DNA of 64,000 bases from Clostridia bacterium (GTDB lineage Bacteria > Bacillota > Clostridia > Monoglobales > Firm-18). Below, piece after piece: positions 1 to 64,000 of this stretch. A program made the position numbers and the translations under genes. Below the pieces are notes generated by a model. The model did no database searches and was not told the origin of the DNA. It saw only the letters and a program-made list of their open reading frames with translations. Positions within the stretch are counted from its first letter, which is position 1; each line of letters starts with the position of its first letter. The stretch lies in the NCBI GenBank assembly GCA_017397315.1, contig JAFQJA010000005.1, positions 1-64,000 of the forward strand, given 5' to 3'.

Positions 1-2442
1 ACCGTCAACAGGAGTTAATGCTGTAACTGCGTCAACACCGTTGTTGTAACTGATACCAAATACTACGCCGCCATCAGCAGAAACTGTAAATACAACAGGT
101 GTTCCATATACTGCATCTGCATCACTGTAACCGCTCTGGTATGAAACTGTCACGCCTTCAGGAGCAGTAATTGTTCTCTTAATTAATGCAAATTTAGCAG
201 TAAATATTTTGTTTGATGTAATTTGAATTGTTTTCAAATCATTAACTAACTGGTCACCGTCATACCAACCGATAAAGTCATAGTATGAGTCGGGGGTTAC
301 TACTACTGCATCAATTTGTCCCTGTGTAAGATATCCGTTTGTTTCAACATATTGAGGTGAGCCTGAAGTAATTGCACCGTTTCCTTCTGCAACAAATGTT
401 ACTGTGTATAAGCCGATTGCATCATAAGAAATTGCGATTACGCCGATAATTTCTTCACCGTCAATTGTGTAAACTCCGTCAACATCAGCAAGTTCGCCTT
501 TGTCAACACCGCCGATACTGTATGAAACAGAATTTAGTGTAACCAGAGATTCGTCAACATCTAATGTGAACTGGTAATCTGTACCGTGTGTAGCAGTAAG
601 TTCTGCTGCCGCTTCACCGTCAGCAGTTTTTGGTGTGATACCTGCAAGTTCAGTAAATGTAACTGCATACTGTGCATCTGTAAATGTTGCTGTATATGTT
701 AACGCTTCTGTTACAGTAGTACCTACAGGAGCACTTGGTGTCCATGCATCAAATTTATATCCTGCATCTGCAACAACTTCAGGTACGTCAGATGCTAAAA
801 TTACATAACCTGTGTCAACTGTCTTTGTTTTTGCTCCTGTTGAATCGTCTGCCCATTTACCGTTTGCACCTACATTGAAAGTAATAACAAACTGTGCAAC
901 ACCCTGTGCTGTATAAACTGCATCTTCAGTTACAGGTGTGGTTGTAATTGTGTTTGTACCTACAAATTCTGTACCGTTATGCCACTGACCTTCAACCTCT
1001 GTTCTTAATCTGTAGCCGGGAGCCGCTGTAAGTATTGGAACTGTTGCCGCAGGTGTACCTGCCTGTAAGTGTGCCAGAGTCGCGTAAAGTGTTGTTGTGT
1101 TGTCTGCAACATAGTATGTTACATCGTCAAATGCAACTACACCTGCACCTGCTTTGAATGTTACTTCGTGATATTCCTTTGTTGTAATTTCAACATAAAC
1201 ATCGTCTAAAACTTCGCCGCCGTCAATTGTATAACTGTCGCCTATTGCAATACTGTTTAGAGCACCGTTTTCGCCTACTTTATATGTAACGCCTGTTACA
1301 ACAAAACCTTCGTCTGCAGTAACTGTAAATGTTACATCTGTGCCGTGAGTAATTGCAGAATTGTTTGCAATGCTTACATCTGCATTGTTTGATGTTTCGT
1401 AGAAAGTAAATGTGTTATGTGAATACTGTGCAACTACTGTTGCGTCTGCATCAACAGTCTCTCCATTCAAATTACCTGGCAATACTACATCGCCGTCATT
1501 TATTTTCCAACCAACAAATGACATGCCTTCAGGCGGAGTGATTTTTGATGCGTCAGGCAAACCTACAGTATCATAAGTTACACCAATATCTGCAACTAAT
1601 TCTGTTTCTACATCCTGAGCAAATGTACCACCATTTGCATCAACTGTAATTTCAAATTGTTGTACCGCTGTAGCAACTACATCTGTGCTGGCTGTAAAGG
1701 GAACCGTTGCCAAAGTTTCTGCTGCATAGAATTGTTCACCGATTTTCCAGTATGCTTCGGTATCTTGCAAGCGATAACCTTCATCCGCCACTGCAGATGG
1801 GTATGCTGTGAAAGTTTCAGTGTAATCAGTTGTTGTCCATAATCCGGGTGCATTCCATTTAGCATAAGCAGATACTTCACCAAATTCTACGATACCTGTG
1901 CCTGGTTTAAATGTAAGAACAACATTATGAAGGTTGATTTCTTCATCTACAAGTGTAATAACACCTGTGTTTTTGTCATAGCTTACAGGCGTAATTTCAG
2001 CAGAATCAAGATCAATAACTGTTGTTTCATTAACTGCATCTATTACTGTGAATGTAGCAGTTGCTATTGTAACAGCACTTTCTGTGCCGATTTCAATATT
2101 GTCAGCAGTCTTTCTTGAAAAAGCAAATTTACCGTTTGTCAGGTTCATTTCATAAAGTCCTGACAGTTCTGTTGTAATGTTGTCAAGTCTAAGAACATCA
2201 TCAGCCCAATTCAAGTCAAACTGGAATGAACCGATATTTTGTCCTTCCCCTGTCGCTATTGCTTTAATGTCTACTGTAAAACTGTCTCCTTTGTTGAAAT
2301 CGCTGGCAGTTGCTTCCGCAGTTACAGTAAAATCTGCATCAACGGTTGTTAATGCAAAAGCGGTAAAGTCAACTACTACTGTTGACAATGCAAAAACTAA
2401 TACCATAAGCATTGCCAACCCTTTTGTACATAATTTTTTCAT
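1..2442 (-). CDS. Secreted cohesin / InlB-repeat surface protein, 3' end outside the window
   Basis: The frame is open for 814 codons from an ATG at 2442 to the window edge, so the C terminus is missing. A GGAGAGG ribosome site precedes the ATG. Residues 1-30 are a signal peptide (Lys-rich start, long hydrophobic core, ending FTAFA). Residues about 35-175 read as a cohesin-type beta sandwich (ADFTVTAEATASDF, then SFQFDLNW). The rest is a series of beta-rich modules of 70-90 residues with InlB-like signatures (GYKFDAWTP, DFIGWYDGD, VTYKVGENG). Such modules are surface adhesin or spacer domains. It is probably exported and wall-linked, but the anchoring end (SLH, dockerin or sorting signal) would lie beyond position 1. 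Whether the cohesin binds a dockerin is inference. Confidence 0.8.
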   Translation of the reverse strand, partial: MKKLCTKGLAMLMVLVFALSTVVVDFTAFALTTVDADFTVTAEATASDFNKGDSFTVDIKAIATGEGQNIGSFQFDLNWADDVLRLDNITTELSGLYEMNLTNGKFAFSRKTADNIEIGTESAVTIATATFTVIDAVNETTVIDLDSAEITPVSYDKNTGVITLVDEEINLHNVVLTFKPGTGIVEFGEVSAYAKWNAPGLWTTTDYTETFTAYPSAVADEGYRLQDTEAYWKIGEQFYAAETLATVPFTASTDVVATAVQQFEITVDANGGTFAQDVETELVADIGVTYDTVGLPDASKITPPEGMSFVGWKINDGDVVLPGNLNGETVDADATVVAQYSHNTFTFYETSNNADVSIANNSAITHGTDVTFTVTADEGFVVTGVTYKVGENGALNSIAIGDSYTIDGGEVLDDVYVEITTKEYHEVTFKAGAGVVAFDDVTYYVADNTTTLYATLAHLQAGTPAATVPILTAAPGYRLRTEVEGQWHNGTEFVGTNTITTTPVTEDAVYTAQGVAQFVITFNVGANGKWADDSTGAKTKTVDTGYVILASDVPEVVADAGYKFDAWTPSAPVGTTVTEALTYTATFTDAQYAVTFTELAGITPKTADGEAAAELTATHGTDYQFTLDVDESLVTLNSVSYSIGGVDKGELADVDGVYTIDGEEIIGVIAISYDAIGLYTVTFVAEGNGAITSGSPQYVETNGYLTQGQIDAVVVTPDSYYDFIGWYDGDQLVNDLKTIQITSNKIFTAKFALIKRTITAPEGVTVSYQSGYSDADAVYGTPVVFTVSADGGVVFGISYNNGVDAVTALTPVDG

Positions 2443-2494
2443 TTTTCCCTCTCCTTTTATATTGTATTTTTATATGTATACCATCATATATTTT

Positions 2495-2523
2495 ATTATA
2501 TTACTATTACAAAATAATTACAA
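2495..2523 (-). promoter_or_regulatory. Sigma-A-type promoter of the surface-protein gene
   Basis: On the minus strand a -35 TTGTAA (2518-2523) and a -10 TATAAT (2495-2500) are separated by 17 bp. They lie about 50 bp before the ATG at 2442. Confidence 0.6.
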
Positions 2524-2555
2524 TGAAATATATTATTATTTTTATGCTCAATATT

Positions 2556-2587
2556 AATAAAAAGCATTGAGTTCAATGCTTTTTATT
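2556..2587 (-). terminator. Terminator after the SulP gene
   Basis: A perfect 15-bp inverted repeat (2556-2570 and 2573-2587, GT loop) begins 3 bp after the SulP stop codon. The distal arm ends in a T-rich run on the minus strand. Confidence 0.8.
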
Positions 2588-2589
2588 GT

Positions 2590-4218
2590 TTATCTTTTTG
2601 TGCTTTCCAACAGAACTTTGTCGACGCTCCAGTAAAACTTGTCTTGTCCGACCTTTTCTATAAACTCACCGCGTTCAAAACTTTCCCGCACTCTTTCCTG
2701 CAATCCACTGAACACAAATTCCGTACCCTGCCCTGTTTTTTCTAAGTAACAATCAAGCAGTGCAGAGGTTGCAGTAATATCGATATATGGAACTCCTCTC
2801 ATAGACAAAATAATCTTTTCGCACCGAGGAAGTTCGTCTAAAAATCCAATCAGCTTGTCGCAGTTGGTAAAAAACAACGGACCTGTCAAATATACAACCA
2901 GTGTATCTTTATTGAGGTTTTCAACATCAAACTCCGAATTAATTTTATCATTTTGCACCTTTGAAACATCAATATTCAATTTAGAAATATTAAATACAAA
3001 TACTATTATAGAAAAAACAATACCAAATATTATAGCTATTGTCAAATCAAACACAACCGTTGCAATCATAGTAACTAAAAACTTCAGTATCGGACCTGTA
3101 AATTTGTTTTTAAAAATATATGTAATGCTTTCCCATTCGTTCATACGCCATGCAGTTACCATAAGCACTCCTGCCAACGCAGACAAAGGCAGTGTTGCCA
3201 TAACAGGAGCCAATAAAAACATACACGCAATTAAAAATACGGAGTGGAAAACACCTGTAAATCTTGTCTGGCATCCTGATTTAATAGCAACACTTGTTCT
3301 TGCTATTGCCGCAGTACAGGGCACACCTCCAAAAAAAGGAATAACAATATTGCCTATACCCTGTGCCACCAATTCTCTGTCCGCATCAAACGGCTCTGAT
3401 TTCATCCTTGATGCGCTGGACCCGCAAAGCAAACTTTCAATCATACCAAGTGCAGCAATCGTAATTGCAGGGGATAAAAGTTCCGTAAAATTTATTGCTT
3501 TTAAGGAACTTAAGTGAAGTCTGCTGTCTAAAATCAATGTTTTCGGAATGTCTCCAACTTTTGGAATATCAAGTTTCAAAATATATGATACTATTCCTGC
3601 TATGATAATTGCCACAAGCGATGACGGAACTTTTGCGTTCCATTTTTTCGGCCAGATAATCATTATGACAATAACCAAAAGTCCTATAAGCAGTGTGCTT
3701 ATATTCACATTAAAGCCTGCCTGAAAATAAGAAAGAAGTTTTTGAACAGCAGTTTCACCGTGAGAAACAGTACCGAATAGGTTGTCCAACTGACCCAACG
3801 CAATTACTACTGCAATGCCCGAGGTAAATCCTGTTATTACGGGGGCGGGTATGTAATTTACAAGTTTACCAAGTTTGAACATACCAAGCACAAGCATTAT
3901 TATGCCGGCAATCAGGCAGGTAACAAACATACAGTTTAATGAATACCTTGAAACAATCGTTACCAAAACGGCACTCATTGCACCTGTAGGCCCTGAAATC
4001 TGAAATGAAGCCCCCGACAAAAGGCTGATTATTATACCTGCAACGATTGCAGCAATCATACCTGATGCCGCATCAGCACCACAGGCAACGCCAAAAGCAA
4101 GTGCTAAAGGAAGAGCCACCGCCGCAACAGTTACACCTGCCATCAAGTCTTTTGATAAACTATTTAAATTGTATCCGCCAAATTCTCTTTTTAAATCGCC
4201 GAAATATTTTTTAATCAT
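2590..4218 (-). CDS. SulP-family anion permease with STAS domain
   Basis: A 542-residue membrane protein of the SLC26/SulP family, whose members move sulfate, bicarbonate or other anions, usually with Na+ or H+. The N-terminal ~410 residues hold 10 or more hydrophobic segments with family motifs (VAAVALPLALAFGVACG near residue 30; ISGPTGAMSAVLV near 73). The C-terminal ~110 residues form a STAS domain (SMRGVPYIDITATSAL). An AGGTGA site precedes the ATG. It is the last gene of a run starting at 6201, separated from the gene before it by a strong hairpin. The substrate cannot be read from the sequence; sulfate or bicarbonate is the usual expectation. Confidence 0.92.
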   Translation of the reverse strand: MIKKYFGDLKREFGGYNLNSLSKDLMAGVTVAAVALPLALAFGVACGADAASGMIAAIVAGIIISLLSGASFQISGPTGAMSAVLVTIVSRYSLNCMFVTCLIAGIIMLVLGMFKLGKLVNYIPAPVITGFTSGIAVVIALGQLDNLFGTVSHGETAVQKLLSYFQAGFNVNISTLLIGLLVIVIMIIWPKKWNAKVPSSLVAIIIAGIVSYILKLDIPKVGDIPKTLILDSRLHLSSLKAINFTELLSPAITIAALGMIESLLCGSSASRMKSEPFDADRELVAQGIGNIVIPFFGGVPCTAAIARTSVAIKSGCQTRFTGVFHSVFLIACMFLLAPVMATLPLSALAGVLMVTAWRMNEWESITYIFKNKFTGPILKFLVTMIATVVFDLTIAIIFGIVFSIIVFVFNISKLNIDVSKVQNDKINSEFDVENLNKDTLVVYLTGPLFFTNCDKLIGFLDELPRCEKIILSMRGVPYIDITATSALLDCYLEKTGQGTEFVFSGLQERVRESFERGEFIEKVGQDKFYWSVDKVLLESTKR

Positions 4219-4233
4219 ATAATCACCTCATAA

Positions 4234-4265
4234 TAATGGGAATTGCGCTCCCGCAATTCCCATTA
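4234..4265 (-). promoter_or_regulatory. Strong intergenic hairpin ahead of the SulP gene
   Basis: A perfect 14-bp stem (4234-4247 / 4252-4265) with a CTCC loop fills the gap between the 74-residue gene and the SulP ribosome site. There is no U-tract on the minus side, so it looks more like a stabilising or processing hairpin, or a partial attenuator, than a full terminator. Confidence 0.55.
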
Positions 4266-4268
4266 CTC

Positions 4269-4493
4269 TTATATTGAAAAATCATCAGGGTTAATATTAA
4301 TATCAATGCCGTGCTTTCTGTTTACGCCAAGAGACATAATATCCACTTTAAAGGAAAAACACTTTTTATCTGCTCTTACTTCCTTTTTCTTTTTTGTGCA
4401 AAATATAGTGTAGTCCTTTTGTTTCTCGCAATAAACACATATTGCGCAACAAGGGCTTTGCTCGGCTTTGTTTAACTTTAAAAGACTTTTCAT
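4269..4493 (-). CDS. Small Cys-rich protein of unknown function
   Basis: A 74-residue protein that I cannot assign to a family. It has six cysteines: C15, C16, C19 and C22 in a tight CC-x2-C-x2-C cluster, then C32 and C45, a pattern that could bind zinc or an iron-sulfur cluster. It lacks a signal peptide and is Lys-rich in the middle (TKKKKEVRADKK). Its ATG lies 1 bp after the stop of the GGGtGRT gene, so the two are almost certainly co-translated and probably act together. A metal-binding or scaffold-partner role is inference from the cysteines and the neighbours. Confidence 0.7.
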   Translation of the reverse strand: MKSLLKLNKAEQSPCCAICVYCEKQKDYTIFCTKKKKEVRADKKCFSFKVDIMSLGVNRKHGIDININPDDFSI

Positions 4494-4494
4494 A

Positions 4495-5493
4495 TTATTT
4501 CATTGCTTCTTCGATAGCAACTGCAACAGCAACTGTAGCACCAACCATTGGGTTGTTACCCATGCCGATAAGTCCCATCATTTCAACATGAGCAGGAACT
4601 GAAGACGAACCTGCAAATTGAGCGTCTGAATGCATACGACCCATAGTATCAGTCATACCATAAGAAGCAGGACCTGCGGCCATATTGTCAGGATGAAGTG
4701 TTCTTCCTGTACCGCCTCCTGAAGCAACCGAGAAATATTTTTTACCCATTTCAATACATTCTTTTTTGTATGTTCCTGCAACAGGGTGCTGGAATCTTGT
4801 TGGATTAGTTGAGTTGCCTGTAATTGAAACATCAACATTTTCGCAGTGCATAATTGCAACGCCTTCTCTTACATCATTGGCACCATAGCACATAACTTTT
4901 GAACGCTCGCCGTCTGAATAAGGAGTTTTGCCAACTATTTTTAGTTCGCCTGTTGCATAGTCAAAGTCTGTTTCAACATAAGTGAAACCGTTAATTCTTG
5001 AGATGATTTGTGCAGCATCTTTGCCCAAACCATTTAGTATTACTTTAAGTGGTGTCTTTCTAACTTTGTTTGCTGTTTTAGCAATACCGATAGCGCCTTC
5101 TGCAGCAGCAAAAGATTCGTGGCCCGCCAAGAAAGCAAAACACTTTGTGTCTTCTCTTAAAAGCATAGCACCCAAGTTACCATGACCGATACCTACTTTT
5201 CTGTCATCTGCAACAGAACCGGGAATACAGAATGACTGCAAGCCTTCGCCGATTGCTTCTGCGGCATCCGCAGCAGTTTTGCAACCTTTTTTAATAGCGA
5301 TTGCTGCACCTACAAGGTATGCCCACCCTGCGTTTTCAAAGCAAATCGGTTGAATGCTTTTAACTATGTCAATTACATCTATGCCTTTGTCTTTGCAAAT
5401 TTTTTCTGCCTCTTCAAGTGAAGATATGCCGTTATTATTTAAAGCGTCATTAATTTGATTAATTCTACGCTCGTAACTTTCAAATAAAGCCAT
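4495..5493 (-). CDS. GGGtGRT-family protein
   Basis: A 332-residue, probably cytoplasmic protein carrying the signature that names its family, GGGTGRT at residues 259-265, followed by a Gly/Ala/Met-rich C terminus (GLIGMGNNPMVGATVA). Other conserved-looking blocks are SFCIPGS (87-93), GHGNLGAMLL (104-113) and AGHESFAAAEGA (123-134). Cysteines occur at 33, 51, 71, 89, 118, 202, 217 and 246. No biochemical function is established to my knowledge. The start has a good ribosome site (GGAGGAAA). It is sandwiched between an IscU/NifU-like scaffold 15 bp upstream and a Cys-rich small protein 1 bp downstream, which suggests a role in Fe-S or sulfur handling; that is inference. Confidence 0.85.
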   Translation of the reverse strand: MALFESYERRINQINDALNNNGISSLEEAEKICKDKGIDVIDIVKSIQPICFENAGWAYLVGAAIAIKKGCKTAADAAEAIGEGLQSFCIPGSVADDRKVGIGHGNLGAMLLREDTKCFAFLAGHESFAAAEGAIGIAKTANKVRKTPLKVILNGLGKDAAQIISRINGFTYVETDFDYATGELKIVGKTPYSDGERSKVMCYGANDVREGVAIMHCENVDVSITGNSTNPTRFQHPVAGTYKKECIEMGKKYFSVASGGGTGRTLHPDNMAAGPASYGMTDTMGRMHSDAQFAGSSSVPAHVEMMGLIGMGNNPMVGATVAVAVAIEEAMK

Positions 5494-5508
5494 TTTCGTT
5501 TCCTCCTT

Positions 5509-6201
5509 TTATTCTTCTCTTGGGTCGATATATTTTACAGCATCGTCAAATCTTCCGTAGTGATTTGTTGCTTTTTTCAACGCTTCGTCTGCTGACATAC
5601 CTTTTTTGATGTTTTGCATCATAACGCCAAGTTGAACAAATTCATATCCGATTATTTCATCTTTATCTGACAAAGCCACTCTTGTTACATAACCCTCTGC
5701 CATTTCAAGATAACGCGGACCTTTTGCAACAGTAGAGTACATTGTACCCACCTGACTTCTTAAACCTTTGCCCAGATCTTCAAGACCTGCACCAACAGGT
5801 AACCCGTTTTCCGAAAATGCAGATTGAGTTCTTCCGTATACTATCTGTAAAAACAATTCACGCATAGCAGTGTTAATTGCATCGCATACAAGGTCTGTAT
5901 TTAATGCTTCCAATATTGTTTTGCCTGCTAAAATTTCTGCAGCCATAGCAGCAGAATGTGTCATACCAGAGCATCCGATAGTTTCAACCAATGCTTCCTG
6001 GATAACACCGTTTTTAACATTAAGCGAAAGTTTGCATGCACCTTGTTGTGGTGCACACCAGCCAATGCCATGTGTGAAACCGTTAATATCTTTAATCTCT
6101 TTTGATTTAGTCCATAAGCCCTCTTGAGGAATTGGTGCAGGACCGTGATTAGCGCCCTTAGCAACAGGACACATATGCTCTACTTCGTGTGTGTAAATCA
6201 T
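5509..6201 (-). CDS. IscU/NifU-N-like iron-sulfur scaffold homologue
   Basis: A 230-residue protein whose middle resembles the NifU/IscU N-terminal scaffold fold: IGCSGMTHSAAMAAEI at 75-90, then LAGKTILEALNTD. Candidate cluster ligands are C11, C49, C56, C77 and C106. It is longer than IscU (about 130 residues); an N-terminal extension (MCPVAKGANHG) and a C-terminal segment of about 100 residues are extra. It is first in the operon with the GGGtGRT gene, behind a good sigma-A promoter. These two gene types are usually found together, so it is more likely a dedicated partner of GGGtGRT than the housekeeping scaffold. No sulfurase or Suf genes are nearby. Confidence 0.8.
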   Translation of the reverse strand: MIYTHEVEHMCPVAKGANHGPAPIPQEGLWTKSKEIKDINGFTHGIGWCAPQQGACKLSLNVKNGVIQEALVETIGCSGMTHSAAMAAEILAGKTILEALNTDLVCDAINTAMRELFLQIVYGRTQSAFSENGLPVGAGLEDLGKGLRSQVGTMYSTVAKGPRYLEMAEGYVTRVALSDKDEIIGYEFVQLGVMMQNIKKGMSADEALKKATNHYGRFDDAVKYIDPREE

Positions 6202-6248
6202 ACATTTACTCCTTTCAAAAACAAAAATCTCATAATTCCATATCCTAC

Positions 6249-6277
6249 ATTATACTAAAACACAACATAAAAGTCAA
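6249..6277 (-). promoter_or_regulatory. Sigma-A promoter of the scaffold-GGGtGRT operon
   Basis: On the minus strand, -35 TTGACT (6272-6277), a 17-bp spacer and -10 TATAAT (6249-6254), about 48 bp before the ATG. Confidence 0.8.
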
Positions 6278-6302
6278 TAATTTGACAACTTTTTATCAAA
6301 CA

Positions 6303-7148
6303 TTAATGGAATATTTTTATAAGTTTACTGTAAAAATCCATAGGATGGCTGTCAAACAAAAGTACTCCTCCTTTTTGGCTTGTTTTTATGCTTCCGTAAC
6401 AGTCATCTATTCCCAAAAGTTGCGCAGGATTTTTAGTAATCATCAAAAGAGCATCGTCTTTATCTATGCCGTATTTCACCGCAAGTTGTGCATAAAGTTG
6501 CAAAAAATCAACGGGCGTTTCGGGATGGTCAGAGGATATCGCAATCACACTGCCCTCTTTATACTGCCTAACCAGATTTTCGTAAGACAAATTTTCCATT
6601 TCTTTTTTTGATATGTCAGTAAGCATCGGTCCTGCAATTATTTTGCATTTCCCCTCACAGTCTGTTCCGTGAACATATACAACATTTTTATCCTTTACCA
6701 AGTTAATATCCTCTTTACTGTGAGCGTGCAAAAATACTGGCTTTTCTGCTTTTTCTATTTCTTTAATTACGGCTTCTTCTACATTTTCATTATTTTTGCA
6801 TGGATTTTCACCAAGTGCAAGTTTAATCCCGCAAGTGCCCACAGTTTTTTGCGTTTTGGTTGACACAAGCACTACATCTCCGCCAACAGGTTTAGAACTG
6901 TCAGGACTTACTGCGACAAGGGTAATGCCATTTTTGTACGCTTTGTCAAAGTAGCCATAATTGTTGTTATAAAGGTGAGTATGGGCGTCAATAAATCCAG
7001 GAACGGCGTAACAACCTTTTGCATCATATACATCACTATCATTAGGGCAAGTATCCATACTTCCTACATCAGTAATCACACCGCTTTCTATTCTTATGTA
7101 CCCATTGTCTATTTTTTCAGTTGTTATATTTACATTTTTTATCAGCAT
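6303..7148 (-). CDS. Amidohydrolase, imidazolonepropionase-like, shortened
   Basis: A 281-residue member of the metal-dependent amidohydrolase superfamily. Seen: the HxH metal motif in GFIDAHTHLY, a later HAH pair, the segment IIAGPMLTDISKKE, SSDHPETPVDFL with the conserved Asp, and a C-terminal urease-like beta fold (NPAQLLGIDD, GGVLLFD). Clostridial relatives I know are about 370-390 residues. This one appears to lack roughly 70-100 residues between GENPCKN and the HAH motif, although the reading frame is intact. The start is taken as the internal ATG at 7148 because GAGGGAAG precedes it; the upstream ATG at 7184 has no ribosome site and overlaps the -10. Substrate unknown. Confidence 0.8.
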   Translation of the reverse strand: MLIKNVNITTEKIDNGYIRIESGVITDVGSMDTCPNDSDVYDAKGCYAVPGFIDAHTHLYNNNYGYFDKAYKNGITLVAVSPDSSKPVGGDVVLVSTKTQKTVGTCGIKLALGENPCKNNENVEEAVIKEIEKAEKPVFLHAHSKEDINLVKDKNVVYVHGTDCEGKCKIIAGPMLTDISKKEMENLSYENLVRQYKEGSVIAISSDHPETPVDFLQLYAQLAVKYGIDKDDALLMITKNPAQLLGIDDCYGSIKTSQKGGVLLFDSHPMDFYSKLIKIFH

Positions 7149-7182
7149 TTTTCTTCCCTCTGTGCATATTTTTTTAGACAAC

Positions 7183-7212
7183 ATTATAAAGACCGTATAA
7201 TCCGGATGCCAA
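7183..7212 (-). promoter_or_regulatory. Sigma-A promoter of the amidohydrolase gene
   Basis: On the minus strand, -35 TTGGCA (7207-7212), an 18-bp spacer and -10 TATAAT (7183-7188), 35 bp before the chosen ATG. Confidence 0.6.
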
Positions 7213-7253
7213 CCATGTTTAGCAATAGTTTATCTTATGGCAGAAACAAAATC

Positions 7254-7283
7254 ACAAATATATTAAGTCAGACATATTATGTA
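7254..7283 (+). promoter_or_regulatory. Candidate mother-cell sigma (K-type) promoter of the SOD-like gene
   Basis: AC (7254-7255), 17 bp, then CATATTAT (7273-7280) followed by GTA. This fits the sigma-K pattern AC-N16/17-CATAnnnT. The same AC-AAAT-N13-CATATTATGTA arrangement occurs at 53088-53117, before another small gene. No good sigma-A promoter is visible here. Confidence 0.4.
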
Positions 7284-7307
7284 TAAAAGATTTTTCAGGA
7301 GGACTAT

Positions 7308-7790
7308 ATGTTTAAAAATTCTTTTATAAATATCAAAATAAAGCCGTACGCAGTCGCAAAAATAAAAGGAAGCAATGACTATCCGTATATTAACGGCATT
7401 GCCTACTTTTACAAAGTACAAAGAGGTGTCCTTGTTGCACTTCAACTGAACGGATTACCCGCTTCTGATAACATTTGCAACAAACCCATATTTGCCGTCC
7501 ATATACACAGTGGCGGAAGTTGCACAGGCAATAACAGCGACCCATTTGCAGACGCAATGATGCACTATAACCCACACGATTGCGTTCATCCTTACCACGC
7601 AGGCGATTTACCGCCGGTATTTGGCGTTGACGGCATTGGCTTTTCCATCTTTCTGACAAATCGATTTTCTCTTGAGGAAATAATTGGAAAGACTGTTATA
7701 ATCCACTCTGCACCAGACGACTTTACAACTCAACCGTCCGGCAATTCAGGAACAAAAATTGCTTGCGGTGTAATTTCAAATATAAATTAG
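7308..7790 (+). CDS. Cu/Zn superoxide dismutase-like protein
   Basis: A 160-residue protein with the Cu/Zn-SOD fold signatures. All metal ligands align: H65 and H67 (HIHSGG), H86 (HYNP), H94, H97, D100 (HPYHAGD) and H133 (IIHSAPDDF). The disulfide pair is probably C72 and C153 (ACGVI). The active-site Arg of classical enzymes (the R before LACG) is replaced by K150 (GTKIACG), which may alter superoxide attraction. There is no signal peptide, unlike most bacterial periplasmic SodC, so it is cytosolic or spore-associated. The ATG follows AGGAGGA. Enzymatic activity is plausible but unproven; divergent family members can be inactive. It is transcribed away from the amidohydrolase. Confidence 0.85.
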   Translation: MFKNSFINIKIKPYAVAKIKGSNDYPYINGIAYFYKVQRGVLVALQLNGLPASDNICNKPIFAVHIHSGGSCTGNNSDPFADAMMHYNPHDCVHPYHAGDLPPVFGVDGIGFSIFLTNRFSLEEIIGKTVIIHSAPDDFTTQPSGNSGTKIACGVISNIN

Positions 7791-7964
7791 GTGTTTTCGA
7801 TCAATATACATTTTTTATACAGTTAGGTAAAATAAGTTTATTTCAAACTCTGCTCGAAACCATTTTAACACATTAAAAAATGATATGCAACAGAAAAATC
7901 TTTTATGCAAAAATGCGGCGGCGCATTATAAATACTTCAGATCATTTATATAGACCGATAAAAA

Positions 7965-7995
7965 AATAACCTTAAGCAAAAGGCTTAAGGTTATT
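7965..7995 (-). terminator. Terminator of the tuf gene
   Basis: A perfect 13-bp stem (7965-7977 / 7983-7995) with a 5-nt loop, 14 bp after the tuf stop, followed by a T-run on the minus strand. The remaining intergenic stretch from 7791 shows no gene. Confidence 0.85.
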
Positions 7996-8009
7996 TATAT
8001 TATTTAATA

Positions 8010-9212
8010 TTAGCTATTGATTGAAGATACAACGCCTGAACCAACAGTTCTGCCACCTTCACGGATAGCAAAACGAAGACCTTCTTCGATAGCGATAGGT
8101 GTGATAAGTTCAACATCAATTGAAACATTATCACCAGGCATACACATTTCTACACCTGAAGGTAATGCGATAACACCTGTAACATCTGTTGTTCTGAAAT
8201 AGAACTGAGGACGATAGTTGTTGAAGAATGGTGTATGACGGCCACCTTCATCTTTAGTTAGAACATAAACTTCGCCTTTGAATTTTGTATGAGGATGAAT
8301 TGAACCTGGTTTAGCCAAAACCTGACCGCGTTCGATTTCATTTCTCTGAACACCGCGTAGAAGAACACCGATGTTATCACCAGCTTCAGCACTGTCAAGA
8401 AGTTTTCTGAACATTTCGATGCCTGTTACAACAACTTTTCTTGCTTCGTCTGTTAAACCAACGATTTCAACTTCTTCTGAAAGGTTAAGTGTACCTCTTT
8501 CAACTCTACCTGTAGCAACTGTACCACGACCTGTGATTGAGAATACATCTTCGACAGGCATTAAGAATGGTAAGTTTGTTGAACGCTCAGGAGTAGGAAT
8601 GAAATCATCAACAGCATTCATTAGGTTGATAATGCATTCATATTCTGGAGCACTTGCATCTGTTGAAGATGATTCCAAAACTTGTAGAGCAGAACCTGTA
8701 ATGATAGGTGTATCATCACCCGGGAATTCATACTCGTTTAGAAGTTCTCTGATTTCCATTTCAACTAATTCTAATAATTCAGGGTCATCTACCTGATCAG
8801 CTTTGTTCATAAATACAACGATGTAAGGAACGCCAACCTGACGAGATAATAGAATGTGTTCTCTTGTCTGAGGCATTGGACCGTCAGCTGCAGATACAAC
8901 CAAAATAGCACCGTCCATCTGAGCAGCACCTGTGATCATGTTTTTAACATAGTCAGCGTGTCCGGGGCAGTCAACATGAGCGTAGTGACGAGTGTCTGTT
9001 TCGTACTCAACATGTGATGTTGAAATTGTAATACCTCTTTCTCTTTCTTCAGGAGCTTTATCGATATTAGCATAGTCAGTAAATTCAGCCTGACCTTTAA
9101 TACCTAATACCTTAGTGATAGCTGCTGTAAGAGTTGTTTTACCATGGTCAACATGACCGATGGTTCCAATGTTAACATGGGGTTTGCTTCTTTCATATTT
9201 AGCCTTTGCCAT
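8010..9212 (-). CDS. tuf: Elongation factor Tu
   Basis: A 400-residue GTPase that delivers aminoacyl-tRNA to the ribosome. The G1 motif GHVDHGKT is at 19-26, and DCPGH, NKAD and the beta-barrel domains follow in order; the length is normal. It is the last gene of the str cluster but has its own promoter in the gap after fusA and a strong terminator downstream, so it can be expressed independently. The start ATG follows AAGGAGG. Confidence 0.99.
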
Positions 9213-9257
9213 TGTTTTTTCCTCCTTAATTATAAGTGTTTATTATTATTAATTTAT

Positions 9258-9286
9258 ATTATACTACTGAAACAAATAAAATGCAA
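9258..9286 (-). promoter_or_regulatory. Separate sigma-A promoter of tuf
   Basis: On the minus strand, -35 TTGCAT (9281-9286), 17 bp, -10 TATAAT (9258-9263), inside the 81-bp fusA-tuf gap. A short palindrome (AAAATGCA / TGCATTTT) overlaps the -35. Confidence 0.75.
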
Positions 9287-9293
9287 GTGCATT

Positions 9294-11402
9294 TTACGCA
9301 TTTTTATTTTTTGAATCTATAATTGATTCCTGAATGCTCTTCGGAACTTCTTCATAGTGGCTGGGTTGCATTACATACTGACCACGGCCCTGAGTACTTG
9401 AACGAAGCGAAGTTGCATAACCGAACATTTCTGACAATGGAACGAATGCTGAAATTGCTTGAGCACCCGGTCTTGCTTCCATACCCTGAATTTGTCCGCG
9501 GCGTGAGTTAAGATCTCCCATAACATCACCCATATATTCTTCCGGAACAACAACATCAACCTTCATAATAGGTTCTTTTAGTACAGGGTCTGCCTTACGG
9601 CAAGCATCTTTAAATGCCATAGACGCTGCAATCTTAAACGCCATTTCTGATGAGTCAACTTCGTGGTATGAACCGTCAACCAATGTTACTTTTACATCAA
9701 CTACATTGTAACCTGCAAGTACACCATTTAGCATTGCGCCCTGGATACCTGCGTCAACTGCAGGGATGTATTCTTTTGGAATAGCACCGCCCACAATTTT
9801 GTTAACAAATTCGTAGCCTTTACCTGCTTCTGTAGGCTCAACCTCGATAACAACATGTCCGTATTGACCTTTACCACCGGACTGTCTTGCGTATTTGTGG
9901 TCAACCTTAACAGGCTTTCTGATAGCTTCTCTGTATGAAACTTGAGGTTCACCAACATTTGCTTCAACTTTAAATTCACGAAGCAATCTGTCAACAATAA
10001 TTTCAAGGTGCAATTCACCCATACCTGCAATGATTGTCTGACCTGTTTCTTCGTCTGTATAAGTTTTAAATGTTGGGTCTTCTTCTGCAAGTTTTGACAA
10101 AGCGATACCCATTTTTTCCTGACCTGCTTTTGTTTTTGGTTCAATAGCAACTCTGATAACGGGTTCCGGGAATTCCATAGATTCCAAAATAATAGGATGC
10201 TTTTCATCACATAGTGTATCACCTGTTGTTGTGTTCTTAAGACCAACAGCAGCAGCAATATCACCTGAATATACTACAGAAATATCTTCTCTGTGATTAG
10301 CATGCATTTGAAGAATTCTTCCCAAACGCTCTTTATTACCTTTGCAAGCATTTAAAACATATGATCCTGATTCAATGCTACCTGAATATACTCTGAAGTA
10401 GCAAATCTTACCAACAAACGGGTCTGTGGCAATTTTAAATGCCAAAGCAGCAAACGGAGCGTCGTCCGAAGAAGGTCTTTCTTCTTCTTCATCAGTATTT
10501 GTATTGATACCTTTGATATTTGCAACATCTGTAGGAGCAGGCATATAATCGATAACTGCATCCAACAGAAGTTGAACACCTTTGTTTCTGTAAGAAGTAC
10601 CGCAAAGCATAGGAACAATTTCATTGTTGATAGTTGCTTTTCTAAGAGCTGTTTTAAGATCTTCCATAGGAATTTCTTCGCCCTCTAAATAAGCCATCAT
10701 CAAATCTTCGTCAGTTTCAGCAATAGCCTCAATCATATTTGCTCTGTATTCTTCTGCTTTATCAAGCATATCAGCAGGGATTTCTTCCTCGCTGTATTCC
10801 TTGCCCATTTCGTCATGGTAAATTTCCGCTTTCATCTTCATAAGGTCGATGATACCTCTGAATGTATCTTCAGAACCGATAGGAAGTTGAATCGGAACAC
10901 CATTTGCGTGTAATCTGTCTTTAACCATAGATACAACATTATAGAAATCTGCACCCATAATGTCCATCTTATTTACATAAATCATACGCGGTACGCCATA
11001 ATCATCAGCCTGACGCCATACAGTTTCAGACTGTGGTTCAACGCCACCTTTAGCGCACATTACTGTAACAGAACCGTCCAATACTCTAAGTGAACGCTGA
11101 ACTTCAACTGTGAAGTCAACATGTCCGGGGGTATCAATAATGTTTACTCTGTGTTTTACGCCTGCTTTAGAGCCTTCTTTTTTAGCCCAGAAACAAGTTG
11201 TTGCAGCAGAAGTAATTGTGATACCTCTTTCCTGTTCTTGTGCCATCCAGTCCATTGTAGCAGAACCTTCGTGGGTTTCACCGATTTTATGGTTAATACC
11301 GGTATAGTACAAAATTCTTTCAGTAGTAGTAGTTTTACCGGCATCGATGTGAGCCATAATACCGATATTTCTTGTATTCTCAAGTGAATACTCTCTACCC
11401 AT
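9294..11402 (-). CDS. fusA: Elongation factor G
   Basis: A 702-residue translocase GTPase. Seen: the P-loop AHIDAGKT near residue 17, the G2 region [20 protein letters not shown], and the C-terminal domain IV/V ([15 protein letters not shown], then a Gly-rich end). The length is normal. It lies between rpsG (39 bp upstream) and tuf, the standard str order. The ATG follows AAGGAGG. Confidence 0.99.
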
Positions 11403-11441
11403 AATCGTGTTTCCTCCTTTCCTTCGTTGTCAGTAATTATA

Positions 11442-11912
11442 TTACCAACGGTAGTGAGCAAACGCTTTGTTAGCCTCTGCCATCTTGTGTGTGTCTTCAC
11501 GCTTTTTAACAGCACCGCCTGTGCTATTAACAGCATCCATAAGTTCAGCTGCTAATCTTTCAGACATAGTTCTTTCGTTTCTTAGACGAGCATAGTTTGT
11601 AAGCCATCTAAGACCAAGAGTTTGTCTTCTTTCAGGTCTTACTTCAATCGGAACCTGATAGTTAGCACCGCCGACTCTTCTTGCTTTAACCTCTAAAACA
11701 GGCATAATGTTGTTCATAGCTTCTTCAAAAACCTCAACAGGGTCTTTTGAAGTTTTTTCCTTGATGATGTCAAATGCATCATACACAATTTTCTGTGCAA
11801 CACCCTTTTTACCGTCAAGCATAATATTGTTAATCAATCTTGTAACAATTTTACTTCCGTATAATGGGTCTGGAAGCACATCTCTCTTAGGTACAAAACC
11901 TCTTCTTGGCAC
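11442..11912 (-). CDS. rpsG: Ribosomal protein S7
   Basis: A 156-residue primary 16S rRNA-binding protein of the small-subunit head ([12 protein letters not shown] at the start, [17 protein letters not shown] in the middle, ending KAFAHYRW). It uses a GTG start after GGAGGGAAGG. It is separated from rpsL by a 155-bp leader with hairpins that may serve autoregulation, as S7 does in E. coli. Confidence 0.99.
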
Positions 11913-11929
11913 TTTCCTTCCCTCCTTTA

Positions 11930-11973
11930 ATGATAAAAAATTATCAAGGTACTCGCAATAGCCACCTATTGCG
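11930..11973 (-). promoter_or_regulatory. Leader hairpins before rpsG
   Basis: Two perfect hairpins occur in the rpsL-rpsG gap: CGCAATAG-4-CTATTGCG (11954-11973), and TGATAA-4-TTATCA just before the ribosome site. S7 represses translation in this gap in E. coli. The role here is inference. Confidence 0.4.
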
Positions 11974-12067
11974 TCAGTGCGTAATAATCCGAATATATAT
12001 AATATACCACGGTGAAACGCACTAATTTACTTTTAATTTGTCCGTACACCCTGGTACAGAATCTTTC

Positions 12068-12487
12068 TTACTTACCTTCTTTTGGTTTCTTTGCTCCGTA
12101 TAAACTTCTTGACTGACGACGAGCATTAACACCGGCAGCGTCTAATGTACCACGAACAATGTGATATCTAACACCGGGAAGGTCTTTTACTCTACCGCCT
12201 CTGATTAATACAACGCTGTGTTCCTGGATGTTATGTCCTACACCCGGAATGTATGCAGAAACCTCGATACCGTTTGTTAAACGCACTCTGGCAATTTTAC
12301 GAAGAGCAGAGTTAGGTTTTTTAGGTGTCATTGTTTTAACAACTGTGCATACGCCACGCTTTTGAGGAGAACTCTTATCTGTAGTTTTTTTCTTCAGAGA
12401 GTTAAAACCTTTCAACAAAGCGGGAGCTGTTGATTTTTTAACAGAAGTTTCACGGCCTTTTCTAACCAATTGATTAAATGTTGGCAA
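12068..12487 (-). CDS. rpsL: Ribosomal protein S12
   Basis: A 139-residue decoding-centre protein ([13 protein letters not shown] start; [17 protein letters not shown] and [17 protein letters not shown] conserved loops). Lysines are present at the two sites where changes commonly give streptomycin resistance, so this looks like the sensitive form. It follows the L7Ae-like gene, a typical Gram-positive arrangement. Confidence 0.99.
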
Positions 12488-12546
12488 TTACTTTCACCTC
12501 CTATTTATGATATATATAATGAATACATTTAAAATGTATGCACTAA

Positions 12547-12789
12547 CTATTTAGTGATTACCGCCACTGCAGCACCTACATCAATGCCGCACATTTTGCC
12601 AAGTTCTGACATATTTTTGATATATTGGACAGCAATACCGTATTTATTACAATTATCTGTAATTTCTTTAAAAATATGTGGCGAACAATCTTTTGCTACA
12701 AATGCTTTAAGGGCTATGCCTGTTTCTGCTGCCCGCAAAAACTGTCTTAACCCAACTAAAACATTGCCACTTCTTAGTTCTTCAACCAT
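12547..12789 (-). CDS. L7Ae-family ribosomal/RNA-binding protein (YbxF-like)
   Basis: An 80-residue protein of the L7Ae/L30e/YbxF family, which binds kink-turn RNA. Seen: GLRQFLRAAETGIALKAFVA, then CSPHIFKEI and the C-terminal CGIDVGAAVAVI. In Bacilli and Clostridia this gene sits between rpoC and rpsL, as here. The start is taken as the ATG at 12789, downstream of GGAGG; the GTG at 12819 would fall inside the promoter. Confidence 0.9.
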   Translation of the reverse strand: MVEELRSGNVLVGLRQFLRAAETGIALKAFVAKDCSPHIFKEITDNCNKYGIAVQYIKNMSELGKMCGIDVGAAVAVITK

Positions 12790-12809
12790 AATTGAAGTAA
12801 ACCTCCAGT

Positions 12810-12838
12810 ATTTTACCACAATCTTTAACAGATGTCAA
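12810..12838 (-). promoter_or_regulatory. Sigma-A promoter of the L7Ae-rpsL-rpsG-fusA segment
   Basis: On the minus strand, consensus -35 TTGACA (12833-12838), 17 bp, -10 TAAAAT (12810-12815). The expected start site is almost on the GGAGG of the L7Ae-like gene, giving a very short leader. Confidence 0.7.
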
Positions 12839-12843
12839 GATGT

Positions 12844-12883
12844 TATTTCCCCGCCCCTTTCAAGTAAAAAGGGGCAGGAAATA
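12844..12883 (-). promoter_or_regulatory. GC-rich hairpin just after rpoC
   Basis: Arms TATTTCC-CCGCCCCTTT and AAAGGGGCAGGAAATA pair over about 15 bp with one bulge, 4 bp after the rpoC stop. No U-run follows on the minus strand, so it is a partial terminator or a processing/stability element separating rpoBC from the str genes. Confidence 0.55.
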
Positions 12884-12886
12884 TGA

Positions 12887-15800
12887 TTAATCTACTATTA
12901 CATCATCTGATACTACGCCAACAGTTTCAGGTGTTTGTGCAACATCTACATCACGGTAGCATTGCATACCCGTACCAGCAGGAATAAGTTTGCCGATAAT
13001 AACACTTTCTTTAAGTCCCAACAGCGGATCAATCTTACCTTTGATTGCTGCTTCAGTAAGAACTCTTGTTGTTTCCTGGAATGATGCCGCTGACAAGAAT
13101 GAATCTGTAGCAAGTGATGCTTTGGTAATACCAAGCAATACGCTTGAACATACTGCGGGAGTCTGTCCCGGTTTTAATGCCTCATTTGCCTCTTCAAATT
13201 TATTAATGTCAACATGTGAACCTGCAAGAAGCATCGTATCTCCTGCATCTTCAATTTTAACTTTACGCATCATCTGTCTTACAATAACTTCAATATGTCT
13301 GTCGTTAATATCAACACCCTGAAGTCTGTAAACTCTCTGTACTTCCTGAATCAAGTAATTCTGAACAGCAGTAACACCTTTGATTTTTAAGATGTCGTGC
13401 GGATTTACTGAACCTTCTGTAAGTTCGTCGCCTGCTTCAATTACCTGACCGTCAGTAACTTTAATTCTTGAACCATAAGGAATGAAGTAAGAAATTGCAT
13501 CGCCTGTTTCATCATTTAGTACTGTAATTTCTTTCTTCTTCTTGTTTTCTGAAATGCTTACTCGTCCTGCTATTTCAGCAATAATTGCAAGACCTTTTGG
13601 TTTTCTTGCCTCAAACAATTCTTCTACACGAGGCAAACCTTGTGTGATATCGTCTCCTGCAACACCACCGGTATGGAATGTTCTCATTGTTAACTGAGTA
13701 CCGGGTTCACCGATTGACTGTGCAGCAATGATACCAACTGCTTCGCCTACATTTATTGCACTTGCAAGAGCAAGGTTAGAACCATAACATTTAGCACAAA
13801 CGCCAACTTTTGCTTTACATTTAAGAACAGAACGGATTTTAACAACCTTAACTCCCGCATTTACAACAGCGTTCGCTTCTTTATCAAGCATTAATGTTCC
13901 TTTTGGAACAATAATCTCGCCTGTTTCGGGATGAACTACATCTTCTGCAGTATATCTGCCGTGAAGTCTGTCAAACAAACCTTCAATCAACTCGTTACCA
14001 TCTTTAATGTCGCGTACTTCAATGTACTCTTCTGTACCGCAGTCGTGTTCTCTTATAATAACATCCTGTGATACATCAACAAGTCTTCTTGTTAAGTAAC
14101 CTGAATCCGCAGTTCTAAGAGCGGTATCCGCAAGACCTTTTCTTGCACCGTGAGTTGAAATAAAGTATTCCAAAACATTAAGACCTTCACGGAAGTTAGC
14201 ACGAATCGGGATTTCAACAGGACGACCTGTTGTATCGGCCATAAGACCACGCATAGCAGCCAACTGTCTTATCTGATTGATACTACCACGGGCACCGGAG
14301 TCAGCCATCATAAATATAGGATTATATTCATTAAGGTTTTTCATAAGTGCAGCAGATACTTTTTTACTTGTATCGTTCCAGATATCAATAATGTTATTGT
14401 ATCTTTCTTCGTCTGTTAAGAAACCTCTTCTGTACTGCTTTGTAACTTTTTCAACTTCTGTTTCTGCCTCATTCAAGTACTGTTTCTTTTCTTCAGGTAT
14501 TTCCATATCGCTTACAGAAATAGTAATAGCGCCTCTTGTTGAATACTTAAAGCCTAATGCTTTCAGTTTGTCAAGCAAGTCCGCAGTAACGGCAGTGCCG
14601 TGAGTTCTGATTGCTTTATCAACAATTTTACCAAGCATTTTTTTGCCCACAACATTCTTGTCTTTTACAAGATAGTAATGTGCTTTCATTGGTCCGTCGC
14701 CTTCAGCAACTCTTGTTACAACCATATCCCTTGCGGTAATTTCGCCTGCTTTTAACAGTTTGTCAATTTCCTTTTTGGTAGCAGGTGTTTTAATAACATC
14801 TATTTCCAAATCAAGAACATTCTCTTTTTTACTTCTGTCAACAAAGCCTAAATTCTGCGGAATTACTTCGTTGAAAATAATTCTTCCGCAAGTAGTCTGG
14901 ATAATACCGTTATACACTTTTCCTCCGTGCTCTTTGCTTGTTTTTACAAAGATTACTGAATGAAGTGAGATTGCTTTTGCATTGTATGCAAGAAGAACTT
15001 CGTCAAATGAAGAAAATACTTTCCCTTCACCCGGTTCCCCTGCCTTGTAAAGTGTAAGGTAGTACGCACCAAGTACCATATCCTGAGTAGGAACAGCAAC
15101 AGGGCGTCCGTCCTGAGGTTTTAGAAGGTTGTTAGCAGAAAGCATTAAGAATCTTGCTTCTGCCTGCGCCTCTGAAGACAACGGAACATGGACGGCCATC
15201 TGGTCGCCGTCAAAGTCGGCATTGTACGCAGTACATACAAGAGGGTGAAGTTTTAACGCTCTGCCCTCTACAAGTACCGGTTCAAATGCCTGGATACCAA
15301 GTCTGTGAAGTGTAGGAGCACGGTTTAGTAATACCGGATGCTCTTTGATTACATCTTCAAGTACATCCCATACCTCGTTTTGAACACGCTCAACCATTCT
15401 CTTTGCAGATTTAATGTTGTGAGCGGTGCCGTCATTTACAAGGCGTTTCATAACAAAAGGTTTAAACAATTCGATAGCCATTTCCTTTGGCAAACCGCAT
15501 TGATAAATTTTAAGTTCGGGACCTACAACGATAACGGAACGACCTGAATAGTCAACTCGTTTACCAAGCAAGTTCTGTCTGAAACGGCCCTGCTTACCTT
15601 TAAGCATATCGGAAAGAGATTTAAGCGGTCTGTTTCCGGGACCCGTAACAGGTCTTCCTCTTCTTCCGTTATCTATTAATGAGTCAACTGCTTCCTGAAG
15701 CATTCTCTTTTCATTTCTTACAATAATGTCGGGAGCACCAAGTTCAAGAAGTCTCTTTAATCTATTGTTTCTGTTAATAACGCGTCTGTAAAGGTCATTC

Positions 15801-16570
15801 AAATCACTTGTAGCAAATCTGCCACCGTCAAGTTGTACCATAGGTCTGATTTCAGGTGGAATAACAGGAATCACATCCATAATCATCCATTCAGGTTTGT
15901 TACCGCTTTGAAGGAATGACTCAACAACATCAAGTCTTTTTGCAATACGGATTTTTTTCTGACCAACAGAATCTTTAAGTTCTTCTCTTAACTCTTTGGA
16001 AAGTGATTCCAAATCAAGTTCAGACAATAGTTTCTTGACTGATTCTGCACCCATGCCGGCTTCAAATTTATCGCCGTATCGTTCAACTGCCTCTTTGTAA
16101 TCTTTTTCCGAAAGAACACTGTATTTAGCGAGGGGTGTTTTTCCGGGATTAGTTACTATATAAGAAGCAAAGTACAATACTTTTTCAAGTATTCTCGGAG
16201 AAATATCAAGAATAAGCCCCATTCTGCTGGGGATTCCTTTGAAATACCAGATATGAGAAACGGGGGCTGCAAGTTCAATGTGTCCCATTCTTTCTCTTCT
16301 TACTTTTGCTTTGGTAATTTCAACTCCGCACTTGTCGCAGATAATACCCTTGTATCTTATTCTTTTGTACTTGCCGCAATGACATTCCCAGTCTTTTTGC
16401 GGTCCGAAAATACGCTCGCAGAACAAGCCGTCTTTTTCTGGTTTTAAAGTTCTGTAATTTATAGTTTCGGGCTTTTTAACTTCACCGTGAGACCATTCCC
16501 TTATTTTTTCCGGTGATGCAAGTCCTATTTGTATAGCATCAAAATTATTGAATTCAAGCAAAAATCTCAA
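12887..16570 (-). CDS. rpoC: RNA polymerase beta' subunit
   Basis: A 1227-residue catalytic subunit. Seen: the N-terminal zinc site C63, C65, C78, C81; the lid and rudder region; the catalytic loop NADFDGDQM; and the second zinc region [13 protein letters not shown] near residue 900, followed by the trigger loop ([19 protein letters not shown]). The length is typical for Clostridia. The gap to rpoB is 23 bp. Confidence 0.99.
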
Positions 16571-16593
16571 CTCCTTCTAAAATTTCCATCGAA

Positions 16594-19500
16594 TTATTCT
16601 TCATTTTTTTCTTCTGTGCTGAACACTTCTTTTGCTACTTCTTCAAGCAAATCTTCAACGGAAATTTCATCACTGTCTTCTGTTTCCGATTCTTCTGTTT
16701 CAATTTCTTCGTCATAATCTATATCTTCGATGTCATCATCGTCATCTGAAATACTGTCAATGATATCGTCCTCGTCAGCAATCTGTCCTGCCAAATCAAT
16801 AATGGGTGATTCGTCATCTGAATCTGCTACAACTCTTCTTGCCTCGTAGATATCTTCTTCATCAACACTTTCCAGAATCGGAATTTCCGTACCCTCTTCG
16901 TCAAGAACCTTAACATCAAGCATCAAGCTCTGCAATTCCTTGATTAACACCTTGAATGATTCAGGTACGCCCGGAGTGGGTATGTTCTCGCCTTTAACAA
17001 TACTTTCGTAAGTTTTAACACGACCTACAACATCATCAGATTTAACTGTAAGGATTTCCTGCAAGGTGTATGAAGCACCGTATGCTTCGAGTGCCCAAAC
17101 TTCCATTTCACCGAAACGCTGTCCGCCGAATTGCGCTTTACCGCCTAAAGGCTGTTGTGTTACAAGCGAGTAAGGACCTGTTGACCTTGCATGAATCTTG
17201 TCGTCAACCAAGTGATGCAGTTTTAGGTAGTGCATATAACCTACTGTTACTCTGTTGTCAAAAGGTTCACCTGTTCTTCCGTCATAAAGAACAGTTTTAC
17301 CGTCTCTGTTATATCCTGCCATTTCAAGAGTATCCATAATGTCTGTTTCGGTTGCACCATCAAAAACAGGAGTTGCAATCTTCCAACCCAATGCTTTTGC
17401 AGCATAACCCAAGTGAACTTCCAAAACCTGACCGATATTCATACGAGAAGGTACGCCAAGAGGGTTAAGCACAATTTCAAGAGGTGTACCATCCGGCAAG
17501 AACGGCATATCTTCTTCAGGCAATATTCTTGAAATAACACCTTTGTTACCATGTCTACCCGCCATTTTATCACCAACGCTGATTTTTCTGCGTTGTGCAA
17601 TATACACTCTTACAAGTTGGTTAACTCCCGGCGGAAGTTCGTCGCCGTTTTGTCTTGTAAATATTTTTACATCAACAATGATACCTGCTTCGCCGTGAGG
17701 CACTTTTAATGATGTATCTCTGATTTCTCTTGCTTTTTCACCGAAGATTGCACGAAGTAATTTTTCTTCGCTTGTAAGTTCTGTTTCACCTTTAGGTGTA
17801 ACTTTACCTACCAAAATGTCTCCGGGTCTTACTTCAGCACCCACTCTTACAATACCAAACTCATCTAAATCACGAAGAGCGTCTTCACTTACATTAGGAA
17901 TATCTCTTGTAATTTCTTCTGCACCAAGTTTTGTATCTCTTGCTTCACATTCGTATTTTTCAACATGAATTGAAGTAAATGTATCTTCTTTTACTAGTTT
18001 TTCATTTATAAGGATAGCATCCTCGTAGTTGTAACCTTCCCATGTAAGGAAGCCGATAAGGATGTTTCTGCCCAATGCAATTTCACCATTGTCTGTTGAA
18101 GGGCCGTCTGCAATAATGTCATCTTTTTCAACTTTTTCTCCGGCTTCAACTATTGCTCTCTGGTTAATGCATGTACCCTGATTGGAACGGCAGAATTTCA
18201 TTAATTTGTGCTTGTAAATCTCTCCGTCATCACCTGTAATAATGATTTCGTCTGCAGAAACTTTAGAAACAACACCTGTTGCTTTTGCAAGCACTACCGC
18301 ACCCGAGTCTTTTGCAGCACGGTATTCCATACCTGTACCTACAATAGGTGAATCAGTTTTTAATAACGGTACTGCCTGACGCTGCATGTTAGAACCCATA
18401 AGAGCACGGTTAGCGTCATCATTTTCAAGGAACGGAATCATCGCAGTAGCAACTGATACAATCTGCTTAGGCGATACATCCATAAAGTCAACATTTTTAG
18501 AGTCAACTTCCATAATTTTATCTTTATATCTTGCAGTAACATTTTTCTTTACAAACTTGTTGTTTTCATCCAACGGCTCATTAGCCTGTGCAACAACATA
18601 TCTATCCTCAATATCCGCAGTCATATAAACTGTTTCTGCGGTAACACAGCCTGTCTCTTTGTCAACTTTTCTGTAAGGCGTTTCAATAAAGCCGTATTCG
18701 TTAATACGCGCAAAAGTTGATAACGAAGATATAAGACCGATGTTGGGGCCTTCGGGAGATTCGATAGGACACATTCTTCCGTAGTGAGTATGGTGAACAT
18801 CTCGCACTTCGAAGCCTGCTCTTTCTCTTGACAAACCGCCCGGACCTAATGCCGAAAGTCTTCTCTTGTGAGTTAATTCGGCAAGAGGGTTGGTCTGATC
18901 CATAAACTGCGACAACTGCGAAGAACCAAAGAATTCCTTAATTGCAGATGCAACGGGTCTTATGTTAATAAGAGACTGAGGTGTAACTACATCCAAATCC
19001 TGAATAGTCATTCTTTCTCTTACTACTCTTTCCATTCTTGACAAACCAATTCTGAACTGGTTTTGCAAAAGTTCACCTACACATCTTAATCTTCTGTTAC
19101 CCAAATGGTCAATATCGTCTGTTTCGCCGATTTTATACGCTAGACCAAGATGATAGTTAACTGACGACAGAATATCATCAGGTCTTATATATTTAGGAAT
19201 AAGTTCATCAATCTCGTCCGCGATTGCTTCTTTAATATCTTCTTCTGTTTTGTTGTCCTCAAGAATTTTCTTAAGTACCGGCAAATAAACCTTTTCTTTT
19301 ATACCAAGTTCTTTTATATCAAAATCAACATAGTTTTCAAGATTAACCATATTATTGCCGATAACAAACACTTTTGTGCCCTCAACATCAACCAGTACTC
19401 TGTTGACATCATTTGACTCAATAATCATAGCGTGTTCTTCAGTTAATCTTTCCCCTGCTTTTGCAAGAACTTCGCCTGTAACAGGTGAAATTACATCTTC

Positions 19501-20388
19501 TGCAACTGTAAGGCCTGTAAGTCTCGCTCCCAAAGCAAGTTTTTTATTGAATTTATATCTACCTACTTTTGCAAGGTCATAGCGTCTGCAGTCAAAGAAC
19601 AAAGAATTAATAAGTGTTTCCGCACTTTCAACCGTAGGGGGTTCACCGGGACGAAGTTTTCTGTATATTTCAAGCAAACCTTCGTCATAAGACTTAGTTC
19701 CGTCTTTTTCAAGGGTCGCCAAAATCTGCTGGTCATCACCGAAAAATTCGATAATCTCACCATCAGTACCAAGTCCCAAAGCACGGATTAAAACAGTAAC
19801 GGGAATCTTTCTTGTCCTGTCAATTCTTACATTAACTACATCATTTGGCTCTGTCTCATATTCAAGCCACGCTCCGCGGTTAGGGATAACAGTATTTGAA
19901 AACAGTTCTTTACCTGTTTTGTCATGTTGCATAGCATAATAAATACCGGGTGAACGAACAAGTTGGCTAACAATGGCACGCTCGGCACCGTTGATTATAA
20001 ATGTTCCTTGGTCCGTCATTAGCGGGAAGTCGCCCATAAAGATTTCCTGCTCTTTAACTTCGCCGGTTTCCTTGTTTATTAAATGCACCTTCACACGCAA
20101 AGCGGTAGCGTAAGTTGCATCTCTTTCCTTGCTTTCTTCAACAGAATATTTAGGTGTACTGTCTAACGAAAAATCAACAAATTCAAGAACAAGATTACCT
20201 GAAAAATCTGTTATGTGGGAAATGTCGTGAAACACTTCCTTCAGTCCCTCGGTCAAAAACCACTCATAAGAGTTCTTCTGAATTTCGATTAGGTTCGGCA
20301 TGTCTAAGCATTCACCGATTCTTGAATAACTCATTCTAGTGTTTTTTCCGTAGCGCACTGGATGCACAAGTTGTTCCTTTGTGAGCAA
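16594..20388 (-). CDS. rpoB: RNA polymerase beta subunit
   Basis: A 1264-residue subunit if started at the TTG at 20388, which lies 5 nt after AGGTGA; the GTG at 20397 overlaps that ribosome site. The rifampicin-pocket segment ([20 protein letters not shown], then [10 protein letters not shown]) is of the sensitive type. The C terminus carries an Asp/Glu-rich tail of about 90 residues after the conserved end ([13 protein letters not shown]), including runs such as [15 protein letters not shown]. The rplJ/rplL genes that often precede rpoB are absent; a divergent flavoprotein gene sits upstream instead. Confidence 0.99.
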
Positions 20389-20476
20389 TACAATCACCTC
20401 GTTAAAAATTATACTTAATCCTTATTTTTGACATTTTTACATAAAAAGGCATAATACCCATCATACTAGATTATAT

Positions 20477-20505
20477 ATAATATCACATAAAAAAGGAACT
20501 GTCAA
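20477..20505 (-). promoter_or_regulatory. Sigma-A promoter of rpoBC
   Basis: On the minus strand, consensus -35 TTGACA (20500-20505), 17 bp, -10 TATTAT (20477-20482). The -35 lies at the edge of the first copy of the 71-bp duplication. Confidence 0.8.
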
Positions 20506-20566
20506 TACCATTTTGAAATTTTAAAAAAATTTGTATATTTTTTTCTTTTATGTTACAATAGAAAAC
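20496..20566. repeat. 71-bp exact tandem duplication, copy 1
   Basis: Begins GAACTGTCAATACC and ends ACAATAGAAAAC. It is identical at every base to 20567-20637 and carries a full plus-strand promoter plus the rpoB -35 on the minus strand. Confidence 0.97.
20531..20559 (+). promoter_or_regulatory. Upstream copy of the flavodiiron gene promoter
   Basis: -35 TTGTAT (20531-20536), 17 bp, -10 TACAAT (20554-20559). Identical to the downstream copy because of the duplication. Confidence 0.7.
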
Positions 20567-20637
20567 GAACTGTCAATACCATTTTGAAATTTTAAAAAAA
20601 TTTGTATATTTTTTTCTTTTATGTTACAATAGAAAAC
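20567..20637. repeat. 71-bp exact tandem duplication, copy 2
   Basis: Directly abuts copy 1 and has the same 71 bases. The next bases (GAAAGGA) form the ribosome site of the flavoprotein gene. Confidence 0.97.
20602..20630 (+). promoter_or_regulatory. Proximal promoter of the flavodiiron gene
   Basis: -35 TTGTAT (20602-20607), 17 bp, -10 TACAAT (20625-20630), about 24 bp before the start codon. Confidence 0.75.
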
Positions 20638-20653
20638 GAAAGGAATGATTAAG

Positions 20654-21841
20654 TTGAACAACACACAAATTATTAACAGCGATGTTTTATGGATAGGTGC
20701 AAACGACAGGCGTATAAATCTGTTTGAAAACATTTTCCCCCTTTCGAACGGAGTTTCCTACAATTCATATATTATCAGAGATAAAAAAATTGCAATTTTA
20801 GATACTGTCGACAACAACTGCGGGAAACAGTTTATGGAAAATATTGAATTTGCACTTGAGGGCAAAAAACCCGACTACATTATTGTAAATCACATGGAGC
20901 CTGACCACTGTGCTATGCTTAAAGATTTGCTTAACAAATACCCCTCAGCACAGGTAGTAGCCAACGATAAAACTATTGCGTTCATTTCGCAGTTTTTCCC
21001 CACACTTGCTGATATTTCATATTTAACAGTCAAAGAAGGGGATACCTTATCGCTTGGTAAACACACACTTCACTTTGTTATGGCACCTATGGTGCACTGG
21101 CCTGAAGCAATGGTAACTTACGACAGTTACGACAAAATATTATATTCCGCCGATGCCTTTGGCACATTCGGAGCATTAAACGGCAACATTTTCTGCGACG
21201 AGGCACACTTCGATATGGGCGAGGCCCGTCGCTACTATTCAAATATAGTCGGCAAATACGGGACTCAGGTGCAGGCTCTGCTAAACAAAGCCTCTGCTCT
21301 TGATATTAAAACAATTTGTCCTTTACACGGTCCGATATGGCGTAAGGACTTGGATATAATTATTGAAAAGTATAAAAAATGGAGCACATACGAGCCAGAA
21401 GAAAAAGCGGTAATGATTGCATACGCTTCTATGTACGGCAACACACAATCTGTTGCAAACGCCCTTGCTGTGCAACTGGCAAAAAACGGAATTAAAAAAA
21501 TTGTGGTGTATGATATTTCATCCACGCATTTTTCTTACCTTGTGTCAGAATGTTTCAGATGCAGTCATATAGTAATTGCGTCCCCAACATACAACAACGG
21601 TATTTATCCGCCTACAGAAACATTTTTGCACGATATAAAAGCCCTTAATGTTCAGAACAGAACGGTGGGACTTATACAAAACGGAAGCTGGGCACCCGTA
21701 TTCACTAAACTTGCGACAGAAATTCTCAAATCTATGAAAGATATTACAATAATGGAAAACAGCGTTACAATAAAATCTGCAATATATGACAAAAACGAAT
21801 TAGAAAATATGGCTTTTGAGATAACAAAAGGCATAAAATAA
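20654..21841 (+). CDS. FprA-type flavodiiron protein
   Basis: A 395-residue protein with an N-terminal metallo-beta-lactamase-like diiron domain and a C-terminal flavodoxin domain. The diiron ligands HxExDH are at about residues 80-85 (NHMEPDH), with further His/Asp in MVHWPEAM, SADAFG and PLHGPIW. The FMN loop is ASMYGNTQS near 270. This family reduces O2 or NO to harmless products in anaerobes using rubredoxin or F420-type donors. The TTG at 20654 is preferred because GAAAGGA lies 9-10 nt before it; the ATG at 20645 touches that site. It is driven by a duplicated promoter and ends at a repeat-borne terminator. Confidence 0.95.
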   Translation: MNNTQIINSDVLWIGANDRRINLFENIFPLSNGVSYNSYIIRDKKIAILDTVDNNCGKQFMENIEFALEGKKPDYIIVNHMEPDHCAMLKDLLNKYPSAQVVANDKTIAFISQFFPTLADISYLTVKEGDTLSLGKHTLHFVMAPMVHWPEAMVTYDSYDKILYSADAFGTFGALNGNIFCDEAHFDMGEARRYYSNIVGKYGTQVQALLNKASALDIKTICPLHGPIWRKDLDIIIEKYKKWSTYEPEEKAVMIAYASMYGNTQSVANALAVQLAKNGIKKIVVYDISSTHFSYLVSECFRCSHIVIASPTYNNGIYPPTETFLHDIKALNVQNRTVGLIQNGSWAPVFTKLATEILKSMKDITIMENSVTIKSAIYDKNELENMAFEITKGIK

Positions 21842-21850
21842 AAACAAAGG

Positions 21851-21952
21851 TTTTGGGATAGAGATTTTTCGTTAAGATAAAGAATAAAAATCCGGTAATA
21901 CTGTCGTATTACCGGATTTTTTGATGCAATATTAGCGGAAAAGGTCATTCCA
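21851..21952 (+). repeat. 102-bp dispersed repeat, copy A
   Basis: Matches the reverse complement of 34360-34461 at about 97 of 102 positions. Four of the five differences are the hairpin loop (TGTC against GACA), as if the loop were inverted; the other is a single transition. It lies between the convergent flavodiiron and chromate-transporter genes. Confidence 0.93.
21886..21921. terminator. Bidirectional terminator inside repeat copy A
   Basis: A perfect 16-bp stem (21886-21901 / 21906-21921) with TGTC loop, bounded by A-run and T-run. It serves the plus flavodiiron gene and the minus transporter pair. Confidence 0.85.
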
Positions 21953-21966
21953 TCATCTTTGTTTTT

Positions 21967-22533
21967 TTACATGTTAAATATTATACCAAATAATAAACCT
22001 GCACCTGCAGACAGACAAATTATAATAATCGGATGGACTTTTTTAAAAGCCAAAAGAAGAGCTGTTATAAAAATTCCGATACAGTAATAAAATTCTGCGT
22101 CAGCAAAAATAAAATCAGAAAACCCGTCAGGAACAAAAACCGTTTTGCCTATTGATAAAACCGCAGAGCCTATAAGTCCTACAACGGCAGGTTTCAAGCC
22201 TGACATAATCCCTTTCACACCGTGGCTGTTTTTGAATTTTAAAAAGTACTTTGCCACAATCAGTATTATTATAAATGACGGCAACACCACGCCGAGTGTT
22301 GCACAAAAAGCTCCAAACACTCCGCCCATAACATTTCCCACATAAGTAGCCATATTTATTGCAAAAGGTCCAGGAGTGCTTTCGCTTACGGCAATAAAGT
22401 TTACTATTTCCTCAAGACCAAGCCAACTTTGTCTTAAAACCGCCTCCTGTACCAAAGGAAGCATTGCATAACCTCCGCCAAAGGTAAACGCTCCTATTTT
22501 AAAGAAGGTAAGAAAAAGATCAATATAAATCAT
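21967..22533 (-). CDS. Chromate transporter (CHR) half-size subunit
   Basis: A 188-residue membrane protein of the ChrA/CHR family, single-domain type. It has the N-terminal motif AFTFGGGYAMLPLVQEA, then SESTPGPFAINMATYVG, and about six hydrophobic segments. Its start overlaps the stop of the upstream CHR gene by 4 bp, so the two are translationally coupled and probably form a heterodimer, as known for paired short CHR proteins. Chromate export is known for the family; the natural substrate in a gut or sediment anaerobe is unknown. Confidence 0.9.
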   Translation of the reverse strand: MIYIDLFLTFFKIGAFTFGGGYAMLPLVQEAVLRQSWLGLEEIVNFIAVSESTPGPFAINMATYVGNVMGGVFGAFCATLGVVLPSFIIILIVAKYFLKFKNSHGVKGIMSGLKPAVVGLIGSAVLSIGKTVFVPDGFSDFIFADAEFYYCIGIFITALLLAFKKVHPIIIICLSAGAGLLFGIIFNM

Positions 22534-23075
22534 TGTTCTTTCCTCCCTTTTAAGTTATAGGTTACAAGTCCTGTTATACCGCAGACAATAATTACAAATA
22601 TAACATTTATCTTAACTATGCCTGCAAGGATAAAAGAAACACCCATAATAAGATAAGGGACAATTCCTTTTGGTGCTTTTTTATACATTGACACCATCGC
22701 CTTGATAATAAGTGCAAGTACCCCTGCTCTTATACCAAAGAATGCATATTTCACAAACCTGTTCTCTTTAAACTGATTTAAAAAGAATGAAACTATAAGA
22801 ATAATTATAAAAGACGGAAGAACCACACCTAAAGTTGAAAACACGGCTCCGAAAAAACCTGCCACGCGGTATCCCACAAAAGTCGCGGTATTTATTGCAA
22901 TAGGTCCGGGCGTCGACTCCGCTATAGCAATTATTTCAAGTATTTCTTCGTCGGTAATCCACTTTTTGTTTTCGGCAATTTCTCCTTGGATAAGAGGTAT
23001 CATTGCATAGCCTCCTCCAAAGGTAAATGCACCTATTTTGAAAAACGCCCAAAATAACTGTATAATCTTTTTCAT
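22530..23075 (-). CDS. Chromate transporter (CHR) half-size subunit
   Basis: A 181-residue paralogue of the next gene, with the same signatures (AFTFGGGYAMIPLIQGE; AESTPGPIAINTATFVG) and a similar hydrophobic profile. It is the first gene of the pair; AAGGAG precedes its ATG and forms the edge of the terminator hairpin of the kinase gene upstream. A pair of short CHR proteins usually inserts in opposite topologies. Confidence 0.9.
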   Translation of the reverse strand: MKKIIQLFWAFFKIGAFTFGGGYAMIPLIQGEIAENKKWITDEEILEIIAIAESTPGPIAINTATFVGYRVAGFFGAVFSTLGVVLPSFIIILIVSFFLNQFKENRFVKYAFFGIRAGVLALIIKAMVSMYKKAPKGIVPYLIMGVSFILAGIVKINVIFVIIVCGITGLVTYNLKGRKEQ

Positions 23076-23089
23076 ATATTACTCCTTAT

Positions 23090-23117
23090 AAAAGACTATT
23101 CTTATGAATAGTCTTTT
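23090..23117 (-). terminator. Terminator after the sugar kinase-like gene
   Basis: A perfect 12-bp stem (23090-23101 / 23106-23117) with a 4-nt loop, six bases after the stop and ending in TTTTA. Its distal edge touches the ribosome site of the first CHR gene. Confidence 0.8.
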
Positions 23118-23122
23118 ACAAT

Positions 23123-24193
23123 TTATCTGTATTTATTTACAATTTTCTTCATTTGCGGAAGCTTTTGTTCCATATCATAAACTAACTTAAACTGATTTCT
23201 TGCTCTGTCAAGATTATGATTTGGCCTTGAAATTTTAAAGTATTTATCACCGTCAATATGGTCTGCCAAAAATCTCATACCACATTCAAAAGTCATAAGA
23301 ATTGCAGAGAACGGCAACAGTTCGATTTCTTTTTCCGTCATAGTGTCTGCCATTACTTCCATAAAGCCTTTTGTAAATGCTTCAAAATATTCTAAACTGC
23401 AGGTAACTTTTGACAAGTCAACCTCGTCTTCTCTTGCAGTATTTGTTCCAAACCTTAATGAATCGCCGAAGTCGTAAAGAAGTGAACCGGGCATTACAGT
23501 ATCCAAATCAATTACGCAAACACCTTTACCGGTTTTTTTATCCATAAGCACATTATTTAATTTAGTATCGTTATGGGTAACGCGAAGAGGTACTGTTTTT
23601 TCCTTTATAGCCTCATTTACCACATCACAGTAATGTTCTCTTTCGGTAACGAATTTTATTTCTTCCTTTACCTGCTCTGCTCTGCCTGATTTATTCTGTT
23701 CAACAGATTTTTTGAAATTCTCATATCTCACTTTTGTATTGTGAAAATCTTTGATTGTCTCGTTTAACTTATGAGCAGGGAAATCTGCTATCATCTTCTG
23801 AAAATTGCCGAAAGCTATTGCGGCATTGTAAAAAACTTCAGCGTTCTCAACGGTCTGATATGTAACTGTATCACTTATAAACAAATACACCCTGAAAAAG
23901 TCGCCTTGGTCAGTAAGATAATAAGGTTTTCCGTCAACAGTATTGATAACCGTCATGGTTTCACGCTCATAATCTCTTCCCAACTTTTTAAGGGCCTCTC
24001 TCATATACTTGGTTACTTCCAAAATATTATTCATAACACCATCCGGATCTTTAAATACATTGCCGTTAATGCGTTGCAAAATGTATTTCCCGTCATCAGT
24101 TAAATATGTATCATTAATATGTCCATTACCGTAACTTGACGCACCGCAATTAATGCCGAACTTCAATAAAACATCAGACAAGTTATAACTCAT
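23123..24193 (-). CDS. APH-fold kinase, N-acetylhexosamine 1-kinase-like
   Basis: A 356-residue kinase of the aminoglycoside phosphotransferase fold. The catalytic loop VTHNDTKLNNVLMD and the metal motif VIDLDTVMPG are intact, as is the N-lobe (YGNGHINDTYLTDDGKYILQ). The closest family I recognise is NahK-type kinases, which phosphorylate N-acetylglucosamine or galactosamine at C1 during mucin or glycan salvage. It has its own promoter and terminator. No phosphorylase or sugar transporter is adjacent, so the substrate is uncertain; resistance to aminoglycosides is unlikely. Confidence 0.8.
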   Translation of the reverse strand: MSYNLSDVLLKFGINCGASSYGNGHINDTYLTDDGKYILQRINGNVFKDPDGVMNNILEVTKYMREALKKLGRDYERETMTVINTVDGKPYYLTDQGDFFRVYLFISDTVTYQTVENAEVFYNAAIAFGNFQKMIADFPAHKLNETIKDFHNTKVRYENFKKSVEQNKSGRAEQVKEEIKFVTEREHYCDVVNEAIKEKTVPLRVTHNDTKLNNVLMDKKTGKGVCVIDLDTVMPGSLLYDFGDSLRFGTNTAREDEVDLSKVTCSLEYFEAFTKGFMEVMADTMTEKEIELLPFSAILMTFECGMRFLADHIDGDKYFKISRPNHNLDRARNQFKLVYDMEQKLPQMKKIVNKYR

Positions 24194-24226
24194 TAATGCA
24201 CTACCTCTTTCCTATTAATCCTGTTC

Positions 24227-24256
24227 ATTATATCACAACACTGCTAAACAAATCAA
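24227..24256 (-). promoter_or_regulatory. Promoter of the sugar kinase-like gene
   Basis: On the minus strand, -35 TTGATT (24251-24256), 18 bp, -10 TATAAT (24227-24232). Confidence 0.6.
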
Positions 24257-24274
24257 TATATTTTTAAAAAATAC

Positions 24275-24303
24275 TTTAAATGTGATAATTTTTGTGCTAT
24301 ACT
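24275..24303 (+). promoter_or_regulatory. Probable promoter of rdgB-walK
   Basis: A weak -35 TTTAAA (24275-24280), 17 bp, -10 TATACT (24298-24303), 25 bp before the rdgB ATG. Confidence 0.45.
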
Positions 24304-24327
24304 CATATTAACAAAGGAGTTTAATGT

Positions 24328-24912
24328 ATGAAAACAATTGTAGTTGCAACAAAAAATCAGGGCAAGCTAAGAGAAATAAAAGAAATATTCAAAGATATGC
24401 CTTACCGTTTCGTGTCTATGGAAGAACTTGGCATAGACATAGAAGTTGACGAAGATGCAGATACATTTTTAGGCAACGCCACAAAAAAAGCAACAGAGAT
24501 AATGAAACTTTGCGGAAAAATTACTATGGCAGACGACAGCGGTCTTTGTGTAGATGCTTTAGGAGGTGCTCCGGGCGTATATTCAGCACGCTACAGCAAA
24601 ACGGGCAACGATTTAGACAACAACCTATTGCTTCTTAAAAATATGGAAGGGACAGAAAACAGAAACGCTCACTTTACCTGTGCTATGGTGGTAGCATTCC
24701 CCGATGGCACAACAATTTCCCACGAGGGTGAATTCCACGGCACCATAGGTTTTGAAATGAAAGGGACCGGCGGTTTTGGGTACGACTGTCTTTTTTATCT
24801 TCCTGAATACGGAAAAACTTCTGCAGAAATTACTGCCGAACAAAAAAACAGCATAAGCCACAGGGCTATGGCACTAAAAGGAATTAAGGAAAAGTTAAAA
24901 GGTATTAAATAA
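24328..24912 (+). CDS. rdgB: XTP/dITP diphosphatase (RdgB/HAM1)
   Basis: A 194-residue house-cleaning enzyme that hydrolyses dITP, XTP and ITP. Seen: VVATKNQGKLREIKEIF at the start, DDSGLCVDALGGAPGVYSAR (catalytic Asp loop), GTGGFGYDCLFY and SHRAMAL near the end. The length is normal. The ATG follows AAAGGAG. Only 16 bp separate it from the walK-type kinase gene, so the two form an operon, an unusual partner for a WalK homologue. Confidence 0.97.
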   Translation: MKTIVVATKNQGKLREIKEIFKDMPYRFVSMEELGIDIEVDEDADTFLGNATKKATEIMKLCGKITMADDSGLCVDALGGAPGVYSARYSKTGNDLDNNLLLLKNMEGTENRNAHFTCAMVVAFPDGTTISHEGEFHGTIGFEMKGTGGFGYDCLFYLPEYGKTSAEITAEQKNSISHRAMALKGIKEKLKGIK

Positions 24913-24928
24913 AAGGAAGTGTGTTCTA

Positions 24929-26662
24929 TTGTTTAAATCTATTCAATGGAAACTTGTAACAATGTTTGTAATATTGGTAGTGGCAATTCTTGTAGCCTTT
25001 GGTACTTTTATGCAAGAACGCATTACGGTTTTCTATCATCGTTCTTTTGCTCAGGAAATGTCGCTTAGTTTCTTACCCGAACTTACAGACCAACTTCAGA
25101 ATGCTGAAGAAAACAACGAACCGGCAAAAACATTAAAGTCAATATTAGATGCTTATTCGGGCCGTCTTGGTCTTAACTCCAACAGAAATTACTATATCCT
25201 TAACAAAGCAAACGGAGAATTTATATCAGGCTCCGCCGACTACTATCAGGGTGGAATTACCGACAACATTATTTCGGCAATGGCAGGAAATATCGGAAGT
25301 ACCACAAATGTAAATTTGGACTACATAGATTACGCCTATCCGTTAAACAAGCACATTATTTATGTAAGAGATACCAAGGCAGAACTGCTGGATATTAATC
25401 ACAACATAATTATCATTATTGCTCAGGCGTTGCTTTTCGGCGTTTTGATTTCTATGCTTTTGGGATTCTTTATGTCAAAGACTTTAACAAGACCTATTAT
25501 TAACATTACCAACAAAGCGGAAAACATTGCCGATGGTAACTATTTGCAAAAAATTGATGTTAAATCAGATGATGAACTTGGCAAACTTGCTTCGACCTTT
25601 AACGATATGGCGGTAATGATTAAAAACTCAATGGACGAGATATCTCAGGAAAAAAACAAACTGGAAACCATTCTTCAACATATGAATGACGGGGTACTTG
25701 CTTTTGACTCCAATCAGAAACTTGTGCTTATAAACGCCACCGCCCATCATTTGCTTGGATTGCGAAAAAACAAAAAAATCACATTTGACGAATATTTTAA
25801 TTCTTTGGGGCTTAATGTCTCAATGGAAGAAATGTTATATTTAAAGAAAAATCTTGTGGAAAAGGATATTGATGTAAACAACAAGTATTTAAAAGCCTAC
25901 TTTGCCACATTCAAATCAGACAACGAAAGATTAAGCAACGGCGTTGTAGTAGTGCTCCACGATATTACAGAAATACAAAGGCTTGAACTTTCACGCCGGG
26001 AATTTATTGCAAATGTCTCCCACGAACTCCGCACTCCTCTCACTACCATAAAAACATATTCCGAAACAATGCTTGACAATACGGAAAATGAAGAAGACAA
26101 ATACTACTTAAATGTAGTAGGAAATGAAGTTGACAGAATGACAAGACTTGTTCAGGACCTTCTTACATTAAGCAGTCTGGACCACAGAAAACTGTCCATT
26201 GTTAAAACAAAGTTTTCTCTTGACAAACTGCTTTACGAAGTGGTAACGAAACTGTCTGTAGACGCAAAAAACAACGGCAAAATAATCAACTATGCACCAA
26301 AAAGCGAAATACCGCCGATTTATGCAGACCGCGACAGAATTGAGCAGGTTATAACAAATATAATTTCAAACTCCGTAAAATACACAGGCGAAGACGGTAT
26401 AATAAATGTTTATGCAGGATTTTTATACAACGAGGCATATATTAAAATCAAAGATAACGGTATAGGTATCCCAAAAGAGTCTTTACCTAAAATCTTCGAA
26501 AGATTTTACAGAGTTGACAAACACCGCTCACGCGAGCAAGGGGGCACCGGCCTTGGGCTTTCCATTGCATACGAAATTATTAAACTGCATAACGGCACTA
26601 TTTACATTGACAGTGATGTAGGTCAGGGCACAGAAGTTATAATAAAACTTCCTGTATCATAA
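24929..26662 (+). CDS. walK: WalK-type sensor histidine kinase
   Basis: A 577-residue membrane kinase. Order: transmembrane helix 1 (8-28), an extracellular region of about 130 residues, transmembrane helix 2 (about 159-182), HAMP (183-235), PAS (about 245-345), HisKA with phospho-accepting H365 (ANVSHELRTPL), and HATPase_c with N, G1, F and G2 boxes (NIISNSVKY, DNGIGIP, GGTGLGLSI). This is the WalK/VicK layout that controls cell-wall metabolism. The TTG start follows AAGGAAG. The cognate regulator is probably the WalR-like gene at 28744-29451, 2 kb away on the other strand, rather than adjacent. Confidence 0.85.
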   Translation: MFKSIQWKLVTMFVILVVAILVAFGTFMQERITVFYHRSFAQEMSLSFLPELTDQLQNAEENNEPAKTLKSILDAYSGRLGLNSNRNYYILNKANGEFISGSADYYQGGITDNIISAMAGNIGSTTNVNLDYIDYAYPLNKHIIYVRDTKAELLDINHNIIIIIAQALLFGVLISMLLGFFMSKTLTRPIINITNKAENIADGNYLQKIDVKSDDELGKLASTFNDMAVMIKNSMDEISQEKNKLETILQHMNDGVLAFDSNQKLVLINATAHHLLGLRKNKKITFDEYFNSLGLNVSMEEMLYLKKNLVEKDIDVNNKYLKAYFATFKSDNERLSNGVVVVLHDITEIQRLELSRREFIANVSHELRTPLTTIKTYSETMLDNTENEEDKYYLNVVGNEVDRMTRLVQDLLTLSSLDHRKLSIVKTKFSLDKLLYEVVTKLSVDAKNNGKIINYAPKSEIPPIYADRDRIEQVITNIISNSVKYTGEDGIINVYAGFLYNEAYIKIKDNGIGIPKESLPKIFERFYRVDKHRSREQGGTGLGLSIAYEIIKLHNGTIYIDSDVGQGTEVIIKLPVS

Positions 26663-26673
26663 AATTAAATTAC

Positions 26674-26716
26674 AAAAAGGCATCAGGTGAATCCACTGTT
26701 CACCTGATGCCTTTTT
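26674..26716. terminator. Bidirectional terminator between walK and sigK
   Basis: A perfect 18-bp stem (26674-26691 / 26699-26716) with a 7-nt loop; A-run and T-run on either side. It serves both convergent genes, and its edge touches the sigK stop. Confidence 0.9.
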
Positions 26717-27399
26717 TATTCACTTCTCATTTTTGTTCTTAATAACTCTATGGCTTTTTTCTCTATCCTTGAAATATAAGAACGGGAAATGTTTAGTTTT
26801 TTTGCCACTTCCTTTTGTGTCATCTCTTTAGTTCCGTTAAGTCCGTACCGCATAATTATAATATCCTTTTCGCGTGGAGACAATGATGTTTCTACTGCCT
26901 CGTATAGTTTGTTTACTAGAATTTTATTGTTTATAGCATCACACACCTCATCATCGTTACTGCACAAAATGCTGTTAAATGTTATCTGATTTCCCTCAAA
27001 ATCTACGCCGATTGGCTCTTCTATAGACACTTCATTTTGTGTCTTTTTATTGGAACGAATAAACATTAGTATTTCGTTGTCAATACATCGTGAAATATAT
27101 GTGGAAAGTTTCGCTCCTTTCTTTGTGTTAAAACTGTTAATCCCCTTAATAAGACCTATTGTTCCTATGGATATGTAGTCGTCAACATCTTTGCCCGTGC
27201 CTGAATATTTTTTTGCAATATGGGCTACCAACCGTAAATTGTGTTCAATAAGTTTGTTTTTTGCATCTTTATCCCCTTTTGCATAAAGTTCCAGCAGTCT
27301 TTGTTCTTCTTTTGCATTTAACGGTTTAGGAAAAAAATTATAAGATGAAACATAAGAAATAAATGCAAATAACTGCTTTAAAATCATTATAAAAAACAT
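26716..27399 (-). CDS. sigK: Sporulation sigma factor SigK
   Basis: A 227-residue late mother-cell sigma factor. It has a short hydrophobic leader (ILKQLFAFISYVSSYNFFP) that fits a pro-sequence, then region 2 (LIEHNLRLVAHIAKKY, DDYISIGTIGLIKGIN) and region 4 (LSPREKDIIIMRYGL, NISRSYISRIEKKAI). The start is set at 27399 because AGGGGG lies 7 nt upstream; the more upstream ATG codons lack a site. The gene is continuous, with no skin-type interruption. It lies 43 bp after the CLC gene on the same strand. Confidence 0.93.
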   Translation of the reverse strand: MFFIMILKQLFAFISYVSSYNFFPKPLNAKEEQRLLELYAKGDKDAKNKLIEHNLRLVAHIAKKYSGTGKDVDDYISIGTIGLIKGINSFNTKKGAKLSTYISRCIDNEILMFIRSNKKTQNEVSIEEPIGVDFEGNQITFNSILCSNDDEVCDAINNKILVNKLYEAVETSLSPREKDIIIMRYGLNGTKEMTQKEVAKKLNISRSYISRIEKKAIELLRTKMRSE

Positions 27400-27442
27400 A
27401 AAAAAACCCCCTGCTAACATTGTATTAACAGAGGGCATTTCC

Positions 27443-28657
27443 CTATTCCATTTTTGTTTTTGAATAAATTATTTTTTGCGAGCTGTATAGTCCCTGATAT
27501 CCCGACAACAAGTAACTTACTGCAACTGCAACCATATAAAAGACTAGCCCCTGGCCTCCAAAAAGTTCAACGGACATAACCAAAGAACTTAACGGACAGT
27601 TCGTAACTCCGCAAAACAAAGCAATCATTCCTAAAGATGCACCAAAAGACGGGTCAATTCCCAAAACAGGGGATACTGCACATCCAAATGTTGCGCCGAT
27701 AAACAAGGTAGGGACTATTTCTCCTCCCTTAAATCCTGCTCCCAATGTAATGGCTGTAAAAAGTATTTTTAAAGCAAAAGCGTAAACTTCAGTTTCCCCC
27801 ACAAGCGCTTTTTCAATTATTGCAGTTCCTGCACCGTTATAATCTCCCGTACCCAATACAAAAGTCAGAACAGAAATTTCCAGTCCGCCCACTATACTTG
27901 CAAGCAATTTATTGGGTATAAATTTTTCATACAAAGAGTGCGTTTTATCAAGCACCATACAAAAGAGTTTGCTCACAACGGCACATAATATTCCCAAAAC
28001 AACTATTTTTATAACAGCTATCACCGAAAGTTGCGGGACAAAACTCACTTTGTAAAAAGACGGTAAAACACCAAGACTTTGCACAACAAGACGCCCTGTT
28101 ACCGCACATAGTACGCATGGCACAATGACGCTGTAATTCATAATTCCGACATTAGTTATTTCCATTGCAAAAACAGAGCCTGCAACAGGAGTACCGAAAA
28201 GTGCCGAAAAAGCACCGCTCATACCGCACATTGTTGCGGTCGCCTTGTCTTTTTCGTCAAACTTTAATTTTTCTCCAACAAAATAACCCACGCTTCCTCC
28301 CATTTGCAACGCCGCTCCTTCGCGACCTGCCGAACCTCCGAACAAATGGGTAATTGCCGTTGTTACAAAAATAAGAGGAGCCAGAATTAATGGCGGACTG
28401 TCCTCTTTACGCACAGAGGATATGATGCAATTAGTTCCCTTGTCTTTTTCCATTCCGCACAATTTGTAAAGTAATACAATAACAACACCTGCCACAGGTA
28501 AAAACCATACCAGATATATATTATTTTCTCTTACCTCCGTAGCAAACTCCAAAACGGTATGGAACAAAAAACCTACATAACCGAGTATTATACCTATAAG
28601 TATTGATACGGCACTCCATTTTGAAAATGCAATAATATTTTCTTTAATTCTTATCAT
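27443..28657 (-). CDS. CLC-family channel/antiporter, fluoride-clade-like
   Basis: A 404-residue membrane protein. Family motifs: THLFGGSAGREGAALQMGGS (GREGx region) and GFKGGEIVPTLFIGATFG. The usual GSGIP anion motif is replaced by KGTNCIISSV. This, the GREG-A-LQMGG sequence and the FKGGE-VP block resemble fluoride/proton antiporters (CLC-F) more than chloride types, but the exact GNN signature is not present. The start at 28657 (GGAGAA, 7 nt spacing) is preferred over the ATG at 28672, which overlaps that site. No fluoride riboswitch was recognised upstream. Confidence 0.88.
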   Translation of the reverse strand: MIRIKENIIAFSKWSAVSILIGIILGYVGFLFHTVLEFATEVRENNIYLVWFLPVAGVVIVLLYKLCGMEKDKGTNCIISSVRKEDSPPLILAPLIFVTTAITHLFGGSAGREGAALQMGGSVGYFVGEKLKFDEKDKATATMCGMSGAFSALFGTPVAGSVFAMEITNVGIMNYSVIVPCVLCAVTGRLVVQSLGVLPSFYKVSFVPQLSVIAVIKIVVLGILCAVVSKLFCMVLDKTHSLYEKFIPNKLLASIVGGLEISVLTFVLGTGDYNGAGTAIIEKALVGETEVYAFALKILFTAITLGAGFKGGEIVPTLFIGATFGCAVSPVLGIDPSFGASLGMIALFCGVTNCPLSSLVMSVELFGGQGLVFYMVAVAVSYLLSGYQGLYSSQKIIYSKTKME

Positions 28658-28710
28658 AACTATATTCTCCATTATTCAGGGAGGAACGGTCCTCCGCAAG
28701 ACTAAAAAAC

Positions 28711-28732
28711 GGCATCCTCATACGAGGATGCC
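28711..28732 (-). terminator. Terminator of the M23-walR operon
   Basis: A perfect 9-bp stem GGCATCCTC / GAGGATGCC (28711-28719 / 28724-28732), then a GTTTTTT run on the minus strand, 11 bp after the walR stop. Confidence 0.8.
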
Positions 28733-28743
28733 TATACTTGTTT

Positions 28744-29451
28744 TTATTTTTGTTTTGCAAAGTAATATCCCATACTTCTTTTTGTAATAACATAAGTAGG
28801 CTCTGAAGGGTTATCCTCAATTTTTTCACGAAGGCGTCTCACGGTAACATCTACAGTTCTTAAATCACCAAGATAATCGTATCCCCAAACTTTTTCCATC
28901 AAAGTTTCACGAGAATAAATTTTCTCAGGCTGTAATGCCAAAAACTTCAACAGCTCAAATTCGCGTATTGTAAGATCTATCAACTTGCCGTTCTTCTTAA
29001 CTTCAAAACGCTCAATGTTTAAAGTCAAATCGCCCTGTTTTATAGAAGTGTCGCTTTCGTCGCCGTCAATGTATGTATATTCCTTTGCACCGCGACGCAA
29101 ATTAGCCTGAACCCTTGCAAGGAGTTCTTTAATTGAAAACGGTTTTGTTATATAGTCGTCTGCACCGATTGCAAGACCTAAAACCTTGTCTTCTTCCGCT
29201 TCTCTTGCAGTTATCATAACAATAGGTGTGTTTATTCTTTCCCGTAATTTTCTGCAAACTGTAAAGCCATCCATTTTAGGAAGCATTACATCAAGAAGAA
29301 TAAGGTCCGGGTCTTCCTCAAGAGTTATTTTTACAGCGGATTCGCCGTCATAAGCTTCCAGCACTCTGTAGCCGTTTTTCTTTAAATTAATTCTTAAAAT
29401 ATCAACTATGGGAGCTTCGTCATCTACAATTAAAATCGTTTTTTCCATCAT
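28744..29451 (-). CDS. walR: WalR-type response regulator
   Basis: A 235-residue OmpR-family regulator. The receiver domain has the acidic pocket DDE at 10-12 and phosphoacceptor D54 (LLDVMLPKMDG), with the WalR-like segment PIVMITAREAEEDKVLGLAI and KPFS. The C-terminal winged helix ends KRSMGYYFAKQK. It lies 13 bp downstream of the M23 hydrolase gene, in an operon with a WalR-box-like site at the promoter. Its likely kinase gene (24929) has been separated from it by sigK and a CLC gene. Confidence 0.88.
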   Translation of the reverse strand: MMEKTILIVDDEAPIVDILRINLKKNGYRVLEAYDGESAVKITLEEDPDLILLDVMLPKMDGFTVCRKLRERINTPIVMITAREAEEDKVLGLAIGADDYITKPFSIKELLARVQANLRRGAKEYTYIDGDESDTSIKQGDLTLNIERFEVKKNGKLIDLTIREFELLKFLALQPEKIYSRETLMEKVWGYDYLGDLRTVDVTVRRLREKIEDNPSEPTYVITKRSMGYYFAKQK

Positions 29452-29464
29452 TAATTATCCTTTC

Positions 29465-31003
29465 TTAATTTGAACTGATAAACTCCAATGGGTTTTGCGG
29501 TATATTGTTCAGTCTTACTTCAAAATGTAAATGAGGTCCTGTGCTTCTTCCTGTAGAACCCACTTTTGCAATAACCTGACCTTTTTCAACTATCTGACCT
29601 TTTTTTACCAACAACTTACTGCAGTGCCCGTAATATGTGGTATATCCGTTGCCGTGGCTGAGTTTTACAAGATTTCCATATCCGCCTTCCCAGCCGGAAA
29701 ATTCAACTACTCCGTCATCAGCGGCAACAATATTTGTGCCGGCAGATGCTGAAATATCTATTCCCTGATGCTGTCTGTTCCATCTTGTGCCGTAACGCGA
29801 ACTTAATGAGCCGTAAGTAGGTCTTATGAAACTGCCTGTACCTATACCGCTTAACTTGGTGCCCACAACAGTAACTTTAGTTACAGGCTCTTTTATTATA
29901 GTTTTTTCATGAATTGTCTCTGTAATTTCTTCGCCGTTTATAAAAACAATATCTTTTTTTACAAATTGTTTGCCGTTTTCTCCTTCAACAGTTATCTTCT
30001 GCTTTCCCTTTGCCATAGTTTTGTCGCAAACAATTTCAGACTTATATGCAATATCAAACTCGCCCTCTACATGTGCAGTAGTTTGCACCGATAAAACAGG
30101 TACAGACTTTATAATATTAATATGTGTTCCGTCTAAAACCGCACCGTCAATACCAGGGTTCATTTTTTCTAGCTTATCAATAGTCATACCATACATTGAT
30201 GCAATTTCCCACATTGACTGTTCTTTTGTTGCCACATACACACTTTCTATGCTTTTACTTGACAATAATTCATTTTTAATATTTTCACCGAACTTTATGT
30301 TACTGCTTGTTACAAGTTCGTTTTTTATCTCAATATCCTGCACAAAAGTTGCAGTTTCCTCGTTTCCATAAGATGTTCTTATGGTTTCAAGAGCCATCTC
30401 CAAGTCGGCTTTTTCTAAAGTTGCACATACAAATTCATTGTCGACATAAACAGAATATGCATTAATAACACCGTCGTAAAGAGACATAATATTTTGTTTT
30501 AATGTATACTCGTCATTTACAGATTTGTTAAATGCAATACACGGCAGATATGAAACCTTTCCAATCTCACTTTCTCCCAGACTGTGCTGTAATTCCTCGT
30601 GCAACTTACTGTAATAATCTTTGAACTGTTCTATGTTCGTTACTGTCCCCACCGACTTGCCGTTAATGAGAACATTTTTGGCAATAGTTATGTCCAACGA
30701 CATAAATGAACCATATACTATAAAGCACATTGTAGCAACCGCAGTCGTGTATAAAACACCGCGTTTTACAGCATTTAATATTTTAATGGCATCAGCCACG
30801 GGTTTAATCGTTGTTAGTTGAGATTTTTTATAGAATAGTACTTTGATTTTATCTGTTATATCTGCTATTTTCTTCATACCGGTTCGTCTTACGATAAGTT
30901 TCGGTGCAATTTCAATATGTTTTTGCACCTTTACTGATTTTTTTAGAAACATAAGTTTTCCTACCTTAAATCCAAGACGCCCTGTGCGTAGATTATAATG
31001 CAA
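29465..31003 (-). CDS. LysM-G5-M23 peptidoglycan endopeptidase
   Basis: About 512 residues. Cytoplasmic N-terminal tail of about 80 residues, one membrane helix (near 85-103, TTAVATMCFIVYGSFM), an extracellular region, a LysM-like segment (EQSMWEIASMYGMTIDKLEK), a G5-like domain (EGEFDIAYKSEIVCDK) and a C-terminal M23 lysostaphin-type peptidase with zinc motifs RQHQGIDIS and GPHLHFEV. It cuts cell-wall cross-links. The TTG at 31003 is preferred (GAGGTGA 4-5 nt upstream); the ATG at 31033 has no ribosome site. It is the first gene of the operon with walR, in keeping with the known control of wall hydrolases by WalR. Confidence 0.88.
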   Translation of the reverse strand: MHYNLRTGRLGFKVGKLMFLKKSVKVQKHIEIAPKLIVRRTGMKKIADITDKIKVLFYKKSQLTTIKPVADAIKILNAVKRGVLYTTAVATMCFIVYGSFMSLDITIAKNVLINGKSVGTVTNIEQFKDYYSKLHEELQHSLGESEIGKVSYLPCIAFNKSVNDEYTLKQNIMSLYDGVINAYSVYVDNEFVCATLEKADLEMALETIRTSYGNEETATFVQDIEIKNELVTSSNIKFGENIKNELLSSKSIESVYVATKEQSMWEIASMYGMTIDKLEKMNPGIDGAVLDGTHINIIKSVPVLSVQTTAHVEGEFDIAYKSEIVCDKTMAKGKQKITVEGENGKQFVKKDIVFINGEEITETIHEKTIIKEPVTKVTVVGTKLSGIGTGSFIRPTYGSLSSRYGTRWNRQHQGIDISASAGTNIVAADDGVVEFSGWEGGYGNLVKLSHGNGYTTYYGHCSKLLVKKGQIVEKGQVIAKVGSTGRSTGPHLHFEVRLNNIPQNPLEFISSN

Positions 31004-31079
31004 ATAATCACCTCGATTTACTACTTTTTTCATACAAACTGCGTCTATTTATTATAGACACATAATCTCCATTGTGTCC

Positions 31080-31108
31080 ATTATACTATATATATTACAT
31101 AAAATCAA
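31080..31108 (-). promoter_or_regulatory. Sigma-A promoter of the M23-walR operon
   Basis: On the minus strand, -35 TTGATT (31103-31108), 17 bp, -10 TATAAT (31080-31085). A short hairpin (GTCTAT/ATAGAC) follows in the leader. Confidence 0.75.
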
Positions 31109-31114
31109 GTTTTT

Positions 31115-31131
31115 TGTAACAATTCTGTAAA
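31115..31131 (+). promoter_or_regulatory. WalR-box-like direct repeat
   Basis: TGTAAC-AATTC-TGTAAA on the plus strand matches the WalR consensus TGTWAH-N5-TGTWAH at every position. It lies 6 bp upstream of the -35 of the M23-walR operon, in reverse orientation relative to transcription. Confidence 0.65.
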
Positions 31132-31144
31132 AATTCATATTTTT

Positions 31145-31525
31145 TTAAAATATATTTTCCACAGTTACCTGCTCACTTTTTTTAAAATGATTTATAAGTC
31201 CCGTTAATTCTCCAAGTTCTGCCATCGCCTCTTTGTCGTCTAAATATATAATATACTGTTGTGCTCGCAAAAGTCCTGTTTTCATTGCATTTAACTCCTC
31301 GTGGTTTGCCATTGCCGACAACCAGATGTTGCTTTTTTCGAGAACTTGCATACATTCTTCTGTATTTTGTGTTGCCAGTTCATAATCTTTTTCTATCAGT
31401 GCTTCCTTTGCTTGTTGTAAACCATCTGACATATCACTGCAAAAGTTCATTGACAGAGAATAAAAAGTTGCCGAAACTGAAATTATCAATACCAGTATAA
31501 CCGTTGCTATAATTACATCTTTCAT
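31145..31525 (-). CDS. DUF4363-family small membrane protein
   Basis: A 126-residue protein with one N-terminal hydrophobic helix (IIATVILVLIISVSATFY) and an extracytoplasmic helical remainder (EALIEKDYELATQNTEECM, YIIYLDDKEAMAEL). It matches the DUF4363 family, whose function is unknown. Its start overlaps the DUF421 gene stop by 4 bp, so the two are coupled. It lies beside the spoIIA operon, suggesting a spore-membrane role by inference. Confidence 0.75.
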   Translation of the reverse strand: MKDVIIATVILVLIISVSATFYSLSMNFCSDMSDGLQQAKEALIEKDYELATQNTEECMQVLEKSNIWLSAMANHEELNAMKTGLLRAQQYIIYLDDKEAMAELGELTGLINHFKKSEQVTVENIF

Positions 31526-32028
31526 TGTTTCCCTCGCTGTTTTGAAAAAATTTTTATCGCGTCAGCTTTTGTAAGGGGGCTGTTTTCTTCTTTGAGCAAT
31601 ATGCTTATCTTTCCATTTGTTTCAACTACTGCGTATTTAACTTGTGTTGCATCATCACAACCGCCCTGCCGAAGTTCCTCTATAAGATCTGTCTTGGAAA
31701 ATCTTAAACTTTTGAGCTTTTTATAATTAATTTCGCCGTCTTTGATTACCGTTGTAGGCTCTCCGCACAAAAATTTACGGACTTTACGCGACTTAAGGGA
31801 TGCATAGGACATAAATATCTCCAATGTTATAAGAGTAAAAATAGGAATTACTCCGGACAAAAGCGGAAAATCAGTGCTTTGCATAGGCACTGTTGCCAAA
31901 TCTGAAATCATAATATCTATTACCAATTCATAAGGTTGCAACTCCCCTATTGTCCTTTTCCCCATTATTCTCATACTTGCCACAACAAGCAAATAAAGAA
32001 TAATAGTTCTTATAAATGTAATTATCAA
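31522..32028 (-). CDS. DUF421-family membrane protein (YetF-like)
   Basis: A 168-residue protein: N-terminal membrane helices, the family signature GKRTIGELQPYELVI near 23-38, and a C-terminal cytoplasmic domain (GEPTTVIKDGEINYKKLKSL). It is shorter than many relatives (about 220 residues). DUF421 proteins such as YetF and 2Duf in Bacillus have been linked to the spore inner membrane. TTG start after AGGTGAAAAATA. It is divergent from spoIIAA, with a sigma-F-like sequence upstream. Confidence 0.8.
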   Translation of the reverse strand: MIITFIRTIILYLLVVASMRIMGKRTIGELQPYELVIDIMISDLATVPMQSTDFPLLSGVIPIFTLITLEIFMSYASLKSRKVRKFLCGEPTTVIKDGEINYKKLKSLRFSKTDLIEELRQGGCDDATQVKYAVVETNGKISILLKEENSPLTKADAIKIFSKQRGKQ

Positions 32029-32047
32029 TATTTTTCACCTCTTATAA

Positions 32048-32077
32048 TATTTTTTCATAAAGTTTGGATTGTTATAC
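32048..32077 (-). promoter_or_regulatory. Possible sigma-F-type promoter of the DUF421-DUF4363 pair
   Basis: On the minus strand, GTATA (32073-32077), 15 bp, then TGAAAAAATA (32048-32057), close to the forespore consensus GYATA / GGNNANAHTR with one mismatch. Tentative. Confidence 0.3.
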
Positions 32078-32149
32078 AAAAAACGACTTTTTTTACAGAA
32101 TAGATATAATATAATCTCCATATAATAACAATAATTGAGGTGATTTTTT

Positions 32150-32479
32150 GTGAGAATAGATGTTATGGGCGACGCGATGATAATAAGACCCAAAGGGGAA
32201 CTTGACCATCACTACGCTTCTGAAATCAGAGAAAAGGCTGACCGAATTATTCTAAAGGGGGAAATCAGAAAAGTAATTTTTGATTTTACCAATGTGTTGT
32301 TTATGGACAGTTCCGGAATAGGTGTGATAATGGGGCGTTACAGGCTTATGGAGGCCATAAAAGGCTCCGTTTGTGCTTTTGGGGCAAACCAAAGAATTAA
32401 AGACCTTATTAAAATGTCCGGATTATCAAGACTTATTACCATATATCCCAATCAGCAAAAAGCCTTGGAGGTGAAATAA
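32150..32479 (+). CDS. spoIIAA: Anti-anti-sigma factor SpoIIAA
   Basis: A 109-residue STAS protein. The phosphorylated serine is S55 in FMDSSGIGVIMG. When dephosphorylated it frees sigma-F from SpoIIAB in the forespore. GTG start after GAGGTGA. It is first in the classic spoIIA operon: the next gene starts 1 base after its stop. An ACAGAATAG element resembling a sigma-H -10 lies at about 32094, but its -35 is poor. Confidence 0.96.
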   Translation: MRIDVMGDAMIIRPKGELDHHYASEIREKADRIILKGEIRKVIFDFTNVLFMDSSGIGVIMGRYRLMEAIKGSVCAFGANQRIKDLIKMSGLSRLITIYPNQQKALEVK

Positions 32480-32905
32480 TTGAATTACATAAACGAAATG
32501 AAAATACAGTTTTTAAACAAGTCCGTAAATGAGGGGCTTGCACGCGTTGCAGTTGCTTCATTTTGTGCTCAACTTGACTTAACGGTAGAAACTATTGCAG
32601 ACATTAAAACCGCAGTATCGGAAGCAGTTACAAACGCCATAGTTCACGGATATGAAAATATGTCGGGCTTTGTTACCGTGTGCTGTGTTTACAACTTAAA
32701 CGAAATTGAAATTACAGTTTCGGACTACGGTCGTGGCATTGAAGACATAACAGAGGCACGGCGTCCTCTTTTCACTTCAAGCCCTGATGAAGAAAGGTCC
32801 GGCATGGGTTTTACTGTTATGGAAACATTTATGGATTACCTCGAGGTAAAGTCAAGCGTTGGTATGGGTACAACTGTTATTATGCGAAAAAAAGTGCAGG
32901 TGTAA
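32480..32905 (+). CDS. spoIIAB: Anti-sigma-F factor / kinase SpoIIAB
   Basis: A 141-residue GHKL ATPase that binds sigma-F and phosphorylates SpoIIAA. Seen: the N box SEAVTNAIVHGYEN, the G1 box SDYGRGI and the G2 region RSGMGFTVMETFM. TTG start with GGAGGTGA upstream, immediately after spoIIAA and 3 bp before sigF, so the three are co-translated. Confidence 0.96.
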   Translation: MNYINEMKIQFLNKSVNEGLARVAVASFCAQLDLTVETIADIKTAVSEAVTNAIVHGYENMSGFVTVCCVYNLNEIEITVSDYGRGIEDITEARRPLFTSSPDEERSGMGFTVMETFMDYLEVKSSVGMGTTVIMRKKVQV

Positions 32906-32908
32906 ACT

Positions 32909-33616
32909 ATGCAACCGGACATTTACCAGGCTATTAACAAAGCAAAGAACGGAGATAAAGAATGTCGTTCATTTTTAGTAGAAAAAAACAGCAAACTGGT
33001 GTGGAGTATAGTAAAAAGGTTTTCCAACAGAGGGCACGAAACAGAGGACTTGTTTCAGGTAGGGTGTATAGGACTTATTAAAGCAATAGACAAATTTGAC
33101 ACCTCTTTGGGGCTTCAGTTTTCCACTTATGCTGTCCCTATGATAACAGGCGAAATCAAAAGATTTATAAGAGATGACGGAATTATCAAGGTAAGCAGAA
33201 GCATAAAGGAAACAGGGATAAAAGTAATGGCAGTAAGAGAAAGATTGTCAAACAGTTTAAACCGTGAGCCTACAATATCAGAAATCGCAAAAGAAATAGG
33301 CGTAAGCCCTGAAGATGTTGTTGTATCAATGGAGGCTTACAGCCGTCCTGCTTCTTTGAACTATGCCGAAAATGACGAACAGCCTTTGGAAGAACAACTT
33401 TCTTCAAACAATGATTTGGAAGCAGAAAGCGTTGACAGGTTGGCTCTTAAATCAGTACTTTCTACATTTCCTAAAAGAGAACGGCAAATAATTTTTATGA
33501 GATATTTTATGGACAAGACCCAAAGTGAAACAGCAAAAAAAATCGGCATATCTCAAGTACAGGTGTCAAGGATAGAAAAAAAAGTACTGTCGCAAATGCG
33601 GGAAAAACTGTTATAA
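32909..33616 (+). CDS. sigF: Forespore sigma factor SigF
   Basis: A 235-residue sigma-70 family factor. Region 2: EDLFQVGCIGLIKAIDKFD and FSTYAVPMITGEIKRFIRDD. Region 3: IKVSRSIKE. Region 4: FPKRERQIIFMRYFMDKTQS then ISQVQVSRIEKKVL. It directs early forespore transcription. Third gene of the spoIIA operon; length and context are standard for Clostridia. Confidence 0.96.
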   Translation: MQPDIYQAINKAKNGDKECRSFLVEKNSKLVWSIVKRFSNRGHETEDLFQVGCIGLIKAIDKFDTSLGLQFSTYAVPMITGEIKRFIRDDGIIKVSRSIKETGIKVMAVRERLSNSLNREPTISEIAKEIGVSPEDVVVSMEAYSRPASLNYAENDEQPLEEQLSSNNDLEAESVDRLALKSVLSTFPKRERQIIFMRYFMDKTQSETAKKIGISQVQVSRIEKKVLSQMREKLL

Positions 33617-33662
33617 TATCACATTGTTTTGGCAACACTAATTTTAAGGAGTTGAAAAAGCA

Positions 33663-34313
33663 ATGAAAAAATCCATACTTTTTATAACGCTGGCAGTTCT
33701 GATAATAACTCTGTCGGCAACATTTATAAATACCTCCACATTATCAAAGTACGGCTCCCGAGGGGATGAAGTAAGAGAAATTCAGTCTCGTCTTCAAAAA
33801 TGGGGATACGACATAAAAAAAGTTGACGGTATATTCGGAAGCAACACAAAAAAAGCGGTTATTAAGTTTCAGGGAAACAACGGACTTAAACAAGACGGAA
33901 TTGCGGGTGAAAAAACCCTGGAAAAAATGGGCATCTCGTCAAATTCTGCATCAGGTTCCGCCGAAACCAACGCAAGATTGCTTGCAAGAATAATCAATGC
34001 CGAGGCAAGAGGCGAAAGTTATACCGGACAAGTAGCGGTTGGGGCGGTTGTGTTAAACCGCGTAGAGCACTCCTCATTTCCAAACACTATTGCAGGTGTA
34101 ATTTATCAACCCGGGGCTTTTACCGCCTTGCAGGACGGCCAATGGAATGCACAAATGTATGATACTCCGTACAAAGCCGCAAAAGACGCTTTAAATGGTT
34201 GGGACCCCACAGGAGGAGCAATTTATTATTATAATCCTGCAAAAACTACAAACAACTGGATTTATTCTCGCCCAGTAATTACAACTATAGGAAAACATGT
34301 TTTTGCAAAATAA
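33663..34313 (+). CDS. sleB: Spore cortex-lytic enzyme SleB
   Basis: A 216-residue secreted enzyme that degrades cortex peptidoglycan during germination. An N-terminal hydrophobic signal (1-26), a peptidoglycan-binding domain (30-92: SRGDEVREIQSRLQKWGY, DGIFGSNTKKAV) and a C-terminal Hydrolase_2 domain (105-215) with the presumed catalytic Glu in IINAEARGES and GQVAVGAVVLNRV. The ATG follows AAGGAG. It is 46 bp after sigF and may be transcribed from a forespore promoter, which I could not identify with confidence. No ypeB partner is next to it in this window. Confidence 0.93.
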   Translation: MKKSILFITLAVLIITLSATFINTSTLSKYGSRGDEVREIQSRLQKWGYDIKKVDGIFGSNTKKAVIKFQGNNGLKQDGIAGEKTLEKMGISSNSASGSAETNARLLARIINAEARGESYTGQVAVGAVVLNRVEHSSFPNTIAGVIYQPGAFTALQDGQWNAQMYDTPYKAAKDALNGWDPTGGAIYYYNPAKTTNNWIYSRPVITTIGKHVFAK

Positions 34314-34359
34314 AAACAAGGATGAAAAACGGCATCTTCACATAGGGAGGAATAGGTTT

Positions 34360-34461
34360 TGGAATGACCTTTTCCGCTAATATTGCATCAAAAAATCCGG
34401 TAATACTGTCGTATTACCGGATTTTTATTCTTTATCTTAACGAAAAATCTCTGTCCCAAAA
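34360..34461 (-). repeat. 102-bp dispersed repeat, copy B (inverted)
   Basis: Reverse-complement partner of 21851-21952. It sits between the convergent sleB and 1411-residue surface-protein genes. The stretch around it (34314-34551) holds no gene. Confidence 0.93.
34391..34426. terminator. Bidirectional terminator inside repeat copy B
   Basis: A perfect 16-bp stem (34391-34406 / 34411-34426) with TGTC loop and A/T-runs on both sides. It is read from sleB on one strand and the surface-protein operon on the other. Confidence 0.8.
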
Positions 34462-34551
34462 CTGCTTCGCATCTTAAAACTATCATTTTTTGATGCAGAG
34501 CAAACAATAAATGCGAGATAATCCTAACGGACATCTTGTGTTTTTTGTTTA

Positions 34552-37500
34552 TTAATATATAACTTCAGGTGAGAGCAGTCTTCCTGTCTGACCGTCTAAA
34601 ACATAGGCTTTTAAATAATCGCCAAGTTCAAATGGTGTGCTTGATGTGAAACTTACGGTTACAATTTTATTTGCCCCCAAAAGCACAGGTGTTTCCCGAT
34701 ATGAGATACTTTTTATATTTCCATCGCCGTCGCATAGTGCTACTACAAGTTTTGGCGATTTTAAGTATGCACACATATTGTTAGTAAACTTAACCTCCGC
34801 TTTAACAGAAGTAAGACCGCGAATATCTGCTATCTCAATACCACTGCTGTTTTGAACAGTATTAAACAGCACATCATATCCCACCACAGGTGCTTCAGTA
34901 GTAAATGTAATATTTGTAGCAGAAACAGGAACTAAATTTGAACTTGCAACTGATGACGGTACATTAATTATATATTTCGTGCTGTATTTTAAACCTTTGT
35001 CGAAATACACATAACAACTGTTTTCATCTGCAACAACAGAAGTTGTGGGAACAAGATTTTCAGGTGCTATTCCACCCTCATAAATCTTAATATCTTTAAA
35101 GGAGTTTGTGTTCATACTTGAGTTAAATGCAACTTTAATTTTTCCTGTTGCGGCAACTCCTGTCTGTCCATTTACAACTGAAGAACCTATTATATCAATT
35201 ACAGGCTTTGTAAGTTTTTTAACTTCTATATTATCCAGAGTAATTATAACGGGATCGGCATCTGCATATGTGTATGTATATGAGAATGTAAGCCTTTTAA
35301 TCTTTTCGTTAGGTATTTCTTCTCTGAACGGAGCCACTCCCACGGGACTCTGATATGTTACACCGTCAACAGTGTAGAACATACAATAATTTCTTTCATC
35401 CAAGTTATATACAAGTTTTACATGAATATCCTTGCCTTCAAGCCAGTCGGTAGATGTTATTGCAATATCTTTGTATATATCGTTATATACGCTCTTATCT
35501 TTCCAACCGTGATTACCGCTTGCAAAGGAAAGTCTTGTAATTTCGGATGCAGCGGCACCGGTGGTGCTTGTACTTACGGCAGTATCCGTGTACCACATTG
35601 CAGCTGCAGGTTTTTTGCTGTATTTAATATCATACTCTATAGCTACAACACCGGTCGCGGGCATATCTGCTGCTGTTGATAAATCCAGAGTAGCATTAAT
35701 TCTGTTATTTGATGCCGCATCCGCTATTCTCTGTTCCTTGGTAACTACCATTTTACCATCTTTAAATTCAACTTTATTCGTGTCTGAATAATTTATCACA
35801 TTCTGGCACATGGTGTAAATATTCCAATTACCATCTGAATATTGTGCCTGTGTTCCGGAAGCACCGCCTATAGCACTGTCAAAATATTCACCGTATAACA
35901 AGGTTTCTCCCTCGACAGAGCTTACAGTTCTGAAATTATAAACTTTATTACTTTCAACCCCAAGACCAATTATTGATTTTACAGTTGTTGGAATAGTCAA
36001 AGTATATTCTGTATCGTTTTGGAGTTTATTGTGGTCAAGTCTTACGGTTCTGTTTCCGTTTTCAACATATACATAAAGAGGAATTCTTGTCTCTCCCTGC
36101 ATTAGTGTAATATTCTCAAAGGTTGACGCATCCATCGCCTTGTCAAATTTAAACGAGAACTCGCTTGTAACAGGCACTCCTGTTTGTCCATTTGTTATTG
36201 ATGCAGACACAACAACGGGGGGTGTTGGTGCTGTTTTTGATGTAAAAGTATATATTATTTCCTCTGTTGCAAATGTTCCGTCTTGTGCTTTAACAGTTGT
36301 AGGAATTGTCAGGGTATAATCTGTTTGGTATTCAAGTCCGTCGTGGGTAAATGTTGCAGTTTTTGAATTGTTTGTCATTTGGACATCAAGGTCGACAGAC
36401 CCCTTACTGCTTGTTAGTGTAACATTTCCCATGGACTGCACATCCATAGCCTTGTTGAATGTGATTGTAAATTCCTCGTCAAGTTCAACCTCTGTTGCAC
36501 CGCTTGCTATTGAAACTTTTTTCACTTCGGGTGGTGCGCCAACAGCCATTGTTGTAAATGAAATGGAATAATCTTCTTCTATCGCAAAATAGTCTTCTGA
36601 TATTACAGTTGTAGGAACTATAAGTGAATATTCTGTACCATTTTCAAGTTCATTATGTAAAAGTGTTACGGTTTTTCCGTCAAGGGACAACTCAATGTTG
36701 CTGATTTCTACAGGTGTTGAGCCTTTCATTAATGTAATGTTCTCTAAACTTTCCTCGTTCATCCGCTCTGAAAACTGAATTGTTACAGGCTCATCAATTT
36801 CAATATTTTCTAGTTCATCTACTGATGTTTGTGAAACTTTCGGAGTATAATATTCTACAATAGAAAGATTATCAAACTTAACAACTACTTCAGATGCATC
36901 TGCCGATTCACAAGACTCTTTAAATGTAATCTTATCTAAATCAAATTCAAAATCCGGAACCATATCTTCCCAACCGGTTCGTGCCTGGTATCTTGTACCG
37001 TTAGATATATAATTAACTGTATATTTTTTGTTTGGCACATCAAACAAAATCTGAACTTTCACAGGGACTCCAACCCAATGGCTTGAATTATCTGATATGG
37101 TTTTTGTTGGAAGTTCAGAGATACCAATATATCCATTGCCACTACTATCATAAGCGGAAAGTTTGTTGTAAAAATCCGGGTAAGATACATAATCACTTAC
37201 TCTTAATCCATCATAAGTGGTATATTGGTAACCGTATAATTCTGACCCAAAGTTTGATTTAAATATAAACTGTCCCTGACTGTTTCTGATGATTATATCT
37301 TCTGTATATTTTTTTGAAAAAGCACTATTCTGTAAGTAATCAAATTCCACCGCCACATAATCCGCTTTTCCTCTGTTGTATCCTGTAAACGGTATGGTAA
37401 TTCTGGCAATATTTTGTGTAGCAGTGCCCTCGATATTTTGAGGACTTGTAATCATAAGACCGCCTTCTCTAAACTCAATCTTTGCTCTGTCTGCATTATC

Positions 37501-38787
37501 ACGATCTCCAATATTTTCAGCAGTACCCATAGATATCTCTTCGCCATCGACTACTTCAGCAATAACTATTCCCCAACCTGCATTTCTTTCCGCAGTATCC
37601 CAGCCAACACGCGTATCAAAATCTTCAAACCACATAACTTTTTCGTGCTGTGAAGTTCTGCTGATTGTTGTAAATGTATATGTAGCACCTGCAAAGGACC
37701 CGTTTGTAGTTGATTTAACGGTATTTGGTATGTTAAGCACATAAGTTGTTGCATAATCCAAAAGGGTATGCGAAAAATATGTTGCAACTCCATCTGTTGC
37801 AATAGACGGAGTCAGTTCAACTGCCGGGCCGTCAACAGTGCCTTTGTGCAATGTAACATTGTTTAATGTTTCAAAGGCAATTGGTGCACTGAATACAACC
37901 TTTAACGGTTCTGTTAAACCCATATCGGTTTCAACTATTGTTGTATATTCAACGGTAGGAACATCAGGTTCTGCTTCAGTGGCAACAGACATCAATGCAA
38001 AATTATTAAAAGCCGTCAATGCAAAATTATCAAAAGTCATTGTAACAGGCTCACCGTTAGTTTCTGTTTCGTTAACACAAGCCAAAGTAAACCTTAAGTT
38101 GTTCAAGTCAAACTCTCCGCCTTCAAGTGTTTCTTCAGAAACAGACGGAATAGGAAGCGGGTCAAACGCTTCTACGCTTTCTCTACCCTCAGGAGTATAG
38201 AAAACCTGATATGTGTCCTGGTCTAAATCAAACAAAAGTCTTACACTTACTGTCTGGCCTATATAGGTTGAAGCAGGAGCAACATTTTCATATTCAACCG
38301 AAGACGGTTCTTCGTTGCCCGCAATAATCCGCAAGCCTGTTGTGGCATTACCAAAACCAAAACCTGCAATATTGGCATTTTCTTCATTAACCAGCATCAA
38401 GTTTGAATAGTGGTTGTCATCAACCCAGTTTATATTTTGTTCGTAATCAAAATCAAAAGCAAGGTACCCGCTGTCGGGAGTTTCAAACTCGCCCGATGCA
38501 GACAACGGAACTGTTATGTTTATATAGTCCGTGTCAACAGAAGTGCCTGCCAACTGATTCTTTGTTACAACCAGTTTGCCATCAATTATCTCAACACTGT
38601 TTGCGTTTTTGTATGCTTCTTCTCCCCACAAAGTATAATCCCAGGGTGATTCTTCAAGTCCGTCAAAGTCTTGACTCCACAAAACCTCACCAGTTGCTAA
38701 AACAGGCGAAGTAACAGTAATCATAGTTGCTAAAACGGCAAATATCAAAGCAAATGATAAAACCTTTTTTCCTTTAAAAGTAACCAT
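34552..38787 (-). CDS. Giant secreted protein with Ig-like (Big_5) and beta-sandwich modules
   Basis: 1411 residues. Signal peptide 1-32 (ending SPVLATG). Three lectin/LamG-like beta-sandwich regions begin near 34 (LWSQDFDGLEES), 385 (MWFEDFDTRVGW) and 960 (LLYGEYFDSAIGG). Ig-like SbsA/Big_5-type domains repeat at about 280-375, 655-750, 750-850, 850-950 and 1200-1310, each with the pattern VTIQFSERMNEESLENITLM, then TEYSLIVPTTV. The last 100 residues form a separate beta domain. No catalytic motif, SLH or dockerin was recognised. Third gene of the dockerin/cohesin-SLH operon, 11 bp after the SLH gene. Role as an adhesin or glycan-binding surface filament is inference. Confidence 0.85.
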   Translation of the reverse strand: MVTFKGKKVLSFALIFAVLATMITVTSPVLATGEVLWSQDFDGLEESPWDYTLWGEEAYKNANSVEIIDGKLVVTKNQLAGTSVDTDYINITVPLSASGEFETPDSGYLAFDFDYEQNINWVDDNHYSNLMLVNEENANIAGFGFGNATTGLRIIAGNEEPSSVEYENVAPASTYIGQTVSVRLLFDLDQDTYQVFYTPEGRESVEAFDPLPIPSVSEETLEGGEFDLNNLRFTLACVNETETNGEPVTMTFDNFALTAFNNFALMSVATEAEPDVPTVEYTTIVETDMGLTEPLKVVFSAPIAFETLNNVTLHKGTVDGPAVELTPSIATDGVATYFSHTLLDYATTYVLNIPNTVKSTTNGSFAGATYTFTTISRTSQHEKVMWFEDFDTRVGWDTAERNAGWGIVIAEVVDGEEISMGTAENIGDRDNADRAKIEFREGGLMITSPQNIEGTATQNIARITIPFTGYNRGKADYVAVEFDYLQNSAFSKKYTEDIIIRNSQGQFIFKSNFGSELYGYQYTTYDGLRVSDYVSYPDFYNKLSAYDSSGNGYIGISELPTKTISDNSSHWVGVPVKVQILFDVPNKKYTVNYISNGTRYQARTGWEDMVPDFEFDLDKITFKESCESADASEVVVKFDNLSIVEYYTPKVSQTSVDELENIEIDEPVTIQFSERMNEESLENITLMKGSTPVEISNIELSLDGKTVTLLHNELENGTEYSLIVPTTVISEDYFAIEEDYSISFTTMAVGAPPEVKKVSIASGATEVELDEEFTITFNKAMDVQSMGNVTLTSSKGSVDLDVQMTNNSKTATFTHDGLEYQTDYTLTIPTTVKAQDGTFATEEIIYTFTSKTAPTPPVVVSASITNGQTGVPVTSEFSFKFDKAMDASTFENITLMQGETRIPLYVYVENGNRTVRLDHNKLQNDTEYTLTIPTTVKSIIGLGVESNKVYNFRTVSSVEGETLLYGEYFDSAIGGASGTQAQYSDGNWNIYTMCQNVINYSDTNKVEFKDGKMVVTKEQRIADAASNNRINATLDLSTAADMPATGVVAIEYDIKYSKKPAAAMWYTDTAVSTSTTGAAASEITRLSFASGNHGWKDKSVYNDIYKDIAITSTDWLEGKDIHVKLVYNLDERNYCMFYTVDGVTYQSPVGVAPFREEIPNEKIKRLTFSYTYTYADADPVIITLDNIEVKKLTKPVIDIIGSSVVNGQTGVAATGKIKVAFNSSMNTNSFKDIKIYEGGIAPENLVPTTSVVADENSCYVYFDKGLKYSTKYIINVPSSVASSNLVPVSATNITFTTEAPVVGYDVLFNTVQNSSGIEIADIRGLTSVKAEVKFTNNMCAYLKSPKLVVALCDGDGNIKSISYRETPVLLGANKIVTVSFTSSTPFELGDYLKAYVLDGQTGRLLSPEVIY

Positions 38788-38798
38788 ATTTTTTCTCC

Positions 38799-40808
38799 TT
38801 ATTTCCCTATTAATGTTAAAATTCTGCTTATTGTTACTGCACTTTCCGCACGGCTTGCATTGTCAAGCGGTGCGAACATATCATTTCCCTTGCCGTTGAT
38901 AATGCTGTGAGATGACAACAAAGACACTGCATCTGTTGCCCAACCGCTCACTTTGTTTTCATCTGCAAAAGTTTTGCTTTCTTTATCAGGTAATTCATAA
39001 TTTTTAAGAGCTCTGGCAAGCATTACACACATTTCTTCTCTTGTGATTGTATTGTCAGGTCTAAATGTGTTGTTTTCATAACCTGTTACAATTCCGTTTG
39101 ACACTGCAATATCAACATATTGTTTGTACCACTCTGCCGAATTAACATCACTAAAAGATAGAACCTTGTCGTTTTTCAAAGTTAATCCGAAGGCGGACAC
39201 AACAAGTTTAGCAAATTCAGCTCTGTTTACACTCTTTGCAGGTTCAAAAGTTGTTGCGCTTGTACCGCTTACTATACTTTTTTGAACTAATTTATCAATA
39301 GCATCAAGAGCCCAATCGTAGCCATTCAAATCATTAAACTTACCGCTTGGTCTGGTGGGTGTTACAGGCTCTGTCTGAACTCCGCCGAAACCGGCACCAC
39401 CGCCTCCGCCACCGCCTCCGCCGTCAGAGGGGTTGCAGGTAATGATAATATAGTAATCCTTTGTAGTGCCATTTAATGCGGTAACTGTAATTGTAATTGT
39501 ATTTTCACCTTTTATAAATTTAGAAGGTTTTGTTATTGCAACACGCGCATAACTGTCATTTGGTGTTGCAACGACCTCCGGTATTGTTGTAAATTTTGTT
39601 GCTCCTTTATAAGTTGTAATCTCGCTCGAAAATGCAGGAGATAATGTAATTTTTCCGTTCATGTGAAGTTCTTTTAAAGTATTATCCCCATACAGGTTGG
39701 GCGGATTATATGTAATTGCTACAAGATAACATTTTTGTGTACCGTCAAGAGCGGTAACCGTAATCAGGATTTCGTTTCTTCCCAATCTGAATGTTTCGGG
39801 CTTTTGAATATCAACCGTAGCACCGTCAACCGTTGGTATAGCCGTAATCAAAGGCACAGTTGCCGACTCTGTCGATGTTGTATAAGCCAATGTTTCGCCC
39901 GAGAATGAGGGCGACAACGAAAGTCCTTCTATGGACAATGCACTTAATGAATTATCGCTCAAATATGCAGGAGGCGTTTCTCTTGTAATAACTACCGTGT
40001 ACTCTTTATATGTAATACCGTCGTCCGCAACGCATTTAACCACAAAAGTGTTTACGCCTGTTTCAAGGTTTTTAACACCTACTGTTTCTGACACAACCGA
40101 AGCATCCTCATCTGTTGCAGTTGCAGAAAGAGTAACGGCCTGCGTATCAGCAGAAACTGTTGCTGTATAAGAATAAACGCCTGAATTAAATACAGGTGAT
40201 AAAACCGCAGGAAGTGCAGTTAAAGAACTTAATGTTGCGTCGGTGTCCTTAACAAGTTTTATCCGTGCATCATCACAGTCAATATGTCCCTTTGACAATT
40301 TATATTCGGTGTTGGATAAACCGTTCAAGATTATTTCGTCAAACGCAACAGTAGTGTTTTGTGTAACGCCCGCTTTTCTTTTGAATACCAAAGTTACAAG
40401 TGTTGCATTTGCCTCAACTGACTGTTGTCTGAAAGAACGAGTGCCTGACAAAACATCGACAAACACTATGCTTCCTCGGCTGTTTTCATTAATCGCGGTT
40501 GCATCAGCTGACCAAACGGCATTTTCAAGAGTGCCATTGTTTGTGTTATACGCTTTCATTTCTCTTTTAACCCTTGAAAATTCCAACTTTGTACTGTCAA
40601 AAGAAAAATCTATCTGTACTCCTTTTATTGCCGTATCAACTATATTCGAAATAGTCAACGAAACAGAAATCTCTCCGTTGGCGGCAACATCTGACGCATC
40701 AACTTCCCCAGTTGTAATGGAAACAACTGACACAGCACTTACGGAAAAGGATAAACCAATTACAGAAAACGCTACTGCCAGTATTGATGCTAAAACTCTC
40801 TTGTTCAT
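38799..40808 (-). CDS. Cohesin-cadherin-like-SLH cell-surface anchor
   Basis: 669 residues, laid out as a scaffoldin-type anchor: signal peptide 1-25; cohesin-like domain about 26-190 (DAIKGVQIDFSFDS-type core, TLVTLVFKRKAG); three cadherin-like beta-sandwich repeats of about 85 residues (each starting DxTLSSL, DNSLSAL or DNTLKEL); a poly-Gly linker (nine glycines); and three SLH repeats (FNDLNGYDWALDAIDKL, FSDVNSAEWYKQYVDIA, FADENKVSGWATDAVSLL) that bind secondary wall polymers. It is 14 bp downstream of a dockerin-protein gene. The cohesin-dockerin pairing of these two is a strong inference, not shown. Confidence 0.93.
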   Translation of the reverse strand: MNKRVLASILAVAFSVIGLSFSVSAVSVVSITTGEVDASDVAANGEISVSLTISNIVDTAIKGVQIDFSFDSTKLEFSRVKREMKAYNTNNGTLENAVWSADATAINENSRGSIVFVDVLSGTRSFRQQSVEANATLVTLVFKRKAGVTQNTTVAFDEIILNGLSNTEYKLSKGHIDCDDARIKLVKDTDATLSSLTALPAVLSPVFNSGVYSYTATVSADTQAVTLSATATDEDASVVSETVGVKNLETGVNTFVVKCVADDGITYKEYTVVITRETPPAYLSDNSLSALSIEGLSLSPSFSGETLAYTTSTESATVPLITAIPTVDGATVDIQKPETFRLGRNEILITVTALDGTQKCYLVAITYNPPNLYGDNTLKELHMNGKITLSPAFSSEITTYKGATKFTTIPEVVATPNDSYARVAITKPSKFIKGENTITITVTALNGTTKDYYIIITCNPSDGGGGGGGGGAGFGGVQTEPVTPTRPSGKFNDLNGYDWALDAIDKLVQKSIVSGTSATTFEPAKSVNRAEFAKLVVSAFGLTLKNDKVLSFSDVNSAEWYKQYVDIAVSNGIVTGYENNTFRPDNTITREEMCVMLARALKNYELPDKESKTFADENKVSGWATDAVSLLSSHSIINGKGNDMFAPLDNASRAESAVTISRILTLIGK

Positions 40809-40822
40809 CTCTGTTTCTCCCC

Positions 40823-41686
40823 TTATCTGTTAAGCGCAGGTATGTCTATTATATTTCCGTTAACATAATCATACAAATATGTAACATCTGTAATGTTAAT
40901 CAAGCCGTCTCCGTTAAAGTCAGAGCATATATTAATAATTTCATCAAAAGAAGTTCCTCTTATAATCTTGCCTATAATAACTGATATGTCTGAAGAATTA
41001 ATGTTGCCGTCAGCATTTGTATCTCCGATTATTATTTCCTGATTTTCTCCGTTTGCGGCAACAAACTCGGGGGTTGAGTTATCATAACCCGATACAATGG
41101 CAACATACTTATTAACCGCACCGTAATTTGCAATTTTATACATTTGGTGTCCGTTGACTTTTACCACCGCTTCTTCAGGCAAGGTATTCTCTGTTGTAAT
41201 GATTAAAAGAGACTGCCCCTCTAATCCGAACGCATTTATTGCCTCTGACACATTAATATGTCCTGTTTCACTGCCGGATACAAAAGTATATGTTTTGTCA
41301 GAAGGCTGAAGTATGCTTGATGCACCAAGTTTTATAAAAATTTTGTTATTTTGAACAAGACTTTTTTTAAGCAAAAAAGTAAAGGAATCGTTTGAATTTT
41401 CAATCGGTTGCTGGTCTATATATACAATGTTTACAGGCTTGTCAGTTTCTTCTTCATCAAACACAATCGCGTCAGTGCCCGTCAGTATAAGCATAGTAAC
41501 TTGTTCCCCTTCCTGATAAGATGACGCTGTATAATTAACGGTGATTTTATAATCAAGCCCGCCATTTTCCTCAGTCAAATCAATCTTTCCACAACTTATT
41601 GTTGCAGCATACGCAGAGGAAGTCCCTAATAACACTATAGCAAAACATATCAATACCAAAATATTAAGATGTCTATTCTCAAACAT
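40823..41686 (-). CDS. Secreted dockerin-containing protein
   Basis: 287 residues: signal peptide 1-28 (ending SSAYAA), a beta-rich domain of about 190 residues with no recognised family, and a C-terminal type I-like dockerin (220-275). Its two calcium loops are complete: D222-T-N224-A-D226-G-N228 ... D233 and D256-F-N258-G-D260-G-L262 ... D267. Dockerins bind cohesins. First gene of the operon, behind its own promoter, so its probable partner is the cohesin of the next gene. Confidence 0.92.
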   Translation of the reverse strand: MFENRHLNILVLICFAIVLLGTSSAYAATISCGKIDLTEENGGLDYKITVNYTASSYQEGEQVTMLILTGTDAIVFDEEETDKPVNIVYIDQQPIENSNDSFTFLLKKSLVQNNKIFIKLGASSILQPSDKTYTFVSGSETGHINVSEAINAFGLEGQSLLIITTENTLPEEAVVKVNGHQMYKIANYGAVNKYVAIVSGYDNSTPEFVAANGENQEIIIGDTNADGNINSSDISVIIGKIIRGTSFDEIINICSDFNGDGLINITDVTYLYDYVNGNIIDIPALNR

Positions 41687-41727
41687 AGAATATTCCCCCT
41701 CATTTTATAATACAACAATGCATAATA

Positions 41728-41756
41728 ATTGTAACACAAACCGCATTAAGTTGCAA
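41728..41756 (-). promoter_or_regulatory. Sigma-A promoter of the dockerin-cohesin operon
   Basis: On the minus strand, -35 TTGCAA (41751-41756), 17 bp, -10 TACAAT (41728-41733), about 42 bp before the dockerin-gene ATG. Confidence 0.7.
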
Positions 41757-41797
41757 TACCTTTTCCGTAAATTTGTATTTTCAAAATATAACAAAAA

Positions 41798-41819
41798 AGC
41801 AGTGCTGAAACGCACTGCT
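41798..41819 (-). terminator. Terminator of the htrA-like gene
   Basis: Stem AGCAGTGC / GCACTGCT (41798-41805 / 41812-41819), 6-nt loop, T-run on the minus strand, 23 bp after the stop. Confidence 0.8.
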
Positions 41820-41841
41820 CTTAACCTATTAGGTTTAACTA

Positions 41842-43089
41842 TTATTCGGTTTCGTAAGGCTTTTCTTCGCCAAGCACTACCGATATTTCCCTTGTGTCGC
41901 CATCACGCACTATTTCAAGAGACATTTTTTCCCCTGCTTTGTGTTTGTTTTTTGCTTTATCAAGCCCTGTTTTGTCAACAACTTCTACGCCGTCGGCTTT
42001 TACGATTATATCACCCGATTTAAGCCCTGCTTTTTCTGCACCACTAAAAGGCATTACTTCTATTACATAAACACCAACCGGCAAATCATAATATGCTGAC
42101 ATTTTCTCCGTTATATCTCTTGTACTGATGCCGATTTGCGGTCTGCCTTTAATATACCCTTGCCCTGTAAGAAGTTCATTAATAATAGGCATTGCCTCGT
42201 CTATAGGAATGGCAAATCCCATACCTTCGTATCCGTCAAGAGAAATCTTAACGCTGTTAATTCCAACAACCTGTCCCGACCTGTTAACAAGAGGTCCGCC
42301 TGAATTACCTGGGTTTATTGCGGCATCTGTCTGGATAAGATTATACTGTCTGCCCTCAACAGTCATTGTTCTGTTCAGAGCACTGATACAGCCTGTTGTT
42401 ACAGAGCCGGAAAATTCAAGTCCCAGAGGATTGCCGATTGCTACCGCAAGTTCACCAACTTCAAGCTCTGAAGATTTCCCGATTTCCATAACAGGAAGAT
42501 TGTTTGCGGTAATTTTAATTACAGCTAAGTCCGTTTTGGCGTCCTGCCCTATCACATCAGCATCATACTCGTCGCCATTGCTTAAAAGAACTCTGATTTT
42601 TTTTGCTCCGTCTATTACATGTTGATTTGTTACGATATACCCGTTCTCTTTAACGATAAACCCCGATCCAGACGAAGAACTTTCGCTCTGACCGAAGAAA
42701 GACATTACAGTTTTTATACTGCTTATTCCTACCACAGAGGGTCCCGCTTTTTTTACAACATCAACTACGGAATTGACACTCCCGCCGTATGTTGCATTGT
42801 TTACGGTAGTTCCGCCTGATTGTTGGACAATCTCCAAAGGCCGTTCGAAATACCCTGCAAATTTAAGTCCTCCGCCAAAAATAACAGCCCCCACCAACAT
42901 ACCTGCAACCAAAGTTGCAACATACTTTACAAACGGATGTTTTTTTCTTACTTTTTTTGTTTCCGGTTGGGGTGTAACATCTATAAAGTCAGGCTTATAT
43001 ACATCATCTTTTTTATGTTCATAAGGGTGCCAGTTATATGAATACTCGCAACTGTCATCATTAACCCTTTTATCAAAATCATCATACAT
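41842..43089 (-). CDS. HtrA/DegP-like membrane-anchored serine protease
   Basis: 415 residues: a cytoplasmic tail, a membrane helix (near 55-75, VKYVATLVAGMLVGAVIF), a trypsin-like protease domain with triad His (TNQHVID), Asp (DAKTDLAVIK) and Ser (NPGNSGGPL), and a C-terminal PDZ domain (EVMPFSGAEKAGLKSGDIIV). It degrades or refolds damaged exported proteins. The ATG at 43089 follows GGAGTGATTATT; the GTG at 43098 lies within that site. It is downstream of a two-component system, which may control it. Confidence 0.93.
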   Translation of the reverse strand: MYDDFDKRVNDDSCEYSYNWHPYEHKKDDVYKPDFIDVTPQPETKKVRKKHPFVKYVATLVAGMLVGAVIFGGGLKFAGYFERPLEIVQQSGGTTVNNATYGGSVNSVVDVVKKAGPSVVGISSIKTVMSFFGQSESSSSGSGFIVKENGYIVTNQHVIDGAKKIRVLLSNGDEYDADVIGQDAKTDLAVIKITANNLPVMEIGKSSELEVGELAVAIGNPLGLEFSGSVTTGCISALNRTMTVEGRQYNLIQTDAAINPGNSGGPLVNRSGQVVGINSVKISLDGYEGMGFAIPIDEAMPIINELLTGQGYIKGRPQIGISTRDITEKMSAYYDLPVGVYVIEVMPFSGAEKAGLKSGDIIVKADGVEVVDKTGLDKAKNKHKAGEKMSLEIVRDGDTREISVVLGEEKPYETE

Positions 43090-43143
43090 AATAATCACTC
43101 CTTTTACAGTATTATATCATTAAAGAATTTTCTTTTTTTAAAC

Positions 43144-43185
43144 AAAATGTGAACTTATGTGTTATTTTGTAACGAAAATGTGAAC
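43144..43185. promoter_or_regulatory. Direct repeats upstream of the htrA-like gene
   Basis: AAAATGTGAAC occurs twice (43144-43154 and 43175-43185), 31 bp apart or about three helical turns, the second inside the 3' end of the kinase gene. Could be an operator for the adjacent regulator; speculative. Confidence 0.3.
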
Positions 43186-44567
43186 GAAGTGATGTTATTT
43201 TCGCTTGTTACCGTTATCTTCTCTCCGTGTTGAACAATTATGTTTTTAACAATGTAAAGTCCCAGCCCTACTCCTTTTTTATCACGAAGTCTTGACTTGT
43301 CCGTTTTATAAAATCTGTCCCAGATATATTTCAGGTCTTCACCGCTTATTTCTTCCCCTGTATTTTCTATTTTGACATACACCTTGTTTCCTGAAAGTTG
43401 TGTGGAAATCCATAATGTTCCGCACTCTTTTGAAAACTTAACCGCATTATCAATAAGGTTAATTACAACTCTGGATATGGCTTGCTGGTCAGCTAAAACA
43501 CCTGTAATCCGACTATCCAGGTCATAATTTACAGCAAGTTGTTTTTGCGAAATATGAGGTTCGAACTGCATTACGGCATTTTTAAGCATTTCATTGATGT
43601 CTGTTTCTGTTATGTTAAGCTTAATTTCACCTGCATCATACTTGCTTGCATCTATAAAACAACTGATAAGGTCGGATAATCTGTGTGTTTCGCTCAGTAC
43701 CACTTTTAAGTATTCTTTTTCTTTTTCTTTAGGAATAGTGTCATCAAGAATTCCCTGAACAAAGCCGGATATAGTAGTCATAGGAGTTCTTAAATCATGC
43801 GATACATTTGCAAGAAAAGACGCCCTTGACTTTTCCTGCTTTTCCAGTTCTCCTGCCATTATGTCAAAAGCATTTCCCAACTCGTCAAGTTCCGAAACTC
43901 CGCTTGACAGACCTATTTTTACAAAATTCCCTTTTCCTATTTCTTTTACCGACTCGCTTAATTCCTTTATCGGTTTTGAAATGTTTTTTGATAAGAAGTA
44001 CGAAAGTACAAGGGAAAACACTGCTGAAATTCCTACCGAAATAAGAAGCAAAATTATCATAGTATAAGTGTCGCTGTTAACTACGGGCATATCAAAAAGC
44101 ATAGCAACAAAACCGGTGCCTCCGTTTATTGACATAGCCGTAGATACCGCAAGCAACCTTTCTCCCGTGCCCGGTTTATTAATTACTGTACTTGCATTTT
44201 CCTTTTTTCCGGTAATAATATCTGAAAAAGGTTTTACATCAAGCTTGCCACCATAAAAACCGTTTATATTTTCGCTGTTGGCAAGAATATTTCCCGAATT
44301 ATCAGACACAATAATACCGCACTGGTTGGAGGTTGCAATTTTGTTAATATTAATTTGGTAAAACATATAATTGCTATGACTGTAATTATCAAGCAAAAAT
44401 GAGGTCAGTTCCTTAACTCTTGTTACCTCGTTTTGCACCTGCTGAGTTTTAGCATTATTAATATAATGCTGAATTAAAGAAAAGTGCACAGTACCAAGCA
44501 CCAACACACTCATAAGTAATACGGAAAGACTTAATTTCATAAGTCTGTTAAATATAGTTTTTGACAT
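43155..44567 (-). CDS. Sensor histidine kinase
   Basis: 470 residues: helix 1 (about 10-28), an extracytoplasmic region, helix 2 (near 165-187, ILLLISVGISAVFSLVLSYF), HAMP, HisKA with His in LANVSHDLRTPM, and HATPase_c (INLIDNAVKFSK, GVGLGLYIV). Stress-sensing CssS-like roles are plausible because an htrA-like gene follows, but that is inference. The ATG at 44567 lies 1 base after the regulator's stop and suggests translational coupling; the TTG at 44588 is the alternative. Confidence 0.92.
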   Translation of the reverse strand: MSKTIFNRLMKLSLSVLLMSVLVLGTVHFSLIQHYINNAKTQQVQNEVTRVKELTSFLLDNYSHSNYMFYQININKIATSNQCGIIVSDNSGNILANSENINGFYGGKLDVKPFSDIITGKKENASTVINKPGTGERLLAVSTAMSINGGTGFVAMLFDMPVVNSDTYTMIILLLISVGISAVFSLVLSYFLSKNISKPIKELSESVKEIGKGNFVKIGLSSGVSELDELGNAFDIMAGELEKQEKSRASFLANVSHDLRTPMTTISGFVQGILDDTIPKEKEKEYLKVVLSETHRLSDLISCFIDASKYDAGEIKLNITETDINEMLKNAVMQFEPHISQKQLAVNYDLDSRITGVLADQQAISRVVINLIDNAVKFSKECGTLWISTQLSGNKVYVKIENTGEEISGEDLKYIWDRFYKTDKSRLRDKKGVGLGLYIVKNIIVQHGEKITVTSENNITSFTFSLQNNT

Positions 44568-44568
44568 A

Positions 44569-45249
44569 TTACGACACCAACAATTCAAATTTATATCCTA
44601 CGCCCCATACAGTTTTTAATCCCCAACTGTTAGAGGCACCATCAATTTTACTTCTTATTCTTTTTATGTGAACATCTACCGTTCTTGTATCTCCATAAAA
44701 ATCAAACCCCCACACTTTATTTAGCAACTGATCCCTTGTAAAAACTTTATTTGGATTTGATGCGAGACAGTACAAAAGTTCAATTTCTTTCGGTGGTGCA
44801 TCAATTTCTTTCCCTGAAACAAATATCTGATAATTAAGCATATCAACTTTCAAGTTTTCGTAAGAGATTATTCCTCTGTCATTGGAAACATTTTCGCTTC
44901 TTCTGCTTACCGCCTTAATTCTTGCCACAAGTTCTCGGGGATTAAATGGTTTGCAAATATAGTCATCTGCTCCTATTTCAAGCCCTGATATTTTGTCCAC
45001 CACATCTCCTTTTGCAGTCAGCATAATTACAGGGACATTAGAAACCGTTCTTATGGTTTTGCAAATGGAAAACCCATCGTCGCCGGGAAGCATTATGTCA
45101 AGAATAACAAAATCAGGGTTTTGGGACTTAAACAGTTCTATCGCTTTTATACCGTTGTACGCAACAAGAACTTCCCACCCCTCTTTTTCAAGATATAGTC
45201 TTAAAAGTTCGCAAATGTTAACATCATCATCGACAACCAGTATTCTCAT
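44569..45249 (-). CDS. OmpR-family response regulator
   Basis: 226 residues: receiver domain with DDD at 7-9 and phosphoacceptor D51 (VILDIMLPGDDG), Lys in CKPFN, and a C-terminal winged helix (FTRDQLLNKVWGFDFYGD, RTVDVHIKRIRSKID). Paired with the kinase directly downstream. Only 2 bp after the aldo/keto reductase gene. Confidence 0.94.
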   Translation of the reverse strand: MRILVVDDDVNICELLRLYLEKEGWEVLVAYNGIKAIELFKSQNPDFVILDIMLPGDDGFSICKTIRTVSNVPVIMLTAKGDVVDKISGLEIGADDYICKPFNPRELVARIKAVSRRSENVSNDRGIISYENLKVDMLNYQIFVSGKEIDAPPKEIELLYCLASNPNKVFTRDQLLNKVWGFDFYGDTRTVDVHIKRIRSKIDGASNSWGLKTVWGVGYKFELLVS

Positions 45250-45251
45250 GC

Positions 45252-46253
45252 TTATCCCTCCTTGATAATTTCATCAATTAGTTTGAGTTCTTCTTCGCTG
45301 AATTTTTTTGAGGTTGAAATCTTAACATTTTCAAGTATCTGTTTTGGAGTTGATGCTCCCATCAACACACTTGTAACTCCACCTTTGGCAAACACCCAGG
45401 AAAGAGCCATCTGTGCCAAAGTTTCCCCTCTTTCTTTTGCAATGCCGTCTAATTTTTCGACTTTGTGCAAAATATTTTCAGTAAGATTTTTTTCACTTAA
45501 ATAAATTCCGCTTTTCTTTATTCTGCTTCCCTTCGGAATTCCTTTTAAATACTTATCCGTAAGAACTCCCTGAGCCAATGGACTGAAAACAATTACGCCT
45601 TTTTTGTGTTTTTCCGCACTTTTTAAAAGTCCGTTGTTTTCTATTGTTCTGTCAAGCACAGAATATCTGTTTTGATTAATTACAAACGGGCATTTTAATT
45701 CATTAAAAATTTTTACCGCTTCCTCCATTGTTTCACCGTCATAGTTTGAAAGCCCTGCGTAAAGTGCTTTTCCGCTTTTTACCGCCTGGTCCAGAGCACC
45801 TATCGTTTCATAAAGAGGCGTGTCGGGGTCGGGTCTGTGATGATAAAATATATCAACATAATCAAGTCTTAAACGCTTAAGACTGTCATCAAGACTGGAA
45901 AGAAGATATTTTCTGCTTCCAAAATCTCCGTAAGGGCCCTCCCACATACGATACCCCGCTTTGGTGCTTATTACAAGTTCGTTTCTGTAACGGGACAAAT
46001 GGCGTTTCAAAATTCTGCCTATATTAATCTCGGCACTTCCCAAATGGGGAAATCCGTAGTTGTTTGCCAAATCAAAATGAGTGATGCCGTTATCAAAAGC
46101 TGTAAAACACATCTCTTTCATATTGTCAAAATCTTCGTATTTACCGAAATTGTGCCACATACCAAGAGAAACTTTCGGCAACCTAAGTCCACTTTCACCG
46201 CATTTTCTGTATTCCATATTATTATACCTGTTGCTGTTTGAACTATAACTCAT
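45252..46253 (-). CDS. Aldo/keto reductase (YghZ/Kv-beta-like)
   Basis: A 333-residue NADPH-dependent aldo/keto reductase with TIM-barrel signatures: the family start (MEYRKCGESGLRLPKVSLG), catalytic FDLANNYG (Asp, Tyr), STKAGYRMWEG (Lys), DYVDIFYHHRPD (His), and the NADP-binding end (SVLMGASTPKQI). The closest known group reduces L-glyceraldehyde 3-phosphate or methylglyoxal-type aldehydes, a detoxifying role. It is in the run MATE - reductase - two-component system - htrA, a stress-like set. ATG follows AAAAGGAGG. Confidence 0.93.
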   Translation of the reverse strand: MSYSSNSNRYNNMEYRKCGESGLRLPKVSLGMWHNFGKYEDFDNMKEMCFTAFDNGITHFDLANNYGFPHLGSAEINIGRILKRHLSRYRNELVISTKAGYRMWEGPYGDFGSRKYLLSSLDDSLKRLRLDYVDIFYHHRPDPDTPLYETIGALDQAVKSGKALYAGLSNYDGETMEEAVKIFNELKCPFVINQNRYSVLDRTIENNGLLKSAEKHKKGVIVFSPLAQGVLTDKYLKGIPKGSRIKKSGIYLSEKNLTENILHKVEKLDGIAKERGETLAQMALSWVFAKGGVTSVLMGASTPKQILENVKISTSKKFSEEELKLIDEIIKEG

Positions 46254-46293
46254 TGTTATCCTCCTTTTAAAAGTATAACACTGTTATTTTTAT

Positions 46294-47706
46294 TTATTCT
46301 GCTTTCAAATATTCGGCCAACGCTTTTTTTCCTGTATCCGTAATTGGCTTTATCCACTTTTTAGATTTAAAATACTTAATACACAAGTATGCTTTCAAAT
46401 AATCTTCGCTTATGTAGCTGCACAAAAATACCACTACAAACGGAAGTTTGAATACCAGTGCCATAACAAAGGTGGTGGGCACGGCAACTGCCCAAAGGGT
46501 TAACAAATCGTACTGCATACTTTTTTTGGTGTCTCCGCCCGAACGAAAAATACCCACTATTGCTACATACGGGATGTTTCGTACAGGCATTTCCAATGCG
46601 TAAATAAGCATAATACTTGTTGCGGCAGTAAGGGTTTTTTGCGAAATACTGTTACCCATATTAAAAACACCCACCAGTTTATTGCTGAAAATTATGATGA
46701 TTGCACTAATCAGAACACTTATTAAAGGCACAAAAATCATAAAGCGTTTTGCATTCAAAATGCCTTTTTTAATTTTTCCGCTTCCAATGTCTTTGCCTAC
46801 AATTACACATGCGGCATTAGTAAAGCCCACAAAAAATGAAATTGCAATGTTTTCGAATGTACGAAGAATAGAAATTGCCGCCGTATACTCATATCCCATA
46901 TTTGAAAAAAGTGCATTGTATATAACAAACCCCATACCCCATAGCACTTCATTTACAATTACGGGGAAAGAACGCCTGTAAAACTTTTTGACAAAAGAAT
47001 ATTTAAATCCAAAAATTTCTTTTAGAGGTGCGTAAAAGATTTCATCTCTTAACAATCCGCAAACAAAAAGTATAATAACAGGCCCCGACCACGCAGATAT
47101 TATTGTTGCCAACGCTGCACCTTTTATGCCCATCTCAGGCAAACCAAAAGAGCCGAATATCAGTCCGTAATCCAAAACTGCATTTAATAATGTCGTAAAA
47201 AAAGATACAAACATAGGAAGTTTTACTCTGTGGGTAGAACGAAGCACTGTATTAATAAGCAAATTTATTAAAATAGCAGGGTATGAGTAAGCAACAATTT
47301 TCAAATACTCTGTTCCCGCAGTTAAAACTTGGGGCGTTTTGTTGAAAATTCTTATAACTGCTTCCGGACACAACAAACCTACCGCCATAAACAACAAAGA
47401 GACCAAAAGCCCTGACAAAATCGCAACGCTGTATGTATGAATAATACCCCTTTTGTTCTGCTCACCGAAATACTGGGCAAAGAATACCGACGCCCCGGAA
47501 CAAATACCAAAAGTAAAAACACTCAGTATCCAACTCCATTGCCCCGCCATACCTACAGCCGCAAGACTAATATCTCCCAACTGACCTACCATAAGGGTAT
47601 CAACCAAAGTAAAAGATGCAGTAAGCAGATTCTGTATTCCTATAGGAACTGCAAGGGTGAATACCTTTTTCCAGAATTTCTTATCATTAAACAATGTATT
47701 TAGCAC
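46294..47706 (-). CDS. MATE-family multidrug efflux transporter
   Basis: A 470-residue, 12-helix membrane protein of the MATE family, which exports cationic drugs using Na+ or H+ gradients. Seen: PIGIQNLLTASFTLVDTLMV in the first helix pair, and EVLWGMGFVIYNALFSNMG at the start of the second half. GTG start after GGGAGG. First gene of the run to htrA, 40 bp before the reductase gene. Confidence 0.93.
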   Translation of the reverse strand: MLNTLFNDKKFWKKVFTLAVPIGIQNLLTASFTLVDTLMVGQLGDISLAAVGMAGQWSWILSVFTFGICSGASVFFAQYFGEQNKRGIIHTYSVAILSGLLVSLLFMAVGLLCPEAVIRIFNKTPQVLTAGTEYLKIVAYSYPAILINLLINTVLRSTHRVKLPMFVSFFTTLLNAVLDYGLIFGSFGLPEMGIKGAALATIISAWSGPVIILFVCGLLRDEIFYAPLKEIFGFKYSFVKKFYRRSFPVIVNEVLWGMGFVIYNALFSNMGYEYTAAISILRTFENIAISFFVGFTNAACVIVGKDIGSGKIKKGILNAKRFMIFVPLISVLISAIIIIFSNKLVGVFNMGNSISQKTLTAATSIMLIYALEMPVRNIPYVAIVGIFRSGGDTKKSMQYDLLTLWAVAVPTTFVMALVFKLPFVVVFLCSYISEDYLKAYLCIKYFKSKKWIKPITDTGKKALAEYLKAE

Positions 47707-47857
47707 TTATGCCCTCCCAATATAATGACAAGACTGTAGTATTCCTTACTACAGTCCCCAATTAATATTATAATGCTCTTAAAAAACTTTTTAACCTGTT
47801 GAAACTGCTATCGCAATTATTCTTTTATCCTATTAAAATAACAGTACTTATACGAAG

Positions 47858-47886
47858 ATTATATCACTATCCGTAAAAAAAATCAA
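47858..47886 (-). promoter_or_regulatory. Promoter of the MATE-reductase-TCS-htrA run
   Basis: On the minus strand, -35 TTGATT (47881-47886), 17 bp, -10 TATAAT (47858-47863). The -35 overlaps the tail of the preceding terminator. The leader (47707-47850) has a perfect 10-bp hairpin (47732-47741 / 47747-47756). Confidence 0.65.
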
Positions 47887-47914
47887 GCGGAGAATTAAAC
47901 ACAATTCTCCGCTT
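47885..47914 (-). terminator. Terminator after the 271-residue unknown gene
   Basis: A perfect 12-bp stem (47885-47896 / 47903-47914) with a 6-nt loop, followed by a T-run on the minus strand. Confidence 0.85.
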
Positions 47915-47932
47915 TTGTTAATAACCGTTTTT

Positions 47933-48748
47933 TTAATCTGCCACTTCTGTAAACTTAACTTTGTCAATCCATTTACGCAACCATTTCTCGCTCGGGAATT
48001 TTACACCCATTACCGAATTTGCCTCGAAAATCATACCGGCAAGTCGACCTTCTTTTAACCATTTTAATCCAAGCTCGCACTGATATTCCATTTGCTCATC
48101 GGTGAGCGGACGACCATTGAAAAAGTCAAACATATATATTCCCAAAAACAACTTTTTGCCGGGGAAAGTCTTTTCCGCGGTTTCAAAAACTTTTTCAAGA
48201 TTGATAAGGTCTTTTGAATCCCATGTCCATATAGAAATACCATCAATGTATTTGTTAATTAGCGCTTCAACGCCTTCTCCCTTTTCCTTTTGCGGATACC
48301 AGGTAACATACATTTCGAGATTCTTTTCGGATTTAGAAAGACCTTCTCTTACACTTTTCAATACGCCTTCTGCGTCATCGGAACAAACGAACAAGTCGTC
48401 TAAAAATGCTCCGCATATATTTGGATATTCCTCTGCAAGTTTACAAATGAATTCAGGCTCATTCCCTGTTCTGAAACCATTTGAACCGCAAGCACCCCAG
48501 AAAACCTTATCCAAACGGCAAAAACTTTCTGCATATCCGTATGCCTCTTCTGAAAAAGGTGCGGGTTCTCCGTCGCAGTTAATAAGGAGCATATTTGGGA
48601 CATCAAGCATATGTGCCGCTTCAGTGGGAGTAATACGCGACCTGAACAACTGATAGTGTTTGCGTTCATGTCTGTTAACTCCTATACGACCATCGTCCTG
48701 ATGTGCTCTTACACCAAAAATCCAAAATTTATCTCTTGCAATAGCCAT
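47933..48748 (-). CDS. Unknown protein, possibly TIM-barrel
   Basis: 271 residues, no signal peptide, not confidently assigned to a family. Features that suggest a TIM barrel of the glycosidase/epimerase kind: alternating beta/alpha pattern, acidic strand ends (GAFLDDLF near 120, GISIWTWDSKD near 170, GMIFEANSVMG near 240), and many aromatic residues. It is the last gene of an operon with a dehydrogenase and a split transketolase, so a sugar isomerase, lyase or hydrolase acting on the same carbon chain is the natural guess. Confidence 0.65.
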   Translation of the reverse strand: MAIARDKFWIFGVRAHQDDGRIGVNRHERKHYQLFRSRITPTEAAHMLDVPNMLLINCDGEPAPFSEEAYGYAESFCRLDKVFWGACGSNGFRTGNEPEFICKLAEEYPNICGAFLDDLFVCSDDAEGVLKSVREGLSKSEKNLEMYVTWYPQKEKGEGVEALINKYIDGISIWTWDSKDLINLEKVFETAEKTFPGKKLFLGIYMFDFFNGRPLTDEQMEYQCELGLKWLKEGRLAGMIFEANSVMGVKFPSEKWLRKWIDKVKFTEVAD

Positions 48749-48773
48749 TAAATATCCTCCCTGACTGGCAGTC

Positions 48774-49697
48774 TTATTTCTGTATAGCTTCCTTAATCTG
48801 TTTTGCTATTCCTTCAGCTGACATACCGAACTGGTCGCGTATCCATTCCTGATGTCCGATAAGTGCAACATTTACATCAGGAAGAGCAATTCTTTTAAAC
48901 ACTTTTGGAGAAAGATGTTCATCACAAATAACTTCTGAAACCGCACCGCCAAGTCCTCCTGACAAGTTGTGCTCTTCAATAGTAATTATTCCACCTGTGT
49001 TTTTAGATGCATCAATAATGGCTTCTTTATCAATAGGCTTAATTGTGTGCATACTTACTATTCTGCAACTTATTCCTTCTTTTGCAAGGATGTCTGCAGC
49101 GTGTACCACATTAAGACCTACAGGACCAGCGAACATAAGGGTTACATCGCTTCCCTCTCTTACTGTAATTGCTTTTCCGATTTTAAAGTCAACAGGACCG
49201 CTGTGAATATCCTTCTCGCCTTTATATCCGCATCTGTAGTAAAGAGGACCGTCATACTCTATCATAGCATGAGTTGCAGCTACCGCTTCGTAATTATCGC
49301 ACGGTACTACTACAACCATATTGGGAAGAGCACGCATAATTGCAATATCTTCAGTTGAATGATGAGACATTCCTAATGGTCCGTAAGAAACTCCACCGCC
49401 GATAATAACGATTTTTACATTTGCGTTATGATAGCAAACATCATTTCTGATTTGTTCCAAACACCTTAATGTCGGGAAATTTGCTATAGAATATGTAATC
49501 GAAATGTTGCCTTCCATTGCAATACCGCATGCAACACCTGTCATATTTTGTTCTGCTACGCCAACATTATAATATCTGTCCGGAAAAGCATCACGGAAAG
49601 GTTCAATTTCGCCGTATCCAATATCCGCTAAAACCATATGAATACGGGGGTCTTTTTTCGCAATTTCAAGTAAAGTTTTATTAAATACTGCTCTCAT
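48774..49697 (-). CDS. Transketolase, C-terminal subunit
   Basis: 307 residues covering the pyrimidine-binding and C-terminal domains: DIGYGEIEPF, GVAEQNMTGVACGIAMEG (catalytic Glu), HHSTEDIAIMRAL and TIEEHNLSGGLGGAVSE. It pairs with the N-terminal subunit gene that ends 1 base upstream, as in split transketolases that often handle sugar phosphates or dihydroxyacetone-type reactions. Both halves would form one TPP-dependent enzyme. Confidence 0.93.
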   Translation of the reverse strand: MRAVFNKTLLEIAKKDPRIHMVLADIGYGEIEPFRDAFPDRYYNVGVAEQNMTGVACGIAMEGNISITYSIANFPTLRCLEQIRNDVCYHNANVKIVIIGGGVSYGPLGMSHHSTEDIAIMRALPNMVVVVPCDNYEAVAATHAMIEYDGPLYYRCGYKGEKDIHSGPVDFKIGKAITVREGSDVTLMFAGPVGLNVVHAADILAKEGISCRIVSMHTIKPIDKEAIIDASKNTGGIITIEEHNLSGGLGGAVSEVICDEHLSPKVFKRIALPDVNVALIGHQEWIRDQFGMSAEGIAKQIKEAIQK

Positions 49698-50507
49698 TTA
49701 TTCTTCCTCCTCAATCTTCTTGATTACCTGTTCAATATCTTCATCAGGTATAAATCTGTAATGTGATTTTACTGTATCCTCCAAAGCAGGAATACCTTTA
49801 CATTTTATTGTGTGTGCAATAATTGCAGTGGGTTTTCCTTCTTTATGAGGCAGACTTGAGAAAGAAGCATATATTTCATCAAGGTTATGACCATCAATTT
49901 CACAAGCTGACCATCCAAAGTTTTCAAGTTTTGCTTTTAAATCTCTTAAGTCAATAACTTCTTCAGAATGTCCTAATGCCTGTACCTGATTATAGTCAAT
50001 AACTAGTGTAAGATTAGAAAGTTTTTCCTGTGCAGCAAACATTATTGCTTCCCAAGTTGAGCCTTCATTCATATCTCCGTCGCTTGACATACAAATAATT
50101 CTTCTGTCAGATTTTGCATATCTTGCAGCGATTGCCATACCAACCGCTACCGGCAAGCCATGACCAAGTGAACCTGTTGAAAATTCAACTCCGGGCACTT
50201 TATGGCTTATATGTCCCATAAGTTTTCCGTTATCGCAGTAATATGTCATAAGCCAGTCTCTTGGTATAAATCCTTTGTTCGCTAAAGCAGAATATACCGC
50301 TGCACCTGCATGACCTTTACTTAAAACAAAACGATCGCGGTCAGGCATTTTGGGATTTTTTGGGTCAACATTTAAAATTTTCTCATATAAAACCGCTATC
50401 ATATCTGCCATAGAAAGCATACTGCCAACATGACCGCTTTTGCCGTTGTTGGTCATTCTGATAGAGTCAATACGAATTTGTTTTGCTAATTTTTTACAAT
50501 TTTCCAT
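49698..50507 (-). CDS. Transketolase, N-terminal subunit
   Basis: 269 residues with the TPP-binding motif GDGDMNEGSTWEAIMFAAQE and VIDYNQVQAL, and the conserved start SIRMTNNGKSGHVGSMLSMAD. It lacks the C-terminal domains, which the adjacent gene supplies. The two abut (ends 49698, starts 49697). It lies 33 bp downstream of a zinc-type dehydrogenase gene. Confidence 0.93.
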   Translation of the reverse strand: MENCKKLAKQIRIDSIRMTNNGKSGHVGSMLSMADMIAVLYEKILNVDPKNPKMPDRDRFVLSKGHAGAAVYSALANKGFIPRDWLMTYYCDNGKLMGHISHKVPGVEFSTGSLGHGLPVAVGMAIAARYAKSDRRIICMSSDGDMNEGSTWEAIMFAAQEKLSNLTLVIDYNQVQALGHSEEVIDLRDLKAKLENFGWSACEIDGHNLDEIYASFSSLPHKEGKPTAIIAHTIKCKGIPALEDTVKSHYRFIPDEDIEQVIKKIEEEE

Positions 50508-50540
50508 AATTCTCTTTCACCTTTCTGCTTATAATTATTT

Positions 50541-51545
50541 CTACTTCTCAAAGTAGATAACGCTCTTAATAAATCCTTCTTCTCTTTTTACAGAATCAAC
50601 CATTGCTTCTTTAATGTTTTCTACATAATATTTGTGTGAGATTAATGGTTTAAGGTCAAAAGTACCATTTTCAAATAACTTAATTGTTTTTGGCCAATAA
50701 CGAGAATATTCTTTTTCCGAGTCAATCGCAGGAGAGGTATGAATCAAACGGTGGCCTTTTGTGTGTTCTGATTTGAAATCAATAGTTCTTGGTTGTCTGT
50801 GCCATCCATACAGATAAATATCGCCTGCCATTGCACATAATTTTACTGCCATATCAAGTCCTGCCTGACTTCCGGTTGCTTCTATGACTTTGTCAAAAAT
50901 ACCGGTTACTTCATCAGGGTGTATCGCTATTTTAGCACCGCATATTTTCGCCATTTCTCTGCTGCTTTCTTTTATATCGCATACAACGAATTCACTCATA
51001 GGATATCTGTGTACCAACTGTATCATCAAAAGTCCCATAAAACCTGCACCTATAAGTAAAACTCTGTCGCCGGGTTTTATATCCATATAACTTACGGCAT
51101 TTACTATTGATGCTGCTGGTTCAATTACCCAATTTGCAGGATCACCTAAATCATCAGGTAATTTGAATGCATACTGTGCAGGTCCGATAAGTTTTCTTGA
51201 CCACTGGCCCATATACCAGCAACATGCGGCATAGTCGCCCGGTTTTAAGTGTTTAACATTTTTACCTACTTTTACTACACGATGTACCGCCTCATGACCA
51301 GGTACCATCGGATAACGCGGATGAGTTAAATCACCTTTATAAAGAGAAACTTCATGTGTGCAAATTGAACCAAGAACAGCTTCCACTTCTATTTCATCAT
51401 CGCCGGGTTCACCGTTTTGCAATGCATACACTTTTGTACCATGTTCATCTTCTTCTTCAGGAGTTGGTTTGTATATGTATTCGTCTTTTAACTCCTTATA
51501 TTCAATATCCCCTACTTTGTTTAATATAACTGCCATTTTACTCAT
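50541..51545 (-). CDS. MDR-family zinc-type alcohol/polyol dehydrogenase
   Basis: 334 residues of the medium-chain dehydrogenase superfamily: catalytic-zinc region (GSICTHEVSLYKGD, PGHEAVHRVVKVG), Rossmann motif GAGFMGLLMIQL and a C-terminal catalytic fold. The structural zinc lobe with four close cysteines is not visible. First gene of a four-gene operon with transketolase halves and an unknown protein, so it probably oxidises a sugar or polyol that feeds the transketolase. Start set at the second ATG of IMMSK (GGAGGT, 6 nt). Confidence 0.85.
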   Translation of the reverse strand: MSKMAVILNKVGDIEYKELKDEYIYKPTPEEEDEHGTKVYALQNGEPGDDEIEVEAVLGSICTHEVSLYKGDLTHPRYPMVPGHEAVHRVVKVGKNVKHLKPGDYAACCWYMGQWSRKLIGPAQYAFKLPDDLGDPANWVIEPAASIVNAVSYMDIKPGDRVLLIGAGFMGLLMIQLVHRYPMSEFVVCDIKESSREMAKICGAKIAIHPDEVTGIFDKVIEATGSQAGLDMAVKLCAMAGDIYLYGWHRQPRTIDFKSEHTKGHRLIHTSPAIDSEKEYSRYWPKTIKLFENGTFDLKPLISHKYYVENIKEAMVDSVKREEGFIKSVIYFEK

Positions 51546-51612
51546 CATAATACCTCCTATTTGTTTGCACTCTTTTTTCATCAAAAAAGGGACTCAAAAA
51601 ACTCTAATATAC

Positions 51613-51641
51613 ATTATAACACGGTTTTTTTTGTTTGTAAA
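51613..51641 (-). promoter_or_regulatory. Promoter of the dehydrogenase-transketolase operon
   Basis: On the minus strand, -35 TTTACA (51636-51641), 17 bp, -10 TATAAT (51613-51618). Confidence 0.75.
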
Positions 51642-51674
51642 GAAAAACATACTTATTTTTCTACAAAAAATAAG

Positions 51675-51698
51675 GCTCTCCGGTATAAACCGGAGAGC
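51675..51698 (-). terminator. Terminator of the malic enzyme gene
   Basis: A perfect 10-bp stem GCTCTCCGGT / ACCGGAGAGC (51675-51684 / 51689-51698), followed by CTTATTTTTT on the minus strand. Confidence 0.88.
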
Positions 51699-51701
51699 AT
51701 T

Positions 51702-52874
51702 TCAGACAGTTGCTACGCCTGTTTCTGTGGCGGTTTTAATAACTGCCTCGGATACAACCTTTACCACTCTCTTATCAAGTGCGGGAGGAATTATATTTTC
51801 TTCTGTTATTTCTTCATCGGGAATTAAAGATGCAAGTGCAACAGAGGTTGCAACCTTCATTTCTTCATTTATACAAGTTGCCCTGCAATCAAGAGCACCC
51901 CTGAAAATACCAGGAAACGCCAGAACATTGTTTATCTGGTTAGGAAAATCCGAACGGCCTGTGCCTACAACCCTTGCCCCCGCAGCCTTTGCTACATCAG
52001 GCATAATCTCCGGTGTGGGGTTTGCCATAGGGAACAATATGGCATCTTCCGCCATTGATTTTACCATCTCGGCTGTTACAAGATTTGGAGCAGACACTCC
52101 AATAAACACATCAGCCCCTAAAAGAGCGTCGGCAAGTGTGCCTTTTTTATGCTGAAGATTTGTAACTTTTGACACTTCCTCCTGTGCGGCGTTGTTGTTT
52201 TTATCGTTCTCACAGATTATACCGAATTTGTCGCAGAATGTAAGGTTTTTAACACCCATATTTATAAGGTGTTTGCCAATCGCAATGCCTGCCGAACCTG
52301 CGCCGTTTATAACAACCTTAACCTTCCCCATTTCCTTTTTTACAAGTTTTAGTGCATTGATAAGTGCCGCAGCAACAACAATGGCAGTGCCATGCTGGTC
52401 ATCATGGAAAACAGGAATATTACATATTTCTTTGAGTTTTCGTTCGATTTCAAAGCAACGAGGTGCCGAAATATCTTCAAGGTTAATACCCCCAAAACTT
52501 CCTGACAAAAGATAAATTGTACGGACAATTTCATCTACATCCTTTGACTTAATGCAAAGAGGAAAGGCGTCAACATCTGCAAATGATTTAAATAGTGCAC
52601 ATTTCCCCTCCATTACAGGCATTCCCGCCTCAGGTCCGATGTCTCCAAGACCAAGAACAGCAGTTCCGTCTGTAACAACTGCCACAAGATTTGAACGGCG
52701 TGTAAGTTCGTAAGATTTTGAAATGTCCTTATTTATTTCAAGACAAGGCTCCGCGACCCCTGGGGTATACGCTAAAGAAAGGTCATCTCTTGAATTAATT
52801 GAAACTCGGGAAATGACTTCTATTTTACCTTTCCATTCATAATGCTTTTTTAACGACTCTTGTCTGATGTTCAT
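51702..52874 (-). CDS. Malic enzyme (NAD(P)-dependent)
   Basis: 390 residues; converts malate to pyruvate and CO2. Seen: [18 protein letters not shown] near the start, the metal-site sequence [11 protein letters not shown], the nucleotide-binding [13 protein letters not shown], and [13 protein letters not shown]. Length fits the short bacterial type without the phosphotransacetylase domain. Monocistronic, with a long leader. The ATG follows CGGAGGG. Confidence 0.96.
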
Positions 52875-52889
52875 TTGTTAACCCTCCGG

Positions 52890-53040
52890 AATTTATAATT
52901 ACACAAAAAAAACGCACCAACGGCGTCTTCACATCTCTGTATCAATATTATTTATTGGGTCATAAGAAGTATTCAGCTGTCTTTAGTGAATTGCCTTTTA
53001 TGCACAAATACAATTAATTCCAATGGTAAAGTTTTGCTTG
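52890..53040 (-). promoter_or_regulatory. Long malic-enzyme leader with a terminator-like end
   Basis: From the predicted start near 53039 the leader runs about 165 nt before the ATG. It ends in ACGCC-GTTG-GTGCGT followed by eight T. A UUCAC...GUGAA pairing can form upstream. This could be an attenuator, but no known riboswitch was recognised. Confidence 0.35.
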
Positions 53041-53045
53041 GAATC

Positions 53046-53074
53046 ATCATATCACGATTTAGCCTGTTTGTCAA
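53046..53074 (-). promoter_or_regulatory. Sigma-A promoter of the malic enzyme gene
   Basis: On the minus strand, consensus -35 TTGACA (53069-53074), 17 bp, -10 TATGAT (53046-53051). Confidence 0.75.
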
Positions 53075-53087
53075 CAACGCTATTGTA

Positions 53088-53117
53088 ACAAATTCACAGG
53101 CAGTTCCATATTATGTA
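53088..53117 (+). promoter_or_regulatory. Candidate sigma-K-type promoter of the tiny Cys-rich gene
   Basis: AC (53088-53089), 17 bp, CATATTAT (53107-53114) followed by GTA. The same arrangement and internal AAAT match the sequence at 7254-7283. Confidence 0.4.
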
Positions 53118-53161
53118 ATGAAACACCAAATCAATATTTTAAATAAGGAGTGCAAACTAAT

Positions 53162-53302
53162 ATGTCATTATTTTCAAATTGTGGTTGTGGCGAAGGAAAC
53201 GATACTATTTTATGGTTCATTATCTTGTTCCTTTTAATCTTCAGCGGTAACGGTTTTGGTTGCGGTACAACAAACAACTGCGGTTGCAACGAATGTTGCT
53301 AA
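53162..53302 (+). CDS. Tiny Cys/Gly-rich membrane protein
   Basis: 46 residues: MSLFSNCGCGEGND, a hydrophobic stretch (TILWFIILFLLIFSG), then a Cys-rich end (CGTTNNCGCNECC) with six cysteines there and two before the helix. AAGGAG precedes the ATG at 11 nt. Similar tiny hydrophobic/Cys-rich proteins (YjcZ-like) occur in spore formers and some are spore-associated; function unknown. A sigma-K-like promoter upstream supports a spore-coat role by inference. Convergent with the DtxR-like gene. Confidence 0.72.
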   Translation: MSLFSNCGCGEGNDTILWFIILFLLIFSGNGFGCGTTNNCGCNECC

Positions 53303-53303
53303 T

Positions 53304-53337
53304 TTAAAAAAGGGAGTGATTACACTCCCTTTTTTAA
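53304..53337. terminator. Bidirectional terminator overlapping the DtxR-like stop codon
   Basis: A perfect 15-bp stem (53304-53318 / 53323-53337) with ATTA loop and A/T-runs on each side. The stop of the minus gene (53320-53322) is the loop itself, so the terminator is partly coding. Confidence 0.85.
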
Positions 53338-53688
53338 ATACTCTTTTAACTTTTTAAATGTTTCACCACTTATGACATGTTCTATTCTGCAGGCGTCTTT
53401 TGTGGCAGTTTCACGGCTTACACCAATATGCGTCAAAAAATTAATAAGCAACAGATGTCGGTTGTAAGTATCTTTTGCAATCTTTTCCCCCTGACTTGTC
53501 AGAGTTATATATCCATCTTCATCAACCTTGATATAACCGTTTTCACGAAATTGTTTCATCGCCACGCTTACACTGGGTTTTGAAAAACCAAGTTCATTTG
53601 CTATATCTATTGCACGCACTTTTCCCTTGCTTTTAGCAAGCACCAATATTGTTTCAAGATAATTTTCAGCGGATTCCTGAATTTTCAA
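53320..53688 (-). CDS. DtxR/MntR-family metal-dependent repressor
   Basis: 122 residues: N-terminal winged helix (AENYLETILVLAKSKGKVRAID, ANELGFSKPSVSVAMKQF) and a short dimerisation/metal domain (HIGVSRETATKDACRIEHVIS with His, Glu and Cys that can bind Mn2+ or Fe2+). It lacks the SH3-like C-terminal domain, as in MntR. TTG start at 53688 after AGGTGA; the GTG at 53697 overlaps that site. It follows the Na/Pi cotransporter gene by 59 bp. Confidence 0.88.
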   Translation of the reverse strand: MKIQESAENYLETILVLAKSKGKVRAIDIANELGFSKPSVSVAMKQFRENGYIKVDEDGYITLTSQGEKIAKDTYNRHLLLINFLTHIGVSRETATKDACRIEHVISGETFKKLKEYLKKGV

Positions 53689-53747
53689 ATCAATCACCTC
53701 TGCTTTTAAGGTTTTGTTTTTTTAGTATCCAAATGCAATATCAGAAT

Positions 53748-55493
53748 TTACTGCTTTGTATATTTTTTAAGATATGCTTCGTATTCCTGCTGGAAATACG
53801 GGCTTTCTTTTTTAATAAATCTGATAGATTCGTGAACATTTAAATTGTACGCCGCTGCATCAATTACATATACGGCAATATTTGAGCAGTGGTCGGATGT
53901 TCTTTCGATATTTGTAATAAGATCAGACCATACAAAACCTGCTTCAATGGTACAACCGCCGTCCTGCAGTCTGTCGATATGTGAATTTCTCATCTTATCC
54001 TTTAATGTATCGATTACTTGTTCCAGCGGTTCAACTCTTTGTGCCGCCACAGCATCATTATCAATAAAGGTGCGTGTTGATAAATCGAGAATTTCGCTTG
54101 TTGCTGCAAACAACATATCAAGCTCTTTTTTTGCTTCTTCCGAAAATTCCATCCGCTTTTCGTGAAGCTCTTCCGCAGATTCCACAACATTTACGCTGTG
54201 ATCGGAAATTCTTTCAAAATCACCAATAAGTTTCAAAAGCATTGAAACCTCTGCGCCCTCTTCATCAGACAACTGACACTTACTTAATTTTACGAGGTAA
54301 GTGCCTAAAATGTCCTCTAATTTATCAACTTTCTCTTCGCTCTCTTTAACTTCTTCGCATCCTTGCTCATCAAAGTTTTTAACAAGTTCCATACTTTGTT
54401 TGAAACTTGCAATTGCTTCACGAGCCATCTTTACTACAAGACCTCTGCAACGCTCTAAAGCAAGAGACGGAGTTGCCAGCAAACGAGTGTCAATAACCTC
54501 CACAAAATCTTCCTTGTCTGCATCTGGAACAAGTTTAATTGCAAGTTTTTCGAGAAGCGAACTTGCAGGGAATAAAAGAAATGTGCACAATAAATTAAAT
54601 ATTGAATGGCTCACCGCTATTCCTAAATATCCTGCAGAATAGTCTAAAACTACAGGTTTTAAGAAATATGATATCATCCAAAACACCGTAAGCCACACAA
54701 CTGAACCTACTACATTAAAAGCGAGGTGCACAACCGCTGCCCTTTTCGCATTTTTGTTTGTGCCAACTGACGAAATAATTGCTGTTACGCAAGTTCCTAT
54801 ATTTTGTCCCATAATAATAGGAATTGCTGCACCGTAAGAAACTTGCCCAGTAGCAGAAAGCGCCTGCAAAATACCCACTGATGCTGATGAACTTTGAATA
54901 ATTGCCGTTAAAACAGCACCAACTAAAAGTCCAAGTACGGGGTTTTTAAATGCTATAAACAAATTTTGAAAGGCGGGTACAACAGCAAGTCCCGACACAG
55001 CACCACTCATTGCATCCATACCAAACATCAAAGTGGCAAACCCTAAAAGAATAGTTGCTGTATCCTTTTTCTTGCTTGTTTTGCCAAACATAAGAAATAT
55101 TATACCAATCAAAGCCAAAACAGGTGTAAATGATGTGGGCTTTAATAAATTTACAAACACATTTCCGCTTGAAATACCGCCTAAACTCAACAGCCATGCT
55201 GTAACTGTAGTTCCAAGGTTTGCGCCCATTATAATACTTATTGCCTGTTTTAATGTCATAAGACCTGAATTAACAAAGCCTACAACCATAACAGTTGTTG
55301 CAGAAGAACTTTGTATAATAGATGTAACTGCAAGGCCGGTAAAAAACCCAGTAATTTTATTATTGGTGAGCCTGCCTAAAATCGCACGCAATCCGCGTCC
55401 GGTACGCCTTTCCAACGCTCCGCCCATAATGTCCATCCCGAAAAGGAACAGGCAAAGCCCTCCGATCAATGCAAGCACATCAAAAACATTCAT
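53748..55493 (-). CDS. Na+/phosphate cotransporter with PhoU-like tail
   Basis: 581 residues. Two copies of the Na/Pi-cotransport repeat carry QSSSATTVMVVGF and QSSSASVGILQAL, the signature of this family, within about eight membrane helices. The C-terminal ~230 residues form a PhoU-like helical domain (ELVKNFDEQGCEEVKESEEK, RTSDHCSNIAVYV). Imports phosphate with Na+. It starts 5 bp after the NagD-type gene, behind a shared promoter. Confidence 0.94.
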   Translation of the reverse strand: MNVFDVLALIGGLCLFLFGMDIMGGALERRTGRGLRAILGRLTNNKITGFFTGLAVTSIIQSSSATTVMVVGFVNSGLMTLKQAISIIMGANLGTTVTAWLLSLGGISSGNVFVNLLKPTSFTPVLALIGIIFLMFGKTSKKKDTATILLGFATLMFGMDAMSGAVSGLAVVPAFQNLFIAFKNPVLGLLVGAVLTAIIQSSSASVGILQALSATGQVSYGAAIPIIMGQNIGTCVTAIISSVGTNKNAKRAAVVHLAFNVVGSVVWLTVFWMISYFLKPVVLDYSAGYLGIAVSHSIFNLLCTFLLFPASSLLEKLAIKLVPDADKEDFVEVIDTRLLATPSLALERCRGLVVKMAREAIASFKQSMELVKNFDEQGCEEVKESEEKVDKLEDILGTYLVKLSKCQLSDEEGAEVSMLLKLIGDFERISDHSVNVVESAEELHEKRMEFSEEAKKELDMLFAATSEILDLSTRTFIDNDAVAAQRVEPLEQVIDTLKDKMRNSHIDRLQDGGCTIEAGFVWSDLITNIERTSDHCSNIAVYVIDAAAYNLNVHESIRFIKKESPYFQQEYEAYLKKYTKQ

Positions 55494-55498
55494 AATCT

Positions 55499-56278
55499 TC
55501 AGCCTCCAATTAAATCTCCTACTCCATTAGCAATATATTTGGGCCTATAAGGGAAATTGTCTATCTCCTCCAAAGAAGTTACGCCGCTTAAAACCAAAAC
55601 AGTATCAACATTTGACTCTATTCCCGCTATAATATCCGTGTCCATTCTGTCGCCTATAAATGCAATCTGATTACTGTGGCAATCAAGTTTTCTCATACCG
55701 TGGCGAAGCATAAGGGGGTTAGGCTTTCCCACAAAGTATGCTTTTTTACCCGTAGCAATTTCAATAGGCGAAATCAAAGAACCGGTCGCAGGCATAACAC
55801 CATGTTCTGTAGGCCCTGTAACATCGGGATTTGTACCGATTAATTTAGCACCCTTTCTGACAAGGTCGATTGCTTTTTCCAGTTTTTCAAAATTATATGT
55901 TCTTGTTTCTCCTACAACTACATAATCAGGATTAACATCATTCATATAAATGCTTTTATCATAAAGAGCCTTAGTCAGTGCCGCTTCGCCAATTACATAA
56001 GCAGTGCAACCGGGGTTTTGACTGTGCAAAAATTCCGCAGTAGCCATAGCACTTGTATAAAAGTGGCTGGCAGCCACCACAAGCCCCATTCTTTCCAACT
56101 TCATACTTAATTCGTGGGGAGTTTTTTCGGGACTGTTTGTTAAAAATACAAATTTTTTGTTGTTCGTTATCATCCAATTAACAAATTCCCTGACACCGTC
56201 TAAAATTTTATTGCCGTGATATATTACCCCGTCCATATCACATATAAAGCCATCTTTTTGCAAAATATCCTTTATCAT
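55499..56278 (-). CDS. HAD-IIA phosphatase, NagD-type
   Basis: 259 residues: HAD motif I CDMDGVIYHG with nucleophile Asp, a cap domain, and motif IV region FIGDRMDTDIIAG. NagD-type enzymes dephosphorylate sugar phosphates and nucleotides; the substrate here is unknown. Upstream partner of the phosphate cotransporter, which fits phosphate recycling. Confidence 0.92.
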   Translation of the reverse strand: MIKDILQKDGFICDMDGVIYHGNKILDGVREFVNWMITNNKKFVFLTNSPEKTPHELSMKLERMGLVVAASHFYTSAMATAEFLHSQNPGCTAYVIGEAALTKALYDKSIYMNDVNPDYVVVGETRTYNFEKLEKAIDLVRKGAKLIGTNPDVTGPTEHGVMPATGSLISPIEIATGKKAYFVGKPNPLMLRHGMRKLDCHSNQIAFIGDRMDTDIIAGIESNVDTVLVLSGVTSLEEIDNFPYRPKYIANGVGDLIGG

Positions 56279-56338
56279 AATTTCTCCTTATACCACAGAT
56301 TTTATTACAATAAATTCAAAACCTTCCTTATTACAATT

Positions 56339-56367
56339 ATCATAACATACATTTTTTTGTTTTGCAA
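56339..56367 (-). promoter_or_regulatory. Promoter of the NagD-Na/Pi operon
   Basis: On the minus strand, -35 TTGCAA (56362-56367), 17 bp, -10 TATGAT (56339-56344), about 61 bp before the ATG. Confidence 0.6.
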
Positions 56368-56385
56368 CATAATAATACTAATAAA

Positions 56386-56412
56386 AAAAGGACTTGTAAT
56401 ACAAGTCCTTTT
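56386..56412 (-). terminator. Terminator of the alpha operon
   Basis: A perfect 12-bp stem AAAAGGACTTGT / ACAAGTCCTTTT (56386-56397 / 56401-56412) with a 3-nt loop, followed by a T-run on the minus strand after rplQ. Confidence 0.88.
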
Positions 56413-56417
56413 AAAAA

Positions 56418-56759
56418 TTATACTAATTCAATAATTGCCATTTCAGCAGCATCTCCACGACGAGGTCCGATTTTAATAATTCTTGTATATCCGCCTTGTC
56501 TGTCAGCATACTTAGGAGCGATTTCATCAAATAGTTTTTTAACAACATCTTCTTTTGTAATATAAGTCAAAGCATTTCTGCGAGAATGTAAAGTGTTTTC
56601 TTTGCCTAATGTAATCATTTTTTCCGCAGTGCTTCTTACTTCTTTTGCTTTAGCAACGGTTGTTTCGATTTTGCCGTTTTCCAAAAGAGAAGTAGTTAAG
56701 TTTTTAAGCATTGCAACTCTTTGGTCAGTTGGTCTGCTGAATTTTCTGTTTACAGCCAT
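56418..56759 (-). CDS. rplQ: Ribosomal protein L17
   Basis: A 113-residue large-subunit protein near the exit tunnel ([36 protein letters not shown]). ATG after GAAGGAGG. It is last in the alpha operon, but a repeat-like insert of about 280 bp separates it from rpoA. Confidence 0.99.
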
Positions 56760-56782
56760 TAGATTGTACCTCCTTCTTCAAT

Positions 56783-57061
56783 TTAGGGTAACAGAAGCTA
56801 TCTGAACCTCGATTTTCAAAGGTTAATTTTGGCCTCTGCCGCGTTAAAATACTCGGTAATCCATCAGGATTACCTGCGTTTTTACCTTGCATAGTCATAA
56901 AATTTCCTCTTTGAAAATTCTTCGACCTTAAATCGATGGAATTTCGAGGAGATTTTTGTGCGGAAGATGCAGCAAGGCTAACGCCTTGCAAAGATGACAA
57001 GCCGAAATACACCGAAATTACGCGGTTTAAGGCGTGGTTCGGATAGTTCCTGTCACCCTAG
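56783..57061. mobile_element. Small inverted-repeat element between rpoA and rplQ
   Basis: The two ends are 26-bp imperfect inverted repeats (21 of 26 match): TTAGGGTAACAGAAGCTATC... at 56783 and ...GGATAGTTCCTGTCACCCTAG at 57061. Inside are further hairpins (GGTAATCC-ATCA-GGATTACC; GCAAGGC-TAAC-GCCTTGC). It holds no convincing gene and no transposase. It starts 2-3 bp after the rpoA stop and ends 24 bp before rplQ. It looks like a MITE or other non-autonomous repeat; a target-site duplication was not clear. Confidence 0.6.
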
Positions 57062-57063
57062 GA

Positions 57064-58014
57064 TTATTCTTCCTCTTTAGCTAAATCCATATCAAAACTA
57101 TGAAGTTTCTGGATAACCTCTTCCAATGATTTTCTTCCAAGGTTTCTAACCTTCATCATTTCATCCTCGGTTTTGTTTGTCAAGTCTTCAACAGTATTGA
57201 TACCGGCTCTCTTAAGACAGTTGTATGAACGAACTGACAAGTCGAGTTCTTCAATCGTCATTTCAAGAACTTTCTCTTTCTTTGAATCCTCTTTTTCAAT
57301 CATAACTTCGGTGTTTCTTGCTCTGTCTGTAAGGTCAATAAACAGGTTTAAGTGCTCACTCATAATTTTAGCACCTAATGATACCGCCTCTTCAGGAGTA
57401 ATAGTACCGTCAGTCCACACATCAAGTGTTAATTTATCATAATCGGTAACTTGACCTACACGAGTATTGTCAACAGTGTAGTTCACCTTGCGCACCGGTG
57501 AGAACAATGAGTCTACCGGTATGTTGCCGATTATGCCCTGATTTGTAGTTCTGTTCTTTTCGGCTGATACATAACCTCTGCCATGATTAATAACAATTTC
57601 CATATATAATTTTGCATCTTCATTAAGTGTAGCGATATGCAAATCTCCGTTTAAGATTTCAACATCAGCATCCGCTTTGATGTGTCTTGCACATACCTCT
57701 CCTGCACCCTCAGCTTCAATATATAGCACTTTAGGTCCGTCGCTGTATAGTTTTGCATTAAGATTTTTAATGTTTAAAACTATTTCGGTAACATCTTCTT
57801 TAACTCCGGGTATTGTTGAAAACTCGTGCAACACGCCGTCAATTTTAATAGAAGATACCGCTACACCAGGCAATGATGAAAGTAATATTCTTCTCAGTGA
57901 GTTACCAAGCGTCATACCGTAACCACGCTCTAAAGGTTCTACTTCAAATCTGCCATAATCCCCTCGAGGACTTAATTCAACACATTCTACTTTTGGTTTT
58001 TCTATTTCAATCAT
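57064..58014 (-). CDS. rpoA: RNA polymerase alpha subunit
   Basis: 316 residues: an N-terminal dimerisation domain ([20 protein letters not shown]-like start, [16 protein letters not shown]) and a C-terminal DNA/activator-binding domain ([32 protein letters not shown]). Normal length and position after rpsD. ATG after AGGAGGG. Confidence 0.99.
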
Positions 58015-58077
58015 TAAATAACCCTCCTTGCCGTAATTAAAATTTGAAACAAATGTAATATATTACGGGAGTAATTA

Positions 58078-58704
58078 TTACTTAGAGTACAACTCGACGA
58101 TAAGATGCTCTTCAATCGGCAAATCAATATCATCTCTTGCTGCCTCTGCTAAAACTTTAGCAGTTAAGGTGTTTTTGTCTAAATCAAGCCACTTCGGAAC
58201 TGCACGCGAAGCAGTAACTTCAAGCACATCCTTAATTTTTGCACTGCTTTGGCTTCCTTCTTTGATTGCAATAACATCACCGGGTTTTACCAAGTATGAA
58301 GGAATGTTCACCTTCTTACCGTTAACTGTAAAATGACCGTGTAAAACCAACTGTCTTGATTCTGGTCTTGATGTACCAAAACCCAATCTGTAAATAACAT
58401 TATCAAGTCTGCTTTCCAAAATTGATAACAAGTTTTCACCTGTTACACCGGCTTTTTTGTTAGCCATTTCGAAATATTTAGCGAACTGACTTTCCAAAAC
58501 TCCGTAGTAACGACGAGCTTTCTGCTTTTCTCTTAACTGCATACCGTATCCGGATAGTTTCTTTCTGCCCTGACCGTGTTGACCGGGTGCATAGTTGCGT
58601 TTGTTGATACCGCATTTAGCAGTATAGCATCTCTCGCCTTTCAAATATAATTTCTCGCCCTCTCGTCTGCAAAGTCTGCAAACAGGACCTGTATATCTTG
58701 CCAT
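58078..58704 (-). CDS. rpsD: Ribosomal protein S4 (zinc-binding form)
   Basis: A 208-residue primary assembly protein. The N terminus has a CxxC...C...C zinc-type site (C9, C12, C26, C31), marking the C+ form; the S4 RNA-binding domain follows ([20 protein letters not shown]). In alpha operons S4 often represses its own operon. It is 63 bp before rpoA. Confidence 0.99.
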
Positions 58705-58732
58705 TTCTCGTTACACCTCCTATAATTAAAAA

Positions 58733-59125
58733 TCAAACACGACGCCTTTTCGGTGGACGGCAACCGTTGTGGGGAATTGGAGTTACATCTTTAATCATAT
58801 TAACTTCAAGACCTGCTGCCTGTAATGCACGGATTGCAGCTTCACGGCCTGCACCCGGACCTTTTACATAAACTTCTACCGTTTTCATACCGTGTTCCAT
58901 TGCTGCTTTTGCAGCAGTTTCTGCCGCCATTTGTGCAGCAAAGGGTGTGCTTTTCTTTGAACCTCTGAAGCCCAAACCACCTGCACTTGCCCATGATATA
59001 GCATTACCTGCTGTATCTGTGATTGTAACAAGTGTATTGTTAAAAGTACTGCGGATATGAGCCGCACCTTTTTCTATATTTTTGCGTTCTCTTCTTCTGC
59101 CTGTTCTTCTTGTTGTTTTTGCCAT
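58733..59125 (-). CDS. rpsK: Ribosomal protein S11
   Basis: A 130-residue platform protein ([40 protein letters not shown]-terminal [18 protein letters not shown]). Normal length; 28 bp before rpsD. Confidence 0.99.
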
Positions 59126-59157
59126 TTGCGTAAATCCCTCCTTTTTAAGAAATGTTA

Positions 59158-59526
59158 TTATTTCTTCTTATTAGCCATTGTACGCTTAGGACCTTTTCTG
59201 GTTCTTGCGTTTGTTTTAGTTTTCTGACCTCTTACAGGTAATCCTTTTCTGTGTCTGATACCACGGTAGCAACCGATTTCCTGCAAACGCTTAATATCAA
59301 GCGCTACTTCACGACGAAGGTCGCCTTCAACTGTGTATTCTTTGTCTATAATATCACGAATTTTACCAACCTCGTCATCTGTTAAGTCTTTGACTCTGGT
59401 GTCGGGATTAATGCCTGCAGTTTCCAAAATCTTGATTGCACTGCTTTTGCCGATACCGAAAACATAAGTTAATCCTATTTCAATACGCTTTTCTTTTGGT
59501 AAGTCTACTCCTGCTATTCTTGCCAT
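59158..59526 (-). CDS. rpsM: Ribosomal protein S13
   Basis: A 122-residue head protein ([39 protein letters not shown]; basic end). It is preceded by a leader of about 150 bp after rpmJ that contains short complementary segments (AACCA...TGGTT; CCGCT...AGCGG) but no gene. Confidence 0.99.
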
Positions 59527-59679
59527 TTTAACAAATTCACCTCCATTAATTTGAAGCCGTCTGTTTTATAAATCCGCTGTTATCTCATTGCTTAGCGGGC
59601 ACAAACCACCGCACAAGGATGGTTGTTTCTGCCACACTCTGCATTGTCAGCCGCAATAACAGTGGGTTTTAAAAACTTA

Positions 59680-59793
59680 TCAGCCTTGTCTCTGTTTGTG
59701 TTTTGGATTCTCACAAATTACCATTATTTTGCCTTTTCTCTTAATTATCTTGCATTTTTCGCACATCTTCTTAACTGATGGCCTTACTTTCAT
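59680..59793 (-). CDS. rpmJ: Ribosomal protein L36 (zinc-finger form)
   Basis: A 37-residue protein, [20 protein letters not shown] at the start and [10 protein letters not shown] at the end, with the Cys3His zinc motif of the C+ form. ATG at 59793; ribosome site GGAGG upstream. Follows infA. Confidence 0.95.
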
Positions 59794-59839
59794 TTTTATA
59801 CACCTCCGTATAATTAAAACGCCTGATTATATAAATTGA

Positions 59840-60058
59840 TCATTTCCCACGCCATGTTATACGCCCTTTTGTTAAATCATAAGGAGACATTTCAACTGTA
59901 ACCTTATCGCCAGGTAATATTCGTATAAAATGCATACGCAGTTTTCCCGAAATATGAGCCAATATTTGATGCTTGTTCTCCAGCTCAACTTTAAACATCG
60001 CATTAGGCAATGCTTCTACAACTGTACCTTCAAGTTCTAAAACATCATCTTTTGCCAT
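59840..60058 (-). CDS. infA: Translation initiation factor IF-1
   Basis: A 72-residue S1/OB-fold factor ([40 protein letters not shown]). Normal size; 2 bp after the KOW-domain gene. Confidence 0.99.
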
Positions 60059-60060
60059 TG

Positions 60061-60330
60061 TTACTCCTCCTTTTGATTGTATTCAAAAAGTTCTCGCCTA
60101 AGTTCAGTATTGGTTACCTTTTCCCCATCATTAAGTTTTCTGCTTATAAACTCGGAAAAGCCAAAACCGCACTCAATGTGTTTTATCTTTTTTCGTTTGG
60201 GCTTGTCAGTCTTTCTGCCCTTACCATCGCATATATTTACATACTCACCGTCAACTGACATTACAACAAAATATGTTCCTTTGTCTCGTCCGGCTTTTGA
60301 ATAAATAATACTCCCGGGTCCAACCTCCAA
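60061..60330 (-). CDS. KOW-domain RNA-binding protein (L14e-like)
   Basis: An 89-residue protein with the KOW pattern [19 protein letters not shown] and [14 protein letters not shown]. In Clostridia and Bacilli this gene lies between map and infA, as here; likely ribosome- or RNA-binding. TTG start after AGAGGTG (7 nt). Confidence 0.88.
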
Positions 60331-60360
60331 AACTTTTCACCTCTTACACCTTTTGGCGAT

Positions 60361-61107
60361 TTATTCAACCGTCAGCAATACAGGGCTTGATTTAGTTACT
60401 GCAATCGTATGCTCGTAATGTGCAGACATCTTGCCGTCGGCAGTTATTACCGTCCAGCCGTCTTTTAGTCTTTTTACATCACATGATCCTGCATTAACCA
60501 TCGGCTCAACTGCAAGTGTCATTCCACTGTACAGTCTTGCACCTCTTCCTGCCTTGCCATGGTTGGGAACTTCTGGGTCTTCGTGAAGATTTTTCCCCAC
60601 TCCATGCCCTACATAATCTTTTACTACTGAAAATCCGTTTTGTTCAACATAAGTTTGAACTCCATTGGATATATCAGACACTCTGTTTCCAGCACAAGCG
60701 AATTTAATTCCCTCGTAAAAACTTTGTTTTGTTACTTCTATTAGTCTCTTTGCTTCCGCAGACACCTCGCCGCACGGGTATGTCGCCGCACTGTCGCTAT
60801 GGTATCCGTCTAAATACACTCCTATATCCACACTTACTATATCTCCCGTTTTAATTGTCTGTTTTCCGGGTATTCCGTGTATTACCACATCATTTACCGA
60901 AACACAGATACTTTTAGGGTAGCCCGAGTAGTTTAGGAATGACGGAGCAGCACCTTTAGACTTAATAAATTCATAGGCAAGTCTGTCTAACTCCTCTGTA
61001 GTTATTCCGTCGCAGATGTTTTCTGCAACCAATCTGTGAGTAAGAGCGTTAATATGCCCTGCCCTTCTCATTTTGTCAATCTCGGAAACTGATTTAATGC
61101 TAATCAT
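60361..61107 (-). CDS. map: Methionine aminopeptidase, type I
   Basis: 248 residues; removes the N-terminal Met of nascent proteins. Metal ligands visible in DIGVYLDGYHSDSA, GHGVGKNLHEDPEVPN, EPMV and YEHTIAVT. Overlaps the adk stop by 4 bp, so translationally coupled. Confidence 0.98.
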   Translation of the reverse strand: MISIKSVSEIDKMRRAGHINALTHRLVAENICDGITTEELDRLAYEFIKSKGAAPSFLNYSGYPKSICVSVNDVVIHGIPGKQTIKTGDIVSVDIGVYLDGYHSDSAATYPCGEVSAEAKRLIEVTKQSFYEGIKFACAGNRVSDISNGVQTYVEQNGFSVVKDYVGHGVGKNLHEDPEVPNHGKAGRGARLYSGMTLAVEPMVNAGSCDVKRLKDGWTVITADGKMSAHYEHTIAVTKSSPVLLTVE

Positions 61108-61745
61108 AATTGAATGCCCAATGCCTTTAACACAGACTTTGTTGTATCTTCTACCGCATCTTCTGATTTTACTTTAACAACTTTGTCAGCATAATAATCT
61201 ATAACCGGGGCGGTAGTTTCAGCATAAATTTCCAATCTTTTTTTTATGGTTTCCGGATTGTCGTCATCTCTTGTAACAAGAGGTGCTCCGCAAACATCAC
61301 ATTTGTCTCCGCTTTTTGACGGTTTATCTGTTATGTGATATGTTGCAGGACATTCACTGCACACTCTTCTTCCTGCAAGGCGTTTTATAATCACATCACG
61401 GTCAGCATCAATCATCAAAACAACATCTGTTTTAATACCGGCTTTTTCCATTGCCTTGGCTTGTTCCAAAGTTCTTGGAAAACCGTCTAAAATGTAACCG
61501 TTTTTGCAGTCATCCTGTGCAACTCTGTCTAACACCACATTAATTATTGTATTATCAGGTACTAATTTCCCGTCGTTAATATACATCGCTGCTTCTTTAC
61601 CGACTTCTGTACCTTTTGCAATAGCCTCACGAAGCATTGCACCTGTTGAAATTGCTGGTATTTTAAGTGCTTTTTCCAAAATTTCTGATTGTGTGCCTTT
61701 CCCGCTTCCGGGTGCACCCATAATTAACATTTTCAACTGCTTCAC
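61104..61745 (-). CDS. adk: Adenylate kinase with zinc-type lid
   Basis: 213 residues. P-loop GAPGSGKGT at 10-18; LID domain with four cysteines C129, C132, C149 and C152, the zinc form common in Gram-positives. Balances ATP, ADP and AMP. A hairpin (GGCAAAAGT/ACTTTTGCC, 61770-61796) lies in the secY-adk gap. Confidence 0.98.
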   Translation of the reverse strand: MKQLKMLIMGAPGSGKGTQSEILEKALKIPAISTGAMLREAIAKGTEVGKEAAMYINDGKLVPDNTIINVVLDRVAQDDCKNGYILDGFPRTLEQAKAMEKAGIKTDVVLMIDADRDVIIKRLAGRRVCSECPATYHITDKPSKSGDKCDVCGAPLVTRDDDNPETIKKRLEIYAETTAPVIDYYADKVVKVKSEDAVEDTTKSVLKALGIQL

Positions 61746-61812
61746 TCTCCTATTACATTATAGGCGACAGGCAAAAGTCAAATCGAAACTTTTGCCGCAG
61801 ACCTGACAAATA

Positions 61813-63093
61813 TTATTCTAAAAATCCTTTATAGTGTCGCATAATCATTTGAGTTTCCATTGCCTTAACTGTTTCTAATGCAACACCTACAACGATTAGA
61901 AGTGAAGTACCTCCAATGCTGATGTTGATGCCTGCAAACTGAGACATAAATATAGGCAATACTGCTACCAAACCTAAGAATACAGCGCCAACTATTGTAA
62001 TTCTTGATAACACTTTGTTGATAAAATCACTTGTTGTTCTTCCCGGTCTGATGCCCGGAATGAACCCACCGTTCTTCTTCATATTGTTAGCCATTTCAAT
62101 AGGATTGAACTGGATAGCTGTATAAAAATATGTGAAGAACAATATTAACAAGAAGTATAGGATACCGTATATCCAATGTGTGGGTGTGAATGCTTTTAAT
62201 ATTGCACCCCAGAAGCCGGTTACCTTAGTAATGTCTGCACCAAAGAATCCTGCTATAGTTGATGGGAACGCCAAAATACTCATAGCAAAGATAATAGGCA
62301 TAACACCTGCTGAAGCAACTTTAATCGGGATTGAAGTGCTCTGTCCGCCATACATTTTACGGCCTACAACTCTCTTTGAATACTGAACAGGAATTTTTCT
62401 TTCAGCATTAGTCATTGAAACAACGAATGCTACAATTACGATTGCAACAATCAATAAAACGATTGTTGTAAACACATTTAAAACCTTCGCTTTATTATAT
62501 TCAATCAAAGTCTGAACAAGTTGTGGTCCGCGTGATACGATACCGCCAAAAATCAACAATGATATACCATTTCCAATACCCTTTTCATTAATCTGCTCAC
62601 CAAGCCACATTAGAAAAGCTGTACCTGCTGTAAATGATAAAATAATTGTCAAACCGGCAATAAAACTGCTGTCTGTTACTGCATGGTGGTTATTTTTCAA
62701 AGTGAAGTACAAACCTGTAGCCTGAACAAGACCCAACACAACAGTCAAATATCTTGACCACTGTGCAATCTTCTTTCTGCCTTCTTCGCCTTCTTTTGAA
62801 ATACGCTCCAATGCCGGGATTGCAACTGTTAAAAGTTGCATAATAATTGATGAATTGATATATGGTGAAATACTCATTGCAAAGATTGTTGCCTGCTCAA
62901 AGGCTCCGCCTGAGAAGACATTCATAAAATCAAGCAACGATGTACCGGTTAGCATTTGTGCTACTGCCGCTCTGTCTAAAAACGGAACAGGAACAAATGA
63001 ACCGAAACGGAAAATTATAAGCATTCCTATGGTGTATAATATTTTTTTCCTTAAATCAGGAATTTTCCATGCGTTAGCAATAGTCTGAAACAT
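61813..63093 (-). CDS. secY: Protein translocase subunit SecY
   Basis: 426 residues, ten transmembrane helices forming the export channel (KILYTIGMLIIFRFGSFVPV; NGISLLIFGGI; NAERKIPVQYSKR). Normal length; 1 bp after rplO, before adk, the standard spc order. Confidence 0.99.
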   Translation of the reverse strand: MFQTIANAWKIPDLRKKILYTIGMLIIFRFGSFVPVPFLDRAAVAQMLTGTSLLDFMNVFSGGAFEQATIFAMSISPYINSSIIMQLLTVAIPALERISKEGEEGRKKIAQWSRYLTVVLGLVQATGLYFTLKNNHHAVTDSSFIAGLTIILSFTAGTAFLMWLGEQINEKGIGNGISLLIFGGIVSRGPQLVQTLIEYNKAKVLNVFTTIVLLIVAIVIVAFVVSMTNAERKIPVQYSKRVVGRKMYGGQSTSIPIKVASAGVMPIIFAMSILAFPSTIAGFFGADITKVTGFWGAILKAFTPTHWIYGILYFLLILFFTYFYTAIQFNPIEMANNMKKNGGFIPGIRPGRTTSDFINKVLSRITIVGAVFLGLVAVLPIFMSQFAGINISIGGTSLLIVVGVALETVKAMETQMIMRHYKGFLE

Positions 63094-63094
63094 A

Positions 63095-63535
63095 TTATAT
63101 CACCTCTGCCTTTCCTCCGGCTTTTTCGATTTTTTCCTGAGCGGTTTTTGTAAATCTTGTAGCCTTAACAGTAAGTGCTTTTGTGAGTTCACCTCTACCA
63201 AGTATAACAACTCCGTCGCATACTTTTGAAATAACTCCTGTTTCTAACAACAATTCCGCTGTTACCTCAGTGTTTTCTTCAAATCTTTCAAGCACTTCTA
63301 CATTAATTGATACATATTTTTTAGCAAATATATTTGTAAATCCGCGTTTAGGCAATCTTCTGTATAAAGGCATCTGACCGCCTTCAAATCCGGGACGAAC
63401 TCCGCCGCCGCTTCTGGCATTTTGACCTTTGTGCCCTTTACCTGCTGTTTTGCCGTTGCCTGACGCATGTCCTCTACCTTTTCTTTTTGGGTATTTTTTT
63501 GAACCTTCAGCTGGTGACAATTCACATAATTTCAT
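63095..63535 (-). CDS. rplO: Ribosomal protein L15
   Basis: A 146-residue large-subunit protein with the Gly-rich N-terminal segment [20 protein letters not shown] and [20 protein letters not shown]. It ends KAGGKAEVI. Confidence 0.99.
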
Positions 63536-63563
63536 TTTGTCCCACCTCCTTTTATGATTTCAA

Positions 63564-63746
63564 TTATAACTCCTCAACTGTTACTAAGTGCCTTACCTTA
63601 GCAATCATACCTCTAATCTGAGGATTATCCTTATGCTCTGCTACGCTTCTGATTTTGTGCAAACCTAAAGCTTTAACAGTTGCTATTTGATTTTCCTTGC
63701 AACCAATTGTGCTTTTTGCAAGTGTAATTTTTAGTGTTTTAGCCAC
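63564..63746 (-). CDS. rpmD: Ribosomal protein L30
   Basis: A 60-residue protein ([35 protein letters not shown]). It lies between rpsE and rplO. Confidence 0.98.
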
Positions 63747-63758
63747 GATAAACCCTCC

Positions 63759-64000
63759 TTATAAAGCTGCTTCCTCGTTAGTTTTACCACGGTAAACCTG
63801 TGTATCGCTGATACCACGAGTCTGTGCAACTGTTGCAACATCACGAAGTGAAGCAAGACCATCAATTGTAGCGCTTACTACATTTCGTGCATTGTTAGAA
63901 CGCAATGATTTTGTACGGATATCTCTGATGCCTGCAAGTTCGATAACAGCACGCGCTGCACCGCCTGCGATAACACCGGTACCTTCTTTAGCCGGTTTTA
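63759..64000 (-). CDS. rpsE: Ribosomal protein S5, 5' part outside the window
   Basis: The C-terminal 80 residues are visible: [20 protein letters not shown], then [17 protein letters not shown] and the end [12 protein letters not shown]. The gene continues past 64000. Confidence 0.95.

Follow-up and report, generated by a model that had tools for sequence, protein, structure and literature searches.

Cohesin-dockerin pairs are, to our knowledge, known almost only as the glue of cellulosomes. In cellulosomal dockerins, positions 10-11 and the helix positions are the recognition residues, and the symmetry of the two repeats allows two binding modes. Other non-cellulosomal cohesin/dockerin proteins were reportedly described by Peer et al. 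in 2009. Most mesophilic cellulosomal clostridia share dockerin recognition residues across species (PMC5748583). Outside cellulose degradation, cohesin/dockerin proteins are found in archaea, in Archaeoglobus fulgidus and in ANME (PMC9012536), and Paenibacillus guangzhouensis is called a 'scaffoldin-containing' bacterium for which conventional cellulosomes are considered unlikely (PMC11557425). Here, we describe an operon from a gut Clostridia bacterium that is likely to encode a two-part surface device, which would serve as scaffold to an adhesive or binding module, and not a cellulosome.

The stretch analyzed (hereafter the window; 64,000 nucleotides, contig JAFQJA010000005.1) belongs to a MAG of 917 kb, 84% complete. 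Three genes on its minus strand (34552-41686) form an operon, with 14 and 11 bp between them, and good ribosome-binding sites precede the second and third genes. Gene 1 (40823..41686) encodes a 287-aa protein with a signal peptide, a domain here called X, a linker/mid region, and a C-terminal type I dockerin; gene 2 (38799..40808) encodes a 669-aa anchor consisting of a cohesin, three cadherin-like repeats, a Gly-rich linker, and three SLH domains; and gene 3 (34552..38787) encodes a secreted 1,411-aa protein with five Big_5 domains (Pfam, 6.5e-51), in which dockerin, cohesin, and SLH domains were not found. A sequence-only reading of this DNA had described the same cluster, namely a secreted dockerin protein with two complete Ca loops followed by a cohesin-cadherin-SLH anchor and a 1,411-residue Ig-like protein, with no glycosidase; the genes lie at the coordinates it gave, and Pfam bore out the domains and found no glycosidase in the cluster. 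Two congeneric MAGs (yak rectum and goat colon) keep this three-gene order, Big_5 gene included, so the arrangement is not due to chance. Promoter-like sites lie upstream (41707..41756, minus strand), as consensus matches only, with shuffled sequences holding as many. The operon is bounded on that side by a terminator-like hairpin of an upstream htrA-like gene (41795..41822, minus strand), and past its end lies a terminator-like hairpin of 16 pairs with A and T tracts (34391..34426, no strand assigned). Just beyond, on the opposite strand (32909-34313), are a sigma-factor-like gene and a gene resembling peptidoglycan-binding cell-wall hydrolases, for which we know of no link to the operon.

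The dockerin of gene 1 (40859..41029, minus strand; approximately residues 220 to 276) was assigned to PF00404 (Dockerin_1, 1.2e-7) and matches solved dockerins; both of its Ca loops, DTNADGNINSSD (40988-41023) and DFNGDGLINITD (40886-40921), are complete and canonical. X (41291..41605, minus strand; residues 28 to 132), delimited with an iterated profile, hit no Pfam family at cut-off and is, as judged from its sequence, a new domain of ~105 residues. It was also considered as a divergent cohesin, for which profile comparison gave 0.3 to 0.8%, no support. The model of the full-length protein (pLDDT, 43) was too poor for a fold search, its matches being antibody domains. X occurs without a dockerin at three loci (L123:3366-6500, with three copies on an SLH protein, and L120:1640-3748 and L129:7848-8885, where it stands alone) and is therefore an independent surface module.

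In the anchor, Pfam placed three SLH domains (38838..39341, minus strand; 1.3e-38), the cell-wall anchor, and three cadherin-like repeats (PF12733; 39429..40241, minus strand; 2.5e-12). The two congeners have more of these repeats, so the length of the stalk varies. The cohesin (40296..40706, minus strand; approximately residues 35 to 171) was identified by profile and fold; its Pfam score (PF00963) was borderline, at 23.9 bits in the protein scan and 27.1 bits in the genome search, against a cut-off of 24.1 bits. Compared by profile with cohesins of other genera, this domain gave 94%, versus ≤2% for cadherin, Big_5, InlB, and X domains. Sequence search against solved structures found no real relative, and cohesins were reached by fold comparison alone. 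Structure prediction of this N-terminal domain was one of the ways in which the sequence-only reading said that it could be refuted. AlphaFold, run without templates, modeled the domain with moderate confidence (mean pLDDT, 59.8), and the model supports a cohesin fold: the best Foldseek matches were nearly all cohesins, and the top 40 rows from VIA-align were cohesins (best Z, 11.9). The genome (G000), less than 1 Mb in size, encodes 42 SLH domains, distributed over clearly more than ten proteins, and, above cut-off, the pyruvyl transferase CsaB, which makes SLH anchoring of the 669-aa protein plausible.

Own-lineage profiles found five dockerins and four cohesins in the genome. Two more clusters pair them: one has a 314-aa dockerin protein and a 445-aa cohesin-SLH protein; in the other, the cohesin-SLH protein has 686 aa and the X-dockerin protein 373 aa. 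Recognition residues of the dockerins differ between cassettes (LY/KR, AA/TT, and SS/IT). Pfam and reading placed all five dockerins and all four cohesins on surface proteins that are not recognizable enzymes, although a dockerin-borne enzyme could be missing since the genome is 84% complete. Cohesins were found on single-cohesin proteins only, no multi-cohesin primary scaffoldin being seen in this 84% complete genome, and no CBM was found in Pfam scans of the scaffold proteins. The cohesin-like protein noticed earlier at 1..2442 (minus strand) does carry an N-terminal cohesin (approximately C4:1936-2310; E value, 2e-29), followed by InlB-type repeats, and is cut by the contig end. Window positions 1-108 are an assembly repeat of 108 bp that contigs C4, C24, and C23 have in identical form at one end and that falls inside this cohesin/InlB-repeat/dockerin protein family. 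A simple continuation of the protein into C24 was dropped because the 108-bp junction also ends C23; either continuation ends in a dockerin. With the repeat at three contig ends, the junction is ambiguous, and at least two such proteins probably exist.

Among relatives, the iterated profile found X in 35 of 60, mostly once per genome; in a sample of 291 genomes from the class, 17 had it at E ≤ 1e-8. A cohesin and/or SLH gene comes within 150 bp after 24 of 26 X-dockerin genes; a contig end truncates one of the two exceptions, and the second lies directly after a cohesin-SLH gene. The X-dockerin/cohesin-SLH gene pair is widespread in the order, at roughly one copy per genome. Dockerins of relatives are otherwise carried by Ig-like, beta-helix, and InlB-type proteins and by a few peptidases; an M60 peptidase (L143:3-4859), a subtilase of family S8 (L139:2464-7863), and an M23 peptidase with ricin-type lectin domains (L147:1997-4666) were seen. 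At one locus (L076:6258-8561), a single 767-aa protein combines a dockerin and a cohesin-SLH of the type seen in the second cluster, which separate genes encode in relatives. Pfam detected no glycosidase domain in ~24 dockerin proteins scanned from relatives.

The pair was also compared in a sister genus, where X of the pair is present in 12 of 12 species. SLH parts of the partner are mostly 84 to 98% identical between these species (lower in G018 and G038), while its cohesins are mostly 12 to 31% identical, except within types. By profile, even the divergent types remain cohesins (83 to 98%; stalk controls, <1%), the N-terminal domain of the G029 partner being weakly recognizable (52%). Dockerin distance follows cohesin distance (r = 0.77; partial r = 0.78 given SLH and X distances; permutation p = 0.0002) and not SLH distance (r = −0.05), and in AU tests, a common history for SLH and cohesin is rejected (p = 6e-20 and 2e-14); both the co-variation and the tree tests were done on 11 or 12 species once the pattern had been noticed. 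In DNA identity, G029 and G027 agree at 88% in X, 92% in the stalk, and 94% in SLH versus 50% in the dockerin and 43% in the cohesin. The profile of G010 and G013 has sharp borders, with flanks at 85 to 100%, X at 54 to 68%, dockerin at 51 to 74%, and cohesin at 39 to 72%, past which the stalk is mostly at 80 to 100% (one 75-bp window at 52%) and SLH at 95 to 99%. G016 and G019 have the reverse profile, with a dockerin-cohesin block at 83 to 99% (last window down to 59%) amid more divergent X (45 to 83%), stalk (53 to 84%), and SLH (73 to 92%). By these alignments, the dockerin and the cohesin of the sister genus have moved between species jointly, as one DNA cassette; since the two are contiguous, a single recombination event can move a working pair. 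X and stalk also occur in allelic blocks in some species pairs. In a different cohesin-SLH-dockerin protein of the same species, taken as a control, the median cohesin identity is 52% and the second dockerin repeat is almost invariant. No precedent for co-diversified or hypervariable cohesin-dockerin pairs was found in the open literature searched.

Such matched, co-diversified, side-by-side partners are present in the sister genus and were not seen among the three species of the window's own genus. There, no hypervariability was observed, dockerin (67 to 74%) and cohesin (72 to 77%) being slightly less conserved than X (78 to 83%) and SLH (84 to 88%).

The two dockerin repeats were compared in 21 X-dockerins, all from outside the window's genus. 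Positions 10-11 match between repeats in 93% of cases within a protein versus 19% between proteins (shuffled pairs), and helix positions 17-18 and 21-22 are alike in 93 versus 30%, while the non-contact loop positions 2, 4, 6, and 7 agree in just 46%. This asymmetry disfavors recent internal duplication as the source of the symmetry. Among 24 proteins, 17 distinct dipeptides occupy positions 10-11. The repeats are asymmetric in the window's genus (SS/IT). Together with co-variation and joint transfer, the repeat symmetry in relatives provides indirect but strong evidence that neighboring dockerins and cohesins bind each other, and the window's dockerin protein is probably held by the wall-anchored cohesin of its own operon.

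We propose that the 669-aa anchor is exported and held by its SLH domains on pyruvylated wall polysaccharide (as SLH and CsaB would imply), presenting its cohesin on the cadherin-like stalk. The 287-aa X-dockerin protein would likewise be exported and would dock, in a Ca-dependent manner, on the next-door cohesin, as gene order and co-variation in relatives suggest, and X would thereby be displayed on the cell. It is unlikely that the dockerin instead binds another cohesin of the cell, that of the 1-2442 protein or of other SLH anchors, and builds a chain or mesh: the genome has enough partners for this, including one protein that carries both types, and recognition residues do differ between its cassettes, yet order-wide adjacency and the co-variation of neighbors in relatives speak for the cohesin next door. 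A reduced or cryptic cellulosome, either a relic scaffold or one that captures dockerin enzymes from the missing part of the genome or from neighboring bacteria, appears improbable. The genome is small and incomplete, related bacteria of the order have more dockerins, a few of them on peptidases (S8, M60, and M23 with ricin-type lectin), and P. guangzhouensis has been proposed to scavenge foreign dockerin proteins (PMC11557425). Against this stand the lack of glycosidase domains in the relatives' dockerin proteins scanned, the conservation of the pair with turnover of its specificity in the sister genus, which is unlike a relic, and the proposed privacy of those specificities, which is the opposite of scavenging. 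The earlier interpretation of the locus thus holds in part: a non-cellulosomal, SLH-anchored cohesin-dockerin assembly finds good support in the domains, the operon, the order-wide pair, the co-variation in relatives, and the finding of no dockerin-borne enzyme in the genome, while the suggested adhesin or glycan-binder cargo gained no backing, X having no Pfam family and too poor a model.

Why the pair varies is a separate matter from the two-part surface device, with which either of the following answers is compatible. In the sister genus, the 3' end of the dockerin gene and the 5' end of the cohesin gene form a contiguous cassette that has been diversified and exchanged, while X, stalk, and SLH follow other histories. 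The simplest reading would be selection either for private matched specificities, such that a cell captures only its own secreted partner, or for change in an exposed surface domain that thereby escapes, the dockerin having to change with it. Private capture and exposed-domain escape would each select for the pattern, and the data favor neither. The escape version, in which phages or host antibodies press on the exposed cohesin, the dockerin follows passively, and self-recognition is not selected, is a possibility to be taken seriously, though we would not presume it. The allelic blocks of X and stalk in some pairs are what general surface diversification would produce, but divergence peaks in the matched dockerin-cohesin unit, and another surface protein of the same species has a cohesin that varies much less. 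In its strongest form, the private reading makes the pair a self-recognition or privatization system of gut Clostridia, in which X would be captured only by cells with the same cassette and many orthogonal specificities would be kept by diversifying selection and cassette exchange; we advance this only tentatively.

What is new here is an order-wide, mostly single-copy, enzyme-free cohesin-dockerin pair with matched specificities that change among close relatives and move as one cassette. That plug and socket are species-specific and jointly exchanged in related species is suggestive of private recognition at the cell surface, not of a cellulosome, and the pair may point to a surface recognition system in gut bacteria. 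Non-cellulosomal cohesin-dockerin function becomes testable by simple binding matrices, and protein engineering gains from nature a collection of binding pairs that may be orthogonal.

Compared with known systems, the locus shares with the SLH-anchoring scaffoldins of cellulosomes (Acetivibrio thermocellus ScaB, ScaC, ScaD, and ScaF type) a cohesin joined to SLH, a type I-like dockerin partner, and Ca loops, and the fold of its cohesin matches solved cellulosomal cohesins; it differs from the A. thermocellus type in that no dockerin-borne glycosidase was found, the cargo is the small X domain, and the partners are a neighboring gene pair. The sister-genus locus is the reverse of most mesophilic clostridial cellulosomes (PMC5748583), its specificity differing between close relatives. 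P. guangzhouensis likewise has cohesins, dockerins, and SLH anchors without a conventional cellulosome, and proteins with both dockerin and cohesin; these often carry glycosidases, however, and the section considered describes neither an X domain nor a co-diversifying cassette (PMC11557425). Archaeal pairs (PMC9012536) also work outside cellulose degradation, in unrelated lineages and with unrelated cargo, and a conserved X-dockerin/cohesin-SLH pair is not described for them. The cohesin of a Clostridium perfringens surface glycosidase has the same non-cellulosomal cohesin fold (structural match to 2vo8; Z, 10.6), but there the cohesin is borne by the enzyme itself.
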